Below are positions 1 through 64,000 of a DNA stretch of 64,000 nucleotides, in pieces (within the stretch, counting starts at the first letter, position 1; every line of letters starts with the position of its first letter). The notes below the pieces were generated by a model. That model saw only the letters and a program-made list of their open reading frames with translations. It made no database searches and was not told the DNA's origin. The translations under genes were made by a program, and so were the position numbers. This DNA is from Chitinivibrionia bacterium (GTDB lineage: Bacteria > Fibrobacterota > Chitinivibrionia > Chitinivibrionales > Chitinivibrionaceae). Location of the stretch: assembly GCA_009779925.1 (NCBI GenBank), contig WRAZ01000001.1, forward strand, positions 186,001 to 250,000. Reading direction: 5' to 3'.

Positions 1-6
1 CTTTTT

Positions 7-981
7 TCATATACTCACACCCTTTTTATATATGTGATATGCCTGTTTTATCATATCCGCATCATTGAACTTTGGCGTCCAATTCAAATCTTTTTCGGTA
101 TCGGAAATATCAAGAACGTATTCTTCGTCGGCTATCATAAATTGCTCTTTATACATAATTGTCAATCCGACAGCGTCGAATATGCTTAACGCAAATTTAA
201 CCAATTTTTCGGGTGTGGGAATTACGATTGATTTTGAGCCAGCCGAGCCAATAACTGATTTTAGCAAATCTTTAACGTTAGGCGATTCTTTGGAGCCGAG
301 ATTGTATTCCTTGTTCGGCAAATTCCTGTCTAAAGCGCAAATTGCCGCCGAAACACAGTCAAATACGGAAATCATTTGATAATGATTTTTTCCGCTTCCT
401 ATTGTGGGAACGGGCAATCCCATATCGATGAGTTTGAATAATTTCACAAGAATGCCTAAACGCCCGGGACCATTAATCATTCTCGGTCGCATAATTGTAA
501 TATTCATTCCTTTTTCTCTGTATTTTCGGCAGATTTCTTCCGCTGCTTTTTTACTTTGCCCATAAGGACCAAATGGAAGTTGCGGGTGTTGAGTATTAAC
601 AGGCAAATAAAGCGGTTTGCCGTAAGTCATATCGGTAGTAAAGATTAAAAAATTCCGACAACCTTTTTCGTATATTGTCTCCAAAATATTTTCTGTTCCG
701 ACCGCATTTACACTAAAAAAATATTCTTTCCTGTTGCGAGGAACTTTTGTGTGATATTGGTTTGCCGCTAAATTTATAACGACATCTTCCTTTGATATGG
801 ACAATTTTTGAATGTTTTCAATGCGTCGAATGTCCACTTGACAATACTCGCAAGAAGCATTTATTGCATTGTTAAGTTTTTCTTGCAAATCGCAAACGAC
901 TACTTTTTTATCTAACGTTAATAATTCGTTAGCTAAATATTGTCCAACAAAACCGTTTCCGCCAAAAATGTAATGTTTCAT
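7..981 (-). CDS. NAD-dependent epimerase/dehydratase (extended SDR family)
   Basis: A 324-residue protein of the extended short-chain dehydrogenase family that includes nucleotide-sugar epimerases and dehydratases. The N-terminus carries the NAD-binding glycine motif GGNGFVG (residues 7-13), and the catalytic Tyr-x-x-x-Lys is seen as YGQSK at residues 140-144. Length is normal for the family. The start has a strong AAGGAG ribosome-binding site. It is the last visible gene of a leftward operon headed by a UbiA-type prenyltransferase, which suggests it modifies a nucleotide or lipid-linked sugar. The exact substrate cannot be read from the sequence. Confidence 0.85.
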   Translation of the reverse strand: MKHYIFGGNGFVGQYLANELLTLDKKVVVCDLQEKLNNAINASCEYCQVDIRRIENIQKLSISKEDVVINLAANQYHTKVPRNRKEYFFSVNAVGTENILETIYEKGCRNFLIFTTDMTYGKPLYLPVNTQHPQLPFGPYGQSKKAAEEICRKYREKGMNITIMRPRMINGPGRLGILVKLFKLIDMGLPVPTIGSGKNHYQMISVFDCVSAAICALDRNLPNKEYNLGSKESPNVKDLLKSVIGSAGSKSIVIPTPEKLVKFALSIFDAVGLTIMYKEQFMIADEEYVLDISDTEKDLNWTPKFNDADMIKQAYHIYKKGVSI

Positions 982-983
982 AT

Positions 984-1730
984 TTAGCTCTCTCCTTTAT
1001 TTTTAGTTTTTTGAGCGATAACCACATATTGCGCGCCTAATGGCAACCAAAATAAAAAGCACTCAATAAACTCAACAAATTTATTTCTCAAAGGCGAAAA
1101 ATATGTATATCTTAAGCTAACACTATCTTTGTTTAGCACTATATCTTTGTCTTTGACGCTTGTTTCGTAAAACCTATTTAACAATATGCGTTTGCAATAT
1201 TTTGAACTGAGCATTGTAGCGTTTTCGTCTATTTTAGTTCTTTTAACAAACTGGTTTGTTATCGGATTTTTCATATTGTGCTCAAATATGACAAGCATTC
1301 CGTCTTCCGACAAAATATTATATAAACCGTTTAACCACGTTTCGTGTTCGTCTTGCGGAATATGGTGCATAACCGTATTTATGATTATACAATCTATTTT
1401 TCCGTATTTTTGCAAATCGGTTGTATTTTCCACAACCATAAAATCGCAATAAGGATGACTTTTTTTTGCTGTTTCTATTGAATCGGAAGAAATATCACAG
1501 CCATGCAATTTAGTTTCTTTGAATTTTTCATGTAAATACGGTATAAGCGACCCAATACCGCAACCGAAATCTAAAATAGTTTTGGGTGCAATTTTCAAAA
1601 GATTTTTCAAATAATTCGCTTTGTAAACAAACGCAGTATCTCTGTATTTGCCGAATTTTCCCAAATCTTGCACAATTGTTTCGTTGTAGTCCTCTACAAA
1701 TTTGTCAAACTCCGCTTTTTCTTTCGCCAT
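984..1730 (-). CDS. class I SAM-dependent methyltransferase
   Basis: A 248-residue cytoplasmic methyltransferase. The SAM-binding motif I is ILDFGCGIGS around residues 52-61, followed by the acidic strand (HGCDIS) and a post-I motif with IIINTVMHHI, all typical of the Methyltransf_11/25 type. AAGGGG precedes the ATG. The stop lies 2 bases before the SDR epimerase start, so the two are almost certainly co-translated. In this context it may methylate a sugar or a lipid-linked intermediate, but that is inference only. Confidence 0.82.
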   Translation of the reverse strand: MAKEKAEFDKFVEDYNETIVQDLGKFGKYRDTAFVYKANYLKNLLKIAPKTILDFGCGIGSLIPYLHEKFKETKLHGCDISSDSIETAKKSHPYCDFMVVENTTDLQKYGKIDCIIINTVMHHIPQDEHETWLNGLYNILSEDGMLVIFEHNMKNPITNQFVKRTKIDENATMLSSKYCKRILLNRFYETSVKDKDIVLNKDSVSLRYTYFSPLRNKFVEFIECFLFWLPLGAQYVVIAQKTKNKGES

Positions 1731-1742
1731 AACAACCCCTTT

Positions 1743-2099
1743 CTAACTCCTCGAAATTAAATAAACACCTATGCACACTACCAAAATTCCTATTGTGCGC
1801 AACAAACTTACATTTTCATTGAACAGAAAATATCCCGCTACCGCCACGACAACAAATCCTAAACTTTGAAACGGAAGCGCATAACTTACTTCGACCCTTG
1901 AAAGAGCTGCCATCCAGACGAAAATACCTATTGCATAGCAGAACATTGCCGCCCAAAGGAACGGATTTGTCGCCATTGGAACGAACGATTGCACTGCATT
2001 GTAAGCACCCACATTTCCAACCATCAACATTCCTTTTCGTATAAAAAGTTGTGCCGCCGAATTAAGCAGAATGCTTGTTATTATCAATACAATATTCAT
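1743..2099 (-). CDS. small EamA/SMR-type membrane transporter
   Basis: A 118-residue, very hydrophobic protein with four predicted membrane helices, the size and pattern of the small multidrug resistance and ArnE-like flippase families. The N-terminal stretch ILLNSAAQLFIRKGM resembles the aQl..rkgm signature of EamA half-size transporters. It sits directly behind the UbiA-type prenyltransferase (1-base gap) in the same operon. Families like this often flip undecaprenyl- or decaprenyl-phosphate sugars across the inner membrane. That role is inferred from the neighbours and not shown by the sequence. Confidence 0.75.
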   Translation of the reverse strand: MNIVLIITSILLNSAAQLFIRKGMLMVGNVGAYNAVQSFVPMATNPFLWAAMFCYAIGIFVWMAALSRVEVSYALPFQSLGFVVVAVAGYFLFNENVSLLRTIGILVVCIGVYLISRS

Positions 2100-2100
2100 T

Positions 2101-2994
2101 CTAAAACCTTCCGTAAATAATTACAATAAACATTCCAATCCACCCAATAATGCAACACTGTATAAACCTGTCTTTTAGCAAAATTTTTGCAGGATTACCG
2201 CTTCTCGTATCAACTATTGTTACTTGCAAATATCGTATAATTCCCATTAACACAAAAATTGAGGTAAGATAAATGTTGTTGCTGTTAAGGCGTTCAATCA
2301 CATCTTGTGAAAGCGTGTACATAATGTAGGCAACTATGGTAATGGTTCCGATGACGGTTATTACCTGATTCATAAATTCCAGATTGTAGCGATTTGTGTT
2401 TTTTCTGTGAGCAACGCCTGTATTTTTGTATAAAATTACATCGTCGCGCCGTTTTGCAAATGCAAGAAAGAGCGCAAGCAAAAATGTCATAATAATAATC
2501 CATTCCGACGGCGTAATGCCGGAAGCGACCCCTCCGACCAAAATTCTTAACACAAAACCAACGGCAATAATTATTACATCGATAATGTTATACTGTTTAA
2601 GTTTTACGCAATAGGCAATGTTCATTATATAATAAAACACGATAAGTGCAATTAATGGCATAACATTTTCGCAGAAAAGATAAATAACAGACAAAGAAAG
2701 CAAAAAACAGACAGCCATCATTGCATAGGCGACTTTTTTTGAAATTACGCCCGAGGCAATTGGGCTTTTGCATTTTTCTGGGTGTTTTTTATCGGCTTCT
2801 GCATCGAAAATGTCATTAAAACAATAGACCGAACTTGCCGCAAATGAAAATGCGACAAATATAATTATGCACGATAGCAATATATCAGCGTCAAACATTT
2901 GTCCAGCAAAGAACATAGGCAAAAAGACAAATAAATTCTTTGTCCATTGTTCTGGGCGCAGAAGTTTGAAAACATTCTGCAGTTTTTCTCCCAT
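2101..2994 (-). CDS. UbiA-family prenyltransferase, decaprenyl-phosphate phosphoribosyltransferase-like
   Basis: An integral membrane prenyltransferase of about 297 residues with eight or nine hydrophobic helices. The start RPEQWTKN (residues 13-20) followed by VFLPMFF, and the aspartate-rich motif NDIFDAEAD (residues 60-68) followed by KKHPEKCKSPIASG, match the branch that transfers phosphoribose to decaprenyl phosphate rather than quinone-forming UbiA. A longer frame opens with GTG at 3012, but the ATG at 2994 has GGAAGG correctly spaced before it and is preferred. It is the first gene of a leftward operon with a small flippase-like transporter, a methyltransferase and an SDR enzyme. Confidence 0.8.
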   Translation of the reverse strand: MGEKLQNVFKLLRPEQWTKNLFVFLPMFFAGQMFDADILLSCIIIFVAFSFAASSVYCFNDIFDAEADKKHPEKCKSPIASGVISKKVAYAMMAVCFLLSLSVIYLFCENVMPLIALIVFYYIMNIAYCVKLKQYNIIDVIIIAVGFVLRILVGGVASGITPSEWIIIMTFLLALFLAFAKRRDDVILYKNTGVAHRKNTNRYNLEFMNQVITVIGTITIVAYIMYTLSQDVIERLNSNNIYLTSIFVLMGIIRYLQVTIVDTRSGNPAKILLKDRFIQCCIIGWIGMFIVIIYGRF

Positions 2995-3058
2995 AAAAAA
3001 CAACCTTCCCACCGTTATTTTACGGCAAAATTAAATATTCAAGATTTTTCACAACGTA

Positions 3059-3081
3059 GGGAAAATACGTTATTTTTGCGG
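3059..3081 (-). promoter_or_regulatory. AT-rich promoter-like element before the ubiA-type operon
   Basis: On the minus strand the stretch reads GCAAAAATAACGTATTTTCC, a looser copy of the GCAAATAGTATTTT element found before many genes in this window. It lies about 65 bases before the prenyltransferase start. No good -35 hexamer is visible. Confidence 0.4.
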
Positions 3082-3160
3082 TGAGTTTCGGGAGTATTTT
3101 GGTTTTGGAGAAAATTGTTGAAAAATGCATGCACGACGGCGGTTTCTGTTGGTCAAATCA

Positions 3161-3256
3161 TTATTTTTTACCGCCAATAAATGTAATATTTTACACTTTT
3201 TGTCGGCAATAAATGCGAAAACTCACACTTTTTGTCGCCAATAAGTGTTGGCGTAT
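3161..3256 (+). repeat. three tandem 32-bp imperfect repeats before an AAA ATPase gene
   Basis: Three units begin at 3161, 3193 and 3225. Each contains a TTTTT tract, then a TCGCCAATAARTG-like core, at an exact 32-base period (about three helical turns). Units 2 and 3 share ACACTTTTTGTCGSCAATAA. The last unit ends 16 bases before the likely ATG of the downstream gene. The regular spacing on one face of the helix suggests operator sites, possibly for autoregulation; this is inference. Confidence 0.6.
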
Positions 3257-3271
3257 ATTATTTTATCTCTT

Positions 3272-4561
3272 ATGAAAAGAAATATTTATACATCTCTGCT
3301 TGCTTGGAAAAACTCCAAAGACAGGAAACCGCTTGTTCTCTACGGAGCGCGACAAGTCGGAAAAACCTACATATTAAAGGAGTTCGGCAAGAATGAATAC
3401 AAAAATGTTTTGTATTTAAACTTTGACACAAACAAAGAATTGCACAATTATTTTGCAAACGACATTTCGCCAAAACAAATAATCGGCTCGTTGAAAGCTC
3501 TATTCAAACAAGAAATCAACGCCGCCGACACGCTTCTTATTTTCGACGAAATTCAAGAATGCCAAAGAGCAAAGGACGCTCTTAAATATTTTAACGAAGA
3601 CGCTCCCGAGTATCATATTGCGGCGGCGGGCAGTTTTTTAGGTATAGCAAGCGGTAAATTTCCTGTCGGACAAGTTGATAGATTAACGCTTTATCCGCTT
3701 TCGTTTTTTGAGTTTTTAAAGGCAACAAACAACGATATTTTGCTGAAAAGTTTAGAAAACGATAAATTTTCAAATCCCGCTATGCACATTTTGGCGACGG
3801 AAAAATTAAAGCAATATTTTTATGTCGGCGGAATGCCCGAGGCGGTAAAGACTTATGCCAAAACAGGCGATTTAATGCTTACGAGACAAATTCAAGAGAA
3901 TATTTTATCTAATTACAAGGAAGATTTTTTTAAGCATATAAAAAGTAATGACATTTCCAAAGTGCGTATGTTGTGGGACTCTGTTCCTGTTCATTTGGCA
4001 AAAGAAAAAAAGAAATTTGTTTATAAGGAACTAAAGCAGGGCGGCAGAGCGGCGGAGTTCGAGAACGCTTTGGATTGGCTGATAAATACGGGGCTTGTGT
4101 ATAAAGTTTCCAATACTCAGGAGGCAAAAATACCGCTTATCTCTTATGAAGAACGGGAAAATTTCAAAATTTATATGCACGATGTCGGGCTTCTCGGAGC
4201 GTCGGCAAAACTGGATATTAAAACTTTTTTCAGCGCCGAGCACGATATATTCAGAGAATTTAAGGGCGCAATGGCGGAGCAGTTTGTTTTGCAGGAGCTG
4301 AAACCGAAAAATTATCCTATCTGTTTTTGGACAAACAGCACAGGAAAAGCCGAAGTAGATTTTGTAATTCAATACGAAGACAAAATTTTGCCTTTGGAAG
4401 TAAAAAGCGGCGAAAATACAAAAGCGAAGAGTTTGGGCGTGTATATGGAAAAATACAATCCGCAAATTGCGTTGCGCGCTTCTCTTTCGGATTATGCTAA
4501 AAAAGGGGATTTAATTGACATTCCGCTTTACTCCATCGGGCAATTTGAGGAAATAATCTGA
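3272..4561 (+). CDS. AAA ATPase with DUF4143 and PD-(D/E)XK-like C-terminus
   Basis: An ATP-binding protein of about 429 residues. The N-terminal AAA domain has a Walker A GARQVGKT and a Walker B LIFDEIQEC. The middle and C-terminal part is DUF4143, ending with an AEVDFVI...PLEVKSG stretch that fits the D...ExK core of PD-(D/E)XK nucleases. The ATG at 3272 (MKRNIYTSL) is preferred over the GTG at 3245, since family members start just before this motif. The gene stands alone, preceded by three 32-bp repeats. This family is common and multi-copy in Bacteroidota and Fibrobacterota, with no settled function. Confidence 0.85.
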   Translation: MKRNIYTSLLAWKNSKDRKPLVLYGARQVGKTYILKEFGKNEYKNVLYLNFDTNKELHNYFANDISPKQIIGSLKALFKQEINAADTLLIFDEIQECQRAKDALKYFNEDAPEYHIAAAGSFLGIASGKFPVGQVDRLTLYPLSFFEFLKATNNDILLKSLENDKFSNPAMHILATEKLKQYFYVGGMPEAVKTYAKTGDLMLTRQIQENILSNYKEDFFKHIKSNDISKVRMLWDSVPVHLAKEKKKFVYKELKQGGRAAEFENALDWLINTGLVYKVSNTQEAKIPLISYEERENFKIYMHDVGLLGASAKLDIKTFFSAEHDIFREFKGAMAEQFVLQELKPKNYPICFWTNSTGKAEVDFVIQYEDKILPLEVKSGENTKAKSLGVYMEKYNPQIALRASLSDYAKKGDLIDIPLYSIGQFEEII

Positions 4562-4600
4562 AAAAATGTTGTTTTGCCTGACAAAAATCCCCTCTCCTCT

Positions 4601-4622
4601 CAATAAAAATGGTATTTTACCG
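4601..4622 (+). promoter_or_regulatory. promoter-like element before the CpoB-like gene
   Basis: CAATAAAAATGGTATTTTACCG is a variant of the window-wide AAATAGTATTTT element. It lies about 42 bases before the ATG at 4664, in the only short gap upstream of this gene. Confidence 0.35.
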
Positions 4623-4663
4623 ATATAGATAAAGATTTTTCCGCAAATTTCAGGGAGAGCATT

Positions 4664-5617
4664 ATGAAAAAAATAGTTGTTTTGTGTTTGGCTTTAATAT
4701 TTACGTATGGTTTTGCAAGCGATGAGCCCTTGGGCTTTGTTGTTGTGTCGATGCCGATTGCCGAATATCACGCGCTTCAAGTAAGAGATACCAACACTAT
4801 GCCCAGAGGCATAAGAGCGAGGTGGGAAACAAACCAAAGGCGTATTGCGCAAGCCCAAGCAACCGCGGATTTAGCATTGGAAGAAATAGCCGCGTTAAAC
4901 AGAGCGTTGAACCAAATCCAAGAAGCGCAACGAAACATTCAGCACACCCAAAGACGAATGGCGGCAACTCTGCACACTATGTCCCCCGCCCGCCTCGAAG
5001 AAAGCGAGATACAGCTTGCATACCTTACGGAAGCGTTTCAGGACTTGTATTCGCGAGTGGCGGCAATTCAACTTCTTCCTATAATTCAGCAAACGCAAAG
5101 AACGCCTGTTCGTCCGAGAGGCTTTACCGTTTCGGACGCTACCATAAATTTGAGCGGCGACGAATTTGCCGATTTCAGTCGTGGGCTTGAGGCGTTTCGC
5201 AGAAGATTTTACGCAGAAGCCCGCCAAGTTTTGCGGCTGACCATACAACGTTTTCCGCAAGGAAAATTTACGGATAGAGCGAATTTTTGGATAGCCGAAG
5301 CCTATTTTATGGAACGAAATTACACGAGCGCACTAACATATTACGAGAACGTTTTGGGCTTTTCCGGTTCGTCAAAACAGGACGACGCGCAGTATAAAAT
5401 AGCGCTTTCTTACAGAAATATGGGCGAATTGGATATGGCGTTTAACGAATTCAGACGTCTTATACATCGCTTTCCTGCAAGCGAGTGGGTTGTTCCTGCG
5501 AACGAGGCAATTCTTGAAATTGTTATGATGCGCAATATGCGAGCCATTGCTGACGCCGCCGCGCAAGCCGCTGTCGATGAGCCGACAACAGTTGTCGATG
5601 TTGAAGCAGGCGAATAA
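4664..5617 (+). CDS. periplasmic CpoB/YbgF-like TPR protein
   Basis: A 317-residue exported protein. A signal peptide (MKKIVVLCLALIFTYGFAS) is followed by a coiled-coil region rich in Q, A and R (about residues 55-150), then by tetratricopeptide-like repeats (about residues 165-285) with the pattern ADFSRGLEAF...A...QRFPQGKFTDRANFWIAEAYF. This order, coiled coil then TPR, is that of CpoB/YbgF, which links the Tol-Pal system to cell-wall synthesis at the septum. It lies near, but not in the same operon as, pal and a second YbgF-like lipoprotein at 9.5-10.2 kb. Confidence 0.75.
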   Translation: MKKIVVLCLALIFTYGFASDEPLGFVVVSMPIAEYHALQVRDTNTMPRGIRARWETNQRRIAQAQATADLALEEIAALNRALNQIQEAQRNIQHTQRRMAATLHTMSPARLEESEIQLAYLTEAFQDLYSRVAAIQLLPIIQQTQRTPVRPRGFTVSDATINLSGDEFADFSRGLEAFRRRFYAEARQVLRLTIQRFPQGKFTDRANFWIAEAYFMERNYTSALTYYENVLGFSGSSKQDDAQYKIALSYRNMGELDMAFNEFRRLIHRFPASEWVVPANEAILEIVMMRNMRAIADAAAQAAVDEPTTVVDVEAGE

Positions 5618-5649
5618 AATTTAACAACGAGAAAATCTCTTCGGTTTAT

Positions 5650-6873
5650 ATGAGAACGGAAAAACCACCTCTTTGGACTCGCAGTTATATCTTTGCTTGC
5701 GTGGGCAATTTCCTCAGTTATTTTGGTTTTTGTATGGTTTTACCCGTTTTTCCGATGTTATTGATTAACGATTTAGGAATTTCGGGCTCAAAAACGGGAA
5801 TTATAATTGCAACTTTCACGTTTTCGGCAATGATTTCACGGCTGTTTTTCGCCTATCTTTCCGATTTATACAACAGAAAAATCATTTATTGCGCGGTTAT
5901 GCTACTTTTTTCCGCTTTATTTTTGCCCTACACTCTCCTTGTCGGCGGGGTAGTGTTTTTTGTATTTTTGCGAATAATTCACGGTGCGGCGTTTGGCGCG
6001 GTGTCGGTCAGCGGAAATGCCGCACTTATAGACATAGTAAACGAAAAACGGCGTGGCGAGGGTTTTGGTTTTTTCGGAATTTCAAACAATCTGGGAATGG
6101 CAATAGGAACAACGGCAGGGCTTTACATTTACCAAATCCTCGAAATCGACTTCTATTGGGTATTCATTTCGGCGTTTTTAATGGGAGCTGTAGGCTTTTT
6201 GTGCATACTTCAGGTAAAATTAACAAACGCTCACCCAAAGCAGAAAATGCCGCAAGATAAAAAATTTTCATTTGATAAAATTTATCAGGTAAAAGGAGTT
6301 TTTGCGGGACTTTCTTTGCTTTTGCTGTCTTTTCCGTATGGGCTTATATTGTCGTTTGCGCCGCTTTACGCAACAGAGTTGGGGATTGACAAAAATGTCG
6401 GACTGTTTTTCGTGTCGATGTCGGTTGGGCTTGTTTTTTCGAGGATAACTTCGGGAAAACTCGTGGACAGAGGCAAGCTCACTAACGTAATAAAATGGGC
6501 GGCGTTTTTCATTTCCTTGTCTTTGCTGTTTTTTGCAATGCTCGGATATTTCGGCGTCGAGAATACTGCTGTAAAAAGTACGGCATTTTATATTGTAGGC
6601 TTTATGTTCGGGCTTGGCTACGGAATGATTTTCCCTGCCTTCAACACGCTTTTTGTAAATCTTGCGCCCGATAATCGACGCGCGGCGGCAAGCTCAACCT
6701 ACCTCACAAACTGGGATATCGGACTTGGCTCGGGGCTGATTTTGGGCGGTATCATTATGGAAAAGTCGGGAATGTCGGCGGCGTATTTAACTGCGGCGGC
6801 TACCTCGTTTGTCGGCGCGACATTTTTTGTTCTTTTTGGAGCGAAGCATTTTTTGAAACATAAATTGCGATGA
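5650..6873 (+). CDS. major facilitator superfamily transporter
   Basis: A 407-residue protein with about twelve membrane helices, typical MFS length. The loop between helices 2 and 3 reads YLSDLYNRK, the MFS signature G/SxLxDRxxRR in degenerate form, and the second half has a matching GKLVDRGKL. GYGMIFPAFNTLF and the many glycines in helix 4 fit drug-efflux or sugar-phosphate type members. The substrate cannot be told. It is transcribed rightward just behind the CpoB-like gene (32-base gap) and ends 3 bases before the converging xer gene. Confidence 0.85.
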   Translation: MRTEKPPLWTRSYIFACVGNFLSYFGFCMVLPVFPMLLINDLGISGSKTGIIIATFTFSAMISRLFFAYLSDLYNRKIIYCAVMLLFSALFLPYTLLVGGVVFFVFLRIIHGAAFGAVSVSGNAALIDIVNEKRRGEGFGFFGISNNLGMAIGTTAGLYIYQILEIDFYWVFISAFLMGAVGFLCILQVKLTNAHPKQKMPQDKKFSFDKIYQVKGVFAGLSLLLLSFPYGLILSFAPLYATELGIDKNVGLFFVSMSVGLVFSRITSGKLVDRGKLTNVIKWAAFFISLSLLFFAMLGYFGVENTAVKSTAFYIVGFMFGLGYGMIFPAFNTLFVNLAPDNRRAAASSTYLTNWDIGLGSGLILGGIIMEKSGMSAAYLTAAATSFVGATFFVLFGAKHFLKHKLR

Positions 6874-6876
6874 TTT

Positions 6877-7824
6877 TTATTTCTTCTGCCGCGGGTGATA
6901 ATGCCTGTGCGTATCCACCAAAAAAGTTGTTGAAACGTGGGTGTAAATTTCTGTTGTAGTAATGCTCGAATGTCCTAAAAATTCCTGCACAATACGTAAA
7001 TCACAGCCACCTTCAAGCAAATGTGTGGCGAACGAATGTCGCATTACGTGCGGCGAAATATTAGCAAAAATTCCTGCGCGGTCAGCCGCTTCTTTAATAA
7101 TAGTGTAAATCGACATTCTTGTAAGCGGTCTGCCGCGACCAATTCCTCGTCCTTGATTTAAAAAAAGAAAATTTGCGCTTTCGGGTTTTACAAGTTTAGG
7201 ACGCTCTTTTTCCAAGTATTTCAAAACCCACTCGCGCGCCACATCGCCGATAGGAACTAATCGCTCCTTGTTGCCTTTACCGACAATGAACATAAAATCC
7301 TTGTTTGCCAAAAATTGCTCGGTGGTTATGTTTGCGCATTCTGAAACCCGCATTCCAGTAGAATAAAGCATTTCCAAAACGGCGCGATTTCTCAGCGGTG
7401 TTCTTTCGCTTGGCGCGGACGCGTTCTCCAAAACGGCGAAGACGTCTTCGGGATGCAGGGTTGTGGGGAGGCGTTTTATGGATTTGGGCATTTCAATATT
7501 TTCGCTCGGGTCGCTCTTTATCTGTTCTTCGTCGAGCAGAAATCTGTAATATCCGCGTATTGACGAAATGTTTCTCTGAACGGAAGTCGCCTCAAATCCC
7601 AAATCGTAAAGTGTTTCTGTGTATTTTTGCAAGTCTTGCGCTCTCACGTTTTTTTCGTCTATTTTTTTGTCGGATAAATACTCGCAAAGGCGCAATAAAT
7701 CAAACGAATACGACGTTCTTGTATTGTCTGCAAGTCCTCTCTCGGTCGAAATCCAACCAAGAAACGTTTTCATATCCTGCGAAAGTTGCACAGGGTTTTC
7801 GGAAATTGGGGCAATGCGGCTCAT
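6877..7824 (-). CDS. tyrosine recombinase of the XerC/XerD type
   Basis: A 315-residue site-specific recombinase. An N-terminal SAM-like core-binding domain (about residues 15-110) is followed by the catalytic domain with all expected residues: R159 (STGMRVSE), K183, H259 and R262 (HVMRHSFATH), H285 (LGHSSITT) and nucleophile Y294 (IYTHV). Length and absence of extra domains point to the housekeeping Xer recombinase that resolves chromosome dimers, not an integron or phage integrase. XerC and XerD cannot be separated from sequence alone. It follows the MBL hydrolase gene in a leftward operon. Confidence 0.88.
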   Translation of the reverse strand: MSRIAPISENPVQLSQDMKTFLGWISTERGLADNTRTSYSFDLLRLCEYLSDKKIDEKNVRAQDLQKYTETLYDLGFEATSVQRNISSIRGYYRFLLDEEQIKSDPSENIEMPKSIKRLPTTLHPEDVFAVLENASAPSERTPLRNRAVLEMLYSTGMRVSECANITTEQFLANKDFMFIVGKGNKERLVPIGDVAREWVLKYLEKERPKLVKPESANFLFLNQGRGIGRGRPLTRMSIYTIIKEAADRAGIFANISPHVMRHSFATHLLEGGCDLRIVQEFLGHSSITTTEIYTHVSTTFLVDTHRHYHPRQKK

Positions 7825-7839
7825 TTTTTGCTCGTTTTT

Positions 7840-8463
7840 TTATTGAAAAAAGCGATTTGTCGCCTTTTCTTTGCCGATTGTGGAAGAATAACCGTGTCCC
7901 GGAAGTACATTTGTATTGTCGGGAAGTACGAAAAGTTTTTCTTCAATGCTTTTTATGAGCGCTTCGCCGTCGCTGTATCCCCAGTCGCTTCTGCCGATAG
8001 TTCCCGCAAAAAGCGCGTCGCCCGAAAACAGATTACCGTCAGAGTAAAAGCAATGTCCGCCCGGTGTGTGCCCGGGAGTGTGGAAAACGTCAAATTTAAA
8101 GTTGCCGACTTCAAATTTTCCTTCGTTTATCGGGTTATAATGTCCCTCATATATAGCGCGGTCTTTGTTAAACATAAGCGCACCATTAAGATATGCGTCT
8201 TTAATCAGAAATTCTTCTAACGGGCTGAAATAAAGCGGAATATTTTTGTCTATCGTCTCCCAAATTTCATACATTCCCAAAAAGTGGTCGAAATGCGCGT
8301 GCGTCAGTAAAATTGCGTCTATTTTAAGATTGTCCGCCTTTATTTTTTCAATAAGGTCAATCGGCTCGGGAGCGGGGTCTATTATTACAGCTCTTTCGCC
8401 GTCGATTATCAAGTATGTGTTTGTAGAAATTCTGCCTGACTGAAATGTTTCGACTTTATACAT
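7840..8463 (-). CDS. MBL-fold metallohydrolase, glyoxalase II-like
   Basis: A 207-residue metallo-beta-lactamase-fold hydrolase. The zinc motif is THAHFDHFLG, giving H55, H57, D59 and H60, with later metal ligands in HTPGHTPGGHC, SGDALF and LPGHGYSS. This set is that of the small glyoxalase II-like (GloB-related) group that hydrolyses thioesters. It has no signal peptide and is cytoplasmic. It sits 15 bases before the xer gene. The ATG is preceded by AAAGGAG. Confidence 0.83.
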   Translation of the reverse strand: MYKVETFQSGRISTNTYLIIDGERAVIIDPAPEPIDLIEKIKADNLKIDAILLTHAHFDHFLGMYEIWETIDKNIPLYFSPLEEFLIKDAYLNGALMFNKDRAIYEGHYNPINEGKFEVGNFKFDVFHTPGHTPGGHCFYSDGNLFSGDALFAGTIGRSDWGYSDGEALIKSIEEKLFVLPDNTNVLPGHGYSSTIGKEKATNRFFQ

Positions 8464-8496
8464 TTTTTTCTCCTTTATTATTGTTTCTTATGTATT

Positions 8497-8581
8497 TGTA
8501 TCAAACTTTCCTAAAAAACACGACTTCCGTTGTATTTTTAGATTTGTGTATCAAATTCTCCTAAAAACACGACTTCCGTTT
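8497..8581. repeat. partial tandem duplication of the murB 3' end
   Basis: Two copies of about 35 bases, at 8497-8531 and 8547-8581, share TGTATCAAA..TCCTAAAAA.CACGACTTCCGTT with few differences. The second copy is the end of the murB coding region, including its stop. The first lies in the gap to the MBL gene and in the equivalent frame would encode a degenerate murB C-terminus (TEVVF). It looks like a local duplication that has decayed. Confidence 0.6.
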
Positions 8582-9506
8582 CAAGTAAAATATGGAATTT
8601 TTCATTTACTCTTTTTCGCACTTCGGCAATAATCTTGCGAACATCTTCGGCAGTTGCGTTTCCTGTGTTTACAATGAAATTAGTGTGTTTTTCGCTGATT
8701 TGTGCGCCGCCTATGGAAAAACCGCGCAAGCCTGCGTCGTCAATTAACTTCCACGCGCTATATCCATCCTTGGGGTTTTTGAAAATCGAGCCGCAACAAC
8801 GCCCCTCAATCGGTTGGTCTGCTTTGCGTTTTTTTATAACATCACCTTGACGGGCAAGCAAAACTCCGAACTTTATTTCCATAGAAAACTCAAAATCCAC
8901 CCAAAGAATTATGCAGTTTTTTTCTTTGAAAGTACTGTCTCGATAAGCAAATCTTGCCTTGTGTTTCGGTATAATTACTTCTTTGTCCAAATTGCAATCG
9001 TAAATACAAATTTGTGTAATATTATCTGAAATAGTTTGTGAGTATGCGCCTGCGTTCATAGCAACCGCGCCGCCGATTGTGCCGGGTATTCCCGACAATT
9101 CTTCCAGTCCCGGTAGTTTTGCTTGAATAGCTTCTCGGATTAGCGCGCTTATGTTTACACCTGCTTCAACTCTTATCGAATTTTTTGATAAAGGTATAAT
9201 TCCGTCCATACGTTGTGTGTTTATTACAAGTCCGCGAAATCCTTTGTCGCTTATAAGAAAATTTGTGCCGTTCCCTAAAATTGTGTAGGGGATATTTTTT
9301 TTCTGTGCGAAATTTAAGGAATATTCTATGTCTTTTGCACAGCGAACAGCGACAAAATAATCAGCGGCGCCACCAATTCCGTAGCCGTTTTTTGTTTTGT
9401 CTGCCATTATCACGTTTTCCTGAATTTCAGGAATTTGTGCATCGATGCTCTGATTTTCCTGTAGTTTTTCCTCCGACAAATTATCCTCCGCTTTTTGTGC
9501 TTGCAT
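8538..9506 (-). CDS. murB: UDP-N-acetylmuramate dehydrogenase MurB
   Basis: MurB uses FAD and NADPH to reduce UDP-GlcNAc-enolpyruvate to UDP-MurNAc in peptidoglycan precursor synthesis. The FAD-binding region (GGAADYFVAV...ILGNGTNFLISD), LEELSGIPGTIGGAVAMNAGAYS, the catalytic CCGSIFKNP and the closing LLETEVVFLG are all present. The open frame extends to 9578, but the ATG at 9506 shares its A with the TAA stop of the upstream lipoprotein gene (TAATG), implying translational coupling. This gives about 322 residues, normal for the family, with a slightly long, charged N-terminal stretch. A third possible start, MADKTKNGYG, has its own AGGAAAA but would trim the fold. Confidence 0.9.
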   Translation of the reverse strand: MQAQKAEDNLSEEKLQENQSIDAQIPEIQENVIMADKTKNGYGIGGAADYFVAVRCAKDIEYSLNFAQKKNIPYTILGNGTNFLISDKGFRGLVINTQRMDGIIPLSKNSIRVEAGVNISALIREAIQAKLPGLEELSGIPGTIGGAVAMNAGAYSQTISDNITQICIYDCNLDKEVIIPKHKARFAYRDSTFKEKNCIILWVDFEFSMEIKFGVLLARQGDVIKKRKADQPIEGRCCGSIFKNPKDGYSAWKLIDDAGLRGFSIGGAQISEKHTNFIVNTGNATAEDVRKIIAEVRKRVNEKFHILLETEVVFLGEFDTQI

Positions 9507-10249
9507 TATCGCCTGCGATTTTCTTCTACAATTCGTGCTTGCGGACTGTCGGGACACTGTCTCAGAAGCTGGTTCCACATACTATCTCTGTTTCGTCCCT
9601 GCCCTTGTCTGTGGAAAATAAGTCCGAGCCTGTGCAATGCCGAACACGCAAGGTCGCCTTCTCTATTTTCTCTGTAAAAATTCTGAAAATGCGTTTTTGC
9701 GGTTTCGAGTGAATCTATTGCAAAAAATGCCTCTGCTTTCCAGAATAGGGCAGTGGAAGCGTCTTCGCTTTCGGGGTATCTTTCCAGAAAATCGCTGAAA
9801 TCACTTATGGCAAGAGCAAAATTTCCGTTATCGAAATTACTTCTTGCTAAATTAAATAATTCTATGCGTTCTTGCTCTGCTACTGCGACTACGAGTGAGT
9901 CCTGTCTTGCTCTTTCCGCCATTTGCATTGCTATCAGGTCGGTTATCCGCGTCATTTCAAAAATTCTGTTCTGACTTTCGGCAACATTTCCCGATAGTTG
10001 AAAAAGCATTTCATTTAGCCTGTCGAGCGCAATTTCAACGGCTACCCTGTGGAGGGCAGCCGTCCGATTTTCTCCTTCTCGTTTTTCTTCCATAGCCGCT
10101 AATTCGCTACGCAGAATATCAACGCGGTTTTGCACCTCTACAAGCTCCCGTGTTCGCAAAACAGTCATTTTGGCGCAGGAAACAAGAAAGAGGCACAAAA
10201 AAATCAAAAACAAGAAGCGTATTATTATCACGATTATATTACCTTGCAA
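9506..10249 (-). CDS. TPR lipoprotein, YbgF/BamD-like
   Basis: A 247-residue lipoprotein. The signal peptide ends in the lipobox LVSC with C25 as the lipid attachment site. A helical coiled-coil region (about 30-125) is followed by TPR-like repeats with LFNLARSNFDNGNFALAISDFSDFLERYPESEDASTALFWKAEA, typical of CpoB/YbgF and BamD. It overlaps the end of the pal gene by 11 bases and its stop overlaps the murB start, so pal, this gene and murB are one operon. It likely works with Pal at the outer membrane. Whether it is closer to CpoB or BamD is unclear. Confidence 0.78.
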   Translation of the reverse strand: MQGNIIVIIIRFLFLIFLCLFLVSCAKMTVLRTRELVEVQNRVDILRSELAAMEEKREGENRTAALHRVAVEIALDRLNEMLFQLSGNVAESQNRIFEMTRITDLIAMQMAERARQDSLVVAVAEQERIELFNLARSNFDNGNFALAISDFSDFLERYPESEDASTALFWKAEAFFAIDSLETAKTHFQNFYRENREGDLACSALHRLGLIFHRQGQGRNRDSMWNQLLRQCPDSPQARIVEENRRR

Positions 10250-10775
10250 TTACCGTGTATTCTACTCTTCTGTTCGCTTGATGGCAATCCTCGTTGGTAC
10301 CGCAGTTATGTCTTGCGGGTCTTTCTTTACCGAAAGATGTCATCTCGAGGCGATTTGTTGCAACGCCGAAACGAACAAGGGCGTCTCTTACAGCTCTCGC
10401 TCTTCTTTCGCCGAGAGCCAAGTTGTATTCAACTGTTCCTCTGTCGTCCGTATGACCGTCCAAACGAACTCTGATTTGTGTGTGCGCATTCAAGAATGTT
10501 GCGGCAGTCTGGATTTGACGAATTGCTTCAGGTGTCAAATCGTGTCTGTCAAATCCGAAGAATACTGTTTGCAAGTTTCTTGCAATTTCGGCTGACAAAT
10601 CTACTACGGGTGTAAACGCAGTAGTGTCGGGCTCCCAAACCTGTGCCGGTGGCGGCGGTGGCGGTGGGGGTGGTGGGGGTGTTTCAACTGTTGGTGGCGT
10701 TTGTCTTGCACAACCCACCAAGGCAAGGCACAAAATTGCCGCGGAAATAGTCAGAAATCTTTTCAAGTTTCTCAT
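10239..10775 (-). CDS. pal: peptidoglycan-associated lipoprotein Pal (OmpA-like)
   Basis: An outer-membrane lipoprotein of about 178 residues. The signal peptide ends LVGC with C22 lipidated, followed by a run of eleven prolines and an OmpA/MotB C-terminal domain (VFFGFDRHDLTPEA, VRLDGHTDDRGTVEYNLALGERRA, RVEYTV) that binds peptidoglycan. A disulfide-like pair HNCGTNEDCHQ is typical of Pal. The ATG at 10775 follows AAGGAGAAGGAA and is preferred to an upstream alternative at 10793. The long polyproline linker should span part of the periplasm. It heads the operon pal - TPR lipoprotein - murB. Confidence 0.9.
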   Translation of the reverse strand: MRNLKRFLTISAAILCLALVGCARQTPPTVETPPPPPPPPPPPAQVWEPDTTAFTPVVDLSAEIARNLQTVFFGFDRHDLTPEAIRQIQTAATFLNAHTQIRVRLDGHTDDRGTVEYNLALGERRARAVRDALVRFGVATNRLEMTSFGKERPARHNCGTNEDCHQANRRVEYTVIAR

Positions 10776-10826
10776 TAGTTCCTTCTCCTTCATTTATTGG
10801 TTAATGTATAAATTCAAAAATTATCC

Positions 10827-10850
10827 GCCTAAAAATAATTTTTCGCAAAA
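10827..10850 (-). promoter_or_regulatory. promoter-like element before pal
   Basis: On the minus strand this reads TTTTGCGAAAAATTATTTTT, a relative of the GCAAATAGTATTTT element, about 55 bases before the pal start. It is a weak match and is reported mainly for its position. Confidence 0.3.
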
Positions 10851-10960
10851 GTAAAAAATGAGAAAAAATGAAAAATTGTGTATTTTTTGAATTTGCGCTG
10901 TATTTTTTCTTCAAAACGTCGCATTTCAAACGTCGCTTCTTGATGTTGTCGAAAATAAAA

Positions 10961-10990
10961 AGGCGAACGCCGAAACGTTCGCCTTTTTTT
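10961..10990. terminator. strong terminator-like hairpin between divergent genes
   Basis: AGGCGAACG at 10961-10969 pairs perfectly with CGTTCGCCT at 10976-10984 around a six-base loop, with seven Ts following on the plus strand and A-rich sequence before it. It looks like an intrinsic terminator usable in both directions, yet it lies between the divergent pal and invertase genes, where no coding gene needs one. It may end a short untranslated transcript from the 10.8-10.95 kb region. Confidence 0.6.
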
Positions 10991-11069
10991 GCCCGTTTTT
11001 CTACTGCGTTTTTTATGTATTTTTGTGCGTTTTTTTTATATAGAAACTTTAAATTAAGGAGAAAGGTTT

Positions 11070-11678
11070 ATGTTATACGCTTACATTCGCGTAAGTACCG
11101 ATGCGCAATCGGTCGAAAATCAAAGGTTTGCCATAGAAGAATACTGCAAACAAAACTCGCTTTCGGTAAACAAATGGATAGACGAAAGCGTTTCGGGTAA
11201 AATTGTTGCAAAAAAGCGATTGCTTGGCGGCTTAATGGCTAAATTGAGAAAAGGCGACACGCTTATTTGCTCAGAAATTTCGCGTTTGGGGCGAGATATG
11301 CTTATGGTTATGGGAATTTTGAACGAATGCGCCTGCAAAGGTGTAAAAATCATAGGCGTAAAAGGCAATTACCGCTTGGAAAACAGCCTGCACTCAAAGA
11401 TATTTGCAATGGCTTACAGTATTTCATCGGAACTGGAAAGAGAGTTTATTTCACAAAGAACAAAAGACGCGCTCGCCCGCAAAAAAGCGGAAGGCGTAAA
11501 GCTCGGGCGTCCGACAGGCGCTAAAAACAAGAATGTTAAGCTGAAAGGCAAAGAGCAAAGAATAATTGATTGGAGAAAAGACAAAGTTCCTATCGTACAA
11601 ATAGCGAATATTTTAAAAGTGGACAGAAGCACGGTAAGGCGATTTATTAAAGATTATGTTATTTCGGAAAACAAATAA
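11070..11678 (+). CDS. serine recombinase, Mpi/Pin-type DNA invertase
   Basis: A 202-residue serine recombinase. The catalytic serine is S9 in YIRVSTDAQSVENQRF. The conserved arginines lie in SEISRLGRDMLMVM and RTKDALARKKAEGVKLGRPTG, and a short C-terminal helix-turn-helix (VPIVQIANILKVDRSTVRRFI) ends the protein. The overall pattern is very close to Mpi, the master invertase of Bacteroides fragilis, and to Hin/Pin enzymes. Transposon resolvases are similar, but the GRPTGAKNK linker followed by a single HTH fits the Mpi group. AAGGAGAAAGG precedes the ATG. No clear pair of inversion sites was seen next to the gene, so it may act elsewhere in the genome. Confidence 0.85.
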   Translation: MLYAYIRVSTDAQSVENQRFAIEEYCKQNSLSVNKWIDESVSGKIVAKKRLLGGLMAKLRKGDTLICSEISRLGRDMLMVMGILNECACKGVKIIGVKGNYRLENSLHSKIFAMAYSISSELEREFISQRTKDALARKKAEGVKLGRPTGAKNKNVKLKGKEQRIIDWRKDKVPIVQIANILKVDRSTVRRFIKDYVISENK

Positions 11679-11784
11679 GGTTATAAAAAATATCTTCGAG
11701 CTAAAAACAAAGACAAAATTTGCCGATGAACAAAAAAAATGAACAATAAAGCAAAAAAAATGAGCAAAAATAACATTGTTGTAC

Positions 11785-11790
11785 TATAAT
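11785..11790 (+). promoter_or_regulatory. possible -10 hexamer before the CE4-like gene
   Basis: A TATAAT hexamer lies about 124 bases before the start at 11914, with no convincing -35. The leader that follows carries a 32-base imperfect palindrome at 11809-11840, with GCAATA/TATTGC ends and an AAACG..CGTTT centre. Confidence 0.35.
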
Positions 11791-11913
11791 TACTATGTCT
11801 ATGTAAATGCAATAAAAAACGGTCGTTTATTTTGTATTGCCTTAGCAGAAAATTTAGAGAAGTAGAAAAAAACAGAAAAATAAATTGTGTTATTTAATGA
11901 AAGGAGTGAAGTT

Positions 11914-14844
11914 ATGAACTTCAAAAAATGTAGTGTGGCTATGGTTGCCATAATTACAATGGTTTTAGCGACAGTATCGTTTGCGCACTTACCGAGCGCC
12001 AACAGCAGGTCGGTAATAATGGGACGACAAACAGGTCCCGACGGTGAACTAATTAGTGAATTCGGTGGTCGCGGTCCAAGATCGGGCGGCTACAGAAGTC
12101 CTGCAGCGTGGAGTCGGGATATTCAGTATCAAGGCAGTCATATTCGGGGCGAAGGTGATACTGTATGGCACGGGACTTTTAACGGACAGCGCCTCTATTG
12201 GTGGGCAAGATTTGCCGCTGACAGTACAGCTGTTCCCGGAGAAATGGCTCGCGAAGGTGGAACACCGCCTTGGGTTTTAATAAACTCGGCGTCAGCGTTA
12301 AGCAACAATGGTCGTCCGAACTTTCAGGCGGCAACTTGGCACGGCAACAGAACCACTATTCCTGCAATCAGAAATATCCCCGCAGGTCAAGCAAGAGTGC
12401 CGACTTGGAGAGACGGCGCTTGCGGTGCGTATGCTATTACACTTGATGACATCGGTTCAATGCCGTTTGACTTATCTGTTCGTCCGGCTTGGGATTTGCT
12501 TAGATATCACACAAACCCAACTTTCAGAGAAATTAAAATGGCTTGGGGTATTCACGTTGGCTTAATGGACGATAATGACTGGACACACGCAATCGAAATG
12601 GTGGCTCGCTACGGACACGAAATGTTTAACCACTCCATTGACCACACTTCTGCGGCTGATGGTTGGCAAATATTTTTCCCGGGGCAGAACGTATCGGAAA
12701 CCGACCCTGCTGTTCCGCCATCAATTCGCGGACTTGAAGTTGTCGGAACTTGGAGAGTTTTTGCACGTTCGGCACAAGGTGTTTGGGTAGGAAGCGGAGG
12801 CAGAACAATGCCGGGTGGAACAGCAACTACGCCGCCTGCGGGTCTGGAGCCTTTTAACTTCGGTCCTGATGCGGATGGCGGTCGTTGGGCTCCGGGGTCG
12901 TCGCACGCAACAAGTTTTAACTGGACAGCTGCGCAAGCCGCAACCACCAACGCTTCAAGTTTCGGAAATCCCGCAACTCATATGCCTAACGGCTCTCTCT
13001 GGATTGACAATGCTCCCAATGGCACAGGCGGTCATCCTTTTACAATTTTTGCTGAAAGCGATATGGTGACAATTCAATACCCTGCATACTGGACAGGATA
13101 CGACCCTGCGACAAACGCTCGTTGGGATGACCCGCGCATAATAATAACTCCGAATCCGACCGGGTTTTTTAGAGGACATCCGATTCAAACGGTGACACTT
13201 GCAGGCGGACAAAGAGTGTTTGTTGCATATTCGGAGCCGTTTAACTACGATGCAGATCAGTTTACAGGACATCAAACAGGTTATATAGCAGCGACAGGGG
13301 CTCAATGGTTTGAAAATCTTGAGACTAACTATCCTCACTTCTTCAACGGAGCGCGTATTCAAACAGACTGGAATTCACCGGGTTGCACACAAAGCGGTTG
13401 CCCCACAGCAGGACAACCGGGCTGGTTTGTTTCCACAAGAGACCTCGGACGTCCGGGTTTTGCGGCAAAACTCTTTGTATCAGAAGCGTGGAACCCTGCG
13501 ATGAGAGCAAGAAACATCGATACTGCGAACTACATTATTAACAGAAATATTTTTGAAAACATCACAACAGCGGGCGAACATTTCGCAAGAGGCAGACGAA
13601 GTGAGTTTTACGGCTTCCCGTTTGACATTTACGACGAAAATTTGTTGATGTATTTGTATAACGGTGTAAATCAGCAAGTAACTAACAGATTTGTAGGTGC
13701 GCGCGGCGGTGCGAAATCGGGTCAGCCGATGTCAGGAGACTTCTTCCACCCGTTCCGTATTGACTTTGACGCGTTCTTTATAAACAACAGCACTTGGAGA
13801 GCCGATAACAGCCACTTACCTCAATTTAAAGTGCCGCACAATGCGCACGTTCTTTTGGGTATCAACGAAATGGTTGACGACATCGTTGAGGCAAACGGCT
13901 TTATGATCCGCGAGTTGCACTCGGTATCAATTCATACCGACGGTCCCGGTTTCAGTCAAGGCGGTGGACAAGTAGTCAGCACCATACCTTGGTTTGACGA
14001 AAGCTTGCCTGATGAATTGTGGCCCGTTAACACACAAATGTGGCAAGGACAGCGCACAGGTGGCTGGTGGGGCGGTATTACCGTAAGACAGATGGAAGAG
14101 CACTTCACTCACGTCGCAAACCTCATTGACCAAAGACATTTGACCGTGTTTACACCATCAGAGGCGGTAAAATATCGTATGACCAGAAATGCGTTCAATA
14201 CGGATGCAAATCTTACGGAAGAAGGTCTAAACTGGACTGTCAGACTTACGCCTACTTCTGCGCAAGCGGCAAGTGCTGTTGATGAAATCCATCGCGAAGA
14301 AATCAGCGTTATCGTTAATCTCGGAACACATGTTCAAAGCCTTGGGGTATCTTACGACGGAACTACGACAAACACAAGCGACTTGAATTCGCCGAGAAGA
14401 AGACCCAGACCAATGGATTGGGTTGCAGGTCAAGGTGCGCAAATCTGGTCGGTGTCAATAAATCCGTTCAGAACTGCTAACCATTCCGCGCTTCTTATCA
14501 GAGACGGCGACTGGCATGGTCAGGACATCGTATTTAACGAAAACCCCGGCGAATTTATTCCTGCAGGAATTACTAACGGCAGAACAATGAATCGTGTAGC
14601 TCCTCGTGCACAGTTCGCAGGTATCAGAAACGGACAAATCAACTTGAATTTGCAGTCAGGAAACTATACCGTGCAACTCTTTAATCTGCAAGGAAGAATG
14701 ATAGGCAGTGCAAATATTAACGCATTAAACGGCGTAAATGCAACGGGTCTCAGAACAGACCACCTTGCAAGAGGCTTGTTAATATTGCAAGTAAGAGACG
14801 CTCAAGGCGCATCAGTATTGCAACACAGATTTATGTTAAGATAA
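11914..14844 (+). CDS. large secreted polysaccharide deacetylase-like protein with type IX-like sorting domain
   Basis: A 975-residue exported protein. A signal peptide covers about residues 1-27. A NodB/CE4-like region follows: an ITLDD motif with D178 and D179, then GHEMFNHSIDH giving H240 and H244, the order expected for the metal-binding Asp-His-His of carbohydrate esterase family 4. A long middle part has no family I recognise. The last 65 residues (GNYTVQLFNLQGRMIG ... LARGLLILQVRDAQG ... FMLR) match the form of Por/type IX C-terminal sorting domains. The ATG at 11914 follows AAAGGAGTGAAG; a GTG at 11887 is unlikely. It is probably exported to the cell surface and acts on chitin, peptidoglycan or plant acetylated polysaccharide; the substrate is inferred. 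Confidence 0.75.
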   Translation: MNFKKCSVAMVAIITMVLATVSFAHLPSANSRSVIMGRQTGPDGELISEFGGRGPRSGGYRSPAAWSRDIQYQGSHIRGEGDTVWHGTFNGQRLYWWARFAADSTAVPGEMAREGGTPPWVLINSASALSNNGRPNFQAATWHGNRTTIPAIRNIPAGQARVPTWRDGACGAYAITLDDIGSMPFDLSVRPAWDLLRYHTNPTFREIKMAWGIHVGLMDDNDWTHAIEMVARYGHEMFNHSIDHTSAADGWQIFFPGQNVSETDPAVPPSIRGLEVVGTWRVFARSAQGVWVGSGGRTMPGGTATTPPAGLEPFNFGPDADGGRWAPGSSHATSFNWTAAQAATTNASSFGNPATHMPNGSLWIDNAPNGTGGHPFTIFAESDMVTIQYPAYWTGYDPATNARWDDPRIIITPNPTGFFRGHPIQTVTLAGGQRVFVAYSEPFNYDADQFTGHQTGYIAATGAQWFENLETNYPHFFNGARIQTDWNSPGCTQSGCPTAGQPGWFVSTRDLGRPGFAAKLFVSEAWNPAMRARNIDTANYIINRNIFENITTAGEHFARGRRSEFYGFPFDIYDENLLMYLYNGVNQQVTNRFVGARGGAKSGQPMSGDFFHPFRIDFDAFFINNSTWRADNSHLPQFKVPHNAHVLLGINEMVDDIVEANGFMIRELHSVSIHTDGPGFSQGGGQVVSTIPWFDESLPDELWPVNTQMWQGQRTGGWWGGITVRQMEEHFTHVANLIDQRHLTVFTPSEAVKYRMTRNAFNTDANLTEEGLNWTVRLTPTSAQAASAVDEIHREEISVIVNLGTHVQSLGVSYDGTTTNTSDLNSPRRRPRPMDWVAGQGAQIWSVSINPFRTANHSALLIRDGDWHGQDIVFNENPGEFIPAGITNGRTMNRVAPRAQFAGIRNGQINLNLQSGNYTVQLFNLQGRMIGSANINALNGVNATGLRTDHLARGLLILQVRDAQGASVLQHRFMLR

Positions 14845-14872
14845 ACATTTCGTTTATTATTTCGCATAAAAG

Positions 14873-14908
14873 AAAAAAGGCAGACGTCCCAATCGTCTGC
14901 CTTTTTTT
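14873..14908 (+). terminator. intrinsic terminator after the CE4-like gene
   Basis: AAAAAAGGCAGACG pairs with CGTCTGCCTTTTTT around a seven-base loop, followed by a T run. It lies 29 bases after the stop of the secreted protein gene. Confidence 0.85.
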
Positions 14909-14968
14909 GTTTCTCCCCAAAAACACCAAATCGCCGAAATAAAATGAAATCCTCGAAACATATCGTGT

Positions 14969-14987
14969 GCAAATAGTATTTTTGCGG
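14969..14987 (+). promoter_or_regulatory. promoter-like element GCAAATAGTATTTTTGCGG
   Basis: One of the cleanest copies of the window-wide element, 28 bases before the ATG at 15015 and directly behind the terminator of the previous gene. TAGTAT within it would serve as the -10 hexamer. No -35 consensus is visible. Confidence 0.55.
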
Positions 14988-15014
14988 TATATTTGTAGTA
15001 AAGCGGAGGGTTTT

Positions 15015-16712
15015 ATGGTTTACAAAGATTTACCGTACGGAATGTCGAATTTTGCCGATTTGGTTGAAAGTAATTATGCTTATGTCGATAAAACGCGATT
15101 TGTAGAATTTTTGGAAAAAGAAAGTTGCCGTTATCAATTTTTTGTCCGTCCGCGACGTTTTGGTAAAAGTTTATTTTTGTCGGTTATGGAAAACTACTAC
15201 GATTTTAACAAAAAAGATAAATTTGAAAGCACGTTCGGCGATTTTTATATCGGCAAACATCCTACTTCCGAACAAGGAAAATACGCGGTTGTCCGATTTG
15301 ATTTTTCAGGAGTAAAAACAGATAATCACGATGAGTTCAAAGTATCTTTTTCAAATAATGTGCAGGAGACAATCCGTAGCTTTTTTGACTTGTACCAAAA
15401 TGTTTTTCCCGACGCAAAGGATATAATGAAAAGGTTAGTCAGCGAAAATCTTGGAACTGACGCCGTGTCGTTATTGTGTAATGTTGCCTACAAACACAAC
15501 ATTCCTGTCTTTGTAATTATCGACGAATACGACAGTTTTGCCAATAATCTTATTGCGATAGGCGACGCGTACAAAAACGAAATGGGGAGCGACGGGTCTG
15601 TGCGCACTTTTTACGAGACCTTAAAAAAAGGAACAACTTCTTCGATTAAGCGAATATTTATAACAGGCATAAGCCCGATGATGGCAACGGATTTAACAAG
15701 TGGTTTTAATATGGCGATAAACTATAGCCTGTCCCCCAAATACAACGAAATGTTCGGTTTTACGCACGAAGAAGTCAATTGGCTGATAAATGAAACAGGA
15801 ATCGACAGAAATTTGATAAAAAAAGTTGATATGGAGGCTTATTACAACGGCTATTTATTTAACCAAAAAGGTGAAAGTAAAGTTTACAATTCTCAAATGA
15901 TCTTGTTTGTTTTTAACCAGATTAAAATGACAGGTGAGCAACCGGAAGAAATCGTTGATGCAAATCTGAAAACCGATTACGGACGGTTGCGACGGCTTGC
16001 AGGAAACGAAAACAACAGAAAAAAATTACTGTCAATCGCTTTGGACGGCGGGATTTTTGGAAGTGTAGTCGGACGTTTTTCGCAAAACGAGCTCGAAAAA
16101 GAAGAGTATTTTATTTCATTGCTGTTTTATTTGGGAATGCTGACGATAGGCGGATTTGAAAGAGGCGAAATTTGGCTCAAAATCCCTAATTATTCCGTAA
16201 AAACGCTTTTCTGGGAGTATCTGATTTCTTATATTCAGAGTTTGGAGCAAAAAGAAACGGACTTTTCCGAAATAACAAAAGCAAGCAAGGGTATGGCTTA
16301 CGACGGCGATTACAATTCGTTTTTGAATTATTTCGTTGAAAATTACCTAAAACGCCTTTCAAACAGAGACCTTATGGTTTTTGACGAAAAATATATTAAG
16401 GTTATGATGCTTGCAATTTTGTTTGGCAGTAGTTTGTATCATCCGATTTCCGAAAATGAAAATATGGACGGATATTGCGATATTTATCTGCAAAGACACC
16501 ACGCTGTTTCCGATGTTGAATACGAGTATATTTTTGAGTTGAAATACGTAAAAACCGATACGGCTGAAAAAGAAAAAGAAGCAAAGTTCGCAGAAGCGTT
16601 TGCTCAACTAGAGGAATACAAAAAAGACCCTCGTTTTGTCGGCAGAAACGACATTAAATTTATTGCTATTGTGTTTGCAGGAAAAGGGAATTTCGAGGCG
16701 AGGGAGAACTAA
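15015..16712 (+). CDS. AAA-ATPase-like protein with C-terminal PD-(D/E)XK nuclease domain
   Basis: A protein of about 565 residues. The N-terminus LPYGMSNFADLVESNYAYVDKT and the Walker A-like RPRRFGKS identify the AAA-ATPase-like family (PF09820), with a Walker B VIIDEYDSF. The C-terminus (about residues 480-560) has YCDIYL...YEYIFELKYVK, the D...ExK core of the linked DUF1703/PD-(D/E)XK domain. The ATG at 15015 follows GGAGGG and agrees with family starts. The gene stands alone between a terminator and the convergent tamA-like gene, with which its stop overlaps by 4 bases. The family is abundant in FCB bacteria; its function is unknown. Confidence 0.85.
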   Translation: MVYKDLPYGMSNFADLVESNYAYVDKTRFVEFLEKESCRYQFFVRPRRFGKSLFLSVMENYYDFNKKDKFESTFGDFYIGKHPTSEQGKYAVVRFDFSGVKTDNHDEFKVSFSNNVQETIRSFFDLYQNVFPDAKDIMKRLVSENLGTDAVSLLCNVAYKHNIPVFVIIDEYDSFANNLIAIGDAYKNEMGSDGSVRTFYETLKKGTTSSIKRIFITGISPMMATDLTSGFNMAINYSLSPKYNEMFGFTHEEVNWLINETGIDRNLIKKVDMEAYYNGYLFNQKGESKVYNSQMILFVFNQIKMTGEQPEEIVDANLKTDYGRLRRLAGNENNRKKLLSIALDGGIFGSVVGRFSQNELEKEEYFISLLFYLGMLTIGGFERGEIWLKIPNYSVKTLFWEYLISYIQSLEQKETDFSEITKASKGMAYDGDYNSFLNYFVENYLKRLSNRDLMVFDEKYIKVMMLAILFGSSLYHPISENENMDGYCDIYLQRHHAVSDVEYEYIFELKYVKTDTAEKEKEAKFAEAFAQLEEYKKDPRFVGRNDIKFIAIVFAGKGNFEAREN

Positions 16713-19207
16713 AACGAATACCCAATCGAAAAATGGATAACTCCCGGTATTCCCGTTCTGTTTGCTTCGCTGTTTCTTTTTCGGCTTTCGTTATCTATGG
16801 GGACTGCGTAAGATAACCCTATGGGACCGATAGGGGTGATGTAGTTTATTCCGCCTCCGACGGAGTATTTTATCGGCTTAAAATCGGCGTTGTTTTTGTC
16901 GGTTATTGTTCCGAAGTCGGCGAAAATCGGGATTTCGATGTTTCCTAAAGCGCTTCGCAGTTCCGCCGAATAATAGAGCGCCGAATATCCCAAAATCGGA
17001 TAGCCGTCGTTTGTTAGCCACAACTCGCCCTCGCGAAAGCCTCGGACTGTTCTTGTTCCGCCTATGCTGAATAATCTGTCCATTGCAACCTTGTCGTTTT
17101 TTCCGTAGGGCATTGCTTTTCCGCCCGCGCCTCGCAGCGCCAAAGTCGTAAATTTCGATACGGGCAGAAAAAATCGCACGTCGGCTTCCGCCTTAACAAA
17201 ATCGTCCTGAAGCGAATTAAATCCGTGCGAAGCGGTAAATTGCGTCGATATTACGCCGCCAATTCTCGGACGGATTTTTGAGTCGCGAAAATCAAAGCTT
17301 GCGTTGGGACTTATCAAAACTACGTGCCGCAGTTCGTTAATAAGCGAAAGATCGACGACGTCGCTTGTATCGAATTCGTTGTAGGCGTAGTTTTTGAACG
17401 GGTACAAATATCTTGTTTCGTAGTTTAGTCCCATTCCAAAATTAAGCTTGCTGTTTGGAGAAAACGAAATTCCGCAACCGCTTCCGATTGCCCGCGACCA
17501 AAATTTTCGCTCCATAACCTCGTTCCATCGGGAATATAAATCCGCGTTAAACGAAAGCTTTTCGTTGAAGAAAAACGGGTCTGTAAAATTCACTTCTCCA
17601 TAATATTCTTTTACCGATATTCCCGCCCCGACCGACAATGTCTTGTTTAATCCCAGAAAATTGCGATTGGTTAGTTTTACTCTCGAATAAACGCGTTGTT
17701 CGTTGTTGTATCCTACCGAAAAATTCAGCAAAAACGGATAAACTTCCTCAAAAAACAGCGATATATCGTTAGTATCGCCGTTTGGAGTCGTTATCGAATA
17801 AACCGAGCGAAACGCGTTAATTTTGCGCGTTTGCCTTAAGTTGTCAAACAGCGCCCTGTTAGAAAAAACGTCGCCCTCTTCAATCCTGAAAAACCTGTTT
17901 ATGTATTCGTCTCGGGTCTTGAAATTTCCGATAAATTCTATGTTTCCGAAGAAAATACGCTCGCCTTTATCGACGTCAAAATTTATTTCCACCTCCGAAC
18001 TATCCGCGCTAAATTCAAGGTTCGCGCTTACTTTGGCGTTTGCAAAACCGTCTTCAATCAAAGCGTTTCGTTTGTTCTGAACGCTACTATCCACCGCGGA
18101 CGGATTAAACGGCGTATCGGGGAAAGGCGCGTTGCTTATTATGGTTCGCACGCCCTCCGTTATCGATATGTTTACGACCGCCGAGTTTTCCGCGCGCCGA
18201 TATGTTGTTTTTACTTCGGCGTTCAAAAAGCCGTTTTCAAAATACCTGTTTTCAATTAAAACTCCGTCGTTTCTTACAACTCTTGCGACAAAAGAGCCTT
18301 CTCCGCTTCTTGCAATTCTTTTGCCTTTAACTTCGGATTGCATAATCTGCAATAATTCTTCGTCCGTAAAAAATTCGTTTCCGCTAAAATTTATTTCGTC
18401 CAAAGAAATCCGGTCTCCCGCTTTAACCCAAACGGAAACTCTGCGTTCGTCGCGCCTTCTTTTGCTTATTGTAGTATCCGAAATTTCCAGTTTTCCGCTG
18501 TAATATCCCATTCCCAAAAGCTTGTTTTCGAGGTTTCTTCTGCCCGTCCTTATTATTCTGTCGTTTCGGTTGGAATTTGAAAAATCCAATTCGTTTCTGA
18601 TAACTCCTCTTCTCAAAACGCCTCTGTTTTCTATCGATAAACTATATTTTCTTCCCTCGTCCACACTTATAATAATTTCACTGCGCCCGTCTATGGTTTG
18701 GACGACGGTATCCCTTATTGCCACGTCCGCGAAATTGTGTTCAAGATATTTTTCGCGCAAATTTCTTATGTCGCTTGGAAGTTCCACCCTGTTTAATCGG
18801 CGGTTTCTGTATTTTCTTCCGTTAAAAGCGCGAAATAATTGACGGTCGCTGAAATACCTGTTTCCCTCAAAGCGTATCGCCCTTACTATATTGTTTTCGG
18901 AGTGGTCTTTAATTATTGTTAAGCTTACGCTTCCCGTTTCGGGATTTTTCTCTGCTTCTATGCGGCATTCGACGTTTTTCAGCCCGAGATTTTCCATAAT
19001 TTGCCTCAGTTCCCCAACCCTGATTTCGATTATGCTGTCGTTAATAAGCGAGCCGCGCCTGATGTTCAGCGGACGTTCTATATCCGAAATAAAAAGCGGG
19101 AAAATTCCCTTAAAACGAACGCTTTCCACAACCCAAAATTCGGGTGCGTAATCTTCTGCCAAAGCCGAAAAGCAAAGCAAAAAAACAACAAAACAAAACT
19201 TAATCAT
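16709..19207 (-). CDS. Omp85-family outer-membrane protein, TamA-like
   Basis: An outer-membrane beta-barrel protein of about 832 residues. The signal peptide (MIKFCFVVFLLCFSALAE) is followed by several POTRA-like domains (up to about residue 460; for example NIVRAIRFEGNRYFSDRQLFRAF and ISLDEINFSGNEFFTDEELLQIM), then a 16-strand barrel with the conserved SIGGTRTVRGF loop-6 motif and a final aromatic residue in IGYSF. It directly follows tamB, 1 base apart, so a TamA role in translocation and assembly is likely. It is longer than the usual TamA of about 580 residues, mainly from extra POTRA repeats. AAAGGAGAAGG precedes the ATG. Confidence 0.85.
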   Translation of the reverse strand: MIKFCFVVFLLCFSALAEDYAPEFWVVESVRFKGIFPLFISDIERPLNIRRGSLINDSIIEIRVGELRQIMENLGLKNVECRIEAEKNPETGSVSLTIIKDHSENNIVRAIRFEGNRYFSDRQLFRAFNGRKYRNRRLNRVELPSDIRNLREKYLEHNFADVAIRDTVVQTIDGRSEIIISVDEGRKYSLSIENRGVLRRGVIRNELDFSNSNRNDRIIRTGRRNLENKLLGMGYYSGKLEISDTTISKRRRDERRVSVWVKAGDRISLDEINFSGNEFFTDEELLQIMQSEVKGKRIARSGEGSFVARVVRNDGVLIENRYFENGFLNAEVKTTYRRAENSAVVNISITEGVRTIISNAPFPDTPFNPSAVDSSVQNKRNALIEDGFANAKVSANLEFSADSSEVEINFDVDKGERIFFGNIEFIGNFKTRDEYINRFFRIEEGDVFSNRALFDNLRQTRKINAFRSVYSITTPNGDTNDISLFFEEVYPFLLNFSVGYNNEQRVYSRVKLTNRNFLGLNKTLSVGAGISVKEYYGEVNFTDPFFFNEKLSFNADLYSRWNEVMERKFWSRAIGSGCGISFSPNSKLNFGMGLNYETRYLYPFKNYAYNEFDTSDVVDLSLINELRHVVLISPNASFDFRDSKIRPRIGGVISTQFTASHGFNSLQDDFVKAEADVRFFLPVSKFTTLALRGAGGKAMPYGKNDKVAMDRLFSIGGTRTVRGFREGELWLTNDGYPILGYSALYYSAELRSALGNIEIPIFADFGTITDKNNADFKPIKYSVGGGINYITPIGPIGLSYAVPIDNESRKRNSEANRTGIPGVIHFSIGYSF

Positions 19208-19208
19208 T

Positions 19209-22200
19209 CTACCTTCTCCTTTCAAACGCCGCCTCCAATTGAACTCCCGCCTGATCGTTAGTCGAAGAGTACGCCTTTAACCTGAGAAAATCCGACAATC
19301 TGAACGTCGCAGTTCCCGTTTGTACCGCTTCGCCGCCAACCGTTTGCGCCGAATATTCAAGCGACAGTCTTCGCGACAGATTTCTTGTCATCGCCATAGA
19401 AATATCGCCGTCTCTGTACGAAATTCGGAGGTCTCGACTGTCCGTTCTGCCCATTAAGTTGTCCAAAAGAACGTTTGCTATTTCGTCGCGCATTTCAAAT
19501 CCTATCCGTCCGAATAATATAAGCGACAAAATATCGTTGTCGTCCAACGCGGGTTGCGACGAAAACTCAAAAAACAGCTCGGACTGCGGGTCGCCCGAAA
19601 TTCGCATAGTTATTTCGTAGTCGTCTATCTCCGTTTCGGCGACGATGTCTAATTCGGGGCGCACCGAAAAAGGGTCGGTAAAGTCAATAATTCCCTGACT
19701 TATCTGGAATGTGTTTCTGTTAAAATGGATTTCCCCGTCTTCAACGGTTAAGCGCCCGCTAACGCTTGGAAACTGCGCCGTGCCGCCTATAAGTATGTCG
19801 GGAACCAACGACATATACGCCAAGTTGTTATCGACGATAATGTCCCCTCGCTGGCGAATGGTTAAGTTCAGGTCTATAGGAAAATTCGATTGTTGCCGAG
19901 CCCTCAAAGAAGCTTCTTCCCGCACGTTTCCAAACGCCGTTCTTTGGTTGGCGATACCCGAAACGTTAAAAATATTGGTGTTTACGTCCTGAAAGAAAAT
20001 TGCGTCGAGAATATCGATATTTCCGCTAACACTCGCCGAATTTTGCGAAAGCGCCGCCGAAATTTTGCCGTCCACCGTAATGCTTCCCATATCCTGATAA
20101 TTCGCAAGTATTCTTTCGATTATAACGTCAATGTTTCCGCGAGGGTTTTGCATATCCTCCAAATTTACAATGCCCGCAATCGAAAACCTGCCGTTGTCAA
20201 TCATTCCGCTCAGGTCTTCAATTTTTGCAATATCGTCTTTATACGTGATTTTTCCTGAAAAACTATGCAGTTTTTGCTCTAAATAAGCTATATTTCCCGA
20301 AATATTTTGCAGAAAAACAAAGGCTTCTATTTTAGGAATTTCTCTGTCTGCGCTGATTTCGACGTTGGCGTTAATGTTCGCCGTTCCGTCCAAAGAGTCC
20401 AAAAACTCCTCGACCATCGGCGAAAATCTTTTCAGTGGAATTTCCGTTTTGGCGCTTAACGAAAACTCGTTCGTAAGAAAATTTCCGCCTCCCGAAAGAT
20501 TTATTTTCCACTCCTCTATTAAAATTACGGGAAAATCGTAAAGTTTTATTTCGCCGTTTTCATTAAAAGTGATTTTGTTAAGGCTGTCGTTTTTCATTGT
20601 AATAATACCGTTTGCCGCCAAAAAAATTTTATTGTTTTTGATTTCGGCGTAAATATTTTGCGAATTTCCAAATCCGAATTCGCTAAAATTCTGATAATTT
20701 AAGGCGTTAAATTCCAGCGCGATATTTGCGGTTTTCGGAAGCGGAATTTCTTCGTTTATGTTGCCCGCCGCCGAAATCTCAATTTTTCCGACCCCCGATA
20801 CTTCAAGCTCGGAAATTGCCGCAATCTCCTCTAAATTCAGATTGGGAATTCTCAGAAAAACGGAATATTCGCCGTTGAGATTATAGCTTCCCGAAATTTG
20901 CACAATATCGTCGGGTGTAATAAAGAAAGACAAGTTCTCCAGATTTATAAGGCTGTCTTTAATCGAAATTTCCGCCAAAAACTGCGAAATACTTTGAAAC
21001 GGATTTTCCAAAGCGTCCGATTTCACGGAAATATTTCCGCTTCCTGCGCCGAGAGTTCCCGAATAATTTCCCGCAACTTCAATTCTGTCCACAAAAAAAT
21101 CTTCAAATTTAATTTTTTCCGCGACCGCCGAAAAGTCAAGTTTTGGGGAATTTATGCTTCCCGCAACCGCAATATCGGCGGATATTATCGCGCTTTCAAG
21201 AGGCGTTTCAAAAAAATCGCTGAAATCGTTTATATTTTGCGGAAAAACCCGAACATTAGCCGCGACAATTTCTTTTTCTATGTTATATTTTCCCCTGACT
21301 TCGAGCAAATCGAGATTTCTTGCGTTTACTTTAAGAAAATCCAAGTTTACAACGGAGTTTTTGAGTTGCGCTTTTGCCGCCAAATTTAATAATTCGTTTG
21401 TTGTTGTTTCTTTAACTTTTACTTTTGTTTCGATTACTCCCGAAAGTTTATCAATGGAAAAATCGTTAAAATCGTCTATCTGCGGGACGTTTATCAGAGT
21501 TTTCAAAAAAATATCTCCGACAAAATTTTGGGCGCTTATGTCCCGAACATTCAAAGAGTCTATTCTTAATATTTCTCTGTCGAGAATAATTTGCGCCCTT
21601 AAATCTTTCGCCGAGACATCGAAAATTCTTATATTGTCCACGTCAATTACGACATTAGCCGTAGGTTTTGCAAGCGAGCCGCTTAAATTTACTTTTGCGC
21701 GCAAGTTCAAAGTATTTTCTTTCGGCAAAAGTTGCAGGTTATACTCCGACAAAGATTTAAGCGAGGAGTTTAGCGCTAAATCGAGCTTAAAATTTTCGAG
21801 TTTTATCGGATTTTCAACGCTTCCCGAAAGCTGTATCGTATCTTTGACGGAACTTACGACAAAAATTTCTTTCAGGTTTATGCTTTTGGGCGAGCCGCTT
21901 ATTTTAAGCGAAAGCGCGTCTAAAGCAACATTCAGCGTATCCGTTTTCAGTAAGATTTTGTTGGAATTAACTTGCAAGTCGAGCGATAATTCCCGTAAAT
22001 CAATGTTTTGGGCAAGTAAATTAAGTTCGGAGGCAAAAAGCGAAAGTTCCTCTTCTTTTTTAAGCGTAATTTGGGCGTTTTTTATTTCTACTCTTTTTGC
22101 CAATAAGTCGAAAACTCCCGTATTAAGAAAATCTTCCAAATCAAAGTCGTCGTTTTTTTCTTCTTCGTTGTCGTGTAATTCTAAATTTAGCGCGGGGTTG

Positions 22201-22514
22201 TCAATTTCCAAATACTTAACAATTATTTTTCTGTTTCTTACAAGAGCGTTAAAATCTACGGCGGCTCTAAGGCTTTCAAGCGAGGCGAACATTCCGTTTT
22301 CGGGCATAGAAAAACTCGCGTTTTTTATTTTGACGGAAAATTCAAAAAAGTTCAGCGACAATTTTTCAACGGCGATTTCTCCGTCTATTTTTGTATTGAC
22401 AATAGAAATGATTTTCTGTTGTCCAAAACTCGAAAACAATAAAAAACACGTCGCGGTAATTACTGTAAGCGCGATAAATATGATAATTACAAAAATAATT
22501 TTTACAGTTTTCAC
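19209..22514 (-). CDS. tamB: TamB-like inner-membrane/periplasmic translocation protein
   Basis: A 1101-residue AsmA/TamB-family protein. A single N-terminal membrane helix (about residues 5-28) is followed by long, repetitive beta-strand sequence, and the C-terminal DUF490 domain ends with DILSLILFGRIGFEM, RDLRISYRDGDISMAMTRNLSRRLSLEYSAQ. TamB works with TamA and probably carries lipids or barrel proteins between membranes. Here tamB comes before the tamA-like gene. The start codon is GTG behind GGGAAAAA, and it lies only 32 bases after the tRNA-Pro gene, so it may be partly co-transcribed with the tRNA. Confidence 0.88.
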   Translation of the reverse strand: MKTVKIIFVIIIFIALTVITATCFLLFSSFGQQKIISIVNTKIDGEIAVEKLSLNFFEFSVKIKNASFSMPENGMFASLESLRAAVDFNALVRNRKIIVKYLEIDNPALNLELHDNEEEKNDDFDLEDFLNTGVFDLLAKRVEIKNAQITLKKEEELSLFASELNLLAQNIDLRELSLDLQVNSNKILLKTDTLNVALDALSLKISGSPKSINLKEIFVVSSVKDTIQLSGSVENPIKLENFKLDLALNSSLKSLSEYNLQLLPKENTLNLRAKVNLSGSLAKPTANVVIDVDNIRIFDVSAKDLRAQIILDREILRIDSLNVRDISAQNFVGDIFLKTLINVPQIDDFNDFSIDKLSGVIETKVKVKETTTNELLNLAAKAQLKNSVVNLDFLKVNARNLDLLEVRGKYNIEKEIVAANVRVFPQNINDFSDFFETPLESAIISADIAVAGSINSPKLDFSAVAEKIKFEDFFVDRIEVAGNYSGTLGAGSGNISVKSDALENPFQSISQFLAEISIKDSLINLENLSFFITPDDIVQISGSYNLNGEYSVFLRIPNLNLEEIAAISELEVSGVGKIEISAAGNINEEIPLPKTANIALEFNALNYQNFSEFGFGNSQNIYAEIKNNKIFLAANGIITMKNDSLNKITFNENGEIKLYDFPVILIEEWKINLSGGGNFLTNEFSLSAKTEIPLKRFSPMVEEFLDSLDGTANINANVEISADREIPKIEAFVFLQNISGNIAYLEQKLHSFSGKITYKDDIAKIEDLSGMIDNGRFSIAGIVNLEDMQNPRGNIDVIIERILANYQDMGSITVDGKISAALSQNSASVSGNIDILDAIFFQDVNTNIFNVSGIANQRTAFGNVREEASLRARQQSNFPIDLNLTIRQRGDIIVDNNLAYMSLVPDILIGGTAQFPSVSGRLTVEDGEIHFNRNTFQISQGIIDFTDPFSVRPELDIVAETEIDDYEITMRISGDPQSELFFEFSSQPALDDNDILSLILFGRIGFEMRDEIANVLLDNLMGRTDSRDLRISYRDGDISMAMTRNLSRRLSLEYSAQTVGGEAVQTGTATFRLSDFLRLKAYSSTNDQAGVQLEAAFERRR

Positions 22515-22546
22515 TTTTTCCCGCTATAATTACAGTTGTTTATTTA

Positions 22547-22623
22547 TGGTCGGAGTGAGAGGATTTGAACCTCCGACCCCCACGTCCCGAACGTGGTGCG
22601 CTACCAGGCTGCGCTACACTCCG
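22547..22623 (-). tRNA. tRNA-Pro (anticodon CGG)
   Basis: A 77-base cloverleaf. The acceptor stem pairs CGGAGTG with CACTCCG, the anticodon loop is TTCGGGA between CCACG and CGTGG, and the T-arm contains GGTTCAAATCC. The 3' CCA is encoded. Anticodon CGG reads the proline codon CCG. Confidence 0.97.
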
Positions 22624-22660
22624 ATAATTTTGAATAAGCATATTAAGAAATATATGCGAG

Positions 22661-22680
22661 GCTAAAATAATATTTTCCCG
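22661..22680 (+). promoter_or_regulatory. promoter-like element between tRNA-Pro and plsC
   Basis: GCTAAAATAATATTTTCCCG is a good match to the window-wide element in the plus direction, about 100 bases before the plsC start. Its core is nearly symmetric, so it could instead serve the tRNA-Pro gene on the other strand, 38 bases away. Confidence 0.4.
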
Positions 22681-22783
22681 TTGCCGAATGGGATTTTTTT
22701 GTGTTTTTTCTTAAATTTTTCGGAATTCGCAAATTGACGGGCAGAAATAAATTATATTAAGCTTAAAAAACGGAGAAAACGAA

Positions 22784-23521
22784 ATGTTCGGAATACTCAA
22801 ATCACTTTTTATACTTTTGGCATACATTTTTACAGGCGGGATTTTTTTGCTCTTCGCCGTTCCTGTTTCTTTGCTGTTTTTGCCTTTCGGAAAGCATAAA
22901 AAAGTTTTTTCCGCGCAACTTTCCAAATATATGAAATGGGCGGTGAGCGACGCGCTTAAATTTTTCGGCGTTCTCGAAATTACTCAAATCACAGGACTTG
23001 AAAATATCCGAAAAAATGCCATTCTTATTTCTAACCACCAAAGTTTTTTCGACGGATTTATTGTTATGGGACATATTCCGAGCATTCCGCTGATAAAGTC
23101 GTCGTATAAATTTAATCCGCTTTTTACTTGGGTAGCATTACTTTTTGATTTTGTAAGTTTAAAGCCTACGACAAAAGGCGTTGCGGAGGCGGACAAAAAA
23201 ATCCGCAAATTGATTGAGCGCGGCGAAACTATCTGCGTTTTTCCCGAAGGCACGCGAAGTTTAGACGGCAAAATCAAAAAATTTCAATCTCTTGCGTTCA
23301 AAATCGCAAAAGATACGGATACCGCAATACTTCCGCTTGTAATTCATTATTCAAAACCGATTATGAGCAAAAGCGGCGAAAGTTTTAAGTTTAGCGAAAA
23401 AGTCGATGTGAAAATCAGTATTTTGCCCGCGATTTGTCCTAAAGATTTCGAGACAACCGGAAGATTACTTACGAAATCGCAGGAAACCGTAGAGAAATCT
23501 TATCAACAATTGCGTCAATAG
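22784..23521 (+). CDS. 1-acyl-sn-glycerol-3-phosphate acyltransferase (PlsC family)
   Basis: A 245-residue inner-membrane acyltransferase that makes phosphatidic acid. An N-terminal hydrophobic segment (about residues 5-35) is followed by the acyltransferase motifs NHQSFFDG (HX4D) and FPEGTRS, plus the PlsC-type LPLVIHYSKP. A second paralog is at 41.8 kb. The gene converges on nrnA, and the two coding regions overlap by 53 bases at their 3' ends. Confidence 0.88.
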   Translation: MFGILKSLFILLAYIFTGGIFLLFAVPVSLLFLPFGKHKKVFSAQLSKYMKWAVSDALKFFGVLEITQITGLENIRKNAILISNHQSFFDGFIVMGHIPSIPLIKSSYKFNPLFTWVALLFDFVSLKPTTKGVAEADKKIRKLIERGETICVFPEGTRSLDGKIKKFQSLAFKIAKDTDTAILPLVIHYSKPIMSKSGESFKFSEKVDVKISILPAICPKDFETTGRLLTKSQETVEKSYQQLRQ

Positions 23522-24434
23522 CTTCTCTGAGACCTACCTTTTTGGCAGTGCAACCCGCCGCAAACTTATGCCCGCCGCCGACAGGATATTCCGCCGCAAT
23601 TTCGCCGACGTCAATTTTACCTGCGGAACGAAGCGAAAAGCGCACTTCTTGCTTGTCGTATTTAGCAAAAATTCCGACTTCCACGCCCTCGCAACCCATA
23701 ACTTCGTTTGAAAGTCCTTCGGTTGCCGAAGTGTCTGCGCCTAAATCGGTTATTAGTTTTTTGTGCATCGAAATAACGCTTATTTTGCCGTTTGCGAAAA
23801 ATTCAAGCGTTCCCCAAACTTTTGCGCGAACTTTAAGGTCGGCAGGACTGCTTTCGGCGTATATTTTTTTGAAAAGTTTTCCGTTGTCGGCGCCGAATTT
23901 CACCAAATCATTGGCGACCAAATAAAGCGAACCGTCGGCGTTGTTGAATTCAAATCTGCCTGTGTCAGTCAAAATTCCCGCCAGCAGACAATTTGCCCTA
24001 TCGGCGTCTATATTTACGTCTGTTTGCTTAAAATATTCGTATAAAATAAGGCAGGTCGCCGCACTGTTTCCGTCAACAAAATTAAGGTCGCCATAACTTT
24101 TATTGTCGCGGTGGTGGTCGATATTTACAAGTTTCGGCGCAAAACTTGTAAGGTTTTCAATATTCGGTCTATGCTGATTAGAACAATCCAAAATAAGCAA
24201 AACGTCAAATTTCTTTTTCGGTAATTTATTGGATATAGTATCGGAATTCGGCAAAAAGGAAAGTTTTTTCGGCGTTTTGTCTTTATTGCAGATAACCGTT
24301 TCTTTGCCGAGATTTTTCAGATATTTGTAAAACGCCAACTGCGAGCCTATGCTGTCGCCGTCGGGATTTTCGTGCGCGCAAATCAAAAAAGAATGGTTTT
24401 GCTCGACGATTTGCGTTAAATCACTCCAAGTCAT
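23469..24434 (-). CDS. nrnA: DHH-family phosphoesterase, NrnA-like oligoribonuclease/pAp phosphatase
   Basis: A 321-residue DHH/DHHA1 phosphoesterase. The N-terminal metal sites are AHENPDGDSIGSQLA and LILDCSNQHRPN, the namesake motif is NIDHHRDN, and the C-terminal DHHA1 domain has the glycine-rich GGGHKFAAGC. NrnA-type enzymes degrade nano-RNAs and pAp. The gene lies behind rbfA, overlapping it by 14 bases, which is the usual rimP-nusA-infB-rbfA-nrnA order. Its 3' end overlaps the convergent plsC. Confidence 0.88.
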   Translation of the reverse strand: MTWSDLTQIVEQNHSFLICAHENPDGDSIGSQLAFYKYLKNLGKETVICNKDKTPKKLSFLPNSDTISNKLPKKKFDVLLILDCSNQHRPNIENLTSFAPKLVNIDHHRDNKSYGDLNFVDGNSAATCLILYEYFKQTDVNIDADRANCLLAGILTDTGRFEFNNADGSLYLVANDLVKFGADNGKLFKKIYAESSPADLKVRAKVWGTLEFFANGKISVISMHKKLITDLGADTSATEGLSNEVMGCEGVEVGIFAKYDKQEVRFSLRSAGKIDVGEIAAEYPVGGGHKFAAGCTAKKVGLREAIDAIVDKISLRFPAIS

Positions 24435-24783
24435 CTTTTACCCTCTCCAAAATTTCGTCTATTTTACTGCTGTGTTCAAATGATTTGTCCAACTTAAAAA
24501 ACAGTTTCGGGAAATGGCGCATTTTCACTCTTTTGGCGGCAGTGGTCTGAATGAATCCCGCCGCGTAATTCAAAGCTTTTATTATCGCATTCCGTTCGAC
24601 GTCGCTTGTCATAATCGATACAAAAACAGTGGCGTTTCGGTTATCCTTGGCAAGATTTATGCTTGGAATGGTTATCATAGCCGCCGCAAGTCGCGGGTCG
24701 TTCATTTCATTTGCAACGACCCACAAAATCTCGCGTCTTAAATTTTCGCTCGTTCGCTCTCCGTACCAAGAATTCTGAGGCAT
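24421..24783 (-). CDS. rbfA: ribosome-binding factor A
   Basis: A 120-residue RbfA, a small KH-fold protein that matures the 16S rRNA 5' end in the 30S subunit. Family features include the N-terminal LRREILWVVANEMNDPRL, a DVERNAIIKALNYAAGFIQ helix and RHFPKLFFKLDKSFEHSSKIDEIL. It starts 1 base after the infB stop and overlaps nrnA by 14 bases, supporting one operon. Confidence 0.92.
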   Translation of the reverse strand: MPQNSWYGERTSENLRREILWVVANEMNDPRLAAAMITIPSINLAKDNRNATVFVSIMTSDVERNAIIKALNYAAGFIQTTAAKRVKMRHFPKLFFKLDKSFEHSSKIDEILERVKDDLE

Positions 24784-24784
24784 T

Positions 24785-27640
24785 TTACCGCTCCAAGCTC
24801 TTACGTTTAATTTCTACGTTCTTATACACTTCAATTCGGTCGCCAATTCGATAATCGGACACTTTTGTAAGCGTTAAGCCGCAGTCAAATCCTGCCGCAA
24901 CGTCCTTAACTTGGTCTTTAAATCGCTGAAGCGTGTCGATTTTAGTGTGAGAAATTTCGATGTCGTCGCGAATTTGCCGCGCCAATGCGCCGCGCTCGAT
25001 TTTTCCTTCCAGAACGTAGCAACCCGCCACAATTCCGATTTTGGGAATTTTGAACACTTCGCGAATTTCCACTTGTCCGATAACCTCTTCTTTTATGTCG
25101 GGCGCAAGCATTCCTATCATTGCCGCTCTTACTTGGTCTATGAGCTCGTAAATTACGCGGAACGTCTTAATTTCAACGCCCGAATTGTCTGCGCTCGCCT
25201 TAATTTTCGGGTTGGGATTTATGTTAAATCCTATTATTATCGCACCCGAAGCGCGCGCAAGCATAATGTCGGTTTCCTTAATTCCGCCAACGCCTTTAAG
25301 GATTATATTAACCTTAATTTCATCGGTCGAAAGTTTCTGCAATTCACCCGCAACCACTTCCACCGAACCGTCCACGTCGCCGCGAACTATGAGGTTAAGC
25401 GCAAGCATTTTCCCGTCTTTAATTTTCTGCGAAAGGTTTGCCAAAGATACCACGTTCTGCATATTTCTCAGTTCGCGCTCTTTTTCCGCAAGACGACGTT
25501 TCGCCGCAATTTCGCGCGCTTCTTTTTCGGTTTTGCACACTCTGAAGTTGTCGCCCGCCTGCGGAGTTCCCGAAAGTCCAAGGACCACCGCGGGGTGTCC
25601 CGGTTTTACTTCCTTGATTTTCTGCCCTTGTTCGTTGAGCATTTCGCGCACTTTTCCGCTGTGAACGCCCGTGTAAAACACATCGCCTTTTCTGAGCGTT
25701 CCCGACTGAATAAGAACGGTCGCAAGCGCGCCTTTTCCTTTGTCGAGTTCGGATTCTATAACGACGCCTTTTGCGTTTCCTTCAATGGGCGCTTTAAGGT
25801 CGAGCATTCCTGTTTCTAATGCCAAAAGGTCGAGCAAATCATCTACGCCTTGTCCTTTTTTTGCGGAGATTTCTACGCTTTGCACCTGTCCGCCGTAGCT
25901 TTCCACCAAAACGCCGTAATTTGCAAGCTCGCCTTTTATTTTGTCGGGGTTTGCCGTGGGAAGGTCAATTTTGTTTATAGCTACAACTATCGGAACTCCC
26001 GCCGCTTTTGCGTGGTCAATCGCCTCTTTTGTCTGCGGCATAACGCTTGAGTCCGCCGCTACAACGAGCACCACAACGTCGGTAATCTGCGAGCCGCGAG
26101 CGCGCATTGCCGCAAACGCTTCGTGTCCGGGAGTGTCCAAAAATGTAACATAGCCGTGTTTTGTTTTTACCGAATACGCCGCTATATGCTGAGTAATTCC
26201 GCCCGATTCGCCTTGTATTATGTTTGTTTTACGAATGTAGTCCAAAAGCGAGGTTTTCCCGTGGTCAACGTGTCCCATAACCGTAACGACCGGCGGGCAG
26301 GGGTGCGCTTCGTATTGATTTTCTTCACTTTCTTCGCTTTCTTGCTCTTCAAATTCTTCCGACAATTGCGCTTCAAAGCCAAATTCTTCCGCTAAAAGTT
26401 GGATGGTCGAAAAGTCAATCCGCTGATTTACTGTGACCCAAAGCCCTAAATCTATACATTTTGCAATGACTGTAGATGGTTCTTCATCTACTTCTTTCGC
26501 AAAGTCCGCCACTGTTATGAATTCGCTGACTTGAATTATGTTGCTTTCTTCTTCGAGTTCGCCGTCTTCGCTACGTTCTTTTTTGTATTTCTTTTTGCCT
26601 TTGCTTCCGCTGTCTATTTTATTGGTGATTTTGCGGACATTTGCTTTCATTTCGATTTCTTGCTCTTTGCGTCTCTCGAATTTGTCTTTTGCGGAACTTT
26701 TTTTGTTGTTGCTTTTCTTTTTTCTGTTGCCGCTGTCTTCGTTGGTTTGCAGAAGCGCTTGTTTGTCCGCTAATTCTTTTGCGAGCGCCGCGTCGATTAC
26801 GTTGTTGCCACTGTCTCTTGGCGCGCCGAAATCTCTTCTTTCACCTCTGTCTCCAAAAGGTTTTCTGTCTCCGAAGTTTGTGCGCTGACCGCCGCCTTGT
26901 CCGTCGCGATTTCCGAAACCTCCGCGTCCGCCGCCGTCTCTTTGACCGCCGAATGAATTTCCGCCTTCTCTTGGCGCGCCGCCAAACGGTCTGTCGCCAC
27001 GCGGTTGATATGGTCTGTCTCCTTGTGGTCTGTCGGGTCTGTCGCCAAACTGACGCGGAGGGCGACCGTCTCTGTTTTCGCCTTGTCCGCCGAAGTGTGG
27101 TCTGTCTCCGCGGGGAGCGCCTTGCCTGTCGCCGAAAGGACGGTCTCCAAATGGTTTTCTGTCTCCGAAATCTCTTTTTTCGCCGCCTCTGTCGCCCCTG
27201 TCATTTCTTTCGCCTCTGTTTTCGCCTTGTCCGCGTCCACGATTTTCGCCGCCTCGATTTCTGTTTCGGTCGCGATTAACCTCGTTGCCGAAACCTCCGC
27301 CTTGAAATAATTTCAGCGCACGATTTTCGCCGTCTTCTTGCTGTTTCGGAGGACGAGCGCCGCCTTCCGACGGTTTTGTTGACGAATTGGCGCTTTTTTC
27401 GCCTGCGGGCGGTATAAACGCTTTTCTTTTTTCGGCGCGGCTTTCAAAATTAGCAAATCTCTGCTTCGCTATTTCCGCGCCTTCTTTCATTTTTTCCAAA
27501 ATTTGGGACTTTACGGAGTCGTCGATAGTCGAATTGTGCGCCTTAATTTCTGCGTGTCCGAGTTTATGTAGCATAGAAATGGCTGCATCGGTATGCAAAC
27601 CCATTTCTTTTGCCAATTGAGACACTTTTACTATTGCCAT
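24785..27640 (-). CDS. infB: translation initiation factor IF-2
   Basis: A 951-residue IF-2 that places initiator tRNA on the 30S subunit. An IF2_N helical domain lies at the N-terminus ([21 protein letters not shown]) and a second near residue 365 ([18 protein letters not shown]). The GTPase domain from about residue 450 has [17 protein letters not shown] and NKIDLP, followed by domains II-IV and [20 protein letters not shown]. Unusual is a stretch at about residues 115-275 made almost only of G, R, D, F, P, N and Q in RGG/GDRPFG-like repeats. It sits between nusA and rbfA as usual. Confidence 0.95.
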
Positions 27641-27663
27641 ATAATTTTCTCATCTTTCTTTTC

Positions 27664-28968
27664 TCATTTTTCGGCGGCTAAGTCGTCAAGCGCTTTTGCC
27701 GCACCGTTTTCCACGAGTTGCGCGCCGAGCGAATTTTCGTCATTGTTTGCAACACCTGTCTCGTGAGTTTCGTCGTTGTCCGAATTTTCGTTAAAAATAA
27801 CGTCGTCGGCGTCAACCATTTCAATGTCGTCTCCTCTTGGCGAGAGAATTTTTGCTCTTTCTTCTTCGCTCAAGTCGTCAAATTCGTCCTCGCCGTAAAT
27901 AAGCACTTCTCTGTCCAAAAATCTTGAGGTAAGTTTAATGTTAGAACCGTCTTTTCCGATAGCTTTTGCAAGTTCTTCGTCGGGAACAACCAAAACCACT
28001 TTCTTTTCGCCTACAGGCATTACATTTGAAATTTTTGCCGAAGCAAGCACTTTTCTTGCGAGTTTTACAACGTCGTCTTCCCAGACAAAAACGTCAATTC
28101 TCTCGTTTGCAAGTTCGCGAACGATGGTCTGAATACGGCTTCCGCGCATACCCAAACACGCGCCCACGGGGTCAACTCGCGAATCGCTTGTTTCGAGCGC
28201 AACTTTTGCTCTGAAACCGGGATTTCTTTCTATTTTCACGATACGAATTGTCTTTTGGTAAATTTCGGGAATTTCCACTTCCAAAAGGCGTTGTAAGAAC
28301 GTCGGCGTTGTGCGCGAAAGGATAACCTGCGCGCCTTTTGTGCTGTCTTTTACGTCGTGAATAACCGCCTTAACTCTGTCGCCCTGCGAGTATCTGTCGC
28401 CCTTAATCTGCTGATTTCTCGGCAGTATCGCGTCTGTTTTTCCGAGGTCGATAACAATGTTGCCTTTTTCGATAGCCCGAACGTCGCCCGAAACCAATTC
28501 GCCCATTCTTGTCGAAAATTCTTCTTTGATTTTTTCGCGTTCGCTGTCTTTAACCTTTTGCGAAAGGAGCTGTTTGGTGTGCAACATCGCCATTCTTCCG
28601 AATTGGCTTACATCCAAATCGTCGTCCAAAATAACTTCGTCGCCTACTTCGGCGGCGCTGTCGTATTCTTCTTTTGCTTCGCTTACGGTAATTTGGGTGT
28701 ACGGGTCGGTCATATCCTCGTCGCCGACAACGGTCAAATAAGAATAAGCGACAATTTCGCCCGTGTTTTTGTTAATTTTGACGGAAACGGCAGGCTTGTC
28801 TTCGAGAGATTTCTGCACCACTGTCGCCAACGATTCTTCAAGCAGTTCCAACACGCGGCTCAAACTCGCACCCTTATCGGGGTTAAACGCCTTTGTATCC
28901 TTTCCCAACTCCGCCAAAAATGTGGCAAGTTCAATACCTTTTTTAAGTTCTTTGTCTTTCTTTGCCAA
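27664..28968 (-). CDS. nusA: transcription termination/antitermination factor NusA
   Basis: A 434-residue NusA. An N-terminal RNA-polymerase-binding domain is followed by the S1 domain (LVSGDVRAIEKGNIVIDLGKTDAILP) and tandem KH domains (DPVGACLGMRGSRIQTIVRELANERIDV and PDEELAKAIGKDGSNIKL). The acidic tail of about 60 residues lacks the repeats found in E. coli NusA. It sits between rimP (12 bases) and infB (23 bases) in the conserved translation operon. Confidence 0.95.
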   Translation of the reverse strand: MAKKDKELKKGIELATFLAELGKDTKAFNPDKGASLSRVLELLEESLATVVQKSLEDKPAVSVKINKNTGEIVAYSYLTVVGDEDMTDPYTQITVSEAKEEYDSAAEVGDEVILDDDLDVSQFGRMAMLHTKQLLSQKVKDSEREKIKEEFSTRMGELVSGDVRAIEKGNIVIDLGKTDAILPRNQQIKGDRYSQGDRVKAVIHDVKDSTKGAQVILSRTTPTFLQRLLEVEIPEIYQKTIRIVKIERNPGFRAKVALETSDSRVDPVGACLGMRGSRIQTIVRELANERIDVFVWEDDVVKLARKVLASAKISNVMPVGEKKVVLVVPDEELAKAIGKDGSNIKLTSRFLDREVLIYGEDEFDDLSEEERAKILSPRGDDIEMVDADDVIFNENSDNDETHETGVANNDENSLGAQLVENGAAKALDDLAAEK

Positions 28969-28980
28969 AACACGCTCCTT

Positions 28981-29427
28981 TTATATATTTATTGTTAATT
29001 TTCCGTTTAATATTGCGCCGAATTTTACTTCTTCGCCGTCCTCAAACACAAGTTTTTCCGCGCTTGCCGATTTTAATACGCCCACTTTTTTCCGCGATTT
29101 TTTGTCGTCGTCTTTGTATCGAACGCTAACATCTTTGCCGATTACCCGCTCAAAATCCTTTACGCTTTCGAGTACTCGCGTAATCCCCGGCGACGAAACT
29201 TCGAGCGTATATGCGCCGTTTGAGAAATCGATTTCGTCGAGATAATCCGAGACTTTTCTGCTGATTTCGGAGCATTCGTCAAGCGTTATGCGGTTAGGAG
29301 TGTCGGCAAAAATTCGCAAAATTGCCGTTTTTCCCGAAAAAAAGTATTTAATATCGAAGAGTTCCGCGTTGCAACCTACTACGATTTTTTCAATTTCCTC
29401 AATAACTTTTTCGTCAAGTTTCATCAT
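28981..29427 (-). CDS. rimP: ribosome maturation factor RimP
   Basis: A RimP of about 148 residues that assists 30S assembly. LRIFADTPNRITLDECSEISRKVSDYLDE and YTLEVSSPGITRVL are the family signatures. The frame is open to an ATG at 29460, but that codon lies inside the loop of a terminator-like hairpin and adds residues (MPDFLYLNSGQ) not expected of the family, so the start at 29427 (or the adjacent ATG at 29424) is preferred. First gene of rimP-nusA-infB-rbfA-nrnA. Confidence 0.85.
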   Translation of the reverse strand: MMKLDEKVIEEIEKIVVGCNAELFDIKYFFSGKTAILRIFADTPNRITLDECSEISRKVSDYLDEIDFSNGAYTLEVSSPGITRVLESVKDFERVIGKDVSVRYKDDDKKSRKKVGVLKSASAEKLVFEDGEEVKFGAILNGKLTINI

Positions 29428-29446
29428 TTGCCCCGAATTAAGATAC

Positions 29447-29473
29447 AAAAAATCGGGCATTTCTACCCGATTT
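29447..29473 (-). terminator. leader hairpin before rimP, possible attenuator
   Basis: On the minus strand AAATCGGG pairs with CCCGATTT around an eight-base loop, followed by a short T run. It lies between the promoter-like element at 29487-29507 and the likely rimP start, so transcripts must pass it. It resembles a weak intrinsic terminator and could attenuate the nusA operon. Confidence 0.5.
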
Positions 29474-29486
29474 GCAAAAATTATGT

Positions 29487-29507
29487 CGTGAATATACTAT
29501 TTGCTAT
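29487..29507 (-). promoter_or_regulatory. promoter-like element for the rimP-nusA operon
   Basis: Reads TATAGCAAATAGTATATTCAC on the minus strand, matching the window-wide element almost exactly. It lies 60-80 bases before rimP. Confidence 0.55.
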
Positions 29508-29602
29508 AAGCGTTTGGCGGAATTTTCTGTGATTTTTTGAAAAAAGTTAAAGAAAAAATTTTATATTACAGGAAATTGGCGTATTAACCTCGATTTTTGC
29601 TC

Positions 29603-29620
29603 GCCAAATAGTATTTTCCC
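29603..29620 (+). promoter_or_regulatory. promoter-like element for valS
   Basis: Reads GCCAAATAGTATTTTCCC, 54 bases before the valS ATG. Together with the copy at 29487-29507 it forms a divergent promoter pair. Confidence 0.55.
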
Positions 29621-29673
29621 TCAGAAAATAAATCGAAAACCAAAGTATGCGCCCTAATTAAGGAGTTATCAAA

Positions 29674-32394
29674 ATGGAAAAACAATATTCGCCGATAAAC
29701 GTCGAGCAGAGAATTTACGAAGAATGGGAAAAAAACGGGTATTTTATCGCAAATGCTCAATCAAATAAACCTGCGTTTTCAATAGTTATTCCGCCGCCGA
29801 ATGTCACAGGGATTTTGCACATGGGACACGCTCTGAACAACACAATTCAGGATATTTTGACCCGCTACAAACGAATGGACGGTTTTGAAACGCTCTGGAT
29901 ACCCGGCACCGACCACGCAGGCATTGCCACGCAAAACGTCGTCGAAAAGAAACTTTCCAAAGAGGGCAGCAGTCGTCATAAAATCGGGCGAGAAAAATTT
30001 GTCGAAAAGGTCTGGGAGTGGAAAGAAGAATATCACAAAACCATAACAACGCAACTTCGCAAACTCGGAAGTTCCTGCGATTGGTCGCGCGAAAGATTTA
30101 CAATGGACGAGGGCTTGTCGAAAGCCGTCCGCAAAGTTTTCGTTAAATTATACGAAGACAAAATGATTTATCGCGGAAAATACATCGTAAACTGGTGCCC
30201 CAGATGCCGCACCGCCCTCGCCGACGACGAGGTAGAACACCAAGATAAAGAGGGCAATTTGTGGTATTTTAGGTATCCATTTGCCGTTTCGGCTCCGCTC
30301 AACGACCGAAGCGCAGAATATGTTGTTGTCGCGACCACCCGTCCCGAAACAATGCTCGGGGACGTTGCCGTTGCGGTCAATCCCAAAGACGAGCGATACA
30401 AGGATTTAATCGGCAAAAAACTGATGTTGCCCATACAAAACCGCGAAATTCCGCTGATTTCGGACGATTACGTTAAAAAAGAATTCGGAACGGGCGCGGT
30501 AAAAATCACTCCTGCGCACGACCCAAACGACTTTCAGATGGGGCTTCGGCACAATTTTGTTCCCGTTGTAATTATGGACGAGGGCGGAAAAATGTCGGGC
30601 GAAATTCCCGCGGAATACATCGGGCTCGACAGATTTGAAGCGCGCAAAAAAATCGTAGAAAAATTTGAGGAACTTGGCTTGCTCGAAAAAATAGAAAAAC
30701 ACGAAAATAAAGTCGGACATTGCTATCGTTGCGACACCGTTATCGAGCCGTATTACAGCGACCAATGGTTCGTAAAAATGAAGCCGCTCGCCGAAAAATC
30801 GCTTGAAGCCGCGCTTAAGGAAGACGTAAAATTTCACCCCGACCGCTGGAAAAAAATCTATGCCGATTGGATGGAAAACATTCGCGATTGGTGTATTTCG
30901 CGCCAAATTTGGTGGGGACATCGCATTCCCGTTTGGTATTGCCAAGATTGCGGCGAAATTATCGTAAGCGAAACCGACCCGACGGACTGTCCGAAGTGCA
31001 AAAGCGCAAAACTAAATCAAGAAAACGACGTTTTGGACACTTGGTTTTCGTCGTGGCTTTGGCCCTTTACGACAATGGGCTGGGGCGGAGATATGAACAC
31101 GGACGACTTGAAGAAATTCTTTCCGACGAGTGTCTTGGCGACCGCATACGACATCTTGTTTTTCTGGGTTGCAAGAATGGTTATGGCAAGTTTGTATTTC
31201 ACAAAAGAAGTCCCGTTCAGCGACGTTATTTTGCACGGAATGGTGCGCGACAAAACAGGCAGAAAAATGAGCAAATCACTCGGAAACATAATCGACCCGC
31301 TCAAAATAATCGCCTCTCACGGCGCGGATTCGCTTCGTTTTTCAATGATGATGAACACTGCCGCAGGAACAGACATATTCATAGGAGAAGACAGTTTCGA
31401 CATCGGACGAAATTTCGCAAATAAATTGTGGAACGCCTCAAGATTTTTGATTTCGAATATTGAAAATCCGTTAAAATTCGATAATTTGCCGCCAAAAGAG
31501 CGGTTAAAACCAGAAGACAACTGGATAATCAGTCGTCTCATTATAACAGTTATAAACGTGCGTAGTGCACTCGACAAATATCGTTTTAACGAAGCGAGCC
31601 ATATTCTTTATGACTTTATATGGAAAGATTTTTGCGATTGGTATATTGAGGCGAAAAAAGATGATTTTTATAGACCTGAGCCTTACATTCCCAACGGCAA
31701 GCCTTTTACGGTTGAAAGAGACGAAATTAGAGAAAATGCTTTTAACTGTGCTTCTTACACGCTTTCGGTAATCCTAAAACTTCTGCACCCCTTTATGCCG
31801 TTTGTAACCGAAGAAATTTGGCAACATTTGCGCGAAAAAGTGCAAAACAGCGAAATTAATGGCAATTCGATTATGCTTGAGAAATTTCCAATATTTGATG
31901 ATAATGATCTACGAATACTTCCTCAAGAGGAAGGTGGTTTTCTTGATTTTTTGCGAGAAATAATTACAGGGTTGCGAACAATAAGGAGCGAAAACAACGT
32001 TCCGCCCGAAAAAAAGGTCTCGGTGGTAATCATTCCGTTTGACGACCTCAAAGAAAATTTTTTAAAGTCGTGCGACCATTTGATAAAATACTTCGTTAAA
32101 ACAGATAATCTTATCATTTCGCGAAAAGCGCAAAAACCGTCTTTTGCAGGACAAAACGTAATAAACAAAACCGAAATTTACGTAATTTTGGATGGCTTGG
32201 TGGACTTGGAAGCCGAAAAAGAAAAAATTGCCAAAGAAATCACCCGCCTCGAAAACGCCGCCAAAGGTTTTGAAGCCCGCCTGAACAACGAAGAGTTCAC
32301 CCAAAAAGCCCCGCCGAAAGTGATAGAAGCGGAAAAGGCGAAGTATGCGAATGTGTTGGAGACCTTGGAGAAACTGCGGGCGAATTTGGGATAA
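29674..32394 (+). CDS. valS: valine--tRNA ligase
   Basis: A 906-residue class I synthetase. The HIGH motif is HMGH at residues 49-52 (PPPNVTGILHMGHALN), the KMSKS motif is at residues 531-535, and the editing domain contains ATTRPETMLGDVAVAVNP. The C-terminus has the valS coiled-coil arm (DLEAEKEKIAKEITRLENAAKGFEARL...). AAGGAG precedes the ATG. It converges on ksgA, with a shared terminator hairpin just behind the stop. Confidence 0.96.
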   Translation: MEKQYSPINVEQRIYEEWEKNGYFIANAQSNKPAFSIVIPPPNVTGILHMGHALNNTIQDILTRYKRMDGFETLWIPGTDHAGIATQNVVEKKLSKEGSSRHKIGREKFVEKVWEWKEEYHKTITTQLRKLGSSCDWSRERFTMDEGLSKAVRKVFVKLYEDKMIYRGKYIVNWCPRCRTALADDEVEHQDKEGNLWYFRYPFAVSAPLNDRSAEYVVVATTRPETMLGDVAVAVNPKDERYKDLIGKKLMLPIQNREIPLISDDYVKKEFGTGAVKITPAHDPNDFQMGLRHNFVPVVIMDEGGKMSGEIPAEYIGLDRFEARKKIVEKFEELGLLEKIEKHENKVGHCYRCDTVIEPYYSDQWFVKMKPLAEKSLEAALKEDVKFHPDRWKKIYADWMENIRDWCISRQIWWGHRIPVWYCQDCGEIIVSETDPTDCPKCKSAKLNQENDVLDTWFSSWLWPFTTMGWGGDMNTDDLKKFFPTSVLATAYDILFFWVARMVMASLYFTKEVPFSDVILHGMVRDKTGRKMSKSLGNIIDPLKIIASHGADSLRFSMMMNTAAGTDIFIGEDSFDIGRNFANKLWNASRFLISNIENPLKFDNLPPKERLKPEDNWIISRLIITVINVRSALDKYRFNEASHILYDFIWKDFCDWYIEAKKDDFYRPEPYIPNGKPFTVERDEIRENAFNCASYTLSVILKLLHPFMPFVTEEIWQHLREKVQNSEINGNSIMLEKFPIFDDNDLRILPQEEGGFLDFLREIITGLRTIRSENNVPPEKKVSVVIIPFDDLKENFLKSCDHLIKYFVKTDNLIISRKAQKPSFAGQNVINKTEIYVILDGLVDLEAEKEKIAKEITRLENAAKGFEARLNNEEFTQKAPPKVIEAEKAKYANVLETLEKLRANLG

Positions 32395-32397
32395 AAT

Positions 32398-32434
32398 TAA
32401 AACAGGCAAATCTTTATAGGTTTGCCTGTTTTTA
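32398..32434. terminator. bidirectional terminator between valS and ksgA
   Basis: AACAGGCAAA at 32401-32410 pairs with TTTGCCTGTT at 32421-32430, with a T run on one side and an A run on the other. It serves the convergent valS and, past a gene remnant, ksgA. Confidence 0.85.
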
Positions 32435-32572
32435 ATCTTCATAATACAATGCCAACGCTTCTTTCAGGTTTTCTATTGCAAAGTCCATTGTTCTGCCTTG
32501 TGAGGTAATATTGTTTTCCACACACATTGCTACAAACCAATCTTCTTCGCGCCATACAACCCAACCCAATCC
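32432..32572 (-). pseudogene. remnant of a HicB-type antitoxin gene
   Basis: In a second frame that overlaps the last bases of ksgA, the minus strand encodes EEDWFVAMCVENNITSQG and continues RTMDFAIENLKEALALYYED before a stop. This matches the conserved HicB core (edw.vA...e..i.sqG.t.eeA..NlkEAl.lyle). The N-terminal part is missing, the frame closes at a stop upstream, and no start codon or hicA partner is present, so it is read as a degraded 3' fragment joined to the ksgA end. Confidence 0.6.
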
Positions 32573-33327
32573 TCATCACTCAACTCTTCTGCGCGAATAT
32601 TTTCGTCAAAACCTTGCTTTTCAAAAGCGACTTTTGCCACTTCTTTGGACGAAAATTCATCGGAAATAACATTGAGCAGTTTTTTACGTCTCTGCGAATA
32701 GCCCAAACTTACAAATGCGAAGAAATTCTCCCATTTGTCGCGAGGAATACGGGAAGTTTTCTGCGGATTTATATCTAATTTTATTACGGCGGACTGTATT
32801 TTCGGCGCAGGGAAAAACGCGCCGGGCGGAACAACGCACACTTTTTTTATATCGGCGAAATATTGGCACAAAATCGACAAAAAGCCAATGTCTTTTCCCT
32901 TTGGTGTGGCGCAAATTCTGTCGGCTACTTCTTTTTGAAGCATACAAACAATCGACTTTAATCGCGGACTTTCAAAAAGCAGGCGTTTAATTATCAGATT
33001 GCCGACATTATACGGCAAATTTCCCACGACAAAAAAATCGCCGTCTATTTGCGAATAATCGAATTTTACCGCGTCGGCGTTGAAAATTTTGTAGTTTTCA
33101 CGCTCGCCAAATTCGGTTTTTATATGCTCAACCATATCACGGTCTGCGTCAATCATAATAAAGTTGAAGTTTTTGTCGATAAGTTTTTTAGACAGCGCGC
33201 CTTTTCCGGGACCGATTTCGATAAGCGTATCGCCTGCTTTAGCTTCGACAGCTTCAATGATTTTGTCGATATGAAATTGCGAAATTAAGAAATTCTGTCC
33301 GAATTGTTTTTTTGGCGCGACTGACAT
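32530..33327 (-). CDS. ksgA: 16S rRNA dimethyladenosine transferase
   Basis: KsgA dimethylates A1518 and A1519 of 16S rRNA. The protein of about 265 residues starts MSVAPKKQFGQNFL, the usual N-terminus; the open frame reaches 33390 but that extension lies inside murC. The SAM motif is LIEIGPGKGALSKKL and the catalytic motif IV is NLPYNVG. It begins 2 bases after the murC stop, behind GGAAAG. Its last codons overlap a HicB-like remnant in another frame, so the extreme C-terminus (GAKKIGL) may be a recent junction. Confidence 0.93.
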   Translation of the reverse strand: MSVAPKKQFGQNFLISQFHIDKIIEAVEAKAGDTLIEIGPGKGALSKKLIDKNFNFIMIDADRDMVEHIKTEFGERENYKIFNADAVKFDYSQIDGDFFVVGNLPYNVGNLIIKRLLFESPRLKSIVCMLQKEVADRICATPKGKDIGFLSILCQYFADIKKVCVVPPGAFFPAPKIQSAVIKLDINPQKTSRIPRDKWENFFAFVSLGYSQRRKKLLNVISDEFSSKEVAKVAFEKQGFDENIRAEELSDEDWVGLYGAKKIGL

Positions 33328-33329
33328 TT

Positions 33330-34826
33330 TTACAAACTTTCCGCTAAGTCTTTCGCAAAAACGGCAAGCGAATTGTCGCGCGCGCCGCATATTAAAATAG
33401 TTTCGTTTTCTTTTACTTCTTTTTTCAGTATTTCAGTTAATTTTTCGCGATTTTCGACAAAAACAAAGCGGTTTTTATCGCCTAATTCGTCGGCGAGTTT
33501 GTCGCTGTCTGTGCTTGTATCAGCTGTTCCGCCTGCATAAAATGTGGGAAGCAAATACAGTTTGTCATTTTCGCCGATATATTCGGAAAACATTGTTTTT
33601 AAGTCGTCGAACATAAATTTAAGCGGTCCAAAACCGTGCGGCTGAAACACCACCGAAAGCGGCGTTTTCCGCATCTTGGCGGCTGATATTGCCGCCGATA
33701 TTTTGTCGGGATTGTGCGCATAATCGTCAATTACGAGTATGTTTTTTGAAGCAGGGTATTTGTCAAATCTTCTGGCAATTCCACTGTAAGTCGCAAGCGC
33801 TTCGGCGATAGTTTTTTCGTCAATTCCCAATTCTTTGCAAACAGCAAGCGCCGCAAGTGCGTTTTTTATGGTATGTTCCCCCGTAAAATTTAGCACAAAT
33901 GTTGTGTTTTGCGTAGGGGCGAAACATTTTTCGCCCGTACTTGCACCATCTCCGTAGGGGTGGGTTTTAAACCCACCCTTACCGCAATCGCAATATGTAA
34001 ACGTCGAAGAATTCTCAGCGCAACTGTATCTTATCGGAAAATAATCCGCTTCTCGCGAAAATCCGAATGTTTTACCGTTAAAATCTGTAAAATGCTCGTC
34101 ATCTTTATTGAAAATCGTTAGTTTTGATTGAGCGGAAGCGGTTTTCAGCAAATCTACAACTTCGCCGACTTCTTTGTGGTCGCGGGAAATATTCAGCAAA
34201 ACCGAAATTTCGGGGAAATATCGCACAACCGTTCCGTCGCTTTCGTCGGCTTCAATCACCAAAAATTCACCGTCGCCTCTGAACGCGTTGCCTAATGTAG
34301 GGGCGTATTGCATACGCCCATTGGCAGCGGTTTTTGGGCGTATGCAATACGCCCCTACAGTTGTTCCTCGCAGAGAGTGTAGGTTTGCGCCACCGATAAA
34401 CGACGGTTTTTTACCCGCAAAGTCCAAAATGTGAAAAATCATTGCCGAGACCGAGCTTTTTCCGCTCGTTCCCGTAATCGAAATTGTGCGGTGTTTTTTT
34501 ACAATCGCCGCCAAAACTTCGCTTCTGTGAAGAATCGGGATATTCAGTTCGTTTGCTTTTTTTATGTCGGGATTATCGTTTTCTATTGCCGTCGAAACTA
34601 CAAGCGCTTGAGTTTTAGGTGAAATTCCACTTCCGTCTTGCAAGAACAGCGAAATTCCCTGTGATTTCAGTATGATTTCGTCTTCGCTGTTGCCATTCAC
34701 AGACCTGTCGCTTCCGCTGATTACGCAGTCTTTTACCAAGTATTGGGCAATCGCGCTCATTCCTATGCCCAAAATTCCGACGAAATGAAAGGAATTTATC
34801 TCTTTTTCGTCAATAAATAAAGACAT
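33330..34826 (-). CDS. murC: UDP-N-acetylmuramate--L-alanine ligase with two in-frame repeat insertions
   Basis: MurC adds L-alanine to UDP-MurNAc in peptidoglycan synthesis. The protein of about 498 residues has the ATP loop GTSGKSS, the metal-binding EADESDG, GEHTIKNALAALAV and the ligase C-terminal domain (VIDDYAHNPDKI). Palindromic repeats are inserted in frame at two places: residues about 157-177 (VGAYCIRP...GRMQYAPT) and about 282-305 (GKGGFKTHPYGDGAS). Both fall in surface loops, the first right before the EADESD region. Without them the length would be normal. The ATG at 34826 is preferred to a GTG at 34832, and it overlaps the end of the L,D-transpeptidase gene by 17 bases. Confidence 0.92.
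   Translation of the reverse strand: MSLFIDEKEINSFHFVGILGIGMSAIAQYLVKDCVISGSDRSVNGNSEDEIILKSQGISLFLQDGSGISPKTQALVVSTAIENDNPDIKKANELNIPILHRSEVLAAIVKKHRTISITGTSGKSSVSAMIFHILDFAGKKPSFIGGANLHSLRGTTVGAYCIRPKTAANGRMQYAPTLGNAFRGDGEFLVIEADESDGTVVRYFPEISVLLNISRDHKEVGEVVDLLKTASAQSKLTIFNKDDEHFTDFNGKTFGFSREADYFPIRYSCAENSSTFTYCDCGKGGFKTHPYGDGASTGEKCFAPTQNTTFVLNFTGEHTIKNALAALAVCKELGIDEKTIAEALATYSGIARRFDKYPASKNILVIDDYAHNPDKISAAISAAKMRKTPLSVVFQPHGFGPLKFMFDDLKTMFSEYIGENDKLYLLPTFYAGGTADTSTDSDKLADELGDKNRFVFVENREKLTEILKKEVKENETILICGARDNSLAVFAKDLAESL
33913..33982. repeat. two palindromic repeats inside murC (central domain)
   Basis: Two small palindromes lie side by side: GTAGGGGCGAAA...TTTCGCCC at 33913-33940 and GTAGGGGTGGGTTT.AAACCCACCCTTAC at 33954-33982. 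They belong to the GTAGGGGC family that is otherwise intergenic here, and they are read through in the murC frame. Confidence 0.8.
34297..34358. repeat. 62-bp nested palindrome inside murC
   Basis: GTAGGGGCGTATTGCATACG at the left is mirrored by CGTATGCAATACGCCCCTAC at the right, around a short spacer. Each arm is also its own hairpin (GGGCGTAT..ATACGCCC). Because the element is palindromic, both strands encode the same peptide type (YCIRP...GRMQYAPT). Confidence 0.85.
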
Positions 34827-35271
34827 AATCACCCGCTTTCATTAAATCAAAAAGTTTTATTACATCTTCGTTTTTCATTACGATACAGCCGTGCGAAAAA
34901 TGACTTTTGCCGACCTCGTTTTCTTTGTCCGTGCCGTGAATATATACGTATCGCGATTGCGTGTTTTCGTTGTGTTTTTCGAGCCCCGAAAGCCATAAAA
35001 TTCTGCTTGTGATTGCATTTTCTTTGTATATGTCGCCGCTTTTCCAGACCTCGCCTGTTTGTTTGCGGGACTTGAATACCGCGCCGATTTCGGCTCCTTT
35101 GCCGATTTTTTTGTGAATTTCAAACATTCCGCGCGGGGTTTTATTGGAGCCGCTCTTTTCGCCTCGTCCTTTTTTTGCGCAAGATATAGGGAAAGCAAAC
35201 TTTTCGCCGTTCTTAAGCAAAACCAACGAAAAATCATCGAAAGAAATTGTTGCTAAGTTTTTATTTTTCAT
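34810..35271 (-). CDS. L,D-transpeptidase-like (YkuD domain) protein
   Basis: A 153-residue YkuD-fold protein. It has the PrGmFeI region (NKTPRGMFEIHKK), then YIHGTDKENEVGKSHFSHGCIVMKNEDV, which holds the catalytic His and the SHGC cysteine of L,D-transpeptidases, enzymes that crosslink or remodel peptidoglycan. No signal peptide or membrane segment is visible, which is unusual for an enzyme that should act outside the cytoplasm. It is followed by murC with a 17-base overlap and starts just after the SRP RNA gene. Confidence 0.8.
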   Translation of the reverse strand: MKNKNLATISFDDFSLVLLKNGEKFAFPISCAKKGRGEKSGSNKTPRGMFEIHKKIGKGAEIGAVFKSRKQTGEVWKSGDIYKENAITSRILWLSGLEKHNENTQSRYVYIHGTDKENEVGKSHFSHGCIVMKNEDVIKLFDLMKAGDYVFIY

Positions 35272-35295
35272 AAATTTATAATTTTCCTAAAAAAG

Positions 35296-35393
35296 AGCTG
35301 AGTTATCCGCGGCACACCAAATACATTGCTTACCGTTGCTTCCTTCCGAATCTGGCGGGGTTCACAAGATTCAATTGCGCGGGACCCAACTCT
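35296..35393 (-). ncRNA. ffs: signal recognition particle RNA (4.5S-like)
   Basis: On the minus strand the transcript begins AGAGTTGGGTCCCGCG and ends CCGCGGATAACTCAGCTC, which pair to form the long SRP hairpin. The apical part contains the SRP-54-binding signature GGAAGGAAGCAACGG. A T run follows the 3' end. It lies 5 bases after the tRNA-Ser gene on the same strand, so both likely come from one precursor. Confidence 0.9.
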
Positions 35394-35398
35394 AAAAG

Positions 35399-35489
35399 TG
35401 GCGGAGAGAAAGGGATTCGAACCCTTGGTACAGTTGCCCATACACACACTTTCCAGGCGTGCTCCTTCGACCAACTCGGACATCTCTCC
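35399..35489 (-). tRNA. tRNA-Ser (anticodon GGA)
   Basis: A 91-base class II tRNA with the long variable arm typical of serine. The acceptor stem pairs GGAGAGA with TCTCTCC, the anticodon loop is CTGGAAA, and the T-arm has GGTTCGAATCC. CCA is encoded. It is followed at once by the SRP RNA gene. Confidence 0.96.
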
Positions 35490-35497
35490 AAAAATCG

Positions 35498-35517
35498 TGG
35501 GTAAAATACTATTTGGG
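35498..35517 (-). promoter_or_regulatory. promoter element for tRNA-Ser and SRP RNA
   Basis: Reads GCCCAAATAGTATTTTACCC on the minus strand. It ends 9 bases before the tRNA 5' end, the spacing expected of a -10 element, and so is the best evidence that the recurring motif is a core promoter. Confidence 0.65.
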
Positions 35518-35570
35518 CGACGGTCGCCAGCCATTTTTTTTAATTTTGTCGAAAAATGATGTTTGGCAAT

Positions 35571-35602
35571 AAAAAAAGAGCGAGAAATTCCCACTCTTTT
35601 TT
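35571..35602 (-). terminator. intrinsic terminator downstream of serA
   Basis: On the minus strand AAAAAAGAG and a partly paired extension fold back on CTCTTTTTTT. It lies about 75 bases after the serA stop, beyond a palindromic repeat. Confidence 0.7.
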
Positions 35603-35637
35603 AACTTAAATTATCTGTTTTTCGATTTGTGATTTTT

Positions 35638-35666
35638 GTAAGGGCAGGTTTGAAACCTGCCCCTAC
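35638..35666. repeat. GTAGGGGC-family palindromic repeat
   Basis: GTAAGGGCAGGTTT followed by GAAACCTGCCCCTAC, a 29-base palindrome between the serA stop and its terminator. It is one copy of the family listed in the findings. Confidence 0.85.
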
Positions 35667-35677
35667 GGCGATAGGCT

Positions 35678-36844
35678 TTAAATCACTCTGACCGCAATAA
35701 CTCCGTCGATTGCCGAAATTTTTGCTACAATATCGTCGCCGACTTTGGAATTGGTGTCGATAATGTTGTATGCAATACCGTCGCGGTTTTTGTTTACCAT
35801 TTCGCAGATATTTATTCCCGCCGCGGCAAGCGTGGTCGAAATTTGTCCGACCATATTCGGAACGTCTTTGTTTGCTATGGTAATACGCGTGTTTGCAGGG
35901 TTTCTGTCAACCGAAACTGCTGGGAAATTTACGGAATTTTTGATGTTTCCGTTTTCCAAGTAGTCGCGAAGTTGATTTGCCGCCATAATTGCGCAGTTGT
36001 CTTCCGACTCCTCTGTGGAAGCGCCGATGTGAGGAAGCGGAATTACGTTTTTGTAGGTAATCACTTCTTCGTCGGGGAAATCGGTGACGTATTTTGCCAC
36101 TTTTCCGCTTTCGAGCGCCGCTTTCATATCCTTGTTTACAACAAGTCCGCCGCGCGCCATATTTATAATTTTTACGCCGTCTTTGCAAAGCGACAATTTT
36201 TCGGCGTTAAACATTCCTTTTGTTTCGTTTATGAAAGGAATATGAAGCGAAATAAAATCAGATTCGCGCAAAAGTGTTTCGAGCGCGTTCGCTCTTTTAA
36301 CGTTGGACGACAAATTCCAAGCCGCTTCCACCGAGATGTAAGGGTCGTAGCCGATAACGTTCATTCCCAAGTTAGCGGCGGCATTTGCCGTTAAAACGCC
36401 GATTGCGCCAAGTCCGATTACGCCCAAAGTTTTGCCTTGAATTTCGTAGCCGCCGAAGTTTGCTTTTTCTTTTTCCACGATATTCGGCACTTCTTCGCCT
36501 TTGCCGTTAAGGGTATGCACCCAGTTTACGCCGCCGACAATGTCGCGCGAGGCAATGAGCATTCCCGCAATACAAAGTTCTTTAACGCCGTTTGCGTTTG
36601 CTCCCGGAGTATTGAAAACCACAATTCCCTTTTCCGTGCATTTTTCGATTGGAATATTGTTTACACCCGCGCCCGCGCGAGCCACCGCTTTAAGCGATTT
36701 CGGCATTTCCATATCGTGCATTTTGAAGCTTCTCAGAATTATTCCGTCGGGATTTGCCATTTCGCCCGCAACCTCGTAGTTTTCGCGAGGGAGTTTTTCA
36801 AGACCAATTGTTGAAATCTTGTTCAACGTTTGAATTTTATACAT
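35678..36844 (-). CDS. serA: D-3-phosphoglycerate dehydrogenase
   Basis: SerA oxidises 3-phosphoglycerate with NAD as the first step of serine synthesis. The protein of about 388 residues has the NAD motif GLGAIG, the catalytic HIGAST region and MARGGLVV, and a C-terminal ACT domain (KDVPNMVGQISTTLAAAGINICEM). The start MYKIQTLN at 36844 follows AAGGGC; the longer frame to 36877 is unlikely. It lies behind rex and serC, separated from serC by a repeat-rich 135-base gap. Confidence 0.93.
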   Translation of the reverse strand: MYKIQTLNKISTIGLEKLPRENYEVAGEMANPDGIILRSFKMHDMEMPKSLKAVARAGAGVNNIPIEKCTEKGIVVFNTPGANANGVKELCIAGMLIASRDIVGGVNWVHTLNGKGEEVPNIVEKEKANFGGYEIQGKTLGVIGLGAIGVLTANAAANLGMNVIGYDPYISVEAAWNLSSNVKRANALETLLRESDFISLHIPFINETKGMFNAEKLSLCKDGVKIINMARGGLVVNKDMKAALESGKVAKYVTDFPDEEVITYKNVIPLPHIGASTEESEDNCAIMAANQLRDYLENGNIKNSVNFPAVSVDRNPANTRITIANKDVPNMVGQISTTLAAAGINICEMVNKNRDGIAYNIIDTNSKVGDDIVAKISAIDGVIAVRVI

Positions 36845-36890
36845 TTTTCTAGCCCTTTCTTTCGGTGTTTTCTTCACCTGTTTATTTTAT

Positions 36891-36970
36891 GTAGGGTGCG
36901 GGTTTCAAACCCGCCCAACTATTCCCATTTACGTTGCCTTTATTTGGGCAGGTTTGAAACCTGCCCCTAC
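36891..36970. repeat. paired palindromic repeats between serC and serA
   Basis: Two GTAGGGGC-family palindromes: GTAGGGTGCGGGTTT.AAACCCGCCC at 36891-36916 and GGGCAGGTTTGAAACCTGCC plus CCTAC ending at 36970, about 30 bases apart. The outer ends are inverted (GTAGGG...CCCTAC), the same nested design as the copy in murC. Confidence 0.85.
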
Positions 36971-36979
36971 AGATACAAA

Positions 36980-38074
36980 TTATGCGTTTTCTTTCTCGAA
37001 TTTTTCGAGGAAATTAACGAGTGTTTTTACGCCGTCCAAATCAATTGCGTTGTAAATCGACGCGCGCAATCCGCCTACGCTTCTGTGTCCTTTAAGGTTA
37101 ATCATTCCCGCCGCAGTCGCCGCTTTTACGCATTTGTCGTCCAATTCTTCGTTTCCTGTTATAAACGGAACGTTCATCAAAGAACGGTCTTGCGGGCGAA
37201 CGGTCGCCTTAAACATCTTGGAGTTGTCCAAGAAACCGTAAAGCAAGTCGGCTTTTGCAACGTTGCGCTTTTTCATTTCGTCCAAACCGCCCAATCCGAG
37301 CAAATATTCAAAAACCAATCCCGCTATATATATGGAATAGGTTGGGGGCGTGTTATACATAGAGTCGTTTTCGGCGCAAATGTCGTATCTGAGCATTGTC
37401 GGGGTCATCTTTTTCGCTTTTTCTTTGCTCAATTCAAGCAAATCTTTGCGGATAATAACGATAACAAGCCCTGCAGGTCCGATATTTTTCTGCGCGCCAG
37501 CATAAATTACGCCGTATTTCGACACGTCAACAGGCTCGCTCAAAATACTCGACGACATATCGGTTATAAGCGGCACGTTTCCGACTTCGGGCAAGTTTGT
37601 CCACTTTGTTCCGTAAATTGTGTTGTTGCAAGTGAAATGAAAATACGCCGCTTCGGGATTAAATTTGCTCTTGTCCAAATCGGGAATGTGGTTGTAAATT
37701 TCCGCCTTGGAACTCGCTACAACGTTAACGTCGCAATATTTTTTCGCCTCTTTTATCGCTTTGTCCGACCACGCGCCCGTGTCAGCGTAATCCGCCGCGG
37801 TTTTGTCGCCCAAAAGGTTAAGCGGAACAGCCGCAAATTGTGTGGAAGCGCCGCCCTGCATATACAAAATGTCGTAATTTTCGGGGATAGCCATAAGTTT
37901 GCGCAAATCGTCTTTTGATTTGTGAAGAATGCCCTCAAACGCCTTGGAACGGTGGCTCATCTCCATAACCGAAGTGCCTGTGTTGCCGTAATCCGTCATC
38001 TCTTTTGCCGCTCTTTCGAGAACTGCAAGCGGCAACTGCGCCGGTCCCGCCGAAAAATTCAATACTCTTGCCAT
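36980..38074 (-). CDS. serC: phosphoserine aminotransferase
   Basis: SerC is a PLP enzyme that converts 3-phosphohydroxypyruvate to phosphoserine, the step after SerA. The 364-residue protein begins NFSAGPAQLPLAVLE, carries the PLP lysine in YAGAQKNIGPAG and ends with GLRASIYNAIDLDGV. AAAGGAG precedes the ATG. It starts 33 bases after rex. Confidence 0.95.
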   Translation of the reverse strand: MARVLNFSAGPAQLPLAVLERAAKEMTDYGNTGTSVMEMSHRSKAFEGILHKSKDDLRKLMAIPENYDILYMQGGASTQFAAVPLNLLGDKTAADYADTGAWSDKAIKEAKKYCDVNVVASSKAEIYNHIPDLDKSKFNPEAAYFHFTCNNTIYGTKWTNLPEVGNVPLITDMSSSILSEPVDVSKYGVIYAGAQKNIGPAGLVIVIIRKDLLELSKEKAKKMTPTMLRYDICAENDSMYNTPPTYSIYIAGLVFEYLLGLGGLDEMKKRNVAKADLLYGFLDNSKMFKATVRPQDRSLMNVPFITGNEELDDKCVKAATAAGMINLKGHRSVGGLRASIYNAIDLDGVKTLVNFLEKFEKENA

Positions 38075-38107
38075 TGTAAAACTCCTTTCAAAAGTTTTAT
38101 GTTTGTT

Positions 38108-38755
38108 TTATTGTTGTTTATTGCTTAATTCGAGTTCGTCAAGCCCCATCATAGCCGACAAAATCGTGCTTTCCAAAACCAAATCTATATTGCGGATATG
38201 GATTTTTTCGCTCGTTAAAAAAGTAGGCGTAAAGTTCAAAATCGACTTAACCCCGCCCGTCTCAAGCCGCTCAAAACAGGTCTTTGCCGATTCGGGCGAC
38301 GATGTCAAAAACGCGATTTCTATGCCTTTTTGCTTAACAATTTCGCTGATTTCGAGCGACGGGAAAAGCGGAATTGCAGATTTTGTCGTGTCAATTTTGT
38401 TTGTAGAGTCAAATCCCGCTACGATTTCTATGTCCGCCGACAAGAATTTTTCGTATTCCATAATGGCAGTGCCGACTTTTCCAAGCCCGATAACCGCCGC
38501 TTTCCGTTTTTTAAGCCCAAGCTTTTCAGCGATAAGCGCTCGCAATTCTTTAACCGAATACCCTTTTCCGAGCTGTCCTATACCTTCCAGAAAATTGATG
38601 TCTTTGCGAACCGTATGCGACGGAACGCCGATAATCTCGCCTATTCTGGTTGATGAAACGTGCGATATGCACACACCATTGTCGCCGTTGAGCATTATTT
38701 GTTCAAGCAAATTATGTATAACACAAAGCCGTTCAATAGTCGCTTTCGGTATCAT
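38108..38755 (-). CDS. rex: redox-sensing transcriptional repressor Rex
   Basis: Rex binds DNA until the NADH/NAD ratio rises. The 215-residue protein has an N-terminal winged helix (about residues 5-75; RIGEIIGVPSHTVRKDINFLEGIG) and a Rossmann domain with GLGKVG at residues 90-95, then IEIAFLTSSPESA and SILNFTPTFL, typical of Rex. Its own upstream region holds palindromes like Rex operators, suggesting autoregulation. It lies at the head of rex-serC-serA. Confidence 0.92.
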   Translation of the reverse strand: MIPKATIERLCVIHNLLEQIMLNGDNGVCISHVSSTRIGEIIGVPSHTVRKDINFLEGIGQLGKGYSVKELRALIAEKLGLKKRKAAVIGLGKVGTAIMEYEKFLSADIEIVAGFDSTNKIDTTKSAIPLFPSLEISEIVKQKGIEIAFLTSSPESAKTCFERLETGGVKSILNFTPTFLTSEKIHIRNIDLVLESTILSAMMGLDELELSNKQQ

Positions 38756-38768
38756 CCCTCACCTTTCA

Positions 38769-38827
38769 TGTGTTTTTTTTCACACTCTTTCGCAGTGAAA
38801 TTTACTGCGCGAGCATTTTTTTTCACA
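38769..38827 (-). promoter_or_regulatory. cluster of Rex-operator-like palindromes before rex
   Basis: TGTGTTTTTTTTCACA at 38769-38784 has the 16-base size and TGTG/CACA arms of the Rex consensus TGTGAAAWWTTTCACA. CGCAGTGAAATTTACTGCG at 38791-38809 is a near-perfect palindrome with the same GTGAAATTT core. A third half site, TTTTTCACA, ends at 38827. All lie between the promoter element and the rex start. Confidence 0.6.
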
Positions 38828-38848
38828 GAATATAATATTTGCGAAATT
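38825..38848 (-). promoter_or_regulatory. promoter-like element for rex
   Basis: Reads CGCAAATATTATATTCTG on the minus strand, with TATTAT as probable -10. The Rex-like palindromes begin right at its downstream edge. Confidence 0.5.
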
Positions 38849-38954
38849 AAAGTGGGGAAATTTTGTATAAATTGCTGAAATTTTGTAAATTTTTCCTGAA
38901 ATGCGCACTCGGCAATTCGCGGATATTATATTTATTATGTAATAAGGAGAATTT

Positions 38955-39920
38955 ATGAGAATATTTCAGAATGTAAAATTTGAAACTCCGCCTACACTTA
39001 TTGCTTCGTGGCCCGGGATGGGAAACGTGGGACTTATCGCAACCAACTATTTAAGAAGCAAAATGGGCGCGCAGCCAATCGCCGAAATTGATATGGCGCC
39101 GTATTTTATACCCGACGCGATTATGGTGCGCAACGGAATTGCCGAACTTCCGAGATTGCCGACCTCCCGAATTTATTACTGCCAGCGTCCCGATTTGCTT
39201 ATTTTTGAGTCGGACGCGCAGATAATGGGGAAAGAAGGGCTTGCCATAACAAAATCGCTTATGAGATTTGCCGCGGACGTCGGCGTAGGGCGCGCTTACA
39301 CAACCGCGGCGCTTCCGCAGAATATTTCGCACAAAACCGCCGCGCATATTTACGGCGCATTCACAAGCAATGATCTTTTGGCGGAATTTCAGTCGTTAGG
39401 CGTGCAATCTATGACCGAGGGATATATCGCAGGGCTTAACGGCGTGCTTTTGGGGATTGCCAAGTCGCACTCAATAGAGGCGGGTTGCCTTTTGGGAACA
39501 ATTCCGCTTTTTGCGACGAACTTAAATTACCCGAAAACTTCGCTGAAGATTATAGAATTGGTGGAAGATTTACTGAATATAGACATCGACAAAACCGAAA
39601 TCAACGAAAGTATTTCGATAACCGACAGTCAATTCAGCGCAATCGAAGAGCGAATTCGTCAATTTTCGGGCTCAATCTTCGGGAATTTGGAGCAAATGTC
39701 GGGGCTTCCTTTTAATCCTGCGGGGGACGGTTTGTGGGGAGTTCAATCGGACGGCGCGCCAAACACAGACACTATTCCGCAGACGATTATGGAGAAAATA
39801 GAGCGTATGTTTCAGGATGCGCAGGGAGACCGCGGTAAGGCGAATTCTCTAAAAAAAGAGCTGGACAGATGGAACATATTCGAACTCTACGAAGACAGGT
39901 TTTTACAGTTGTTTAAATAA
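38955..39920 (+). CDS. PAC2-family protein
   Basis: A 321-residue protein. Residues about 1-215 match the PAC2 fold (PPTLIASWPGMGNVGLIATNYL, RIYYCQRPDLLIFESDAQI, GRAYTTAALP, NGVLLGIAKSHSIEAGCLLGTIPL), found in archaeal and actinobacterial relatives of proteasome assembly chaperones. The last 100 residues are a charged helical extension. Bacteria with this protein often lack a proteasome, and its role there is unknown. AAGGAG precedes the ATG. It diverges from rex. Confidence 0.78.
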   Translation: MRIFQNVKFETPPTLIASWPGMGNVGLIATNYLRSKMGAQPIAEIDMAPYFIPDAIMVRNGIAELPRLPTSRIYYCQRPDLLIFESDAQIMGKEGLAITKSLMRFAADVGVGRAYTTAALPQNISHKTAAHIYGAFTSNDLLAEFQSLGVQSMTEGYIAGLNGVLLGIAKSHSIEAGCLLGTIPLFATNLNYPKTSLKIIELVEDLLNIDIDKTEINESISITDSQFSAIEERIRQFSGSIFGNLEQMSGLPFNPAGDGLWGVQSDGAPNTDTIPQTIMEKIERMFQDAQGDRGKANSLKKELDRWNIFELYEDRFLQLFK

Positions 39921-39947
39921 ATAATAAGAGTGCAAATAAATAAAATA

Positions 39948-40013
39948 GGGCGAATAATCATTCGCCCAAATATCGTCGCCATCTGTAGGGGCGGGTTTCA
40001 AACCCGCCCTTAC
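39948..40013. repeat. two palindromic repeats after the PAC2 gene
   Basis: GGGCGAAT AATC ATTCGCCC at 39948-39967 is a perfect hairpin, followed 17 bases later by GTAGGGGCGGGTTT.AAACCCGCCCTTAC at 39985-40013. The pair may also act as a terminator for the convergent genes on either side. Confidence 0.8.
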
Positions 40014-40027
40014 GCTGATTTCGCAAA

Positions 40028-40726
40028 TTATTTACCGCCGAAAGCTACTCTGAGACCGAGAGACCAGCCCAAAGCTTCGTTAGTTTCAAAATTACCGCCA
40101 AAGCCTAAAGAAAGTCGAAGGATTCTGACGTCAATACCTGCGCCTATTCCCCAGCCGTAGTCGCCCGAACTGTTTCCTGTAAATTCAGCGCCGACAAAAG
40201 CGGGACCGACAGACGGAACTACTCCCAAGCCATAAATGAAATTACCGGAAGTTTCGCCAAGGTTCATTACGTCAAAACCGATATTTGCGTTAAACATCAT
40301 AATAGAAAGAATTGCGCGCCCGTCAAGTTCAAAACCTCTGTCTTTGTCTGCGCGTCTGCTACTTGTAAAGTTCCACGGCATATTCAATTCAAGCGCCAAT
40401 AAGTCGGAAATAATCCCGAGTTTTGCGTGAAGCTCCATCGGTTTAAACCATATTTTGTCGTCGTCGTCGGTAGGAATACCCCAACCCAAGACAGAAAGTC
40501 CGACCTCTAATCTGTCGTTTATGCCGTAATAAGCGGCAATATTAGACAAACTTAACACCACGTCTCCGGGACCGCCGAGATGAGACATCCCAAATCTTGC
40601 GTCAACAGCGATTGAACCGCCTTTGAGCGTTTGCGCGTCTTGCGTTTGAAACGGATGTCTGGTGCCGCCCGCTTGCGTTGCGCATACAATCCCTGCAAAT
40701 AATAATGCAAAAATAATCTTTTTCAT
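40028..40726 (-). CDS. outer-membrane beta-barrel protein, paralog A
   Basis: A 232-residue exported protein: signal peptide MKKIIFALLFAGIVCATQAG, then alternating hydrophobic strands (IAVDARFGM, LEVGLSVLGWG, LGLRVAFGG) as in a small beta-barrel. The end SLGFGGNFETNEALGWSLGL is nearly identical to that of the next gene, so the two are paralogs from a duplication. No named family is recognised. It has its own promoter-like element upstream and may be a transporter-like or structural porin. Confidence 0.7.
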   Translation of the reverse strand: MKKIIFALLFAGIVCATQAGGTRHPFQTQDAQTLKGGSIAVDARFGMSHLGGPGDVVLSLSNIAAYYGINDRLEVGLSVLGWGIPTDDDDKIWFKPMELHAKLGIISDLLALELNMPWNFTSSRRADKDRGFELDGRAILSIMMFNANIGFDVMNLGETSGNFIYGLGVVPSVGPAFVGAEFTGNSSGDYGWGIGAGIDVRILRLSLGFGGNFETNEALGWSLGLRVAFGGK

Positions 40727-40778
40727 AAAAACCTTTCACTGAGCAACCTCAGATTTTGAGTAATAATTAAATAATTGC

Positions 40779-40799
40779 GCGGAAAATATTATTTGCCGC
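40779..40799 (-). promoter_or_regulatory. promoter-like element for beta-barrel paralog A
   Basis: Reads GCGGCAAATAATATTTTCCGC on the minus strand, an 8-base inverted arrangement around the AT core, about 55 bases before the start. Confidence 0.55.
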
Positions 40800-40842
40800 A
40801 AGTAAAGTGTGTAAGAATGTTGAAAATATTGCTTCTTAAAAC

Positions 40843-40879
40843 AAAAAAGAGAGGCGTTTTCACACCTCTCTTTTTATTT
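40843..40879 (-). terminator. intrinsic terminator after beta-barrel paralog B
   Basis: AAAAAGAGAGG pairs with CCTCTCTTTTT around a ten-base loop, 26 bases beyond the stop of the 40.9-41.6 kb gene. Confidence 0.85.
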
Positions 40880-40904
40880 TTACTGTCTGAAATATTATCT
40901 TAGA

Positions 40905-41594
40905 TTATCTTCCGCCGAGAGTGAAAGTAAATCCGAGAGACATATTCAATGCGTCGTTGGTTTCAAAGTTGCCGCCGAAACCGAGAGATATAACAGACGA
41001 GTTGCCTAATTCGTAGCCAAAACCAAAGTTCCAGAATGTGTAATCTCCGCTAAGGTCAGCGTCGCTCATTCCGTCAAAAACGTGTCCGAAAATTTCAGCA
41101 CCTACAAACATTGAGCCAATCGGCTTAACTACAGAATATCCCCAAGCAAACGCATTTCCGGTCTCATAGTAATCCGGATTGCTTGCAAAACCTACATTGT
41201 AATTCATTTGCATTCCGGAATTAAGCTCCCAAGTGTAAATTAAAGATGCGCCGTATTCGCCAAAGGTGCTGAGAGTGCCAAAAGTTTCTATAGCAAGAAC
41301 ATTGGGTATCAATCCGAATTTCAAGCTAAATTCAGGCGCTTCAAAACCACGGTCTTTTTCGTTGACATTGTTTATTGTCCAATTGTTGCCGATACCGATG
41401 TTAAATCTTTCACCTATTCCATAAGTAATATGTGAGCCGATACCAATGCGAGAACTATCAACAAAACCAGTCCCGATGGAAGTTTCGATTTCGATTTCGT
41501 CGTTTCCGACCAATTCAGCTGTTGATGTTGCAAACGGATGAGCCCAAGCAACACATACCAAACCTGCAAGCAATAAACTGATAACCTTTTTCAT
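40905..41594 (-). CDS. outer-membrane beta-barrel protein, paralog B
   Basis: A 229-residue exported protein: signal peptide MKKVISLLLAGLVCVAWA, then barrel-like strands (IEIETSIGTGF, ERFNIGIGNNW, SLIYTWELNSGMQMNYNVGFA). Its end SLGFGGNFETNDALNMSLGF matches paralog A. AAGGAG precedes the ATG. It forms its own unit, with a promoter element upstream and terminator downstream. Function not recognised. Confidence 0.7.
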   Translation of the reverse strand: MKKVISLLLAGLVCVAWAHPFATSTAELVGNDEIEIETSIGTGFVDSSRIGIGSHITYGIGERFNIGIGNNWTINNVNEKDRGFEAPEFSLKFGLIPNVLAIETFGTLSTFGEYGASLIYTWELNSGMQMNYNVGFASNPDYYETGNAFAWGYSVVKPIGSMFVGAEIFGHVFDGMSDADLSGDYTFWNFGFGYELGNSSVISLGFGGNFETNDALNMSLGFTFTLGGR

Positions 41595-41662
41595 AAAACA
41601 CTCCTTTTTGTCGGAAACACCGACGTTTTACGTTAATAAAAACAGATAACCATTAAAAAAAT

Positions 41663-41687
41663 TCGGCGAAAAATTACTATTTGCCGA
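41663..41687 (-). promoter_or_regulatory. promoter-like element for beta-barrel paralog B
   Basis: Reads TCGGCAAATAGTAATTTTTC on the minus strand, then GCCGA, so that TCGGC/GCCGA arms flank the AT core. It lies about 70 bases before the start. Confidence 0.55.
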
Positions 41688-41811
41688 AACAAAAAAGAGA
41701 AAAATTTGTAAAAAAAGTAAATATTTGAGCATTTTGTTGAATTTTGTATTATATTTATCCGAAATCAATTCGGCGATAACGTATTTTTACCAAAAAAAGA
41801 AAGGAAAAATT

Positions 41812-42522
41812 ATGTTTAACAGGATTTTGGTGTGTTTGTCTCTTGGTTTTTTTGTGGTGTTTTGCTTTGTAATGCTCATTCCATACACTATTATGTTTCT
41901 TCCTGTACTGAACAAGCAACAACAGCGCTTGGCTTATTTTGTTCAGTGGTTTTGCTCTCGTTTCTGCCTTTTTTCTTCGGGTGCAAAAGTTAAGTTTACG
42001 GGCGTAGAAAATGTTCCCAAAGACAACATTTATTGTATTGTCGCCAACCATCAGGGAATGCTCGATATTCCGATTTTAATGCGCATTTCCCCTTGGACTT
42101 TAGGGTTTATCACCAAAAAAGAATTGCGCTACCTTCCTGTATTAAATGTTTGGATGATTGCGCTCGGCTGTATCTTTTTAGACAGAAAAAGCGCCCGAAA
42201 AGCCGTCGGTGTATTCGGCAAAGCCGCAAAGCAGTTGCAAAGCGGACATCCGATGGCAATTTTCCCTGAAGGCACGCGCAGTAAAAACGGCGAAATTGCG
42301 GATTTTAAGGCAGGCGCATTAAAACTCGTGATAAAAGCCCAAGTTCCCATAGTTCCTGTAAGCATCAACGGAAGCGGAATTGTGGAGGGTCGGAATAAAT
42401 CAAAAATTGTATCTGTCGTCGTTCATCCCAGAATCGAATTTAGCGAAATAGCCGATATGGAAACTGTAGAAATAGCCGCAAAAATCCGCTCAATTATAGT
42501 TTCGGCGGCGAAAAAACAATGA
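41812..42522 (+). CDS. 1-acyl-sn-glycerol-3-phosphate acyltransferase (PlsC family), second copy
   Basis: A 236-residue acyltransferase with an N-terminal membrane helix, the HX4D motif NHQGMLD, FLDRKSARKA and FPEGTRSKNG. AAAGGAAAAATT precedes the ATG at 41812; the longer frame to 41725 has no good start. Its stop overlaps the start of the glycosyltransferase (ATGA), so the two are coupled. The pairing suggests that one acylates and the other glycosylates a lipid, but this is inference. Confidence 0.88.
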   Translation: MFNRILVCLSLGFFVVFCFVMLIPYTIMFLPVLNKQQQRLAYFVQWFCSRFCLFSSGAKVKFTGVENVPKDNIYCIVANHQGMLDIPILMRISPWTLGFITKKELRYLPVLNVWMIALGCIFLDRKSARKAVGVFGKAAKQLQSGHPMAIFPEGTRSKNGEIADFKAGALKLVIKAQVPIVPVSINGSGIVEGRNKSKIVSVVVHPRIEFSEIADMETVEIAAKIRSIIVSAAKKQ

Positions 42523-43697
42523 TTTTTGCTACAGTCGGCGCAGTTGTTTCTTCGCTTTATTTAGCAGTTTGCTTTTATTTGTCGCGTGGGCTTAAGAATG
42601 TGGCTTCGACAGGCTCAGCCACCGAGACTGAGCCATCGCGACATAAGCTACCGTCTTCATTCGCTAATTCGGTGGCTGAGCCTGTCGAAGCCACCACTGC
42701 AGTAAGCATAATAATCTGCGCGCGAAACGAAGAAAAAAACATTTCACATCTTCTTAACTGCTTGCTTTCTCAAACATATTCACCCGAATTACTGCAAATT
42801 ATAGTCGCCGACGACCGTTCCACCGACAACACCGCCGAAATAGTTTTGTCTTTCAAAGAAAAATTAAAAAATCTCTCGCTTATCCGAATTACACGAACAG
42901 GGGAGGGCTTTTCTCCAAAAAAATACGCGTTCGAGCAAGCAATAAAAATTGCCGTCGGCGAAATTATTTTGCAAACCGACGCAGATAGCATTGTTCCGAA
43001 CGACTGGATAGAAAAATCTGTTGCGCCTTTCGCTAATGAAAAAATTGCACTTTCGCAAGGAATTGTAAAATATCGCTTTGACAAAGGCAACAAAATTTCG
43101 CCAATTCTTAAAGTTTACCAAAACTTCGACTTTCTTTCTCACGGAATTGTAGCCGCCGCGAGTATCGGAAAAAACATTCCGCTTAACGCAAATGCCAACA
43201 ATTTCGCCTTTCGCAAAAAAGACTACGAAACATCGGGCGGCTACGGAAATCTAACTCAAGCTGTAGGCGGCGACGACGGTCTTTTAATGCAAAAAATATG
43301 GGAAAGCGGCAAAAAAATACATTTCAACGCAAACTCAATCGTAGAAACACAACCCGAATATTCGTGGAAAAATCTAATAAATCAGCGCAAAAAATGGGGC
43401 TCGGAAACGCGCTTTTATTTGCCGAAACAAACGGCAATCCTCGCTGTTATTTTCATGTTTTATTGCTTTATATTTGTCTTTCCCATTCTTTTTATCGTAA
43501 AAATTATCGGCGAACTGTTTTTTATGCGCAGGGGATTGGCAATTTTCGACGAAAAAAATCTCCTGCCACATATAATCTGGACTTCACCGCTGAATTTATT
43601 CATAACGATTTATTCGGTAATCTGCGGAATTTTTGCCAAATTTGAATGGAAGGGCGATGTTTATAAGAGTAAAACAAAGAGAAAAGAGAAACTGTAA
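42519..43697 (+). CDS. membrane glycosyltransferase (GT2) with in-frame repeat insertion
   Basis: A 392-residue family 2 glycosyltransferase. One N-terminal helix (residues 4-24) is followed by the GT-A domain (VSIIICARNEEKNI, IIVADDRSTDNTAEI, LQTDADSIVPNDW), an acceptor region with GGDDGLLMQKI, the QRKKWGSE motif (Q/RxxRW-like) and two C-terminal helices. Residues about 28-59 (ASTGSATETEPSRH...VAEPVEAT) come from a palindromic repeat inserted in frame between the helix and the catalytic domain. The stop lies inside the 3' end of the convergent RNase P RNA gene. Confidence 0.85.
   Translation: MIFATVGAVVSSLYLAVCFYLSRGLKNVASTGSATETEPSRHKLPSSFANSVAEPVEATTAVSIIICARNEEKNISHLLNCLLSQTYSPELLQIIVADDRSTDNTAEIVLSFKEKLKNLSLIRITRTGEGFSPKKYAFEQAIKIAVGEIILQTDADSIVPNDWIEKSVAPFANEKIALSQGIVKYRFDKGNKISPILKVYQNFDFLSHGIVAAASIGKNIPLNANANNFAFRKKDYETSGGYGNLTQAVGGDDGLLMQKIWESGKKIHFNANSIVETQPEYSWKNLINQRKKWGSETRFYLPKQTAILAVIFMFYCFIFVFPILFIVKIIGELFFMRRGLAIFDEKNLLPHIIWTSPLNLFITIYSVICGIFAKFEWKGDVYKSKTKRKEKL
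42600..42694. repeat. inverted repeat inserted in the glycosyltransferase gene
   Basis: GTGGCTTCGACAGGCTCAGC plus CACCG at 42600-42624 is mirrored without mismatch by CGGTGGCTGAGCCTGTCGAA plus GCCAC at 42670-42694, with 45 bases between. TTCGACAGGCTCAGCCACC is a repeat type seen in many unrelated genomes. The whole 95-base unit keeps the reading frame. Confidence 0.88.
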
Positions 43698-44057
43698 GCC
43701 GAGTTTTGTTCAGATGTTTCCACCCTTGACAGCCATTTATCTAAGCGACCTACCTGAAATTATAGAGCGAACAACTCAATTTCTGTTTGGTCTTGCAACG
43801 GACGGGGTTTTTCTTTTTTGCTTGTTGCCAAACAAAACGGCGGTCTCTTACACCGCCTTTTCACCACTCACCCCCAACTAAATGAGAGCGGACTGTTCTC
43901 TGCGACACTATCCATAACGAAACTTAGATTTATTTGCGAACTTTGCTCGCTAACAAAACTAAAATTTCATTTCCGACCTTTCGCTCGGCGTCCTGTTCTT
44001 TGTTGCTCGGACTTTCCTCACCTGCAAAAACGCAAGCGCGACTGTCCGTTTCTCTTT
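43683..44057 (-). ncRNA. rnpB: RNase P RNA, class A
   Basis: The catalytic RNA that trims tRNA 5' ends. The minus strand begins AAAGAGAAACGGACAGTCGC and contains GCAGGTGAGGAAAGTCCGAG (conserved region I). It ends in CTCGGCTTACAGTTTCTCTT, whose last bases pair with the first (P1 helix). Length of about 375 bases is normal. Its 3' end overlaps the last codons and stop of the convergent glycosyltransferase gene by about 15 bases. It starts just below the rpsD terminator; no clean promoter was identified. Confidence 0.93.
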
Positions 44058-44061
44058 CCTC

Positions 44062-44099
44062 AAAAAAATAAGGTCTCGGAAATTTTTATTCTCAAGACC
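44062..44099 (-). terminator. terminator after rpsD
   Basis: On the minus strand GGTCTTG pairs with CGAGACC around a loop, followed by TTATTTTTTT. It lies about 30 bases after the rpsD stop and directly before the rnpB 5' end. Confidence 0.75.
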
Positions 44100-44127
44100 C
44101 CATTTATGTAAAAAATATTCGCAACTA

Positions 44128-44739
44128 TTACTTGGAGTAGAGTTCCACAACAAGTTGAACGTCTGCGATTACTTCTATATCGTGTTTCTCGGGGAGGCGT
44201 CTTACCTCGCCTTTCAAATCCACTTTTGAAAATTCTAACCATTCGGGTACGCTTCTTGTGTTATCCGCTACAAGTGCGTGCAAAAATTTCTTTCTGTCGT
44301 CGCCTGCCGCAATAGTGATTTTGTCGCCTACAGACACTTTGTAAGACGGAATATCAACCTTTTTGTCGTTTACTCTGATGTGAGCGTGGTTTACAATTTG
44401 TCTTGCTTGCGCGCGCGATTTTGCAAATCCCATTGCGAAGATTACGTTGTCCAAACGACGTTCCAAAAGGATAAGCAGGTTGTCCCCTGTAACGCCTTGC
44501 ATTTGTTTTGCTTTCAAGAAAGTATTGCGGAATTGTTTTTCGGTAAGTCCGTAAGCAAAACGCAATTTCTGTCTTTCGCGCATCTGAATACCGTATTCGC
44601 TCAAACGACCTCTATGTTGTTTCAGCGGTCCGGGTGGGTTTGGTCTTTTATCCAAAAGACGTTGAAATTTTTCATTACCGAAGATATTCGCACCAAGACG
44701 GCGAACAATTTTACCTTTTGGGTCAAGATTTCGTGACAT
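44128..44739 (-). CDS. rpsD: 30S ribosomal protein S4
   Basis: A 203-residue S4, a primary 16S rRNA binder. The start MSRNLDPKGKIVRRLGANIFG, the S4 RNA-binding domain (LLILLERRLDNVIFAMGFAKSRAQARQIVNHAHIRVN) and full length are typical. It stands away from the alpha operon, as it does in some other phyla. AGGAGAAG precedes the ATG. Confidence 0.96.
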   Translation of the reverse strand: MSRNLDPKGKIVRRLGANIFGNEKFQRLLDKRPNPPGPLKQHRGRLSEYGIQMRERQKLRFAYGLTEKQFRNTFLKAKQMQGVTGDNLLILLERRLDNVIFAMGFAKSRAQARQIVNHAHIRVNDKKVDIPSYKVSVGDKITIAAGDDRKKFLHALVADNTRSVPEWLEFSKVDLKGEVRRLPEKHDIEVIADVQLVVELYSK

Positions 44740-44820
44740 TCACTTCTCCTAAAAACTTTAATTTTTTTCTTATTTAAAATAACTTGCCGCGGTCATTTAT
44801 GAAGAAAAATTCTTTGACGT

Positions 44821-44845
44821 GTGGAGTAAAATAACAAATGCCAAA
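44821..44845 (-). promoter_or_regulatory. promoter-like element for rpsD
   Basis: Reads GGCATTTGTTATTTTACTCC on the minus strand, a variant of the recurring motif about 80 bases before rpsD. Confidence 0.4.
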
Positions 44846-44923
44846 GCAAAAAAGCATACTTTTTTTGAAACTTGTGCTGTTTTTTTGAAAATTCTTCTGA
44901 AACCACTCTGAATTTGCGCATTT

Positions 44924-45811
44924 TTACAGCAGATTTGCCGCCATTTCCGCTAATTTTGAGCGCTCGCACTTAACAAGCGTTATCGACGACGACAGGCTTT
45001 CGTTCGCAAACCTGTCCACAACCCGCATAAGTCCGCAGTCTTGTGCGCTAATATTTTGGTTGTCTATCTGATAAGGGTCGCCCGCAAGAATTATCTTTGT
45101 TCCTTCGCCCGCCCGCGTAAGAATTGTCTTTATTTCGTGAAGCGACAAATTCTGCGCCTCGTCAATAACCAAATACTGATTATGAATAGAACGTCCGCGA
45201 ATATACGGCAGAGGCTCAATCAGCAAAATGCCGCGCTCGGTTAAGTCCTTAAAACCTTGGATTTTACTGCGCATAGTCTTTCTTCGCTTAATCAAAAAAT
45301 CCACGTTATCCGAAATCGGATACATCCAAGGTCCCAGTTTTTCCTCAATAGTCCCCGGCAAAAATCCGATGTCCTGCCCAAGCGAAATTGTGGGGCGCGC
45401 CACTAAAACCCGCTCGTATTCGCCGCAATCTATGGTTTTGTAAAGCCCCGCCGCAACAGCCAGAAGCGTTTTTCCCGTCCCTGCTTTTCCGACGAGGACT
45501 ACAAGCGGAATGTCGTCGTTAAGAAGCGCGTCCAAAGCAAGCGTTTGCTCAATGTTTTTCGGGACAAGCCAGTGTGGGATTTCGTTTGCCGCCGCAGAAA
45601 GCGGATAAAATTCGTCCGTATCTTTATTAAATCGCGCAAAACACGCGATGTCGGGATTTTTGTCGCTCAATAATTTGTAGTACCCGTTTGCAAGCAGCTT
45701 TTCTTCGGCGTTGTTTTTTACGGGTTTGCCTTTTTTTATGTCCTCTATGCCACTCTCGTCAATAGCAATTTCTCTGTAAATCGGGTAATTTTCTTCTATC
45801 TTAAACGCCAC
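44924..45811 (-). CDS. PhoH-family ATPase lacking the PIN domain
   Basis: A 295-residue P-loop ATPase. After a 90-residue linker-like N-terminus comes KNIEQTLALDALLNDDI, then Walker A GKAGTGKT at residues 108-115 and Walker B YLVIDEAQN, with the conserved QDIGFLPGT and ILAGDPYQID of PhoH/YlaK. Relatives of this type usually carry an N-terminal PIN nuclease domain of about 130 residues, and here only the linker that follows it is present. The start is GTG, with GGAG inside the end of the ferredoxin gene. It may act on RNA as an ATP-driven factor. Confidence 0.85.
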   Translation of the reverse strand: MAFKIEENYPIYREIAIDESGIEDIKKGKPVKNNAEEKLLANGYYKLLSDKNPDIACFARFNKDTDEFYPLSAAANEIPHWLVPKNIEQTLALDALLNDDIPLVVLVGKAGTGKTLLAVAAGLYKTIDCGEYERVLVARPTISLGQDIGFLPGTIEEKLGPWMYPISDNVDFLIKRRKTMRSKIQGFKDLTERGILLIEPLPYIRGRSIHNQYLVIDEAQNLSLHEIKTILTRAGEGTKIILAGDPYQIDNQNISAQDCGLMRVVDRFANESLSSSITLVKCERSKLAEMAANLL

Positions 45812-45814
45812 ATT

Positions 45815-45979
45815 TCACTCCTTTACAGCGCCAATCGGACAAATTCTCGCGCACAATCCGCAACTAACACACAATTCCGCATTTATTACAGCAACATTCG
45901 GCATAAAAATCGCAGTTCTCGGGCAAATCGCTACACAAGTCCCGCACCCGTCGCAGTTGTTTTCGATTATTTGAGGCAT
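45815..45979 (-). CDS. small 2x[4Fe-4S] ferredoxin
   Basis: A 54-residue ferredoxin. It reads MPQIIENN, then [12 protein letters not shown] and later [12 protein letters not shown], two complete CxxCxxCxxxCP motifs for two [4Fe-4S] clusters. The first half matches clostridial-type ferredoxins in length. AGGAAAAA precedes the ATG. It lies 10 bases behind the prepilin-like gene and its end contains the ribosome-binding site of the phoH-like gene. It is probably a low-potential electron carrier of anaerobic metabolism. Confidence 0.85.
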
Positions 45980-45989
45980 ATTTTTCCTA

Positions 45990-47456
45990 CTAAGGTATGT
46001 TTATCGTAATAGTGGCATCTACGTGTGCTATTCCTGCGGGGGCGGGAATAGGTGGGCTTATTATGGGATTACCGATATTTCTTGCTCGTATGTCAAATGA
46101 AAAAGCCGCAGGCGCTGATGTAAGTGGCGCTCTTACGCGTAAAGTTGCTCTGTTTCTGTAGACGTTGCTTACTTCAAAAAAGCTAAAGCCTTGACCGAGC
46201 ACATCGAATTCGTACCTTAAAAAATAGGCAGAAGTATCTTCGTCAACAGCAAATAAATTTGCAATATTGTCTCCGACAGATGCGTTTCTTGGGACGGTGA
46301 ATGATGTTGTTTGAACTGTCGAACTTAGTGGATGAAACAACAAAGCTGTCGGCGGTTCGTTTACGTCGATAATTCTAACAGTTGCCGCTATTGGGTGCTC
46401 TGCTCCATCTACAGTAATTGTAAAGGTGTACTTTGAAGTTCTCTCGTAGTTAAAATTGTAGCCACTTCTTGCTATAACGCGATTTCCGTCTAATCTAAAC
46501 GGGAAAGTAGTGCCTATCGTCCAATTTGCAGGAGGGTTGAGTGTAAAGTTTCCTGTGCAGTTTATTGTTCCGACGGATTGTTCCTGACGAGATAATACGC
46601 CTCCTATTTCTTCAAAAAGCTCTCCTTCAAACGTAGGAGGACAGTTGTTGCCCGGGGTATCGTTGCCTGCGGGTAGCAATCTTCTGAATCTAAACTCAAC
46701 GCCGATTTGACGTCCTGCCGCTCCTGCGCAACTGAGATAGCGAAGGTCAAAACGCAAATTGGTGTTTGAGTCTATATTCTGCAACGTATTAGTATCTATG
46801 GCTATGCTTTGATTTCTTACTGAGCGCACCAATCCTCTGTTAGGACCTGTTATTTCAAGACCTCTCGCCGCTTCCGCATCGTTGAGATGTGGAGACACAG
46901 AAAATAGTGTAATATTTTCTGTGCTTATACTATTGTCATTGGCGGCAAAATCTAAATGTCGCGTTATTATTACAAGGCTGGCTGTTCCGCCTCGGGTGTC
47001 GTTTTCGTCTACGCGGATAATCGGGGCGTTTTGCACAGAGGATTGCGGGTTGCAAATATTATTTATGTCTATAATACTGGTAATTGTAACAGGGGGAGTC
47101 ATTCCGTCTTGCGCAACTGCCGTAACTCGCACAAAAAGAGTAGTTCCTTCTCCTGCTTCAAAAGACCATTCTCTATCAATTCGTCTTCCGTTTGGGGCGG
47201 TATAAACGTCGGTTTGTACATCTCCGCCTTGAACAACGTTTTCTAAATCCATAAGTAGTTCGGTACTTGCAACTATCTCATTCATCTTTGCTCTTGCCGC
47301 GGCTAGGGTCATATCCATATCCCGCGTGCCCGAAGTTGTTCTCACGGACATTGTTAAGATTGTTCCGAGTAAGAGAACCGTCAGCGACAGTCCTACCATT
47401 GCTACGACTACTTCTATAAGTGAATAACCGTTGTTTTTTCTTAAGACATCAAGCAT
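45990..47456 (-). CDS. type IV prepilin-like protein fused to cadherin-like domains
   Basis: A 488-residue protein. The N-terminus has a prepilin peptidase site (KNNG before [10 protein letters not shown]; cleavage after G10, with the conserved Glu at mature position 5) followed by a hydrophobic helix to about residue 38. The rest is beta-rich, with a cadherin-like IDVNEPP near residue 375 and similar strands after it, ending in TITINIP. A pilin of this size is large, and the cadherin-like part suggests adhesion. AAGGGCGG precedes the ATG. A good promoter lies just upstream. Confidence 0.78.
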
Positions 47457-47503
47457 AAAAACCGCCCTTCGTCAATTTTTTTTATATTTTCTTCAATATA
47501 AAT

Positions 47504-47532
47504 ATAATACATCGCATAAGACAAGTTGTCAA
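47504..47532 (-). promoter_or_regulatory. sigma70-type promoter for the prepilin-like gene
   Basis: On the minus strand TTGACA (47527-47532) and TATTAT (47504-47509) are separated by exactly 17 bases. This is the only near-consensus -35/-10 pair noticed in the window. It lies about 50 bases before the ATG. Confidence 0.7.
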
Positions 47533-47570
47533 GTTTTTGTGTTTTCGGGGTAATTTCTGCGAAAAAAATC

Positions 47571-48566
47571 TTACTCTCTAATCATTGAGCGGAATGTTCG
47601 CATTGTTGAAGACGATACTCGTTGTGTGTTTATCAATGGCTCAAGTTCGGCTATTTGTCGGCGGATTTCAGCGGGAAATCTGCGGAAATTAGAGGCTTTT
47701 CGCGTTTCTTCCAAAATCATTACGCCGTTATGATAGCCGCCGTCTCTGAAATACAGGCGCGAGGCGGTCAGCGCAATATTTATCGCCGCCAAATCGTCGC
47801 CGCGGGCAATGTAATAGCGTTTTTGAGTCCACATAAGAAAGCGGCTTTCGGGGAACTCTTTAAGGAGGCGCGGCAACATTTCGCCTGCTTTGTCCAAGCG
47901 ATTTTCGCGAACATAGACATCGACCAAAACCATTTCGGCGGCTCTGTTCATAAATCGGGCGTATCTCACGCATCGTTCAAGCGCGGTTATTCCTTGTTGC
48001 GGATTTCTTGTAAGTCCCGTAAATACTCCCAACGGACCTAATCTGCGGCGTAATTCGGCTTGCGCGTAATCAAAAAATCCCAAATAATATTGCGTGTCGT
48101 AGTTTTTGGGGTCGCAGGCGTGTGCCTGTCTTAAAATTTCAAGCGAGCGCAGACCTAAGCGCGCACCTGCGGCAAGTCTTCCTTCCAAAAGTAAAAATGC
48201 GGCGTTTGCCGACATCAGAAATCCGCGCAACATAATCAAATCGCAGGAAGTCGGGTCGTCTTCGAGCATTGCTTCGACTAATCGAATGCCTACGTCGTAA
48301 ATTTCAAAGAATTTTTCTCTGTCCAAAACCTCGTTAAAGTCAAGGTTTTTTAAGCCGATTGCGGCGACTGCAAGGTAATAATACAACGGCTCGGATGGGT
48401 ATTTTTCAAGAAGTTGGTCGGTCATTTTGTATGCTTTGTCGAATTCGCAATTTACAAGCAAGTTGTTGAGTATTCGGGCTTGGGCTATTGGTTTTTCTCC
48501 AACTTTGTAGGTTTGGGCAAACGCCGCAACGGCGCAAAAAAGCGCCAATATTATAACTTTTTTCAT
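47571..48566 (-). CDS. exported TPR protein, copy 2
   Basis: A 331-residue exported protein. A signal peptide (MKKVIILALFCAVAAFAQ) is followed by helical repeats of TPR type (about 25-300; LLVNCEFDKAYKMTDQLLEKYPSEPLYYYLAV). YDTQYYLGFFDYAQAELRRRLGPLG and the loops around it resemble the gene just before it, showing that the two are paralogs. It follows that gene with a 1-base gap. The role is unknown; both may be periplasmic scaffolds. Confidence 0.7.
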   Translation of the reverse strand: MKKVIILALFCAVAAFAQTYKVGEKPIAQARILNNLLVNCEFDKAYKMTDQLLEKYPSEPLYYYLAVAAIGLKNLDFNEVLDREKFFEIYDVGIRLVEAMLEDDPTSCDLIMLRGFLMSANAAFLLLEGRLAAGARLGLRSLEILRQAHACDPKNYDTQYYLGFFDYAQAELRRRLGPLGVFTGLTRNPQQGITALERCVRYARFMNRAAEMVLVDVYVRENRLDKAGEMLPRLLKEFPESRFLMWTQKRYYIARGDDLAAINIALTASRLYFRDGGYHNGVMILEETRKASNFRRFPAEIRRQIAELEPLINTQRVSSSTMRTFRSMIRE

Positions 48567-48567
48567 A

Positions 48568-49467
48568 TTAGTGGCGTCTTGTTCTTCTTTGGAAATGTCT
48601 CATCATCTGCTCATTATTGCTTTCTTGCTGTATTCTTTCGAGTATTCTTGCCGCGACGGCGTCTCTTTTTTCGGCTTCGCCTAAAGCATCATAAGCCTCA
48701 AACAATGCCCAAAGTGCGACCGAATTCGACGGATAAAGCGCCAAAACGCTGTTGGCTATTCTTATGGCGTCTTGTTCGCGCCTTCTTTCGTTTAGGTACA
48801 TTTCCATAAGGTCATAGTTTACTATAAGATTGGTGAAAATTCCCTCATTTCGCACGGTTTCGAGATTTCTGAGTGCGCGTGGACGGTTGTCTCTTACTCC
48901 CGGCATCCACCATAAAAGCCGAGCGTTTGCGCCTATCCAGTATTCATAAACTCCCGTTCCGTATAAAACATCTTTTACCTCGTCGGAATTCAGGTTCTCA
49001 AAAATTTCCATAGCCCTTGTGGCAAGACGAAGCGACGAAACCAAGCGACCGTTCACCCGCTCAAACGCTCCCTGAATGCCTATTGTTGACGCTAAAAAGA
49101 AGTCGTTCCATTGGCAATTTAGGTTTCTGTTGCGTTCGCCCACCTGAATTCCTTGGTTGCACGCCTCGTAAAACGCTCTTTCGTGAACGTTGTTTCGCAG
49201 GTAAAGCATTTGATAGTGAAAAATAGCCGCACGAAAGAAATATCCTGCGGGATGGTCGGGAAATTGTCTAATTAAACCGTTTGCAACCTGATGCGCGTCG
49301 GCAAATCTTTCCTCAAAAACAAGTTCGACGCATCGCTTTCCGTCCGCAAGAATTCGGGGATTAGGCATAGAAGAAGCAACCGTCGCAGATGCAAACATCA
49401 GCGTAAAAAGCAACGCTAAAAGAAGCGTTCTATTCGGTTTCAGTTTGCTCAAATCTTTCATAAACAT
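48568..49467 (-). CDS. exported TPR protein, copy 1
   Basis: A protein of about 299 residues with a hydrophobic export signal (RTLLLALLFTLMFASATVAS) and TPR-like helices (CVELVFEERFADAHQVANGLIRQFPDHPAGYFFRAAIF). GTGVYEYWIGANARLLWWMPGVRDNRP matches in position YYLGFFDYAQAELRRRLGPLG of copy 2. The start MFMKDLSKLKP near 49467 overlaps the end of the lipoprotein gene by 38 bases; a longer frame to 49530 is less likely. Function unknown. Confidence 0.68.
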   Translation of the reverse strand: MFMKDLSKLKPNRTLLLALLFTLMFASATVASSMPNPRILADGKRCVELVFEERFADAHQVANGLIRQFPDHPAGYFFRAAIFHYQMLYLRNNVHERAFYEACNQGIQVGERNRNLNCQWNDFFLASTIGIQGAFERVNGRLVSSLRLATRAMEIFENLNSDEVKDVLYGTGVYEYWIGANARLLWWMPGVRDNRPRALRNLETVRNEGIFTNLIVNYDLMEMYLNERRREQDAIRIANSVLALYPSNSVALWALFEAYDALGEAEKRDAVAARILERIQQESNNEQMMRHFQRRTRRH

Positions 49468-49807
49468 TATGAAAAAGTTCCCATCTGAAATGTCTCCTGT
49501 TATATCTGTATCTTCTGACAATTCTAACATTTATGTCGCTCAAAAAATAAAAATGCACTTGTGCCAAATGCCTGAACATTCCCTCGTCAAAGGAATTAAA
49601 TTCAACTATCTCAAAATATGGTTCGTCCAAAACCGCGTCTGCGTCAATTCCTTCCAGAATAACAACAAAATCGCGCTCTAACATATTGTTGAGCCACCCT
49701 TTTACGGTATTTTCACTTGGTTGTATGGTGCAACCCGAAGTAAATATAATAAATGCTGCCACCAAAAAACAGAAAAAACTTTTTTTTCTCAATTTCCCTC
49801 CCATCAT
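49430..49807 (-). CDS. small lipoprotein of unknown function
   Basis: A 125-residue lipoprotein: signal peptide ending FTSGC with C26 as lipidation site. The mature part (NMLERDFVVILEGID...RHLAQVHFYFLSDINVRIVRRYRYNRRHFRWEL) has a cystatin/NTF2-like length and strand pattern but no family I recognise. It lies 5 bases after miaA and overlaps the next TPR gene. Confidence 0.65.
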   Translation of the reverse strand: MMGGKLRKKSFFCFLVAAFIIFTSGCTIQPSENTVKGWLNNMLERDFVVILEGIDADAVLDEPYFEIVEFNSFDEGMFRHLAQVHFYFLSDINVRIVRRYRYNRRHFRWELFHNVYERFEQTETE

Positions 49808-49812
49808 TTACC

Positions 49813-50712
49813 TTAATATAACAAATCGCCTAACTCTCGCGCAATGTTTTTGCTGTCGTTGGCTAATTTTTCAATATCAATTATTTTTTTGTCCGCTTCT
49901 TTGTTGCGCAACCACGTTAATTGCCGTTTTGCGTAATTGCGCGAATGTTGTTTTATTAGTCGAACACAATTCTCAAAACTGTCTTTATGTCGGATAAAAT
50001 CATCAAATTCACGGTAGCCTACGCAATTTCTTCCCGCAGTTTTTGGGTCGGGATATTTGGCGCAAATTTTTTCATATTCTTCAAAAAGCCCTTTTTCGAG
50101 CATTTTATCGACGCGTTTATCGATTTTTTCGTAAAGTTTTTCACGAGAGCAAGCTAAAACAAAATATAAAAATTCGCGCTCAATCTCGTTTTTTGGGAAT
50201 TCGTTTTTTTCGCCTAACTCTATTTCGAGCGCTCTCAGTATTCTGTATTTGTCGCCGAGGTTTATTTGTTTTGCGCGCTCTGCATTTTTGTCTGAAAGCA
50301 TTTTGTGAAGTTTTTCGACACCCTGTTTTTCAATCAATTCTTCCAGTTCTTTGCGAAGCTTCGGGTCTTGTTTTGAAGAAATATCGAAGCCGTTTCGCAT
50401 TGCGTAAATGTAAAAAAATGTTCCGCCGCAAATTATCGGAACTTTGCCTCTGCTTTTTATTTCGTCGATTGCCGTTGCGCAGTCCGTCGCCCAACGCACC
50501 GCCGAATATTCTTCGTCGGGTTCTGTTATGTCGATAAGATGATGTTTTACGGAAGCAAGCACTTCTTTTGTGGGCTTGGCGGTTGCAATGTCCATATATT
50601 TATAGATTTGTCGAGAGTCGCAGGATATTATTTCGCCGCCGATTTGTTTTGCAAGTTCTGTTGCAATGTCGCTTTTTCCGATACCTGTAGGTCCCAGAAT
50701 TACGGGTATCAT
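49813..50712 (-). CDS. miaA: tRNA dimethylallyltransferase
   Basis: MiaA puts the isopentenyl group on A37 of tRNAs reading UNN codons. The 299-residue protein has the P-loop GPTGIGKSD, SCDSRQIYKYMDIATAKPT, and the conserved GGTFFYIYAM. The C-terminal helix with NYAKRQLTWLR is typical. Its ATG overlaps the TAA of the lyase gene (TAATG), so translation is coupled to that gene. Confidence 0.93.
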   Translation of the reverse strand: MIPVILGPTGIGKSDIATELAKQIGGEIISCDSRQIYKYMDIATAKPTKEVLASVKHHLIDITEPDEEYSAVRWATDCATAIDEIKSRGKVPIICGGTFFYIYAMRNGFDISSKQDPKLRKELEELIEKQGVEKLHKMLSDKNAERAKQINLGDKYRILRALEIELGEKNEFPKNEIEREFLYFVLACSREKLYEKIDKRVDKMLEKGLFEEYEKICAKYPDPKTAGRNCVGYREFDDFIRHKDSFENCVRLIKQHSRNYAKRQLTWLRNKEADKKIIDIEKLANDSKNIARELGDLLY

Positions 50713-52292
50713 TAAATAATGCCTATGGTTTCTACGGTCTTTTCAAAAATTATATCGCGAAATCTCACCAAATCCTCGCGAAATATTCTTGTGCAGTTGT
50801 ATTGCGTGTAGCTTTCGGAAAACTTATCGTAAACTTTTTTAATCCGCACACCCATTTTTTCGGTGTCCTGAAAACTCAACGCTTGCAAATCCGCCAAAAT
50901 TTCCATTGTCTGCACTAATTCTGCGTTTTGTACGGATTTTAACGCAAGACGCGCCGAAACTGTTCCCATACTCACAATATCTTGGTTGTTTTCGTTGGAG
51001 GAAATGCTGTTTACGCTCATAGGTGCGGCAAGTTGCCTGTTTTCGGCGGTAGTCGAGACTGCCAAATACTGCGCTCCCATAAAACCCATCTCCAAACCTA
51101 TGTCGCCAGCCGCCAAGTTTTCGGGAAGATTGCCGTTGAGATTTTTGTCCAGAAGTTTATTAAGTCGTCTCTCGCTTATATTGCAAAGCGTAGAAACGGC
51201 AATTCTGAGGCTGTCCATTGCAAACGATACGCTTTGTCCGTGGAAATTGCCGCCGTGAAGTATTTTTTTGCCTTCGGGAATTATGAGCGGGTTGTCGTTA
51301 GACGAGTTTATTTCGGTTAAAAGCACCTTTTGCGCATATTTTATCGCGTCGTAAAGCACCGCTAAAACCTGCGGAGAGCAACGCAATGTATAAACATCCT
51401 GAACATCTTGCAGGACTTCGACTACAGCGTTTGCCGTATTTTCGCAACGGTGGCTGTTATTATAGTCGTGCAAGTTTCGTACATTTCGCGAACCTGCAAG
51501 CAAATGCTGTATTTTTTCGGCTACAAGTATCTGTCCTTCGTGCGGTTTTATTTCGTGGAGCGCGGTGTCAAAAGCGTCTTCGCAACCGCCGAATATTTCC
51601 ATAGCAAAGGCAAGCGATAAAATTTGCGCGTTAAAAAGTTTTCTTGCTTTGTGTATGGCAAAACACGCTATTGCACTCATTGCAGAAGTGCCGTTCATTA
51701 TGGAAATAGCCTCTTTATAAGAAAGTCTTATCGGCTCCAGTCCTACTTTTTCAAATGCTATTTTTGCAGGCATAACCTCGCCGTTAAGATAAAGGTCGCC
51801 TTCGCCTATAAGTCCAAGTCCCAAATGCGCCAAATGAATTAAATCGCCGCTTGCGCCAACGCTTCCGTTCTCGTAAATTACGGGGGCAATTCCTGCATTA
51901 AAAACCTTTTCCATAAAGCCCAATAGTTCGGGACGAATGCCCGAAAAGCCTTTTGCCAAGCAGTTTATGCGAATTGCAAATGTTGATTTACAAATATTGT
52001 AAGGCAAAATCGGTCCCATTCCCGCCGAATGCGAGCGAAGTAAATTTACTTGTAATTGTTCGAGTTTGGAGTTGCTTATTATTTTATTACACATAGGACC
52101 GTAAGATGTGTTTACGCCATATATAATTTGTTTTGCGTTTACCGCTTCTTCGAGGACTTTTCTGCTTTTTGAGCACAAAATCAGCGCTTCTTCGCTTAAT
52201 AGGATTTGAGCGTCCGTGTCTCCGAGGGTGACAACGTTGTCAATAGACATAGAATTTCCGTCAAGGACGACTCCATAGCGTTTTACACTCAT
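50712..52292 (-). CDS. aromatic amino acid ammonia-lyase (HAL/PAL/TAL family), histidine-type selectivity
   Basis: A 526-residue MIO-cofactor lyase. The cofactor-forming Ala-Ser-Gly is A147-S148-G149 in GSVGASGDLIHLAHLGL, and the catalytic tyrosine is Y64 in GVNTSYGPM. The selectivity position reads LLRSHSAG (S87-H88), as in histidine ammonia-lyase; tyrosine lyases have HH and phenylalanine lyases FL there. No other hut gene is near. It overlaps a beta-barrel gene (ATGA) upstream and miaA (TAATG) downstream. Lyases of this family also open aryl polyene pathways, so the real substrate is uncertain. Confidence 0.85.
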   Translation of the reverse strand: MSVKRYGVVLDGNSMSIDNVVTLGDTDAQILLSEEALILCSKSRKVLEEAVNAKQIIYGVNTSYGPMCNKIISNSKLEQLQVNLLRSHSAGMGPILPYNICKSTFAIRINCLAKGFSGIRPELLGFMEKVFNAGIAPVIYENGSVGASGDLIHLAHLGLGLIGEGDLYLNGEVMPAKIAFEKVGLEPIRLSYKEAISIMNGTSAMSAIACFAIHKARKLFNAQILSLAFAMEIFGGCEDAFDTALHEIKPHEGQILVAEKIQHLLAGSRNVRNLHDYNNSHRCENTANAVVEVLQDVQDVYTLRCSPQVLAVLYDAIKYAQKVLLTEINSSNDNPLIIPEGKKILHGGNFHGQSVSFAMDSLRIAVSTLCNISERRLNKLLDKNLNGNLPENLAAGDIGLEMGFMGAQYLAVSTTAENRQLAAPMSVNSISSNENNQDIVSMGTVSARLALKSVQNAELVQTMEILADLQALSFQDTEKMGVRIKKVYDKFSESYTQYNCTRIFREDLVRFRDIIFEKTVETIGII

Positions 52293-52963
52293 AATAACAA
52301 ACTCGCTCCAAATCTAATGCCCGTCATATTAAAATTGCGCTCAATTATGTTTCCGCCGCTTCTGCGTGTAACTGTAGAAATCTGCATCTGAGGTCCTGCA
52401 AAAAGCGAGAACTGTTTTCCTAAATCCACCATAACATCTGCGCCGAATTTAATGAAAACTCCGTTGTAATATCCGTCAATATCGCTTATGCCAACTGTTG
52501 CCTTCTCTCTTTCGCACCGGTTGCGTATAAAAACCGAATTATAGCCTAATGAAAGGTGAGCGATGGGGTGAATTTTATATTGCGGAATTGGGTCTATGGT
52601 AATGGTTAAGGCAAGAGGTATCATAACAATCAACTCGCGGCTCAGAACTGTGTCGCCCGCCACGCCTTTGTCTTTTTCTCTGGTATTGCTCCACGAAAAA
52701 ACAGCGCTCGGTCCAATTGCAATGTTGCTACTCGGCATCCAACTTAAATTTCCGCCGAACCCCCACATAGATTTGTTGCCGAACGATTTTGTCAGCGTAG
52801 TATCAGTATCACCATCGCTGTTGATGTTGACTTCGGGTCTGTTGCTGTGCAATATTTGATTACTTCCCATCCACATCGGCTCAGCCCAGAGATTAAGCGC
52901 TCTTGCAAAAGTTGCACTTGCTAAAAGTGGCAAAAATAAACATAAAATCCTTAGTGTTTTCAT
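52289..52963 (-). CDS. small outer-membrane beta-barrel protein
   Basis: A 224-residue exported protein: signal peptide MKTLRILCLFLPLLASATFARA, then barrel-like strands (SMWGFGGNLSWMP, AIGPSAVFSWS, MIPLALTITID, FIKFGADVMVDL). The end ITGIRFGASLLL-like (NMTGIRFGASLLL) fits a terminal strand. TGGAGG precedes the ATG at 52963; the open frame reaches 53092 but would overlap the next gene. It is coupled to the lyase by an ATGA overlap. No family is recognised. Confidence 0.7.
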   Translation of the reverse strand: MKTLRILCLFLPLLASATFARALNLWAEPMWMGSNQILHSNRPEVNINSDGDTDTTLTKSFGNKSMWGFGGNLSWMPSSNIAIGPSAVFSWSNTREKDKGVAGDTVLSRELIVMIPLALTITIDPIPQYKIHPIAHLSLGYNSVFIRNRCEREKATVGISDIDGYYNGVFIKFGADVMVDLGKQFSLFAGPQMQISTVTRRSGGNIIERNFNMTGIRFGASLLL

Positions 52964-52980
52964 AAAATCCTCCACGAATT

Positions 52981-53006
52981 CTCTGCAAAATAATATTTGC
53001 GCCAAA
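52981..53006 (-). promoter_or_regulatory. promoter-like element for the beta-barrel/lyase/miaA operon
   Basis: Reads TTTGGCGCAAATATTATTTT plus GCAGAG on the minus strand, about 20-40 bases before the ATG at 52963. It matches the recurring motif with TATTAT as -10. Confidence 0.5.
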
Positions 53007-53019
53007 CGAAATGCAGGTT

Positions 53020-53832
53020 TTATTTTACAAATCCGATATCTTTGCCGCTTGTTCCTCTCTTTTGACCGATTGAGCCATCTCGAAGTTTCCAAAAATTTCC
53101 TGTAAATCTCGGTCGTCCAATCAAAGTTGGGTCGGGATTTGTTATTCCGCCTTGTTCCGGGAAAATTATCAGATTTACAAGATTAAGATTTTCTCTGTCT
53201 CTTGTTTGTATTGCTCTGTTGCTGTTTCTGTAAAATATGACGTCGCGGATAACAATATTGTCTCGCAAACCGTCAATTTCAATGCCGTTTCTGCGATTTT
53301 GTGCGATTGTCAAATTGCGCAGTTCACCACCCACATAACTTATCGACGTTGCCTGAATACCCGAATTAAGATTATTGGCAATTATAGTATTTTGTATAGC
53401 AGGCAAATGATTTGTTGATAAAATCCCCGAACCGTTATTTGAGTGTATATAGCAATTCTCGATGACGGCGCCTGTCGCAGAACTGACAATTCCGTTTCTT
53501 CCGCCCGACACTCTAACACCCGAAATTCGAGAATCCCTACCGAGCCGAACAACCGCCTCGCGTCCGTTTCCGATAATATGCGCCCCAAAAACATTGGGCG
53601 AGTAAAGAATAACGCCGTTTTGAACGACCACGTCCTCAACATATCTGCCATCCGCAAGAATTATCGTGTCTCCCGCTCTTGCCGATACCATTGCATTGCT
53701 TATGGGTGATTTCCCCTGCCTTGCGGGTGAGACATATATTCTTTCTTGAGCAAACGCAGTTGTCGCCATCGCAAAAAGTATAAAAATTACCGTCAAATTC
53801 CGAAACATACCAATGTTTTTACTTAGTTGCAT
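53020..53832 (-). CDS. exported right-handed beta-helix protein, copy 3
   Basis: A 270-residue protein with a signal peptide (IFILFAMATTAFA) and repeated short strands of the pectate-lyase/NosD beta-helix type (GNGREAVVRLGRDSRISGVRVSGGRNGIVSSATGAVIENCYIHSNNGSGIL). The opening SNAMVSARAGDTIILADGRYVEDV is shared with two paralogs at 56.3 and 57.2 kb. GAGGAG precedes the ATG. The end (PDPTLIGRPRFTGNFWKLRDGS) is the closing cap of such helices. Such folds bind or cut polysaccharide; no catalytic set is clear. Confidence 0.75.
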   Translation of the reverse strand: MQLSKNIGMFRNLTVIFILFAMATTAFAQERIYVSPARQGKSPISNAMVSARAGDTIILADGRYVEDVVVQNGVILYSPNVFGAHIIGNGREAVVRLGRDSRISGVRVSGGRNGIVSSATGAVIENCYIHSNNGSGILSTNHLPAIQNTIIANNLNSGIQATSISYVGGELRNLTIAQNRRNGIEIDGLRDNIVIRDVIFYRNSNRAIQTRDRENLNLVNLIIFPEQGGITNPDPTLIGRPRFTGNFWKLRDGSIGQKRGTSGKDIGFVK

Positions 53833-53849
53833 AAAATCTCCTCTTTTTC

Positions 53850-53884
53850 AAAAAAGGGACATACGTATTTTTCGTATGCCCCCT
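53850..53884 (-). terminator. terminator after the PorV/TPR gene
   Basis: On the minus strand GGGGCATACG pairs with CGTATGTCCC and is followed by six Ts. It lies after the repeat at 53908-53936 and before the next gene. Confidence 0.8.
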
Positions 53885-53907
53885 ATATAAATTCACGTCT
53901 CCGAAAT

Positions 53908-53936
53908 GTAGGGGCGGGTTTGAAATCCGCCCTTAC
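53908..53936. repeat. GTAGGGGC-family palindromic repeat
   Basis: GTAGGGGCGGGTTTGAAATCCGCCCTTAC in two halves, a 29-base palindrome with one mismatch, just after the PorV/TPR gene. Confidence 0.8.
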
Positions 53937-53956
53937 AATTATAAACCTCGCGCTTA

Positions 53957-56311
53957 TTACTGTTCAAGCATTCTGAGTTGCTCTTGCAATCTGCGCATTT
54001 CTTCGTCAATGTTGTCAAGACGTTCTGCCGCTCTTGCCGCCGCCGCCGCGCCTTGAATTTCTCTTGCTTTCGCAAGCGCAAAAGATACGTCGTCAAGCAC
54101 TCTGTCGTGTTCGCGACCAAAGAATATGCTTGTTTCACGGTCATCCATAAATCTGCCGAACGCTCTTACTTCCGTTTCTTGCGCTCTCTGAGTGGGAGCA
54201 AGTTCATCAATAAGACCAATTACGTAAGACGACTGAGAAACCATTGCAAGTTGTTTTGCTCTTTGCGCGGTTTCAAAATATGTCGCTCTATCGTCGTTGT
54301 ATTGATTGCGTCTTTCGCGAAGTTGCGCATCAGTCGGCGCTTGGAATGCCTGCAAACGAGTTTGCGCCGCTTCCAAAGTTGTTATAACTTGCGATATTCT
54401 TGCCGCTCCGCCTTCAGCCATATCCATATAAGCGAGAATTAAATCCGCTTCGCTCAGAAGAATCGGGTCGTTGGTCGCTCCTTGCAACGCTCTTGCCGCA
54501 GAAAGTGTTTCCGCTCTGTTTCCGCCTTGAAGCGCAACCCACATCTGAGCCAAAAGTGCTTCCGCACGGTGCGGGCTTGCCGTACCTATTCTGCGAAGAG
54601 CCGCCATTGCTCTTGTTAGCGATTGACCTGTCTCTATTTTACCTTCAAAATACAAGAACGCCATAAGCAAATACGAACGGTCTTGCGCCGCTCTTTGCGC
54701 GTTAGTTCTTGCAGGCGCCTGAACAGCGTTGTCCAAATGCTCAATCGCTCTGTCCATTTGACCGTTTATAGCAGAAGCAATAGCCAAAGAATGTTGCGCA
54801 AATATGTAGTCCGGATGCGATGACGGCACCATTGAGAAATGCGACATTGCGTCTGCAATTCTGTTTTGTTGCAAGAATACTTCACCTTGATAGTAAGCGG
54901 CTGCTTGTATAACAGAGTCAGGCGTTGCGTCCACGTTTATAAGGTTGAACAAGTTTGAAACCTGTGCAAAATCACCTTCACGATAAGCAAGGCGCAAAAG
55001 TCCCAGACGTGCAAAAGGAACAACGGGGGAGCGCGGATAATCGCTCAAAATATCGTTGAAACCTTCAACTGCCGCTTCACGCATATCCATTTCTTCCATA
55101 TTGCGGTTCATATAAAGATTAACAAAGTCGTTGCGGAAGAAGTCGGGGAATTCCGTAAGAATACGACCGCCCAAGAAGAACGAGTTCCAGTAGTTGCCCG
55201 CATAGTGCTCCTGCAACATTTGGTTATACAAACGACCGGGTCCGAGCGCAACTTGGCGAGCCATTCTGCGCGCAAAGATTTCCTCTCTGTGCGGACCAAA
55301 CTGTCCTCTGAAGTAGATAGTGTGCGTAAAAGACGCTCTGTCGTCGGTAATGCTTGTGTATTGGTAAGCCGCTTGGAAATCGCGACCGCCGAAAATCGAC
55401 GGAACGTTCATACCGCCCGAAAGACCCCAGTGCCCTGTTCCGAAGTGGAAAGAAGCATTAAGCATTCTCATAAGCCAAACGCCGACTCTTCCCGAAAAGT
55501 CGAAATCTACAACTTTGTTTCCGTCGCGAGCCCAGCCCCACTCTAATGTTTCAGGGTCTTGAACTGGAGTTCCTGCGAAATTAGCCGCCTGCGTGGTAAA
55601 GTCTTTTATGTCAAAGTCAACGCCTGCGTTAATTTGTCTGTCCCAAAACCAGCCCAACCAATTGATTTTCGCGTTAATTGACTGTGTCGCTATGGTGAAA
55701 TCTTCACCGTCGGGACGACCGAGGTTCGGCGAAATCAAGTTCTGAAAGTTAATACCTACGATATGCTCTCCCAAAACAGGGTGGTTTGTTATACGATAAG
55801 TTGTACCCAAGTCCAAAGACAAACCTTGTATAGGCTGTCCGAAGTTAGGCGTTCTGAAAAAGTTAAGGTTAACACCCAAACTCAATCTGTTGAACGGGTT
55901 AATTGCGTATGAACCCATAATCAGCATGTGGTTATCGTTCCACGTAGCTCCTGTCGGCACGATCCTTTGATTGACTTCGTCCCACATCATACCCTGAACA
56001 GGCTCGTTGGAAGTAACACCCAAAACCGTAAAACCGACCGATTGAAAGAGCCCGAGCGGAACTACTACACCTGTTTCATACAAGAAAAAGGCATTTCCCA
56101 AACTCGGAGACCAAACACCTCTGATAGCAACGTGATTTTCTTCCGTCAAAAGCGCGGGGTTTGTTGCGGGCGAGTACGGAGCAAACAAGTCTCTCCATCT
56201 CTGCGTTATGTAGAATTCACCCGGAAGACCGGCGCCGAACGCGGCTGAAACCGCCAAACAGGTAATCAATACCCCTGCCGCAAATCTTGTTAATGTTTTT
56301 TTGATACTCAT
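53957..56311 (-). CDS. outer-membrane protein with PorV-like barrel and TPR domain
   Basis: A 784-residue exported protein. A signal peptide (to about residue 27) is followed by a barrel-like part to about residue 360, starting LFAPYSPATNPALLTEENHVAIRG as in PorV/PorQ or UPF0164 barrels (NPA.l motif after the first strand). Then come TPR-like helices (about 390-640; FNDILSDYPRSPVVPFARLGLLRLAYREGDF) and a C-terminal coiled coil (EEMRRLQEQLRMLEQ). It is the third gene of a run whose first two are beta-helix proteins. The barrel plus TPR fusion may hold or export those partners. Confidence 0.7.
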   Translation of the reverse strand: MSIKKTLTRFAAGVLITCLAVSAAFGAGLPGEFYITQRWRDLFAPYSPATNPALLTEENHVAIRGVWSPSLGNAFFLYETGVVVPLGLFQSVGFTVLGVTSNEPVQGMMWDEVNQRIVPTGATWNDNHMLIMGSYAINPFNRLSLGVNLNFFRTPNFGQPIQGLSLDLGTTYRITNHPVLGEHIVGINFQNLISPNLGRPDGEDFTIATQSINAKINWLGWFWDRQINAGVDFDIKDFTTQAANFAGTPVQDPETLEWGWARDGNKVVDFDFSGRVGVWLMRMLNASFHFGTGHWGLSGGMNVPSIFGGRDFQAAYQYTSITDDRASFTHTIYFRGQFGPHREEIFARRMARQVALGPGRLYNQMLQEHYAGNYWNSFFLGGRILTEFPDFFRNDFVNLYMNRNMEEMDMREAAVEGFNDILSDYPRSPVVPFARLGLLRLAYREGDFAQVSNLFNLINVDATPDSVIQAAAYYQGEVFLQQNRIADAMSHFSMVPSSHPDYIFAQHSLAIASAINGQMDRAIEHLDNAVQAPARTNAQRAAQDRSYLLMAFLYFEGKIETGQSLTRAMAALRRIGTASPHRAEALLAQMWVALQGGNRAETLSAARALQGATNDPILLSEADLILAYMDMAEGGAARISQVITTLEAAQTRLQAFQAPTDAQLRERRNQYNDDRATYFETAQRAKQLAMVSQSSYVIGLIDELAPTQRAQETEVRAFGRFMDDRETSIFFGREHDRVLDDVSFALAKAREIQGAAAAARAAERLDNIDEEMRRLQEQLRMLEQ

Positions 56312-56342
56312 TTTATTTTATCCCTTTCTTTTCTTTCTATTA

Positions 56343-57158
56343 CTATCTTCTTCTGCTCAACCGTGCGCCGAGATTTTCTCCCGCGGTGCTCAATATTGCG
56401 CAGCACAATGTCGGTTCAGGATTAAAATCATATTTCACTCTTGCAGCAATAAATGCAGGGTCAAAAGAGAAATTACCCTCAGGATTATCGTGGAATTGTC
56501 TCAAGTTTTCCCAAAAATTATTGTGTCTTATGGTGGACGCTTCTGCCGATTCGCTGTTTACTCTTAATCCAAATCTTTGATTAAAAGCAATTGTGTTGTT
56601 TTGAACTTCAACATTGCTCACTCCGCCGAGTTGCAAACCGAAGTTGGCGTTGTAGGCGATTGTGTTATGCTCTATCGCTCCACGTGCCGCGCGTAAGTTC
56701 CAACCGACAATCCCCGAACCTCTGTTGAAGGCGATGATGTTGTCCTCGATTGTCGGACAATGGCGCAATACCAAAATGCCCGTCATCCAGTTTCGGACAA
56801 CTCGGTTTCGTCTTATTACGACGTCGGCGTCTCGGCTGAATATTCCGATTGTTCCGTTTCGGATTTCAAAGCCCTCAATACCCGCGCTACCGGCAAGAGT
56901 AACCACTGTCCCTCTTCCGTCGCCGTCAATTACCGCACCGTGAAGGTGTTGCGCTCTCAAATAAACGCCTGTCGTGACAAACACGTCCTCTCTGTAGATA
57001 CCGTCTGCCACAATAATTGTGTCCCCCGACCGCGCTCTTACGATCGCCTGCGAAATCGTTCTGATTCCTGTTGACGGCACCATAATTACATCGCCCGCAG
57101 ACACTGCGCAAACCAACGTCGCAATTACGGCAACCGTTCTGATAAATTTTTGTTTCAT
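56343..57158 (-). CDS. exported right-handed beta-helix protein, copy 2
   Basis: A 271-residue protein: signal peptide MKQKFIRTVAVIATLVCAVSAG, then beta-helix repeats (GDGRGTVVTLAGSAGIEGFEIRNGTIGIFSRDADVVIRRNRVVRNWMTGIL; NTIAYNANFGLQLGG; NTIAFNQRFGLRVN). It ends with NFSFDPAFI, a cap also present in copy 1. Closest to copy 1 at 57.2 kb. Surface or periplasmic; activity unknown. Confidence 0.75.
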   Translation of the reverse strand: MKQKFIRTVAVIATLVCAVSAGDVIMVPSTGIRTISQAIVRARSGDTIIVADGIYREDVFVTTGVYLRAQHLHGAVIDGDGRGTVVTLAGSAGIEGFEIRNGTIGIFSRDADVVIRRNRVVRNWMTGILVLRHCPTIEDNIIAFNRGSGIVGWNLRAARGAIEHNTIAYNANFGLQLGGVSNVEVQNNTIAFNQRFGLRVNSESAEASTIRHNNFWENLRQFHDNPEGNFSFDPAFIAARVKYDFNPEPTLCCAILSTAGENLGARLSRRR

Positions 57159-57200
57159 ACAACTAAACTCCTATCTTTTTTCTTTTCTACAACCTTAAAT

Positions 57201-58019
57201 CTACAAAGCAGTATATATTCTTGACCCTATATTTGCACCATTTCTGCCATTGTTAAATATTCGCGAGGTTCTTCTCGCGCGAAAATCATTTGCTTCGGGG
57301 TTAATAAACTCGGGGTCAAACGAGAAGTTATTTTCCGGCAAAGCCATATTGACTTGAATATACGATAAAAACACATTAAATGCTTGAAAAATTTTTGATT
57401 CCGGATTTATTTGCACCACAAACCGTCCGTTGAATGCCACTATGTTGTTCACGAAACCCACTGCTGAAGTGCCTCCGATGGATAATCCGTGATTATCGTT
57501 AAAAACTATTGTATTGTTAAAAATTTCTTCGTCCGTGTTTACATCCCACAGCTGAATTCCCGAAGAAGAGTTGCGAAAAATGAGATTATCTTCAATTCTT
57601 ACAAAGTGCGCAACAGCCATAATGCCCGTAGAATTGTTGTGTATCCGATTTGCGATAATCGCGTTGTCTATGCCGTCCGAGAATATCCCTATCCGCCCTC
57701 CCGAAACCGAAAGTCCTATTGCACTGCTTCCGTTTGACAAAGTGATTACGTTTCCGCGACCATTGCCTGTAATTTGCGCTTTCCCATTTTCTCTTGCTTT
57801 AATGGTTACGCCGGGAGGGATGCGGAAATTTCCCCTGTATCTCCCGTTTTCGAGAATAAGGGTGTCTCCGCGCTGACTTCTTGCAAGCGCCGCTTGCAAT
57901 TGTCTGGCTGAAGCCGGAACTGCAATTATATATGGCGAAGTACTCACTAAATCGGCATAAAGCCCAAATGCCAAAAATAAAGTAAGCACGAGCGCTTTAC
58001 GGTTAAGTAGGCGGCTCAT
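57201..58019 (-). CDS. exported right-handed beta-helix protein, copy 1
   Basis: A 272-residue protein with a signal peptide (KALVLTLFLAFGLYADL) and beta-helix repeats (GNGRGNVITLSNGSSAIGLSVSGGRIGIFSDGIDNAIIANRIHNNSTGIM, NTIVFNDNHGLSIGG, NIVAFNGRFVVQIN). It ends with NFSFDPEFINPEANDF, the cap shared with copy 2. The ATG at 58019 has GAGG close upstream; a TTG at 58049 is less likely. First gene of the run beta-helix - beta-helix - PorV/TPR. Confidence 0.75.
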   Translation of the reverse strand: MSRLLNRKALVLTLFLAFGLYADLVSTSPYIIAVPASARQLQAALARSQRGDTLILENGRYRGNFRIPPGVTIKARENGKAQITGNGRGNVITLSNGSSAIGLSVSGGRIGIFSDGIDNAIIANRIHNNSTGIMAVAHFVRIEDNLIFRNSSSGIQLWDVNTDEEIFNNTIVFNDNHGLSIGGTSAVGFVNNIVAFNGRFVVQINPESKIFQAFNVFLSYIQVNMALPENNFSFDPEFINPEANDFRARRTSRIFNNGRNGANIGSRIYTAL

Positions 58020-58074
58020 ATCCTCTTTTAACCCTCCTGAAACGGACAATTAACAACAAAATGATTTTCAATAT

Positions 58075-58098
58075 GGTAAAATACTATTTTTTTTATAT
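58075..58098 (-). promoter_or_regulatory. promoter-like element for the beta-helix operon
   Basis: Reads AAAAAAAATAGTATTTTACC on the minus strand, about 55 bases before the start at 58019. Right half matches the recurring motif exactly. Confidence 0.5.
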
Positions 58099-58164
58099 AA
58101 GAAACTAAAAAATCTATAAAAAACAACAAAAAAACTTTTTTATTGAAATTTCCGAAAATAAAAT

Positions 58165-58193
58165 TAAAGATTTCGTACAAAAATACCGATATA
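58165..58193 (+). promoter_or_regulatory. sigma28 (FliA)-like promoter
   Basis: TAAAGATT at 58165-58172 and ACCGATAT at 58185-58192 resemble the FliA pair TAAAGTTT and GCCGATAA, with a spacer one base longer than usual. It lies 60 bases before a FlgM-like gene. Confidence 0.45.
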
Positions 58194-58252
58194 CAGAAAC
58201 GGACGAGATAAATGGATTTGTCTCAAAAATCCTAATGGAGTAGGAGTGAGTT

Positions 58253-58531
58253 ATGTTAGTAAAAAACCTTGCCGCTACAGGCTATTTTTCGTATTTGGAG
58301 CTTGCTCATAACAGAGACAAGAGTGCGAAAGTTGTGTCGTCGAGCGCGAGAATTTTACGCGAAGACTCATATATTCCATCAAATTCTTTGCATAGCGAGG
58401 TAAAAGCAAAAGATCTTTCGGAAATCAAAAATCGAATTTCTTCGGGATTTTACAATTCTACCGCCGTAAATGACGACCTTACCGAATGTTTTTCGAGCAT
58501 TTTCAAGAAAACTCTTTCTACAACCGCGTAA
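58253..58531 (+). CDS. FlgM-like anti-sigma28 protein
   Basis: A 92-residue, soluble, probably disordered protein of FlgM size. The C-terminal half VKAKDLSEIKNRISSGFYNSTAVNDDLTECF follows the FlgM pattern (kl..lk..I.nG.Y.vd...ia..ll), and VSSSARIL earlier recalls the issaak stretch before it. A FliA-like promoter upstream supports the idea, as flgM genes are often under sigma28. No flagellar gene is near, and the match is by pattern only. GGAGTAGGAG precedes the ATG. Confidence 0.45.
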   Translation: MLVKNLAATGYFSYLELAHNRDKSAKVVSSSARILREDSYIPSNSLHSEVKAKDLSEIKNRISSGFYNSTAVNDDLTECFSSIFKKTLSTTA

Positions 58532-58606
58532 ATTTAGTATTTTTGTGTTGATTTATTTTGTATGAGCGTTGTAATACGCCCATATAGGTTTATGAAAGGA
58601 ATTAGA

Positions 58607-60112
58607 ATGAAAATAGAGAATTTACCTTTGACTAATTTATTTGTTGTTTTGTTATCAGGACTTTTGTGCGGACTTTTTGCCTCAATTTTGCCTGCGATGT
58701 CGTTTCTTTTAATAATACCATTTATTGCCCTTATTTACTCGGAGAAACCCGCGCGCCTGAAAATGTACTCTTGGGGCGTGTTTTGGTATTTCGGCACAAT
58801 TTGGTGGATGGCTATAGTAAATCTGCAGGGACTGCAACCGCTTATTTTCTTTGCGACCATCGGCTTATCGCTCTTTTTGGCTTTGCGATTTCTTTTGGTT
58901 GGGGTTTTGTCGGCATTTGTTCTTAAACGATGTCCGAAAGTCGCCATTCTTTTTATTCCGTCTGTTTGGGTTGTTTCTGAATACGTGCTTACACTCGGCG
59001 AGCTTTCGTTTCCTTGGATGTTTTCGGGGTATTCGCTTTCTCCGTTATTTTATTTGTCGCAGGTCGTCAGCATTACGGGAATTTGGGGTTTGTCGTTTTT
59101 GGCGGTAATTTCTGCCGTAGTTCTTTACAATCTCGTATTTTTTAAGCGTGGCAAAAAAATTGCAGTTTCTCTTGCCTGCGTCGTGGCAATGCTTTGTCTT
59201 TGGGGATTTGTAAGAGTGCGTCCCGTCGATACCCACGAAATAAAGGCGATTGTTCTTCAGCCAAACGCTGATATGGAGAATTGGTACGGATTTTCCTCGC
59301 TTATGGAATGTATGGAGGTTTTGGACAGTTTGTTGGACGCAAGTACAAATATGGACAGAGGCATCTTCATTCTTCCCGAAAGCGCGATTTTTACGCATTT
59401 GCGCTATCAGCCGTCGGCGTTGGTTGCTGTCGGGTCTTGGTTAAGACGACATAATTCGCATATAATTTTTGGTTCGCTTACCCCAATCAGAGGCGAAGGC
59501 GGTGTTGACGGAGCATACAATACAGCGTATTGGGCAAGTCCCGAATTGTCTAATCTTTACGATAACTACGCCCGATACCACAAAATAAAACTTGTTCCGT
59601 TTGTAGAAACGACGCCGTTTTCCGCGGCTCTGCCTATGATAAGCCGCCTTGATTTGAGAGGCGGAAGTTTTGTTTCGGGGAGCGAGTATTCCGTTTGGGA
59701 AATAGAGGATTTGCGAATTGCACCCTTTATTTGCTACGAAAACGTCTATCCCGAATTTACACGAAGAAGAGTAAACCACGGTGCCGGCGCTAATCTTATG
59801 ATAAATATAACAAACGACGGCTGGTTCGGAAGAACTACCGCGCCAATCCAACACGCCGAAATGACGCGGGTAAGGGCGATAGAACTCGGTATTTCAATGG
59901 TAAGAAGCGCAAATACGGGCATTTCATTTTCGGTTGACCCTTTCGGGCGTTTCCTTGCCAAAACCGAAATTTACACCCGCGAGGTCGTACAAATGCCGAT
60001 TGCGAAAGCGCTTAACAGCACAATTTATCGCCGCTTTGGCGATTGGTTTGCGATTTTCTGTGTGCTGTTTTCGCTGTTTTGGCTTGTTTATCCAAGTATT
60101 CGGAAGAAATAA
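58607..60112 (+). CDS. lnt: apolipoprotein N-acyltransferase
   Basis: Lnt adds the third acyl chain to lipoproteins in the inner membrane. The protein of about 501 residues has six or so N-terminal helices, then a nitrilase-like domain with the catalytic triad E258 (LPESAIF), K326 (HKIKLVPF) and C376 (CYENVYPE). One more helix ends the protein. The ATG at 58607 follows AAAGGAATTAGA. It serves the several lipoproteins in this window, including Pal. Confidence 0.93.
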   Translation: MKIENLPLTNLFVVLLSGLLCGLFASILPAMSFLLIIPFIALIYSEKPARLKMYSWGVFWYFGTIWWMAIVNLQGLQPLIFFATIGLSLFLALRFLLVGVLSAFVLKRCPKVAILFIPSVWVVSEYVLTLGELSFPWMFSGYSLSPLFYLSQVVSITGIWGLSFLAVISAVVLYNLVFFKRGKKIAVSLACVVAMLCLWGFVRVRPVDTHEIKAIVLQPNADMENWYGFSSLMECMEVLDSLLDASTNMDRGIFILPESAIFTHLRYQPSALVAVGSWLRRHNSHIIFGSLTPIRGEGGVDGAYNTAYWASPELSNLYDNYARYHKIKLVPFVETTPFSAALPMISRLDLRGGSFVSGSEYSVWEIEDLRIAPFICYENVYPEFTRRRVNHGAGANLMINITNDGWFGRTTAPIQHAEMTRVRAIELGISMVRSANTGISFSVDPFGRFLAKTEIYTREVVQMPIAKALNSTIYRRFGDWFAIFCVLFSLFWLVYPSIRKK

Positions 60113-60127
60113 TATAGGCTTCTTGAC

Positions 60128-61018
60128 TTATTTTTCCAGTTGCGTGGAAGAAATAATGCCGATACTCTCGCAAATTTTGTGTATCTGCTCAAATTTGTTG
60201 AGTGTGTAAAGGTGTATTCCGCGCACTTTATTTTCTATTAACTCATTAACCTGCTCTGCAGCCCAATGTATTCCTACTTTTTCGACGTATTCGTCATTCG
60301 GCGCTCTGTAAATGGCTTTTTGAAGTTTTGCAGGAATACGGGCTCCAAGCGATAATTCGGCAATTCTTTGCATACTCGCGATTGAGGTTATAGGCATAAT
60401 TCCCGCTATAATCGGCACATTTATTTTCGCAATTTCGCATCGCTCGCAGAAATCATAAAAATCGGCATTACTGAAAAACAACTGTGTGCAAATGTAATCC
60501 GCGCCGCTGTCAACTTTGCGCTTAAGATTGTCGATTTCAATAAGGCGGTTAGGCGTTGTCGGGTGTCCTTCGGGAAATCCTGCAACTCCGATTCCCATAT
60601 TCGGGAAGTTTTTCTTGGTAAATTCCACGAGTTCGCTTGCGTATTCAAAACCGTCTTTGGCGGGAACAAAATCTATCGCGCCTTTTGGCATATCGCCTCT
60701 AAGCGCAAGGATATTCTCAATTCCCGCGTCGTTGTAATTTTGCAGGATTTCGCGAATTTCATCGCGGCTTGCGCCTACGCAGGTCAAATGTGCGACAGTG
60801 GTAAGCCCTGCTTCGTTTTGTATCTTAGCGACAAGGTTTCGTGTATTTTCGCGGGTAGAGCCGCCTGCGCCGTAAGTGACGCTGACGTATGCAGGCGATA
60901 AATAACTGAGTTTTTGCACCGTTTCAAATAATTTATCGAAGCCCGCCGCTGTCTTAGGCGGAAAAAATTCAAAGCTCAAAGCCGTTTGCTTTTGCGCTAA
61001 AATATCGCTTATTTTCAT
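60128..61018 (-). CDS. metF: methylenetetrahydrofolate reductase
   Basis: MetF reduces 5,10-methylene-THF to methyl-THF for methionine synthesis, with FAD. The protein of about 296 residues begins LSFEFFPPKTAAG (catalytic Glu), then SVTYGAGGSTRENT, LTCVGASRDEI, ILALRGDMPKG and YICTQLFFSNADFYDF. CGGAGAAATTT precedes the ATG at 61018; the longer frame is unlikely. It converges on lnt, with 15 bases between the stops. Confidence 0.93.
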   Translation of the reverse strand: MKISDILAQKQTALSFEFFPPKTAAGFDKLFETVQKLSYLSPAYVSVTYGAGGSTRENTRNLVAKIQNEAGLTTVAHLTCVGASRDEIREILQNYNDAGIENILALRGDMPKGAIDFVPAKDGFEYASELVEFTKKNFPNMGIGVAGFPEGHPTTPNRLIEIDNLKRKVDSGADYICTQLFFSNADFYDFCERCEIAKINVPIIAGIMPITSIASMQRIAELSLGARIPAKLQKAIYRAPNDEYVEKVGIHWAAEQVNELIENKVRGIHLYTLNKFEQIHKICESIGIISSTQLEK

Positions 61019-61046
61019 AAATTTCTCCGTTTCTTTTTTCAGAATT

Positions 61047-61070
61047 GGAGAGAAAATACTTTTTGGGTAA
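61047..61070 (-). promoter_or_regulatory. promoter-like element for metF
   Basis: Reads TTACCCAAAAAGTATTTTCTC on the minus strand in two halves, about 30 bases before metF; AAAAGTATTTTC fits the recurring motif. Confidence 0.4.
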
Positions 61071-61123
61071 TGCTTGCTCCCCATTTTTTATAAAAAATTA
61101 CATTTTTTTCTGCTTTTGTGTAA

Positions 61124-61145
61124 GGGAAAATCGTATTTTCCTCCC
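61124..61145 (+). promoter_or_regulatory. promoter-like element for the O-methyltransferase
   Basis: Reads GGGAAAATCGTATTTTCCTC on the plus strand, 17 bases before the ATG at 61162. It is nearly palindromic (GGGAAAAT.CGTATTTTCC). Confidence 0.45.
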
Positions 61146-61161
61146 AAAATACGGAGGAAAA

Positions 61162-62241
61162 ATGAGCAAAAAACGTTTCGGCAATGATAAAACAACAGCA
61201 TATAACGCGTCGATAAAGGCGCATTTTTTGACATTTGCGCCTGCTTTTTTTCAGGCGACCTTGATTTTGCGAAACAAGGGAGTGTTGGATTTTCTGAATA
61301 ACAATGACGACGGAAAGACCGAAAAAGAAATTGCCGCGCATTGCAAATTAAACAATTACTCCGCAAGAATTTTGCTTGAAGCGGGCGAGCAGGCAGGCGT
61401 TTTGATTTTTGAAGAAGCCAAAAACAAATACCATCTCTCTAAAACAGGATTTTTCCTTTTAACAGACGAAATAACAAAAAGAAATATGAATTTCATAAAC
61501 GACGTTTGTTATCAGGGTTTGTTTTTTCTCGACAAGTCAATAGAAGAAGAAAAGCCTGTCGGTCTTAAAGTTTTCGGCGAATGGGACACGATTTATTCGG
61601 GACTGTCGCAACTTCCCGAAAATGTAAAGAAAAGTTGGTTTGAATTCGACCATTATTACTCCGATGTTGCATTCGACGAAGCGCTGAATTTAATTTTTTC
61701 GGACAACACTGCTAAAAAAATACTCGATGTCGGCGGAAATACAGGGCGATTTGCATTAAAATGTGCAAATTTCTCAAACACGGCAAATATCACAATTTTA
61801 GACCACGAAGGACAACTCACAGTCGCCAAAGAAAACGCGAAAAAAGCAGGTTTCGGCGACAGAATAAACGGTTTTGCGCTTGATTTACTCGACCATTCAA
61901 AGCCGTTTCCGACAAATTATGACGTTGTCTGGATGAGCCAATTTTTAGATTGCTTTCCTCCGAAAGATATTATTGAACTTTTGAAACGTGGAAAATCTGC
62001 GCTTTCGCATAGCGGAAATTTGTATATAATGGAGCCGTTTGTCGATATTCAGAGACACGCGCAGGCAAAACTTGGGCTTGTGGGAACTTCACTCTACTTT
62101 ACCGCTATGGCGAACGGAACATCAAGAATGTATCATAGTGATGAAATGCTTGATTATGCAAAAAGCGCAGGTTTGAAACTTGTAGAGCAGTTTGATGGTA
62201 TCGGTGAGTTTCAGACGATATTGAAATTAAAAGCCGAATAA
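61162..62241 (+). CDS. SAM-dependent O-methyltransferase with dimerisation winged helix
   Basis: A 359-residue methyltransferase of the acetylserotonin/caffeate O-methyltransferase type. The N-terminal winged helix (about residues 30-110; GKTEKEIAAHCKLNNYSARILLEAGEQAGVLIF) dimerises the enzyme. The SAM motif is ILDVGGNTGRFALK, followed by ITILDHEGQLTVAKEN and LYIMEPF. The ATG at 61162 follows GGAGGAAAA. Relatives methylate phenols or polyketides; the substrate here is unknown. Confidence 0.83.
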   Translation: MSKKRFGNDKTTAYNASIKAHFLTFAPAFFQATLILRNKGVLDFLNNNDDGKTEKEIAAHCKLNNYSARILLEAGEQAGVLIFEEAKNKYHLSKTGFFLLTDEITKRNMNFINDVCYQGLFFLDKSIEEEKPVGLKVFGEWDTIYSGLSQLPENVKKSWFEFDHYYSDVAFDEALNLIFSDNTAKKILDVGGNTGRFALKCANFSNTANITILDHEGQLTVAKENAKKAGFGDRINGFALDLLDHSKPFPTNYDVVWMSQFLDCFPPKDIIELLKRGKSALSHSGNLYIMEPFVDIQRHAQAKLGLVGTSLYFTAMANGTSRMYHSDEMLDYAKSAGLKLVEQFDGIGEFQTILKLKAE

Positions 62242-62245
62242 AAAA

Positions 62246-62274
62246 GTAAGGGCAGGTTTAAAACCTGCCCCTAC
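62246..62274. repeat. GTAGGGGC-family palindromic repeat
   Basis: GTAAGGGCAGGTTT.AAAACCTGCCCCTAC, a 29-base palindrome between the convergent O-methyltransferase and bamA genes. Confidence 0.85.
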
Positions 62275-62302
62275 AAACAAAAAAATCAGAACCATTTAAT
62301 TA

Positions 62303-64000
62303 TCAGAACCCTCTGTTCATAATAAAGTGCAGGTTGAATCTCGGGCTGTGTTCGCGGGACATAAAATGTGCGTTCGGGTCATCAAGTCCCCACGCGAAAT
62401 CAAAGCCCAAAAGCCCTAACATCGGAAGCATAAGGCGGAAACCGAAACCTACGCCGCGTTTCATATCGGTAATATCTATATCCGACATACGCAACCATCC
62501 ATTACCCATATCAAAGAATGTTCCCATATAAAATTGCTGGTCAACTATAGGGAAGCGAAGTTCGCCTGAAAGTGTTACCATATTTAAGTTTCTGCTGATT
62601 TCACCTTCGTTGTAGCCGCGGACAACTCCGTCGTAATACACGCCGCCGACCTGAAATAAATCGTTATAGCCGATAACAGGTCTGCCCGAAAATGAGGCAA
62701 TTGTGCCGAATTTTGTGTTTGCGCCCAAAACAAAGCGCCAAAACAGCGGCAAATACCATTCGTAAGTTACAATTCCTTTTATGAAGTCAAATCTGCTCAA
62801 ACCAAGATAATTATTTTCTGGCTCAAAAATCCATCTGTCATCTACGCTTCTGATACCGCCGCTTCCGCCGATTTGACCTGTAATTCTGAAAATAGAACCG
62901 CGAGTAGGGAAATGCGGTAAGTCTGTGTCATTTCGGGCAATTCCTAATTGCCAGCGGCTTAAAATGCCTCGGTTTACAATTACAGCTCTCTCTTCCAGTT
63001 CGTCTTCCACTTGGCGGTAGTCTATTCTGTTGTGGTCATAGCTTATAAGATGGCGAATGGACGCAGAAAAGAAATCGTCGGGCCAACGCAGACGTCTTCC
63101 GATACCGTATTCTACACCCGTTCTCGTGTAGTTGAAAAGTTGGTTTCTGAACCTCAGGTCTTCATAAAAAATCTGCCCCGAAAACGAAGTCGGCGTATTG
63201 AAAATCCAAGGTACCATATATCCTATGGAATAGCGCTGTCTTCCTGCCGCAAGTTCCGCCATAGCGTCGAGTTGCTGTCCCGTTCCTCTGAAATTTGGTA
63301 TGGAAACTCCGAAATTGCCGCCAAATCTGTCCTGCGCCGAATATGTTATACCTGCCGAAAATTGCCCTATGTTTTCGCGCTCGCGAATATTAAATATCAT
63401 ATCTATTGTGCCGTCGTTATTCATTGCAAAGTCGGGCATCACGTTTTCAAAAAAGCCGAGTTGGCGCACATCTCTTATAGACCGCTCCATCGCCGCTTGG
63501 TCAAATCTTTGTCCGGGGAAAATCCTTAATTCGCGTCTGATTACCAAGTCGCGCGTTTTGTCGTTTCCTGAAATTTCTATTCTTCTGACGATTGCGGGGC
63601 GTCCTTCGGTCATATTGAAAATAACGTCAATTGTGTCGCCTCTGTGTCTAAGCCGCGGCTCTGCGTTTGCCCACAAATATCCGTGATTTCTGTAAACGCC
63701 TGTTACCGATTGGCGGGTCATCAAAAATCTTGTGCGAGAGAACGGGCGGCCTCTTTGCATCATAACCGCCGCTTGCAACGCTTCTTCGTCGATAATTTCG
63801 TTGCCTGTAAAAAAGAAATCTCCGACAAAATATCTCTGCCCTTCATCGACTTCTATGTCTATTATAATTCCTGTATTATCGTCATTTTTGCGCACATCGT
63901 GGCTCACAATTCTGGCGTTCATAAAGCCTTCGTCGTTGTAAGCCAAAACAAGCGAATCCAAATGCTGATGGAAAAGCGTTTCGTTAAATTCTCCGCTACT
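62303..64000 (-). CDS. bamA: outer-membrane protein assembly factor BamA (C-terminal part)
   Basis: The frame is open to the right edge, so the N-terminus lies outside the window; at least 565 residues are visible. It shows two POTRA domains (YFVGDFFFTGNEIIDEEALQAAV; AIVRRIEISGNDKTRDLVIRRELRIFPGQRF) and the whole Omp85 barrel, with QLFQVGGVYYDGVVRGYNEGE as loop-6 region (VRGY motif) and the final aromatic residue in FIMNRGF. BamA inserts outer-membrane proteins. It is the second Omp85 protein here, after the TamA-like one. Confidence 0.93.
   Translation of the reverse strand, partial: SSGEFNETLFHQHLDSLVLAYNDEGFMNARIVSHDVRKNDDNTGIIIDIEVDEGQRYFVGDFFFTGNEIIDEEALQAAVMMQRGRPFSRTRFLMTRQSVTGVYRNHGYLWANAEPRLRHRGDTIDVIFNMTEGRPAIVRRIEISGNDKTRDLVIRRELRIFPGQRFDQAAMERSIRDVRQLGFFENVMPDFAMNNDGTIDMIFNIRERENIGQFSAGITYSAQDRFGGNFGVSIPNFRGTGQQLDAMAELAAGRQRYSIGYMVPWIFNTPTSFSGQIFYEDLRFRNQLFNYTRTGVEYGIGRRLRWPDDFFSASIRHLISYDHNRIDYRQVEDELEERAVIVNRGILSRWQLGIARNDTDLPHFPTRGSIFRITGQIGGSGGIRSVDDRWIFEPENNYLGLSRFDFIKGIVTYEWYLPLFWRFVLGANTKFGTIASFSGRPVIGYNDLFQVGGVYYDGVVRGYNEGEISRNLNMVTLSGELRFPIVDQQFYMGTFFDMGNGWLRMSDIDITDMKRGVGFGFRLMLPMLGLLGFDFAWGLDDPNAHFMSREHSPRFNLHFIMNRGF

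Follow-up and report, generated by a model that had tools for sequence, protein, structure and literature searches.

An inverted pair of GTAG-tagged REP palindromes in-frame within a MurC-like ligase gene of a Chitinivibrionia bacterium

Introduction

How does the reading frame of a Mur ligase come to contain a long, perfect palindrome, and does the gene still work? The question arises in a 64,000-nucleotide stretch of contig WRAZ01000001.1 from a Chitinivibrionia bacterium (hereafter, the window), in which an original prediction had described a palindromic repeat inserted in-frame into murC, next to the metal-binding EADESD motif. That GTAG-tagged repetitive extragenic palindromes (REPs) can lie within genes, even twice in one gene, is already known: in Opitutus terrae they encode 20-30 residues and include double inserts in uvrA (Di Nocera et al. 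2013, PMC3733652). A published model of the persistence of REPINs, which are inverted REP doublets, assumes that any gene entered by a copy is destroyed (PMC8049555). We therefore set out the anatomy of the element, its distribution in the genome, the corresponding site in a relative and the state of the host gene.

Results and Discussion

The element is an inverted doublet of one REP sequence

The element occupies positions 34297-34358 and combines a 23-mer, GTAGGGGCGTATTGCATACGCCC, with a 16-bp spacer (34320-34335) and the reverse complement of the same 23-mer. The first unit (34297-34319, plus strand) consists of an unpaired GTAG followed by GGGCGTAT-TGC-ATACGCCC, giving an 8-bp stem and a 3-nt loop, and is identical to the sequence found throughout the genome (see below); the second lies inverted at 34336-34358 on the minus strand. 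Its two arms (34296-34320 and 34335-34359) match perfectly along 25 nt. The single strand folds at -53 kcal/mol, where shuffled sequences average -24.7 (z = -10.95) and none of 200 does as well. The minus-strand ORF at 33330-34832 remains open through the element, which it reads as VGAYCIRPKTAANGRMQYAPT immediately upstream of GNAF...EADESD; a predicted tryptic peptide such as MQYAPTLGNAFR would span the REP-encoded stretch. The coordinates given in the original prediction are exact, and its in-frame reading is confirmed. Its remark that either orientation encodes a similar peptide is correct but trivial, the doublet being an inverted repeat: one REP arm yields VGAYCIRP or RGVLHTP, and the other GVCNTPL, GRMQYAPT or AYAIRPY.

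Searching Rfam with the element returned only sub-threshold hairpin matches, and a literature search on the exact REP sequence or its peptides returned nothing relevant. REPs of the GTAG class are recognized by an unpaired GTAG beside a short palindrome with a stem of 6-13 bp and a short loop, by a high and dispersed copy number, and by a predominantly intergenic placement. The exact 23-mer occurs 75 times in this 2.5-Mb genome, and a looser GTAG-REP pattern matches 241 times; reversed controls gave 0 in both searches. The nearest relative in our comparison, a Chitinivibrionia metagenome-assembled genome (WRFX01, hereafter G001), has no exact copy and one loose match, while one exact copy is present in a further genome (G016). 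Tag, stem and loop length, copy number, head-to-head dimers and a fraction of copies inside ORFs are all features shared with the GTAG-class REPs of PMC3733652, a text in which the Fibrobacterota are not among the names.

We sampled forty stretches of the genome, nearly all of them around REP copies, and found 33 inverted doublets of 62-96 bp, the murC copy included. Their spacers vary between copies, with AAATCGCCGAC-like motifs common to many. An inverted REP doublet with a variable spacer, folding as a single hairpin and dispersed as a unit, is also the hallmark of REPINs (Bertels and Rainey 2011, PMC3116915), and two inverted copies of one GTAG-tagged palindrome would make the window element a REPIN, the simplest form of BIME. 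As to movement as a unit, sites in G001 that lack the element indicate insertion, transposition itself not having been witnessed.

The insert had been likened to the Rickettsia palindromic elements, and the likeness extends to the mode of working, since both are palindromic repeats in-frame within protein-coding genes. It does not extend to the family: PMC3733652 places RPE-4 and RPE-6 in the CGTC class, and with its GTAG tag and different stem the murC insert is not, by sequence, a Rickettsia palindromic element. Similarly, the insert had been called the same type as the palindromes between genes elsewhere in the window, which is right for the class (GTAG-type) but not for the sequence, as their stems differ. 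At least five such GTAG palindromes, of the GGGC(A/G)GGTTT type, are intergenic in the 64 kb, at 35638-35666, 36946-36970, 39985-40013, 53908-53932 and 62246-62274.

The exact 23-mer was also found in 17 IMG/VR viral contigs (L126-L142), so the REP sequence also exists outside this genome. Plasmid and phage collections searched for it gave no match.

The corresponding site in a relative is empty

The MurC-like protein shares 84% amino-acid identity with its orthologue in G001 (locus L039, WRFX01000134), where the position of the insert is a clean empty site. In addition, the spacing LRxxxxLGN at this position is invariant among the readable MurC-like homologues, that is, those read correctly, homologues read on the wrong strand being ignored. 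With the G001 site empty and the homologues keeping the short spacing, we conclude that the insert is real and lineage-specific, bringing a net gain of 20 residues in place of the roughly 21 first proposed. The original prediction correctly foresaw that it would lie in a variable region ahead of EADESD and be missing from relatives. Neither arm departs from the 23-mer found across the genome, so the insertion is young.

The same ORF carries another palindromic insert, overlooked in the original prediction, at 33913-33982. It consists of two different GTAG palindromes, GTAG-GGGCGAAACATTTTTCGCCC followed by GTAGGGGTGGGTTTTAAACCCACCCTTAC, is absent from G001 and adds a net 27 residues relative to it. 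An AlphaFold model of the protein, built on a 3-sequence alignment, was poor (pLDDT 57) and placed both inserts within segments below 50; we do not count it as evidence.

An assembly or binning artefact deserves thought in a draft of 88 contigs, probably metagenome-assembled, when the element in question is repetitive. The 62-bp repeat, however, is shorter than an ordinary read, lies deep within a 270-kb contig between unique flanks and leaves the frame intact, and about ten other genes show a like pattern, making such an error exceedingly improbable.

The host gene is a conserved paralogue of MurC

The ORF, with a likely ATG start at 34824-34826, retains the GTSGKS, EADESD and DDYAHNP motifs. 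Scored with its inserts against TIGR01082, the protein reaches 288.3 bits, below the curated equivalog cut-off of 335.1, a shortfall that is perhaps partly due to the inserts themselves. An undecorated homologue from another genome (G057) scores 335.3, which places the window gene as a borderline MurC-like paralogue. A canonical MurC, matched as one unbroken stretch at 402.6 bits, is encoded on another contig of the same genome (C12; L143:5878-7281) in a murC-ftsA-ftsZ cluster, with one ORF before ftsA and then ftsZ. The neighbours of the window gene are a ksgA-type gene and an L,D-transpeptidase gene, and homologues of its type were found throughout the phylum. The window gene is thus a conserved, divergent MurC paralogue, distinct from the canonical MurC encoded in the division cluster, and with the latter present elsewhere in the genome, the description of the host as an essential enzyme is unproven.

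Two MurC-like ligases seem to be kept across the phylum. At the position of QPHRYSR in the solved MurC 1gqq, the window-type ligase reads QPHGFGP, and from this motif its substrate may differ from that of MurC.

The presence of a second, canonical MurC raises the question of whether the insertion simply damaged a redundant paralogue that is becoming a pseudogene, with a frame that has stayed open solely because little time has passed; once transcribed, the 25-bp hairpin might also depress expression, RNase III being one possible route. That one ORF accepted two inserts, and that the REP arms are still perfect and hence recent, would fit such decay. Against it, neither insert brought a stop or a frameshift, the catalytic motifs are intact, the paralogue is conserved across the phylum, and BioB, RsmE and MutL, which are in-frame targets too (see below), are not obviously redundant. 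Host-gene dN/dS relative to G001 is about 0.10, indicating purifying selection, although most of this signal may be older than the murC insertion. Nor are the branches unequal: with a third genome (G002) as the outgroup, we counted 13 unique changes on the window lineage and 13 on that of G001. Purifying selection and the lack of acceleration suggest that the window gene is probably functional, and we regard decay into a pseudogene as quite unlikely.

We therefore favour, with a probability of about 0.88, the explanation that the element is a REPIN, a non-autonomous miniature mobile element whose family multiplied in the window's species after its split from the congener G001, and that one copy entered a loop of the MurC-like ligase in-frame with a gain of about 20 residues. 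The explanation is built on the observed anatomy, copy number, empty site and in-frame reading, and on the purifying selection acting on the host gene over the divergence of the two genomes. The copy would have entered the variable loop between the P-loop region and EADESD; with the frame kept and the repeat stop-free in that frame, the enzyme would have lengthened accordingly, and the protein is probably made with the REP-encoded peptide and still working.

About one third of the examined doublets lie within genes

Of the 33 doublets, about 11 lie in-frame within ORFs that we judged to be genes, and 22 were assigned to no gene. Pfam supports nine of the 11 hosts: the MurC-like ligase, MutL, an ABC exporter, ComEC, a heptaprenyl diphosphate synthase component I protein, RsmE, BioB, fumarase and one repeat protein. 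The other two are a long outer-membrane-type protein and a near-paralogue of the repeat protein. Under a stricter test based on codon usage in both flanks, eight of the 33 doublets pass. The G001 orthologues of MutL, BioB, RsmE and the outer-membrane-type protein are without the element, but loop length itself varies in RsmE, MutL and the outer-membrane-type protein, so that the exact net insertion is not measurable there. A fumarase homologue was looked for in G001 and G002 and not found.

The base before GTAG is a pyrimidine in all 33 doublets, and the base after CTAC a purine in 32, suggesting that the mobile unit is probably one base longer on each side. Doublet lengths of 1 mod 3 make up 9 of the 11 intragenic copies and 10 of the 22 others (one-sided Fisher p = 0.05), a weak bias spotted post hoc; such an excess is what one would predict were the length plus 2 constrained to multiples of three. 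At 62 bp for a net 60, the murC copy breaks this rule, so a small indel must have come with its insertion.

Palindromy had been offered as a reason why such elements are tolerated in genes. Counting open readings over the six combinations of orientation and frame, however, we found about half to be open in either setting, 2.9 of 6 for intragenic copies and 3.0 of 6 for the rest. Intragenic copies thus show no excess of stop-free readings, nothing points to an adaptation of the element to coding, and the survival of in-frame, stop-free insertions suffices as an explanation. For a copy in a gene to persist, the right frame, an open reading and a tolerant loop would have to come together, through a filter and not a benefit. 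The same figures bear on whether the palindrome is a selected module, regulatory as an mRNA hairpin or coding for a useful peptide. The hairpin is strong, and the peptide VGAYCIRP...GVCNTPLQ recurs in many unrelated proteins; yet the targets have no common function, the inserts are read in different frames, and copies outside genes are at least as open as the intragenic ones. We consider selection for such a module very unlikely.

A broader proposal is that, in this lineage, bursts of REPINs regularly supply conserved enzymes with new in-frame loops, a Y-GTAG...CTAC-R unit tending to add a multiple of three so that about one third of the surviving copies lie in genes, under a driver other than a resident RAYT. 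This would run counter to the model in which gene entry is destructive. We hold the proposal to be improbable.

No cognate transposase was detected

Mobilization of the REPIN would probably depend on a Y1 (RAYT-like) transposase that acted in trans or has since disappeared. The Y1 transposase profile (PF01797) is present in 41 of the 61 genomes of the comparison set but was found neither in G001 nor in the window's genome, which is 97.6% complete; a RAYT flanked by the same REP was thus not detected there. We inspected 24 Y1 loci of relatives, in two sets of 12, and none was flanked by the exact REP; they yielded no cognate RAYT-REP pair, or REPtron. Some of these loci have palindromes of their own nearby and were rejected as the cognate REPtron: GGAG-GTGTAGGC... 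at L124, GTAG-AGACGTTGC... at L117, and arrays with GCAG-GGGCGTAATACGCCC at L052. No Y1 gene was found in the 12 REP-bearing IMG/VR records tested of the 17. The mobilizing enzyme is a candidate for having been lost, for acting in trans, or for lying within the missing part of the draft.

The family differs from the GTAG-class REPs of PMC3733652 in that about one third of the examined doublets are intragenic and no Y1 transposase was detected. The difference from the REPINs of P. fluorescens SBW25 is similar: there, REPs accompany RAYTs and 14 of 1067 REP 16-mers overlap genes (PMC3116915), whereas here 11 of 33 doublets lie in genes and a RAYT was not detected. What our analysis adds is a REP family in a phylum unnamed in PMC3733652, with a high genic share, several empty sites in a congener and no detectable RAYT. 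With about one third of its examined doublets in genes, and a congener that shows sites without the element, this genome offers a natural data set on how often, and where in proteins, insertions are tolerated. For annotators there is a warning that peptides resembling VGAYCIRP or GVCNTPLQ in this group are derived from the repeat.

Other features of the window

A different palindrome, with perfect 26-nt arms (GTGGCTTCGACAGGCTCAGCCACCGA), lies at 42600-42694, within the reading frame of a glycosyltransferase family 2 gene (42519-43697) and close to the N-terminus. The 16-mer at the core of this palindrome has seven copies in the genome and none in G001, and a similar sequence adjoins the REPIN in MutL. 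Elsewhere in the window, genes for a small SRP RNA (35293-35391) and a tRNA (35402-35489) lie side by side on the minus strand.
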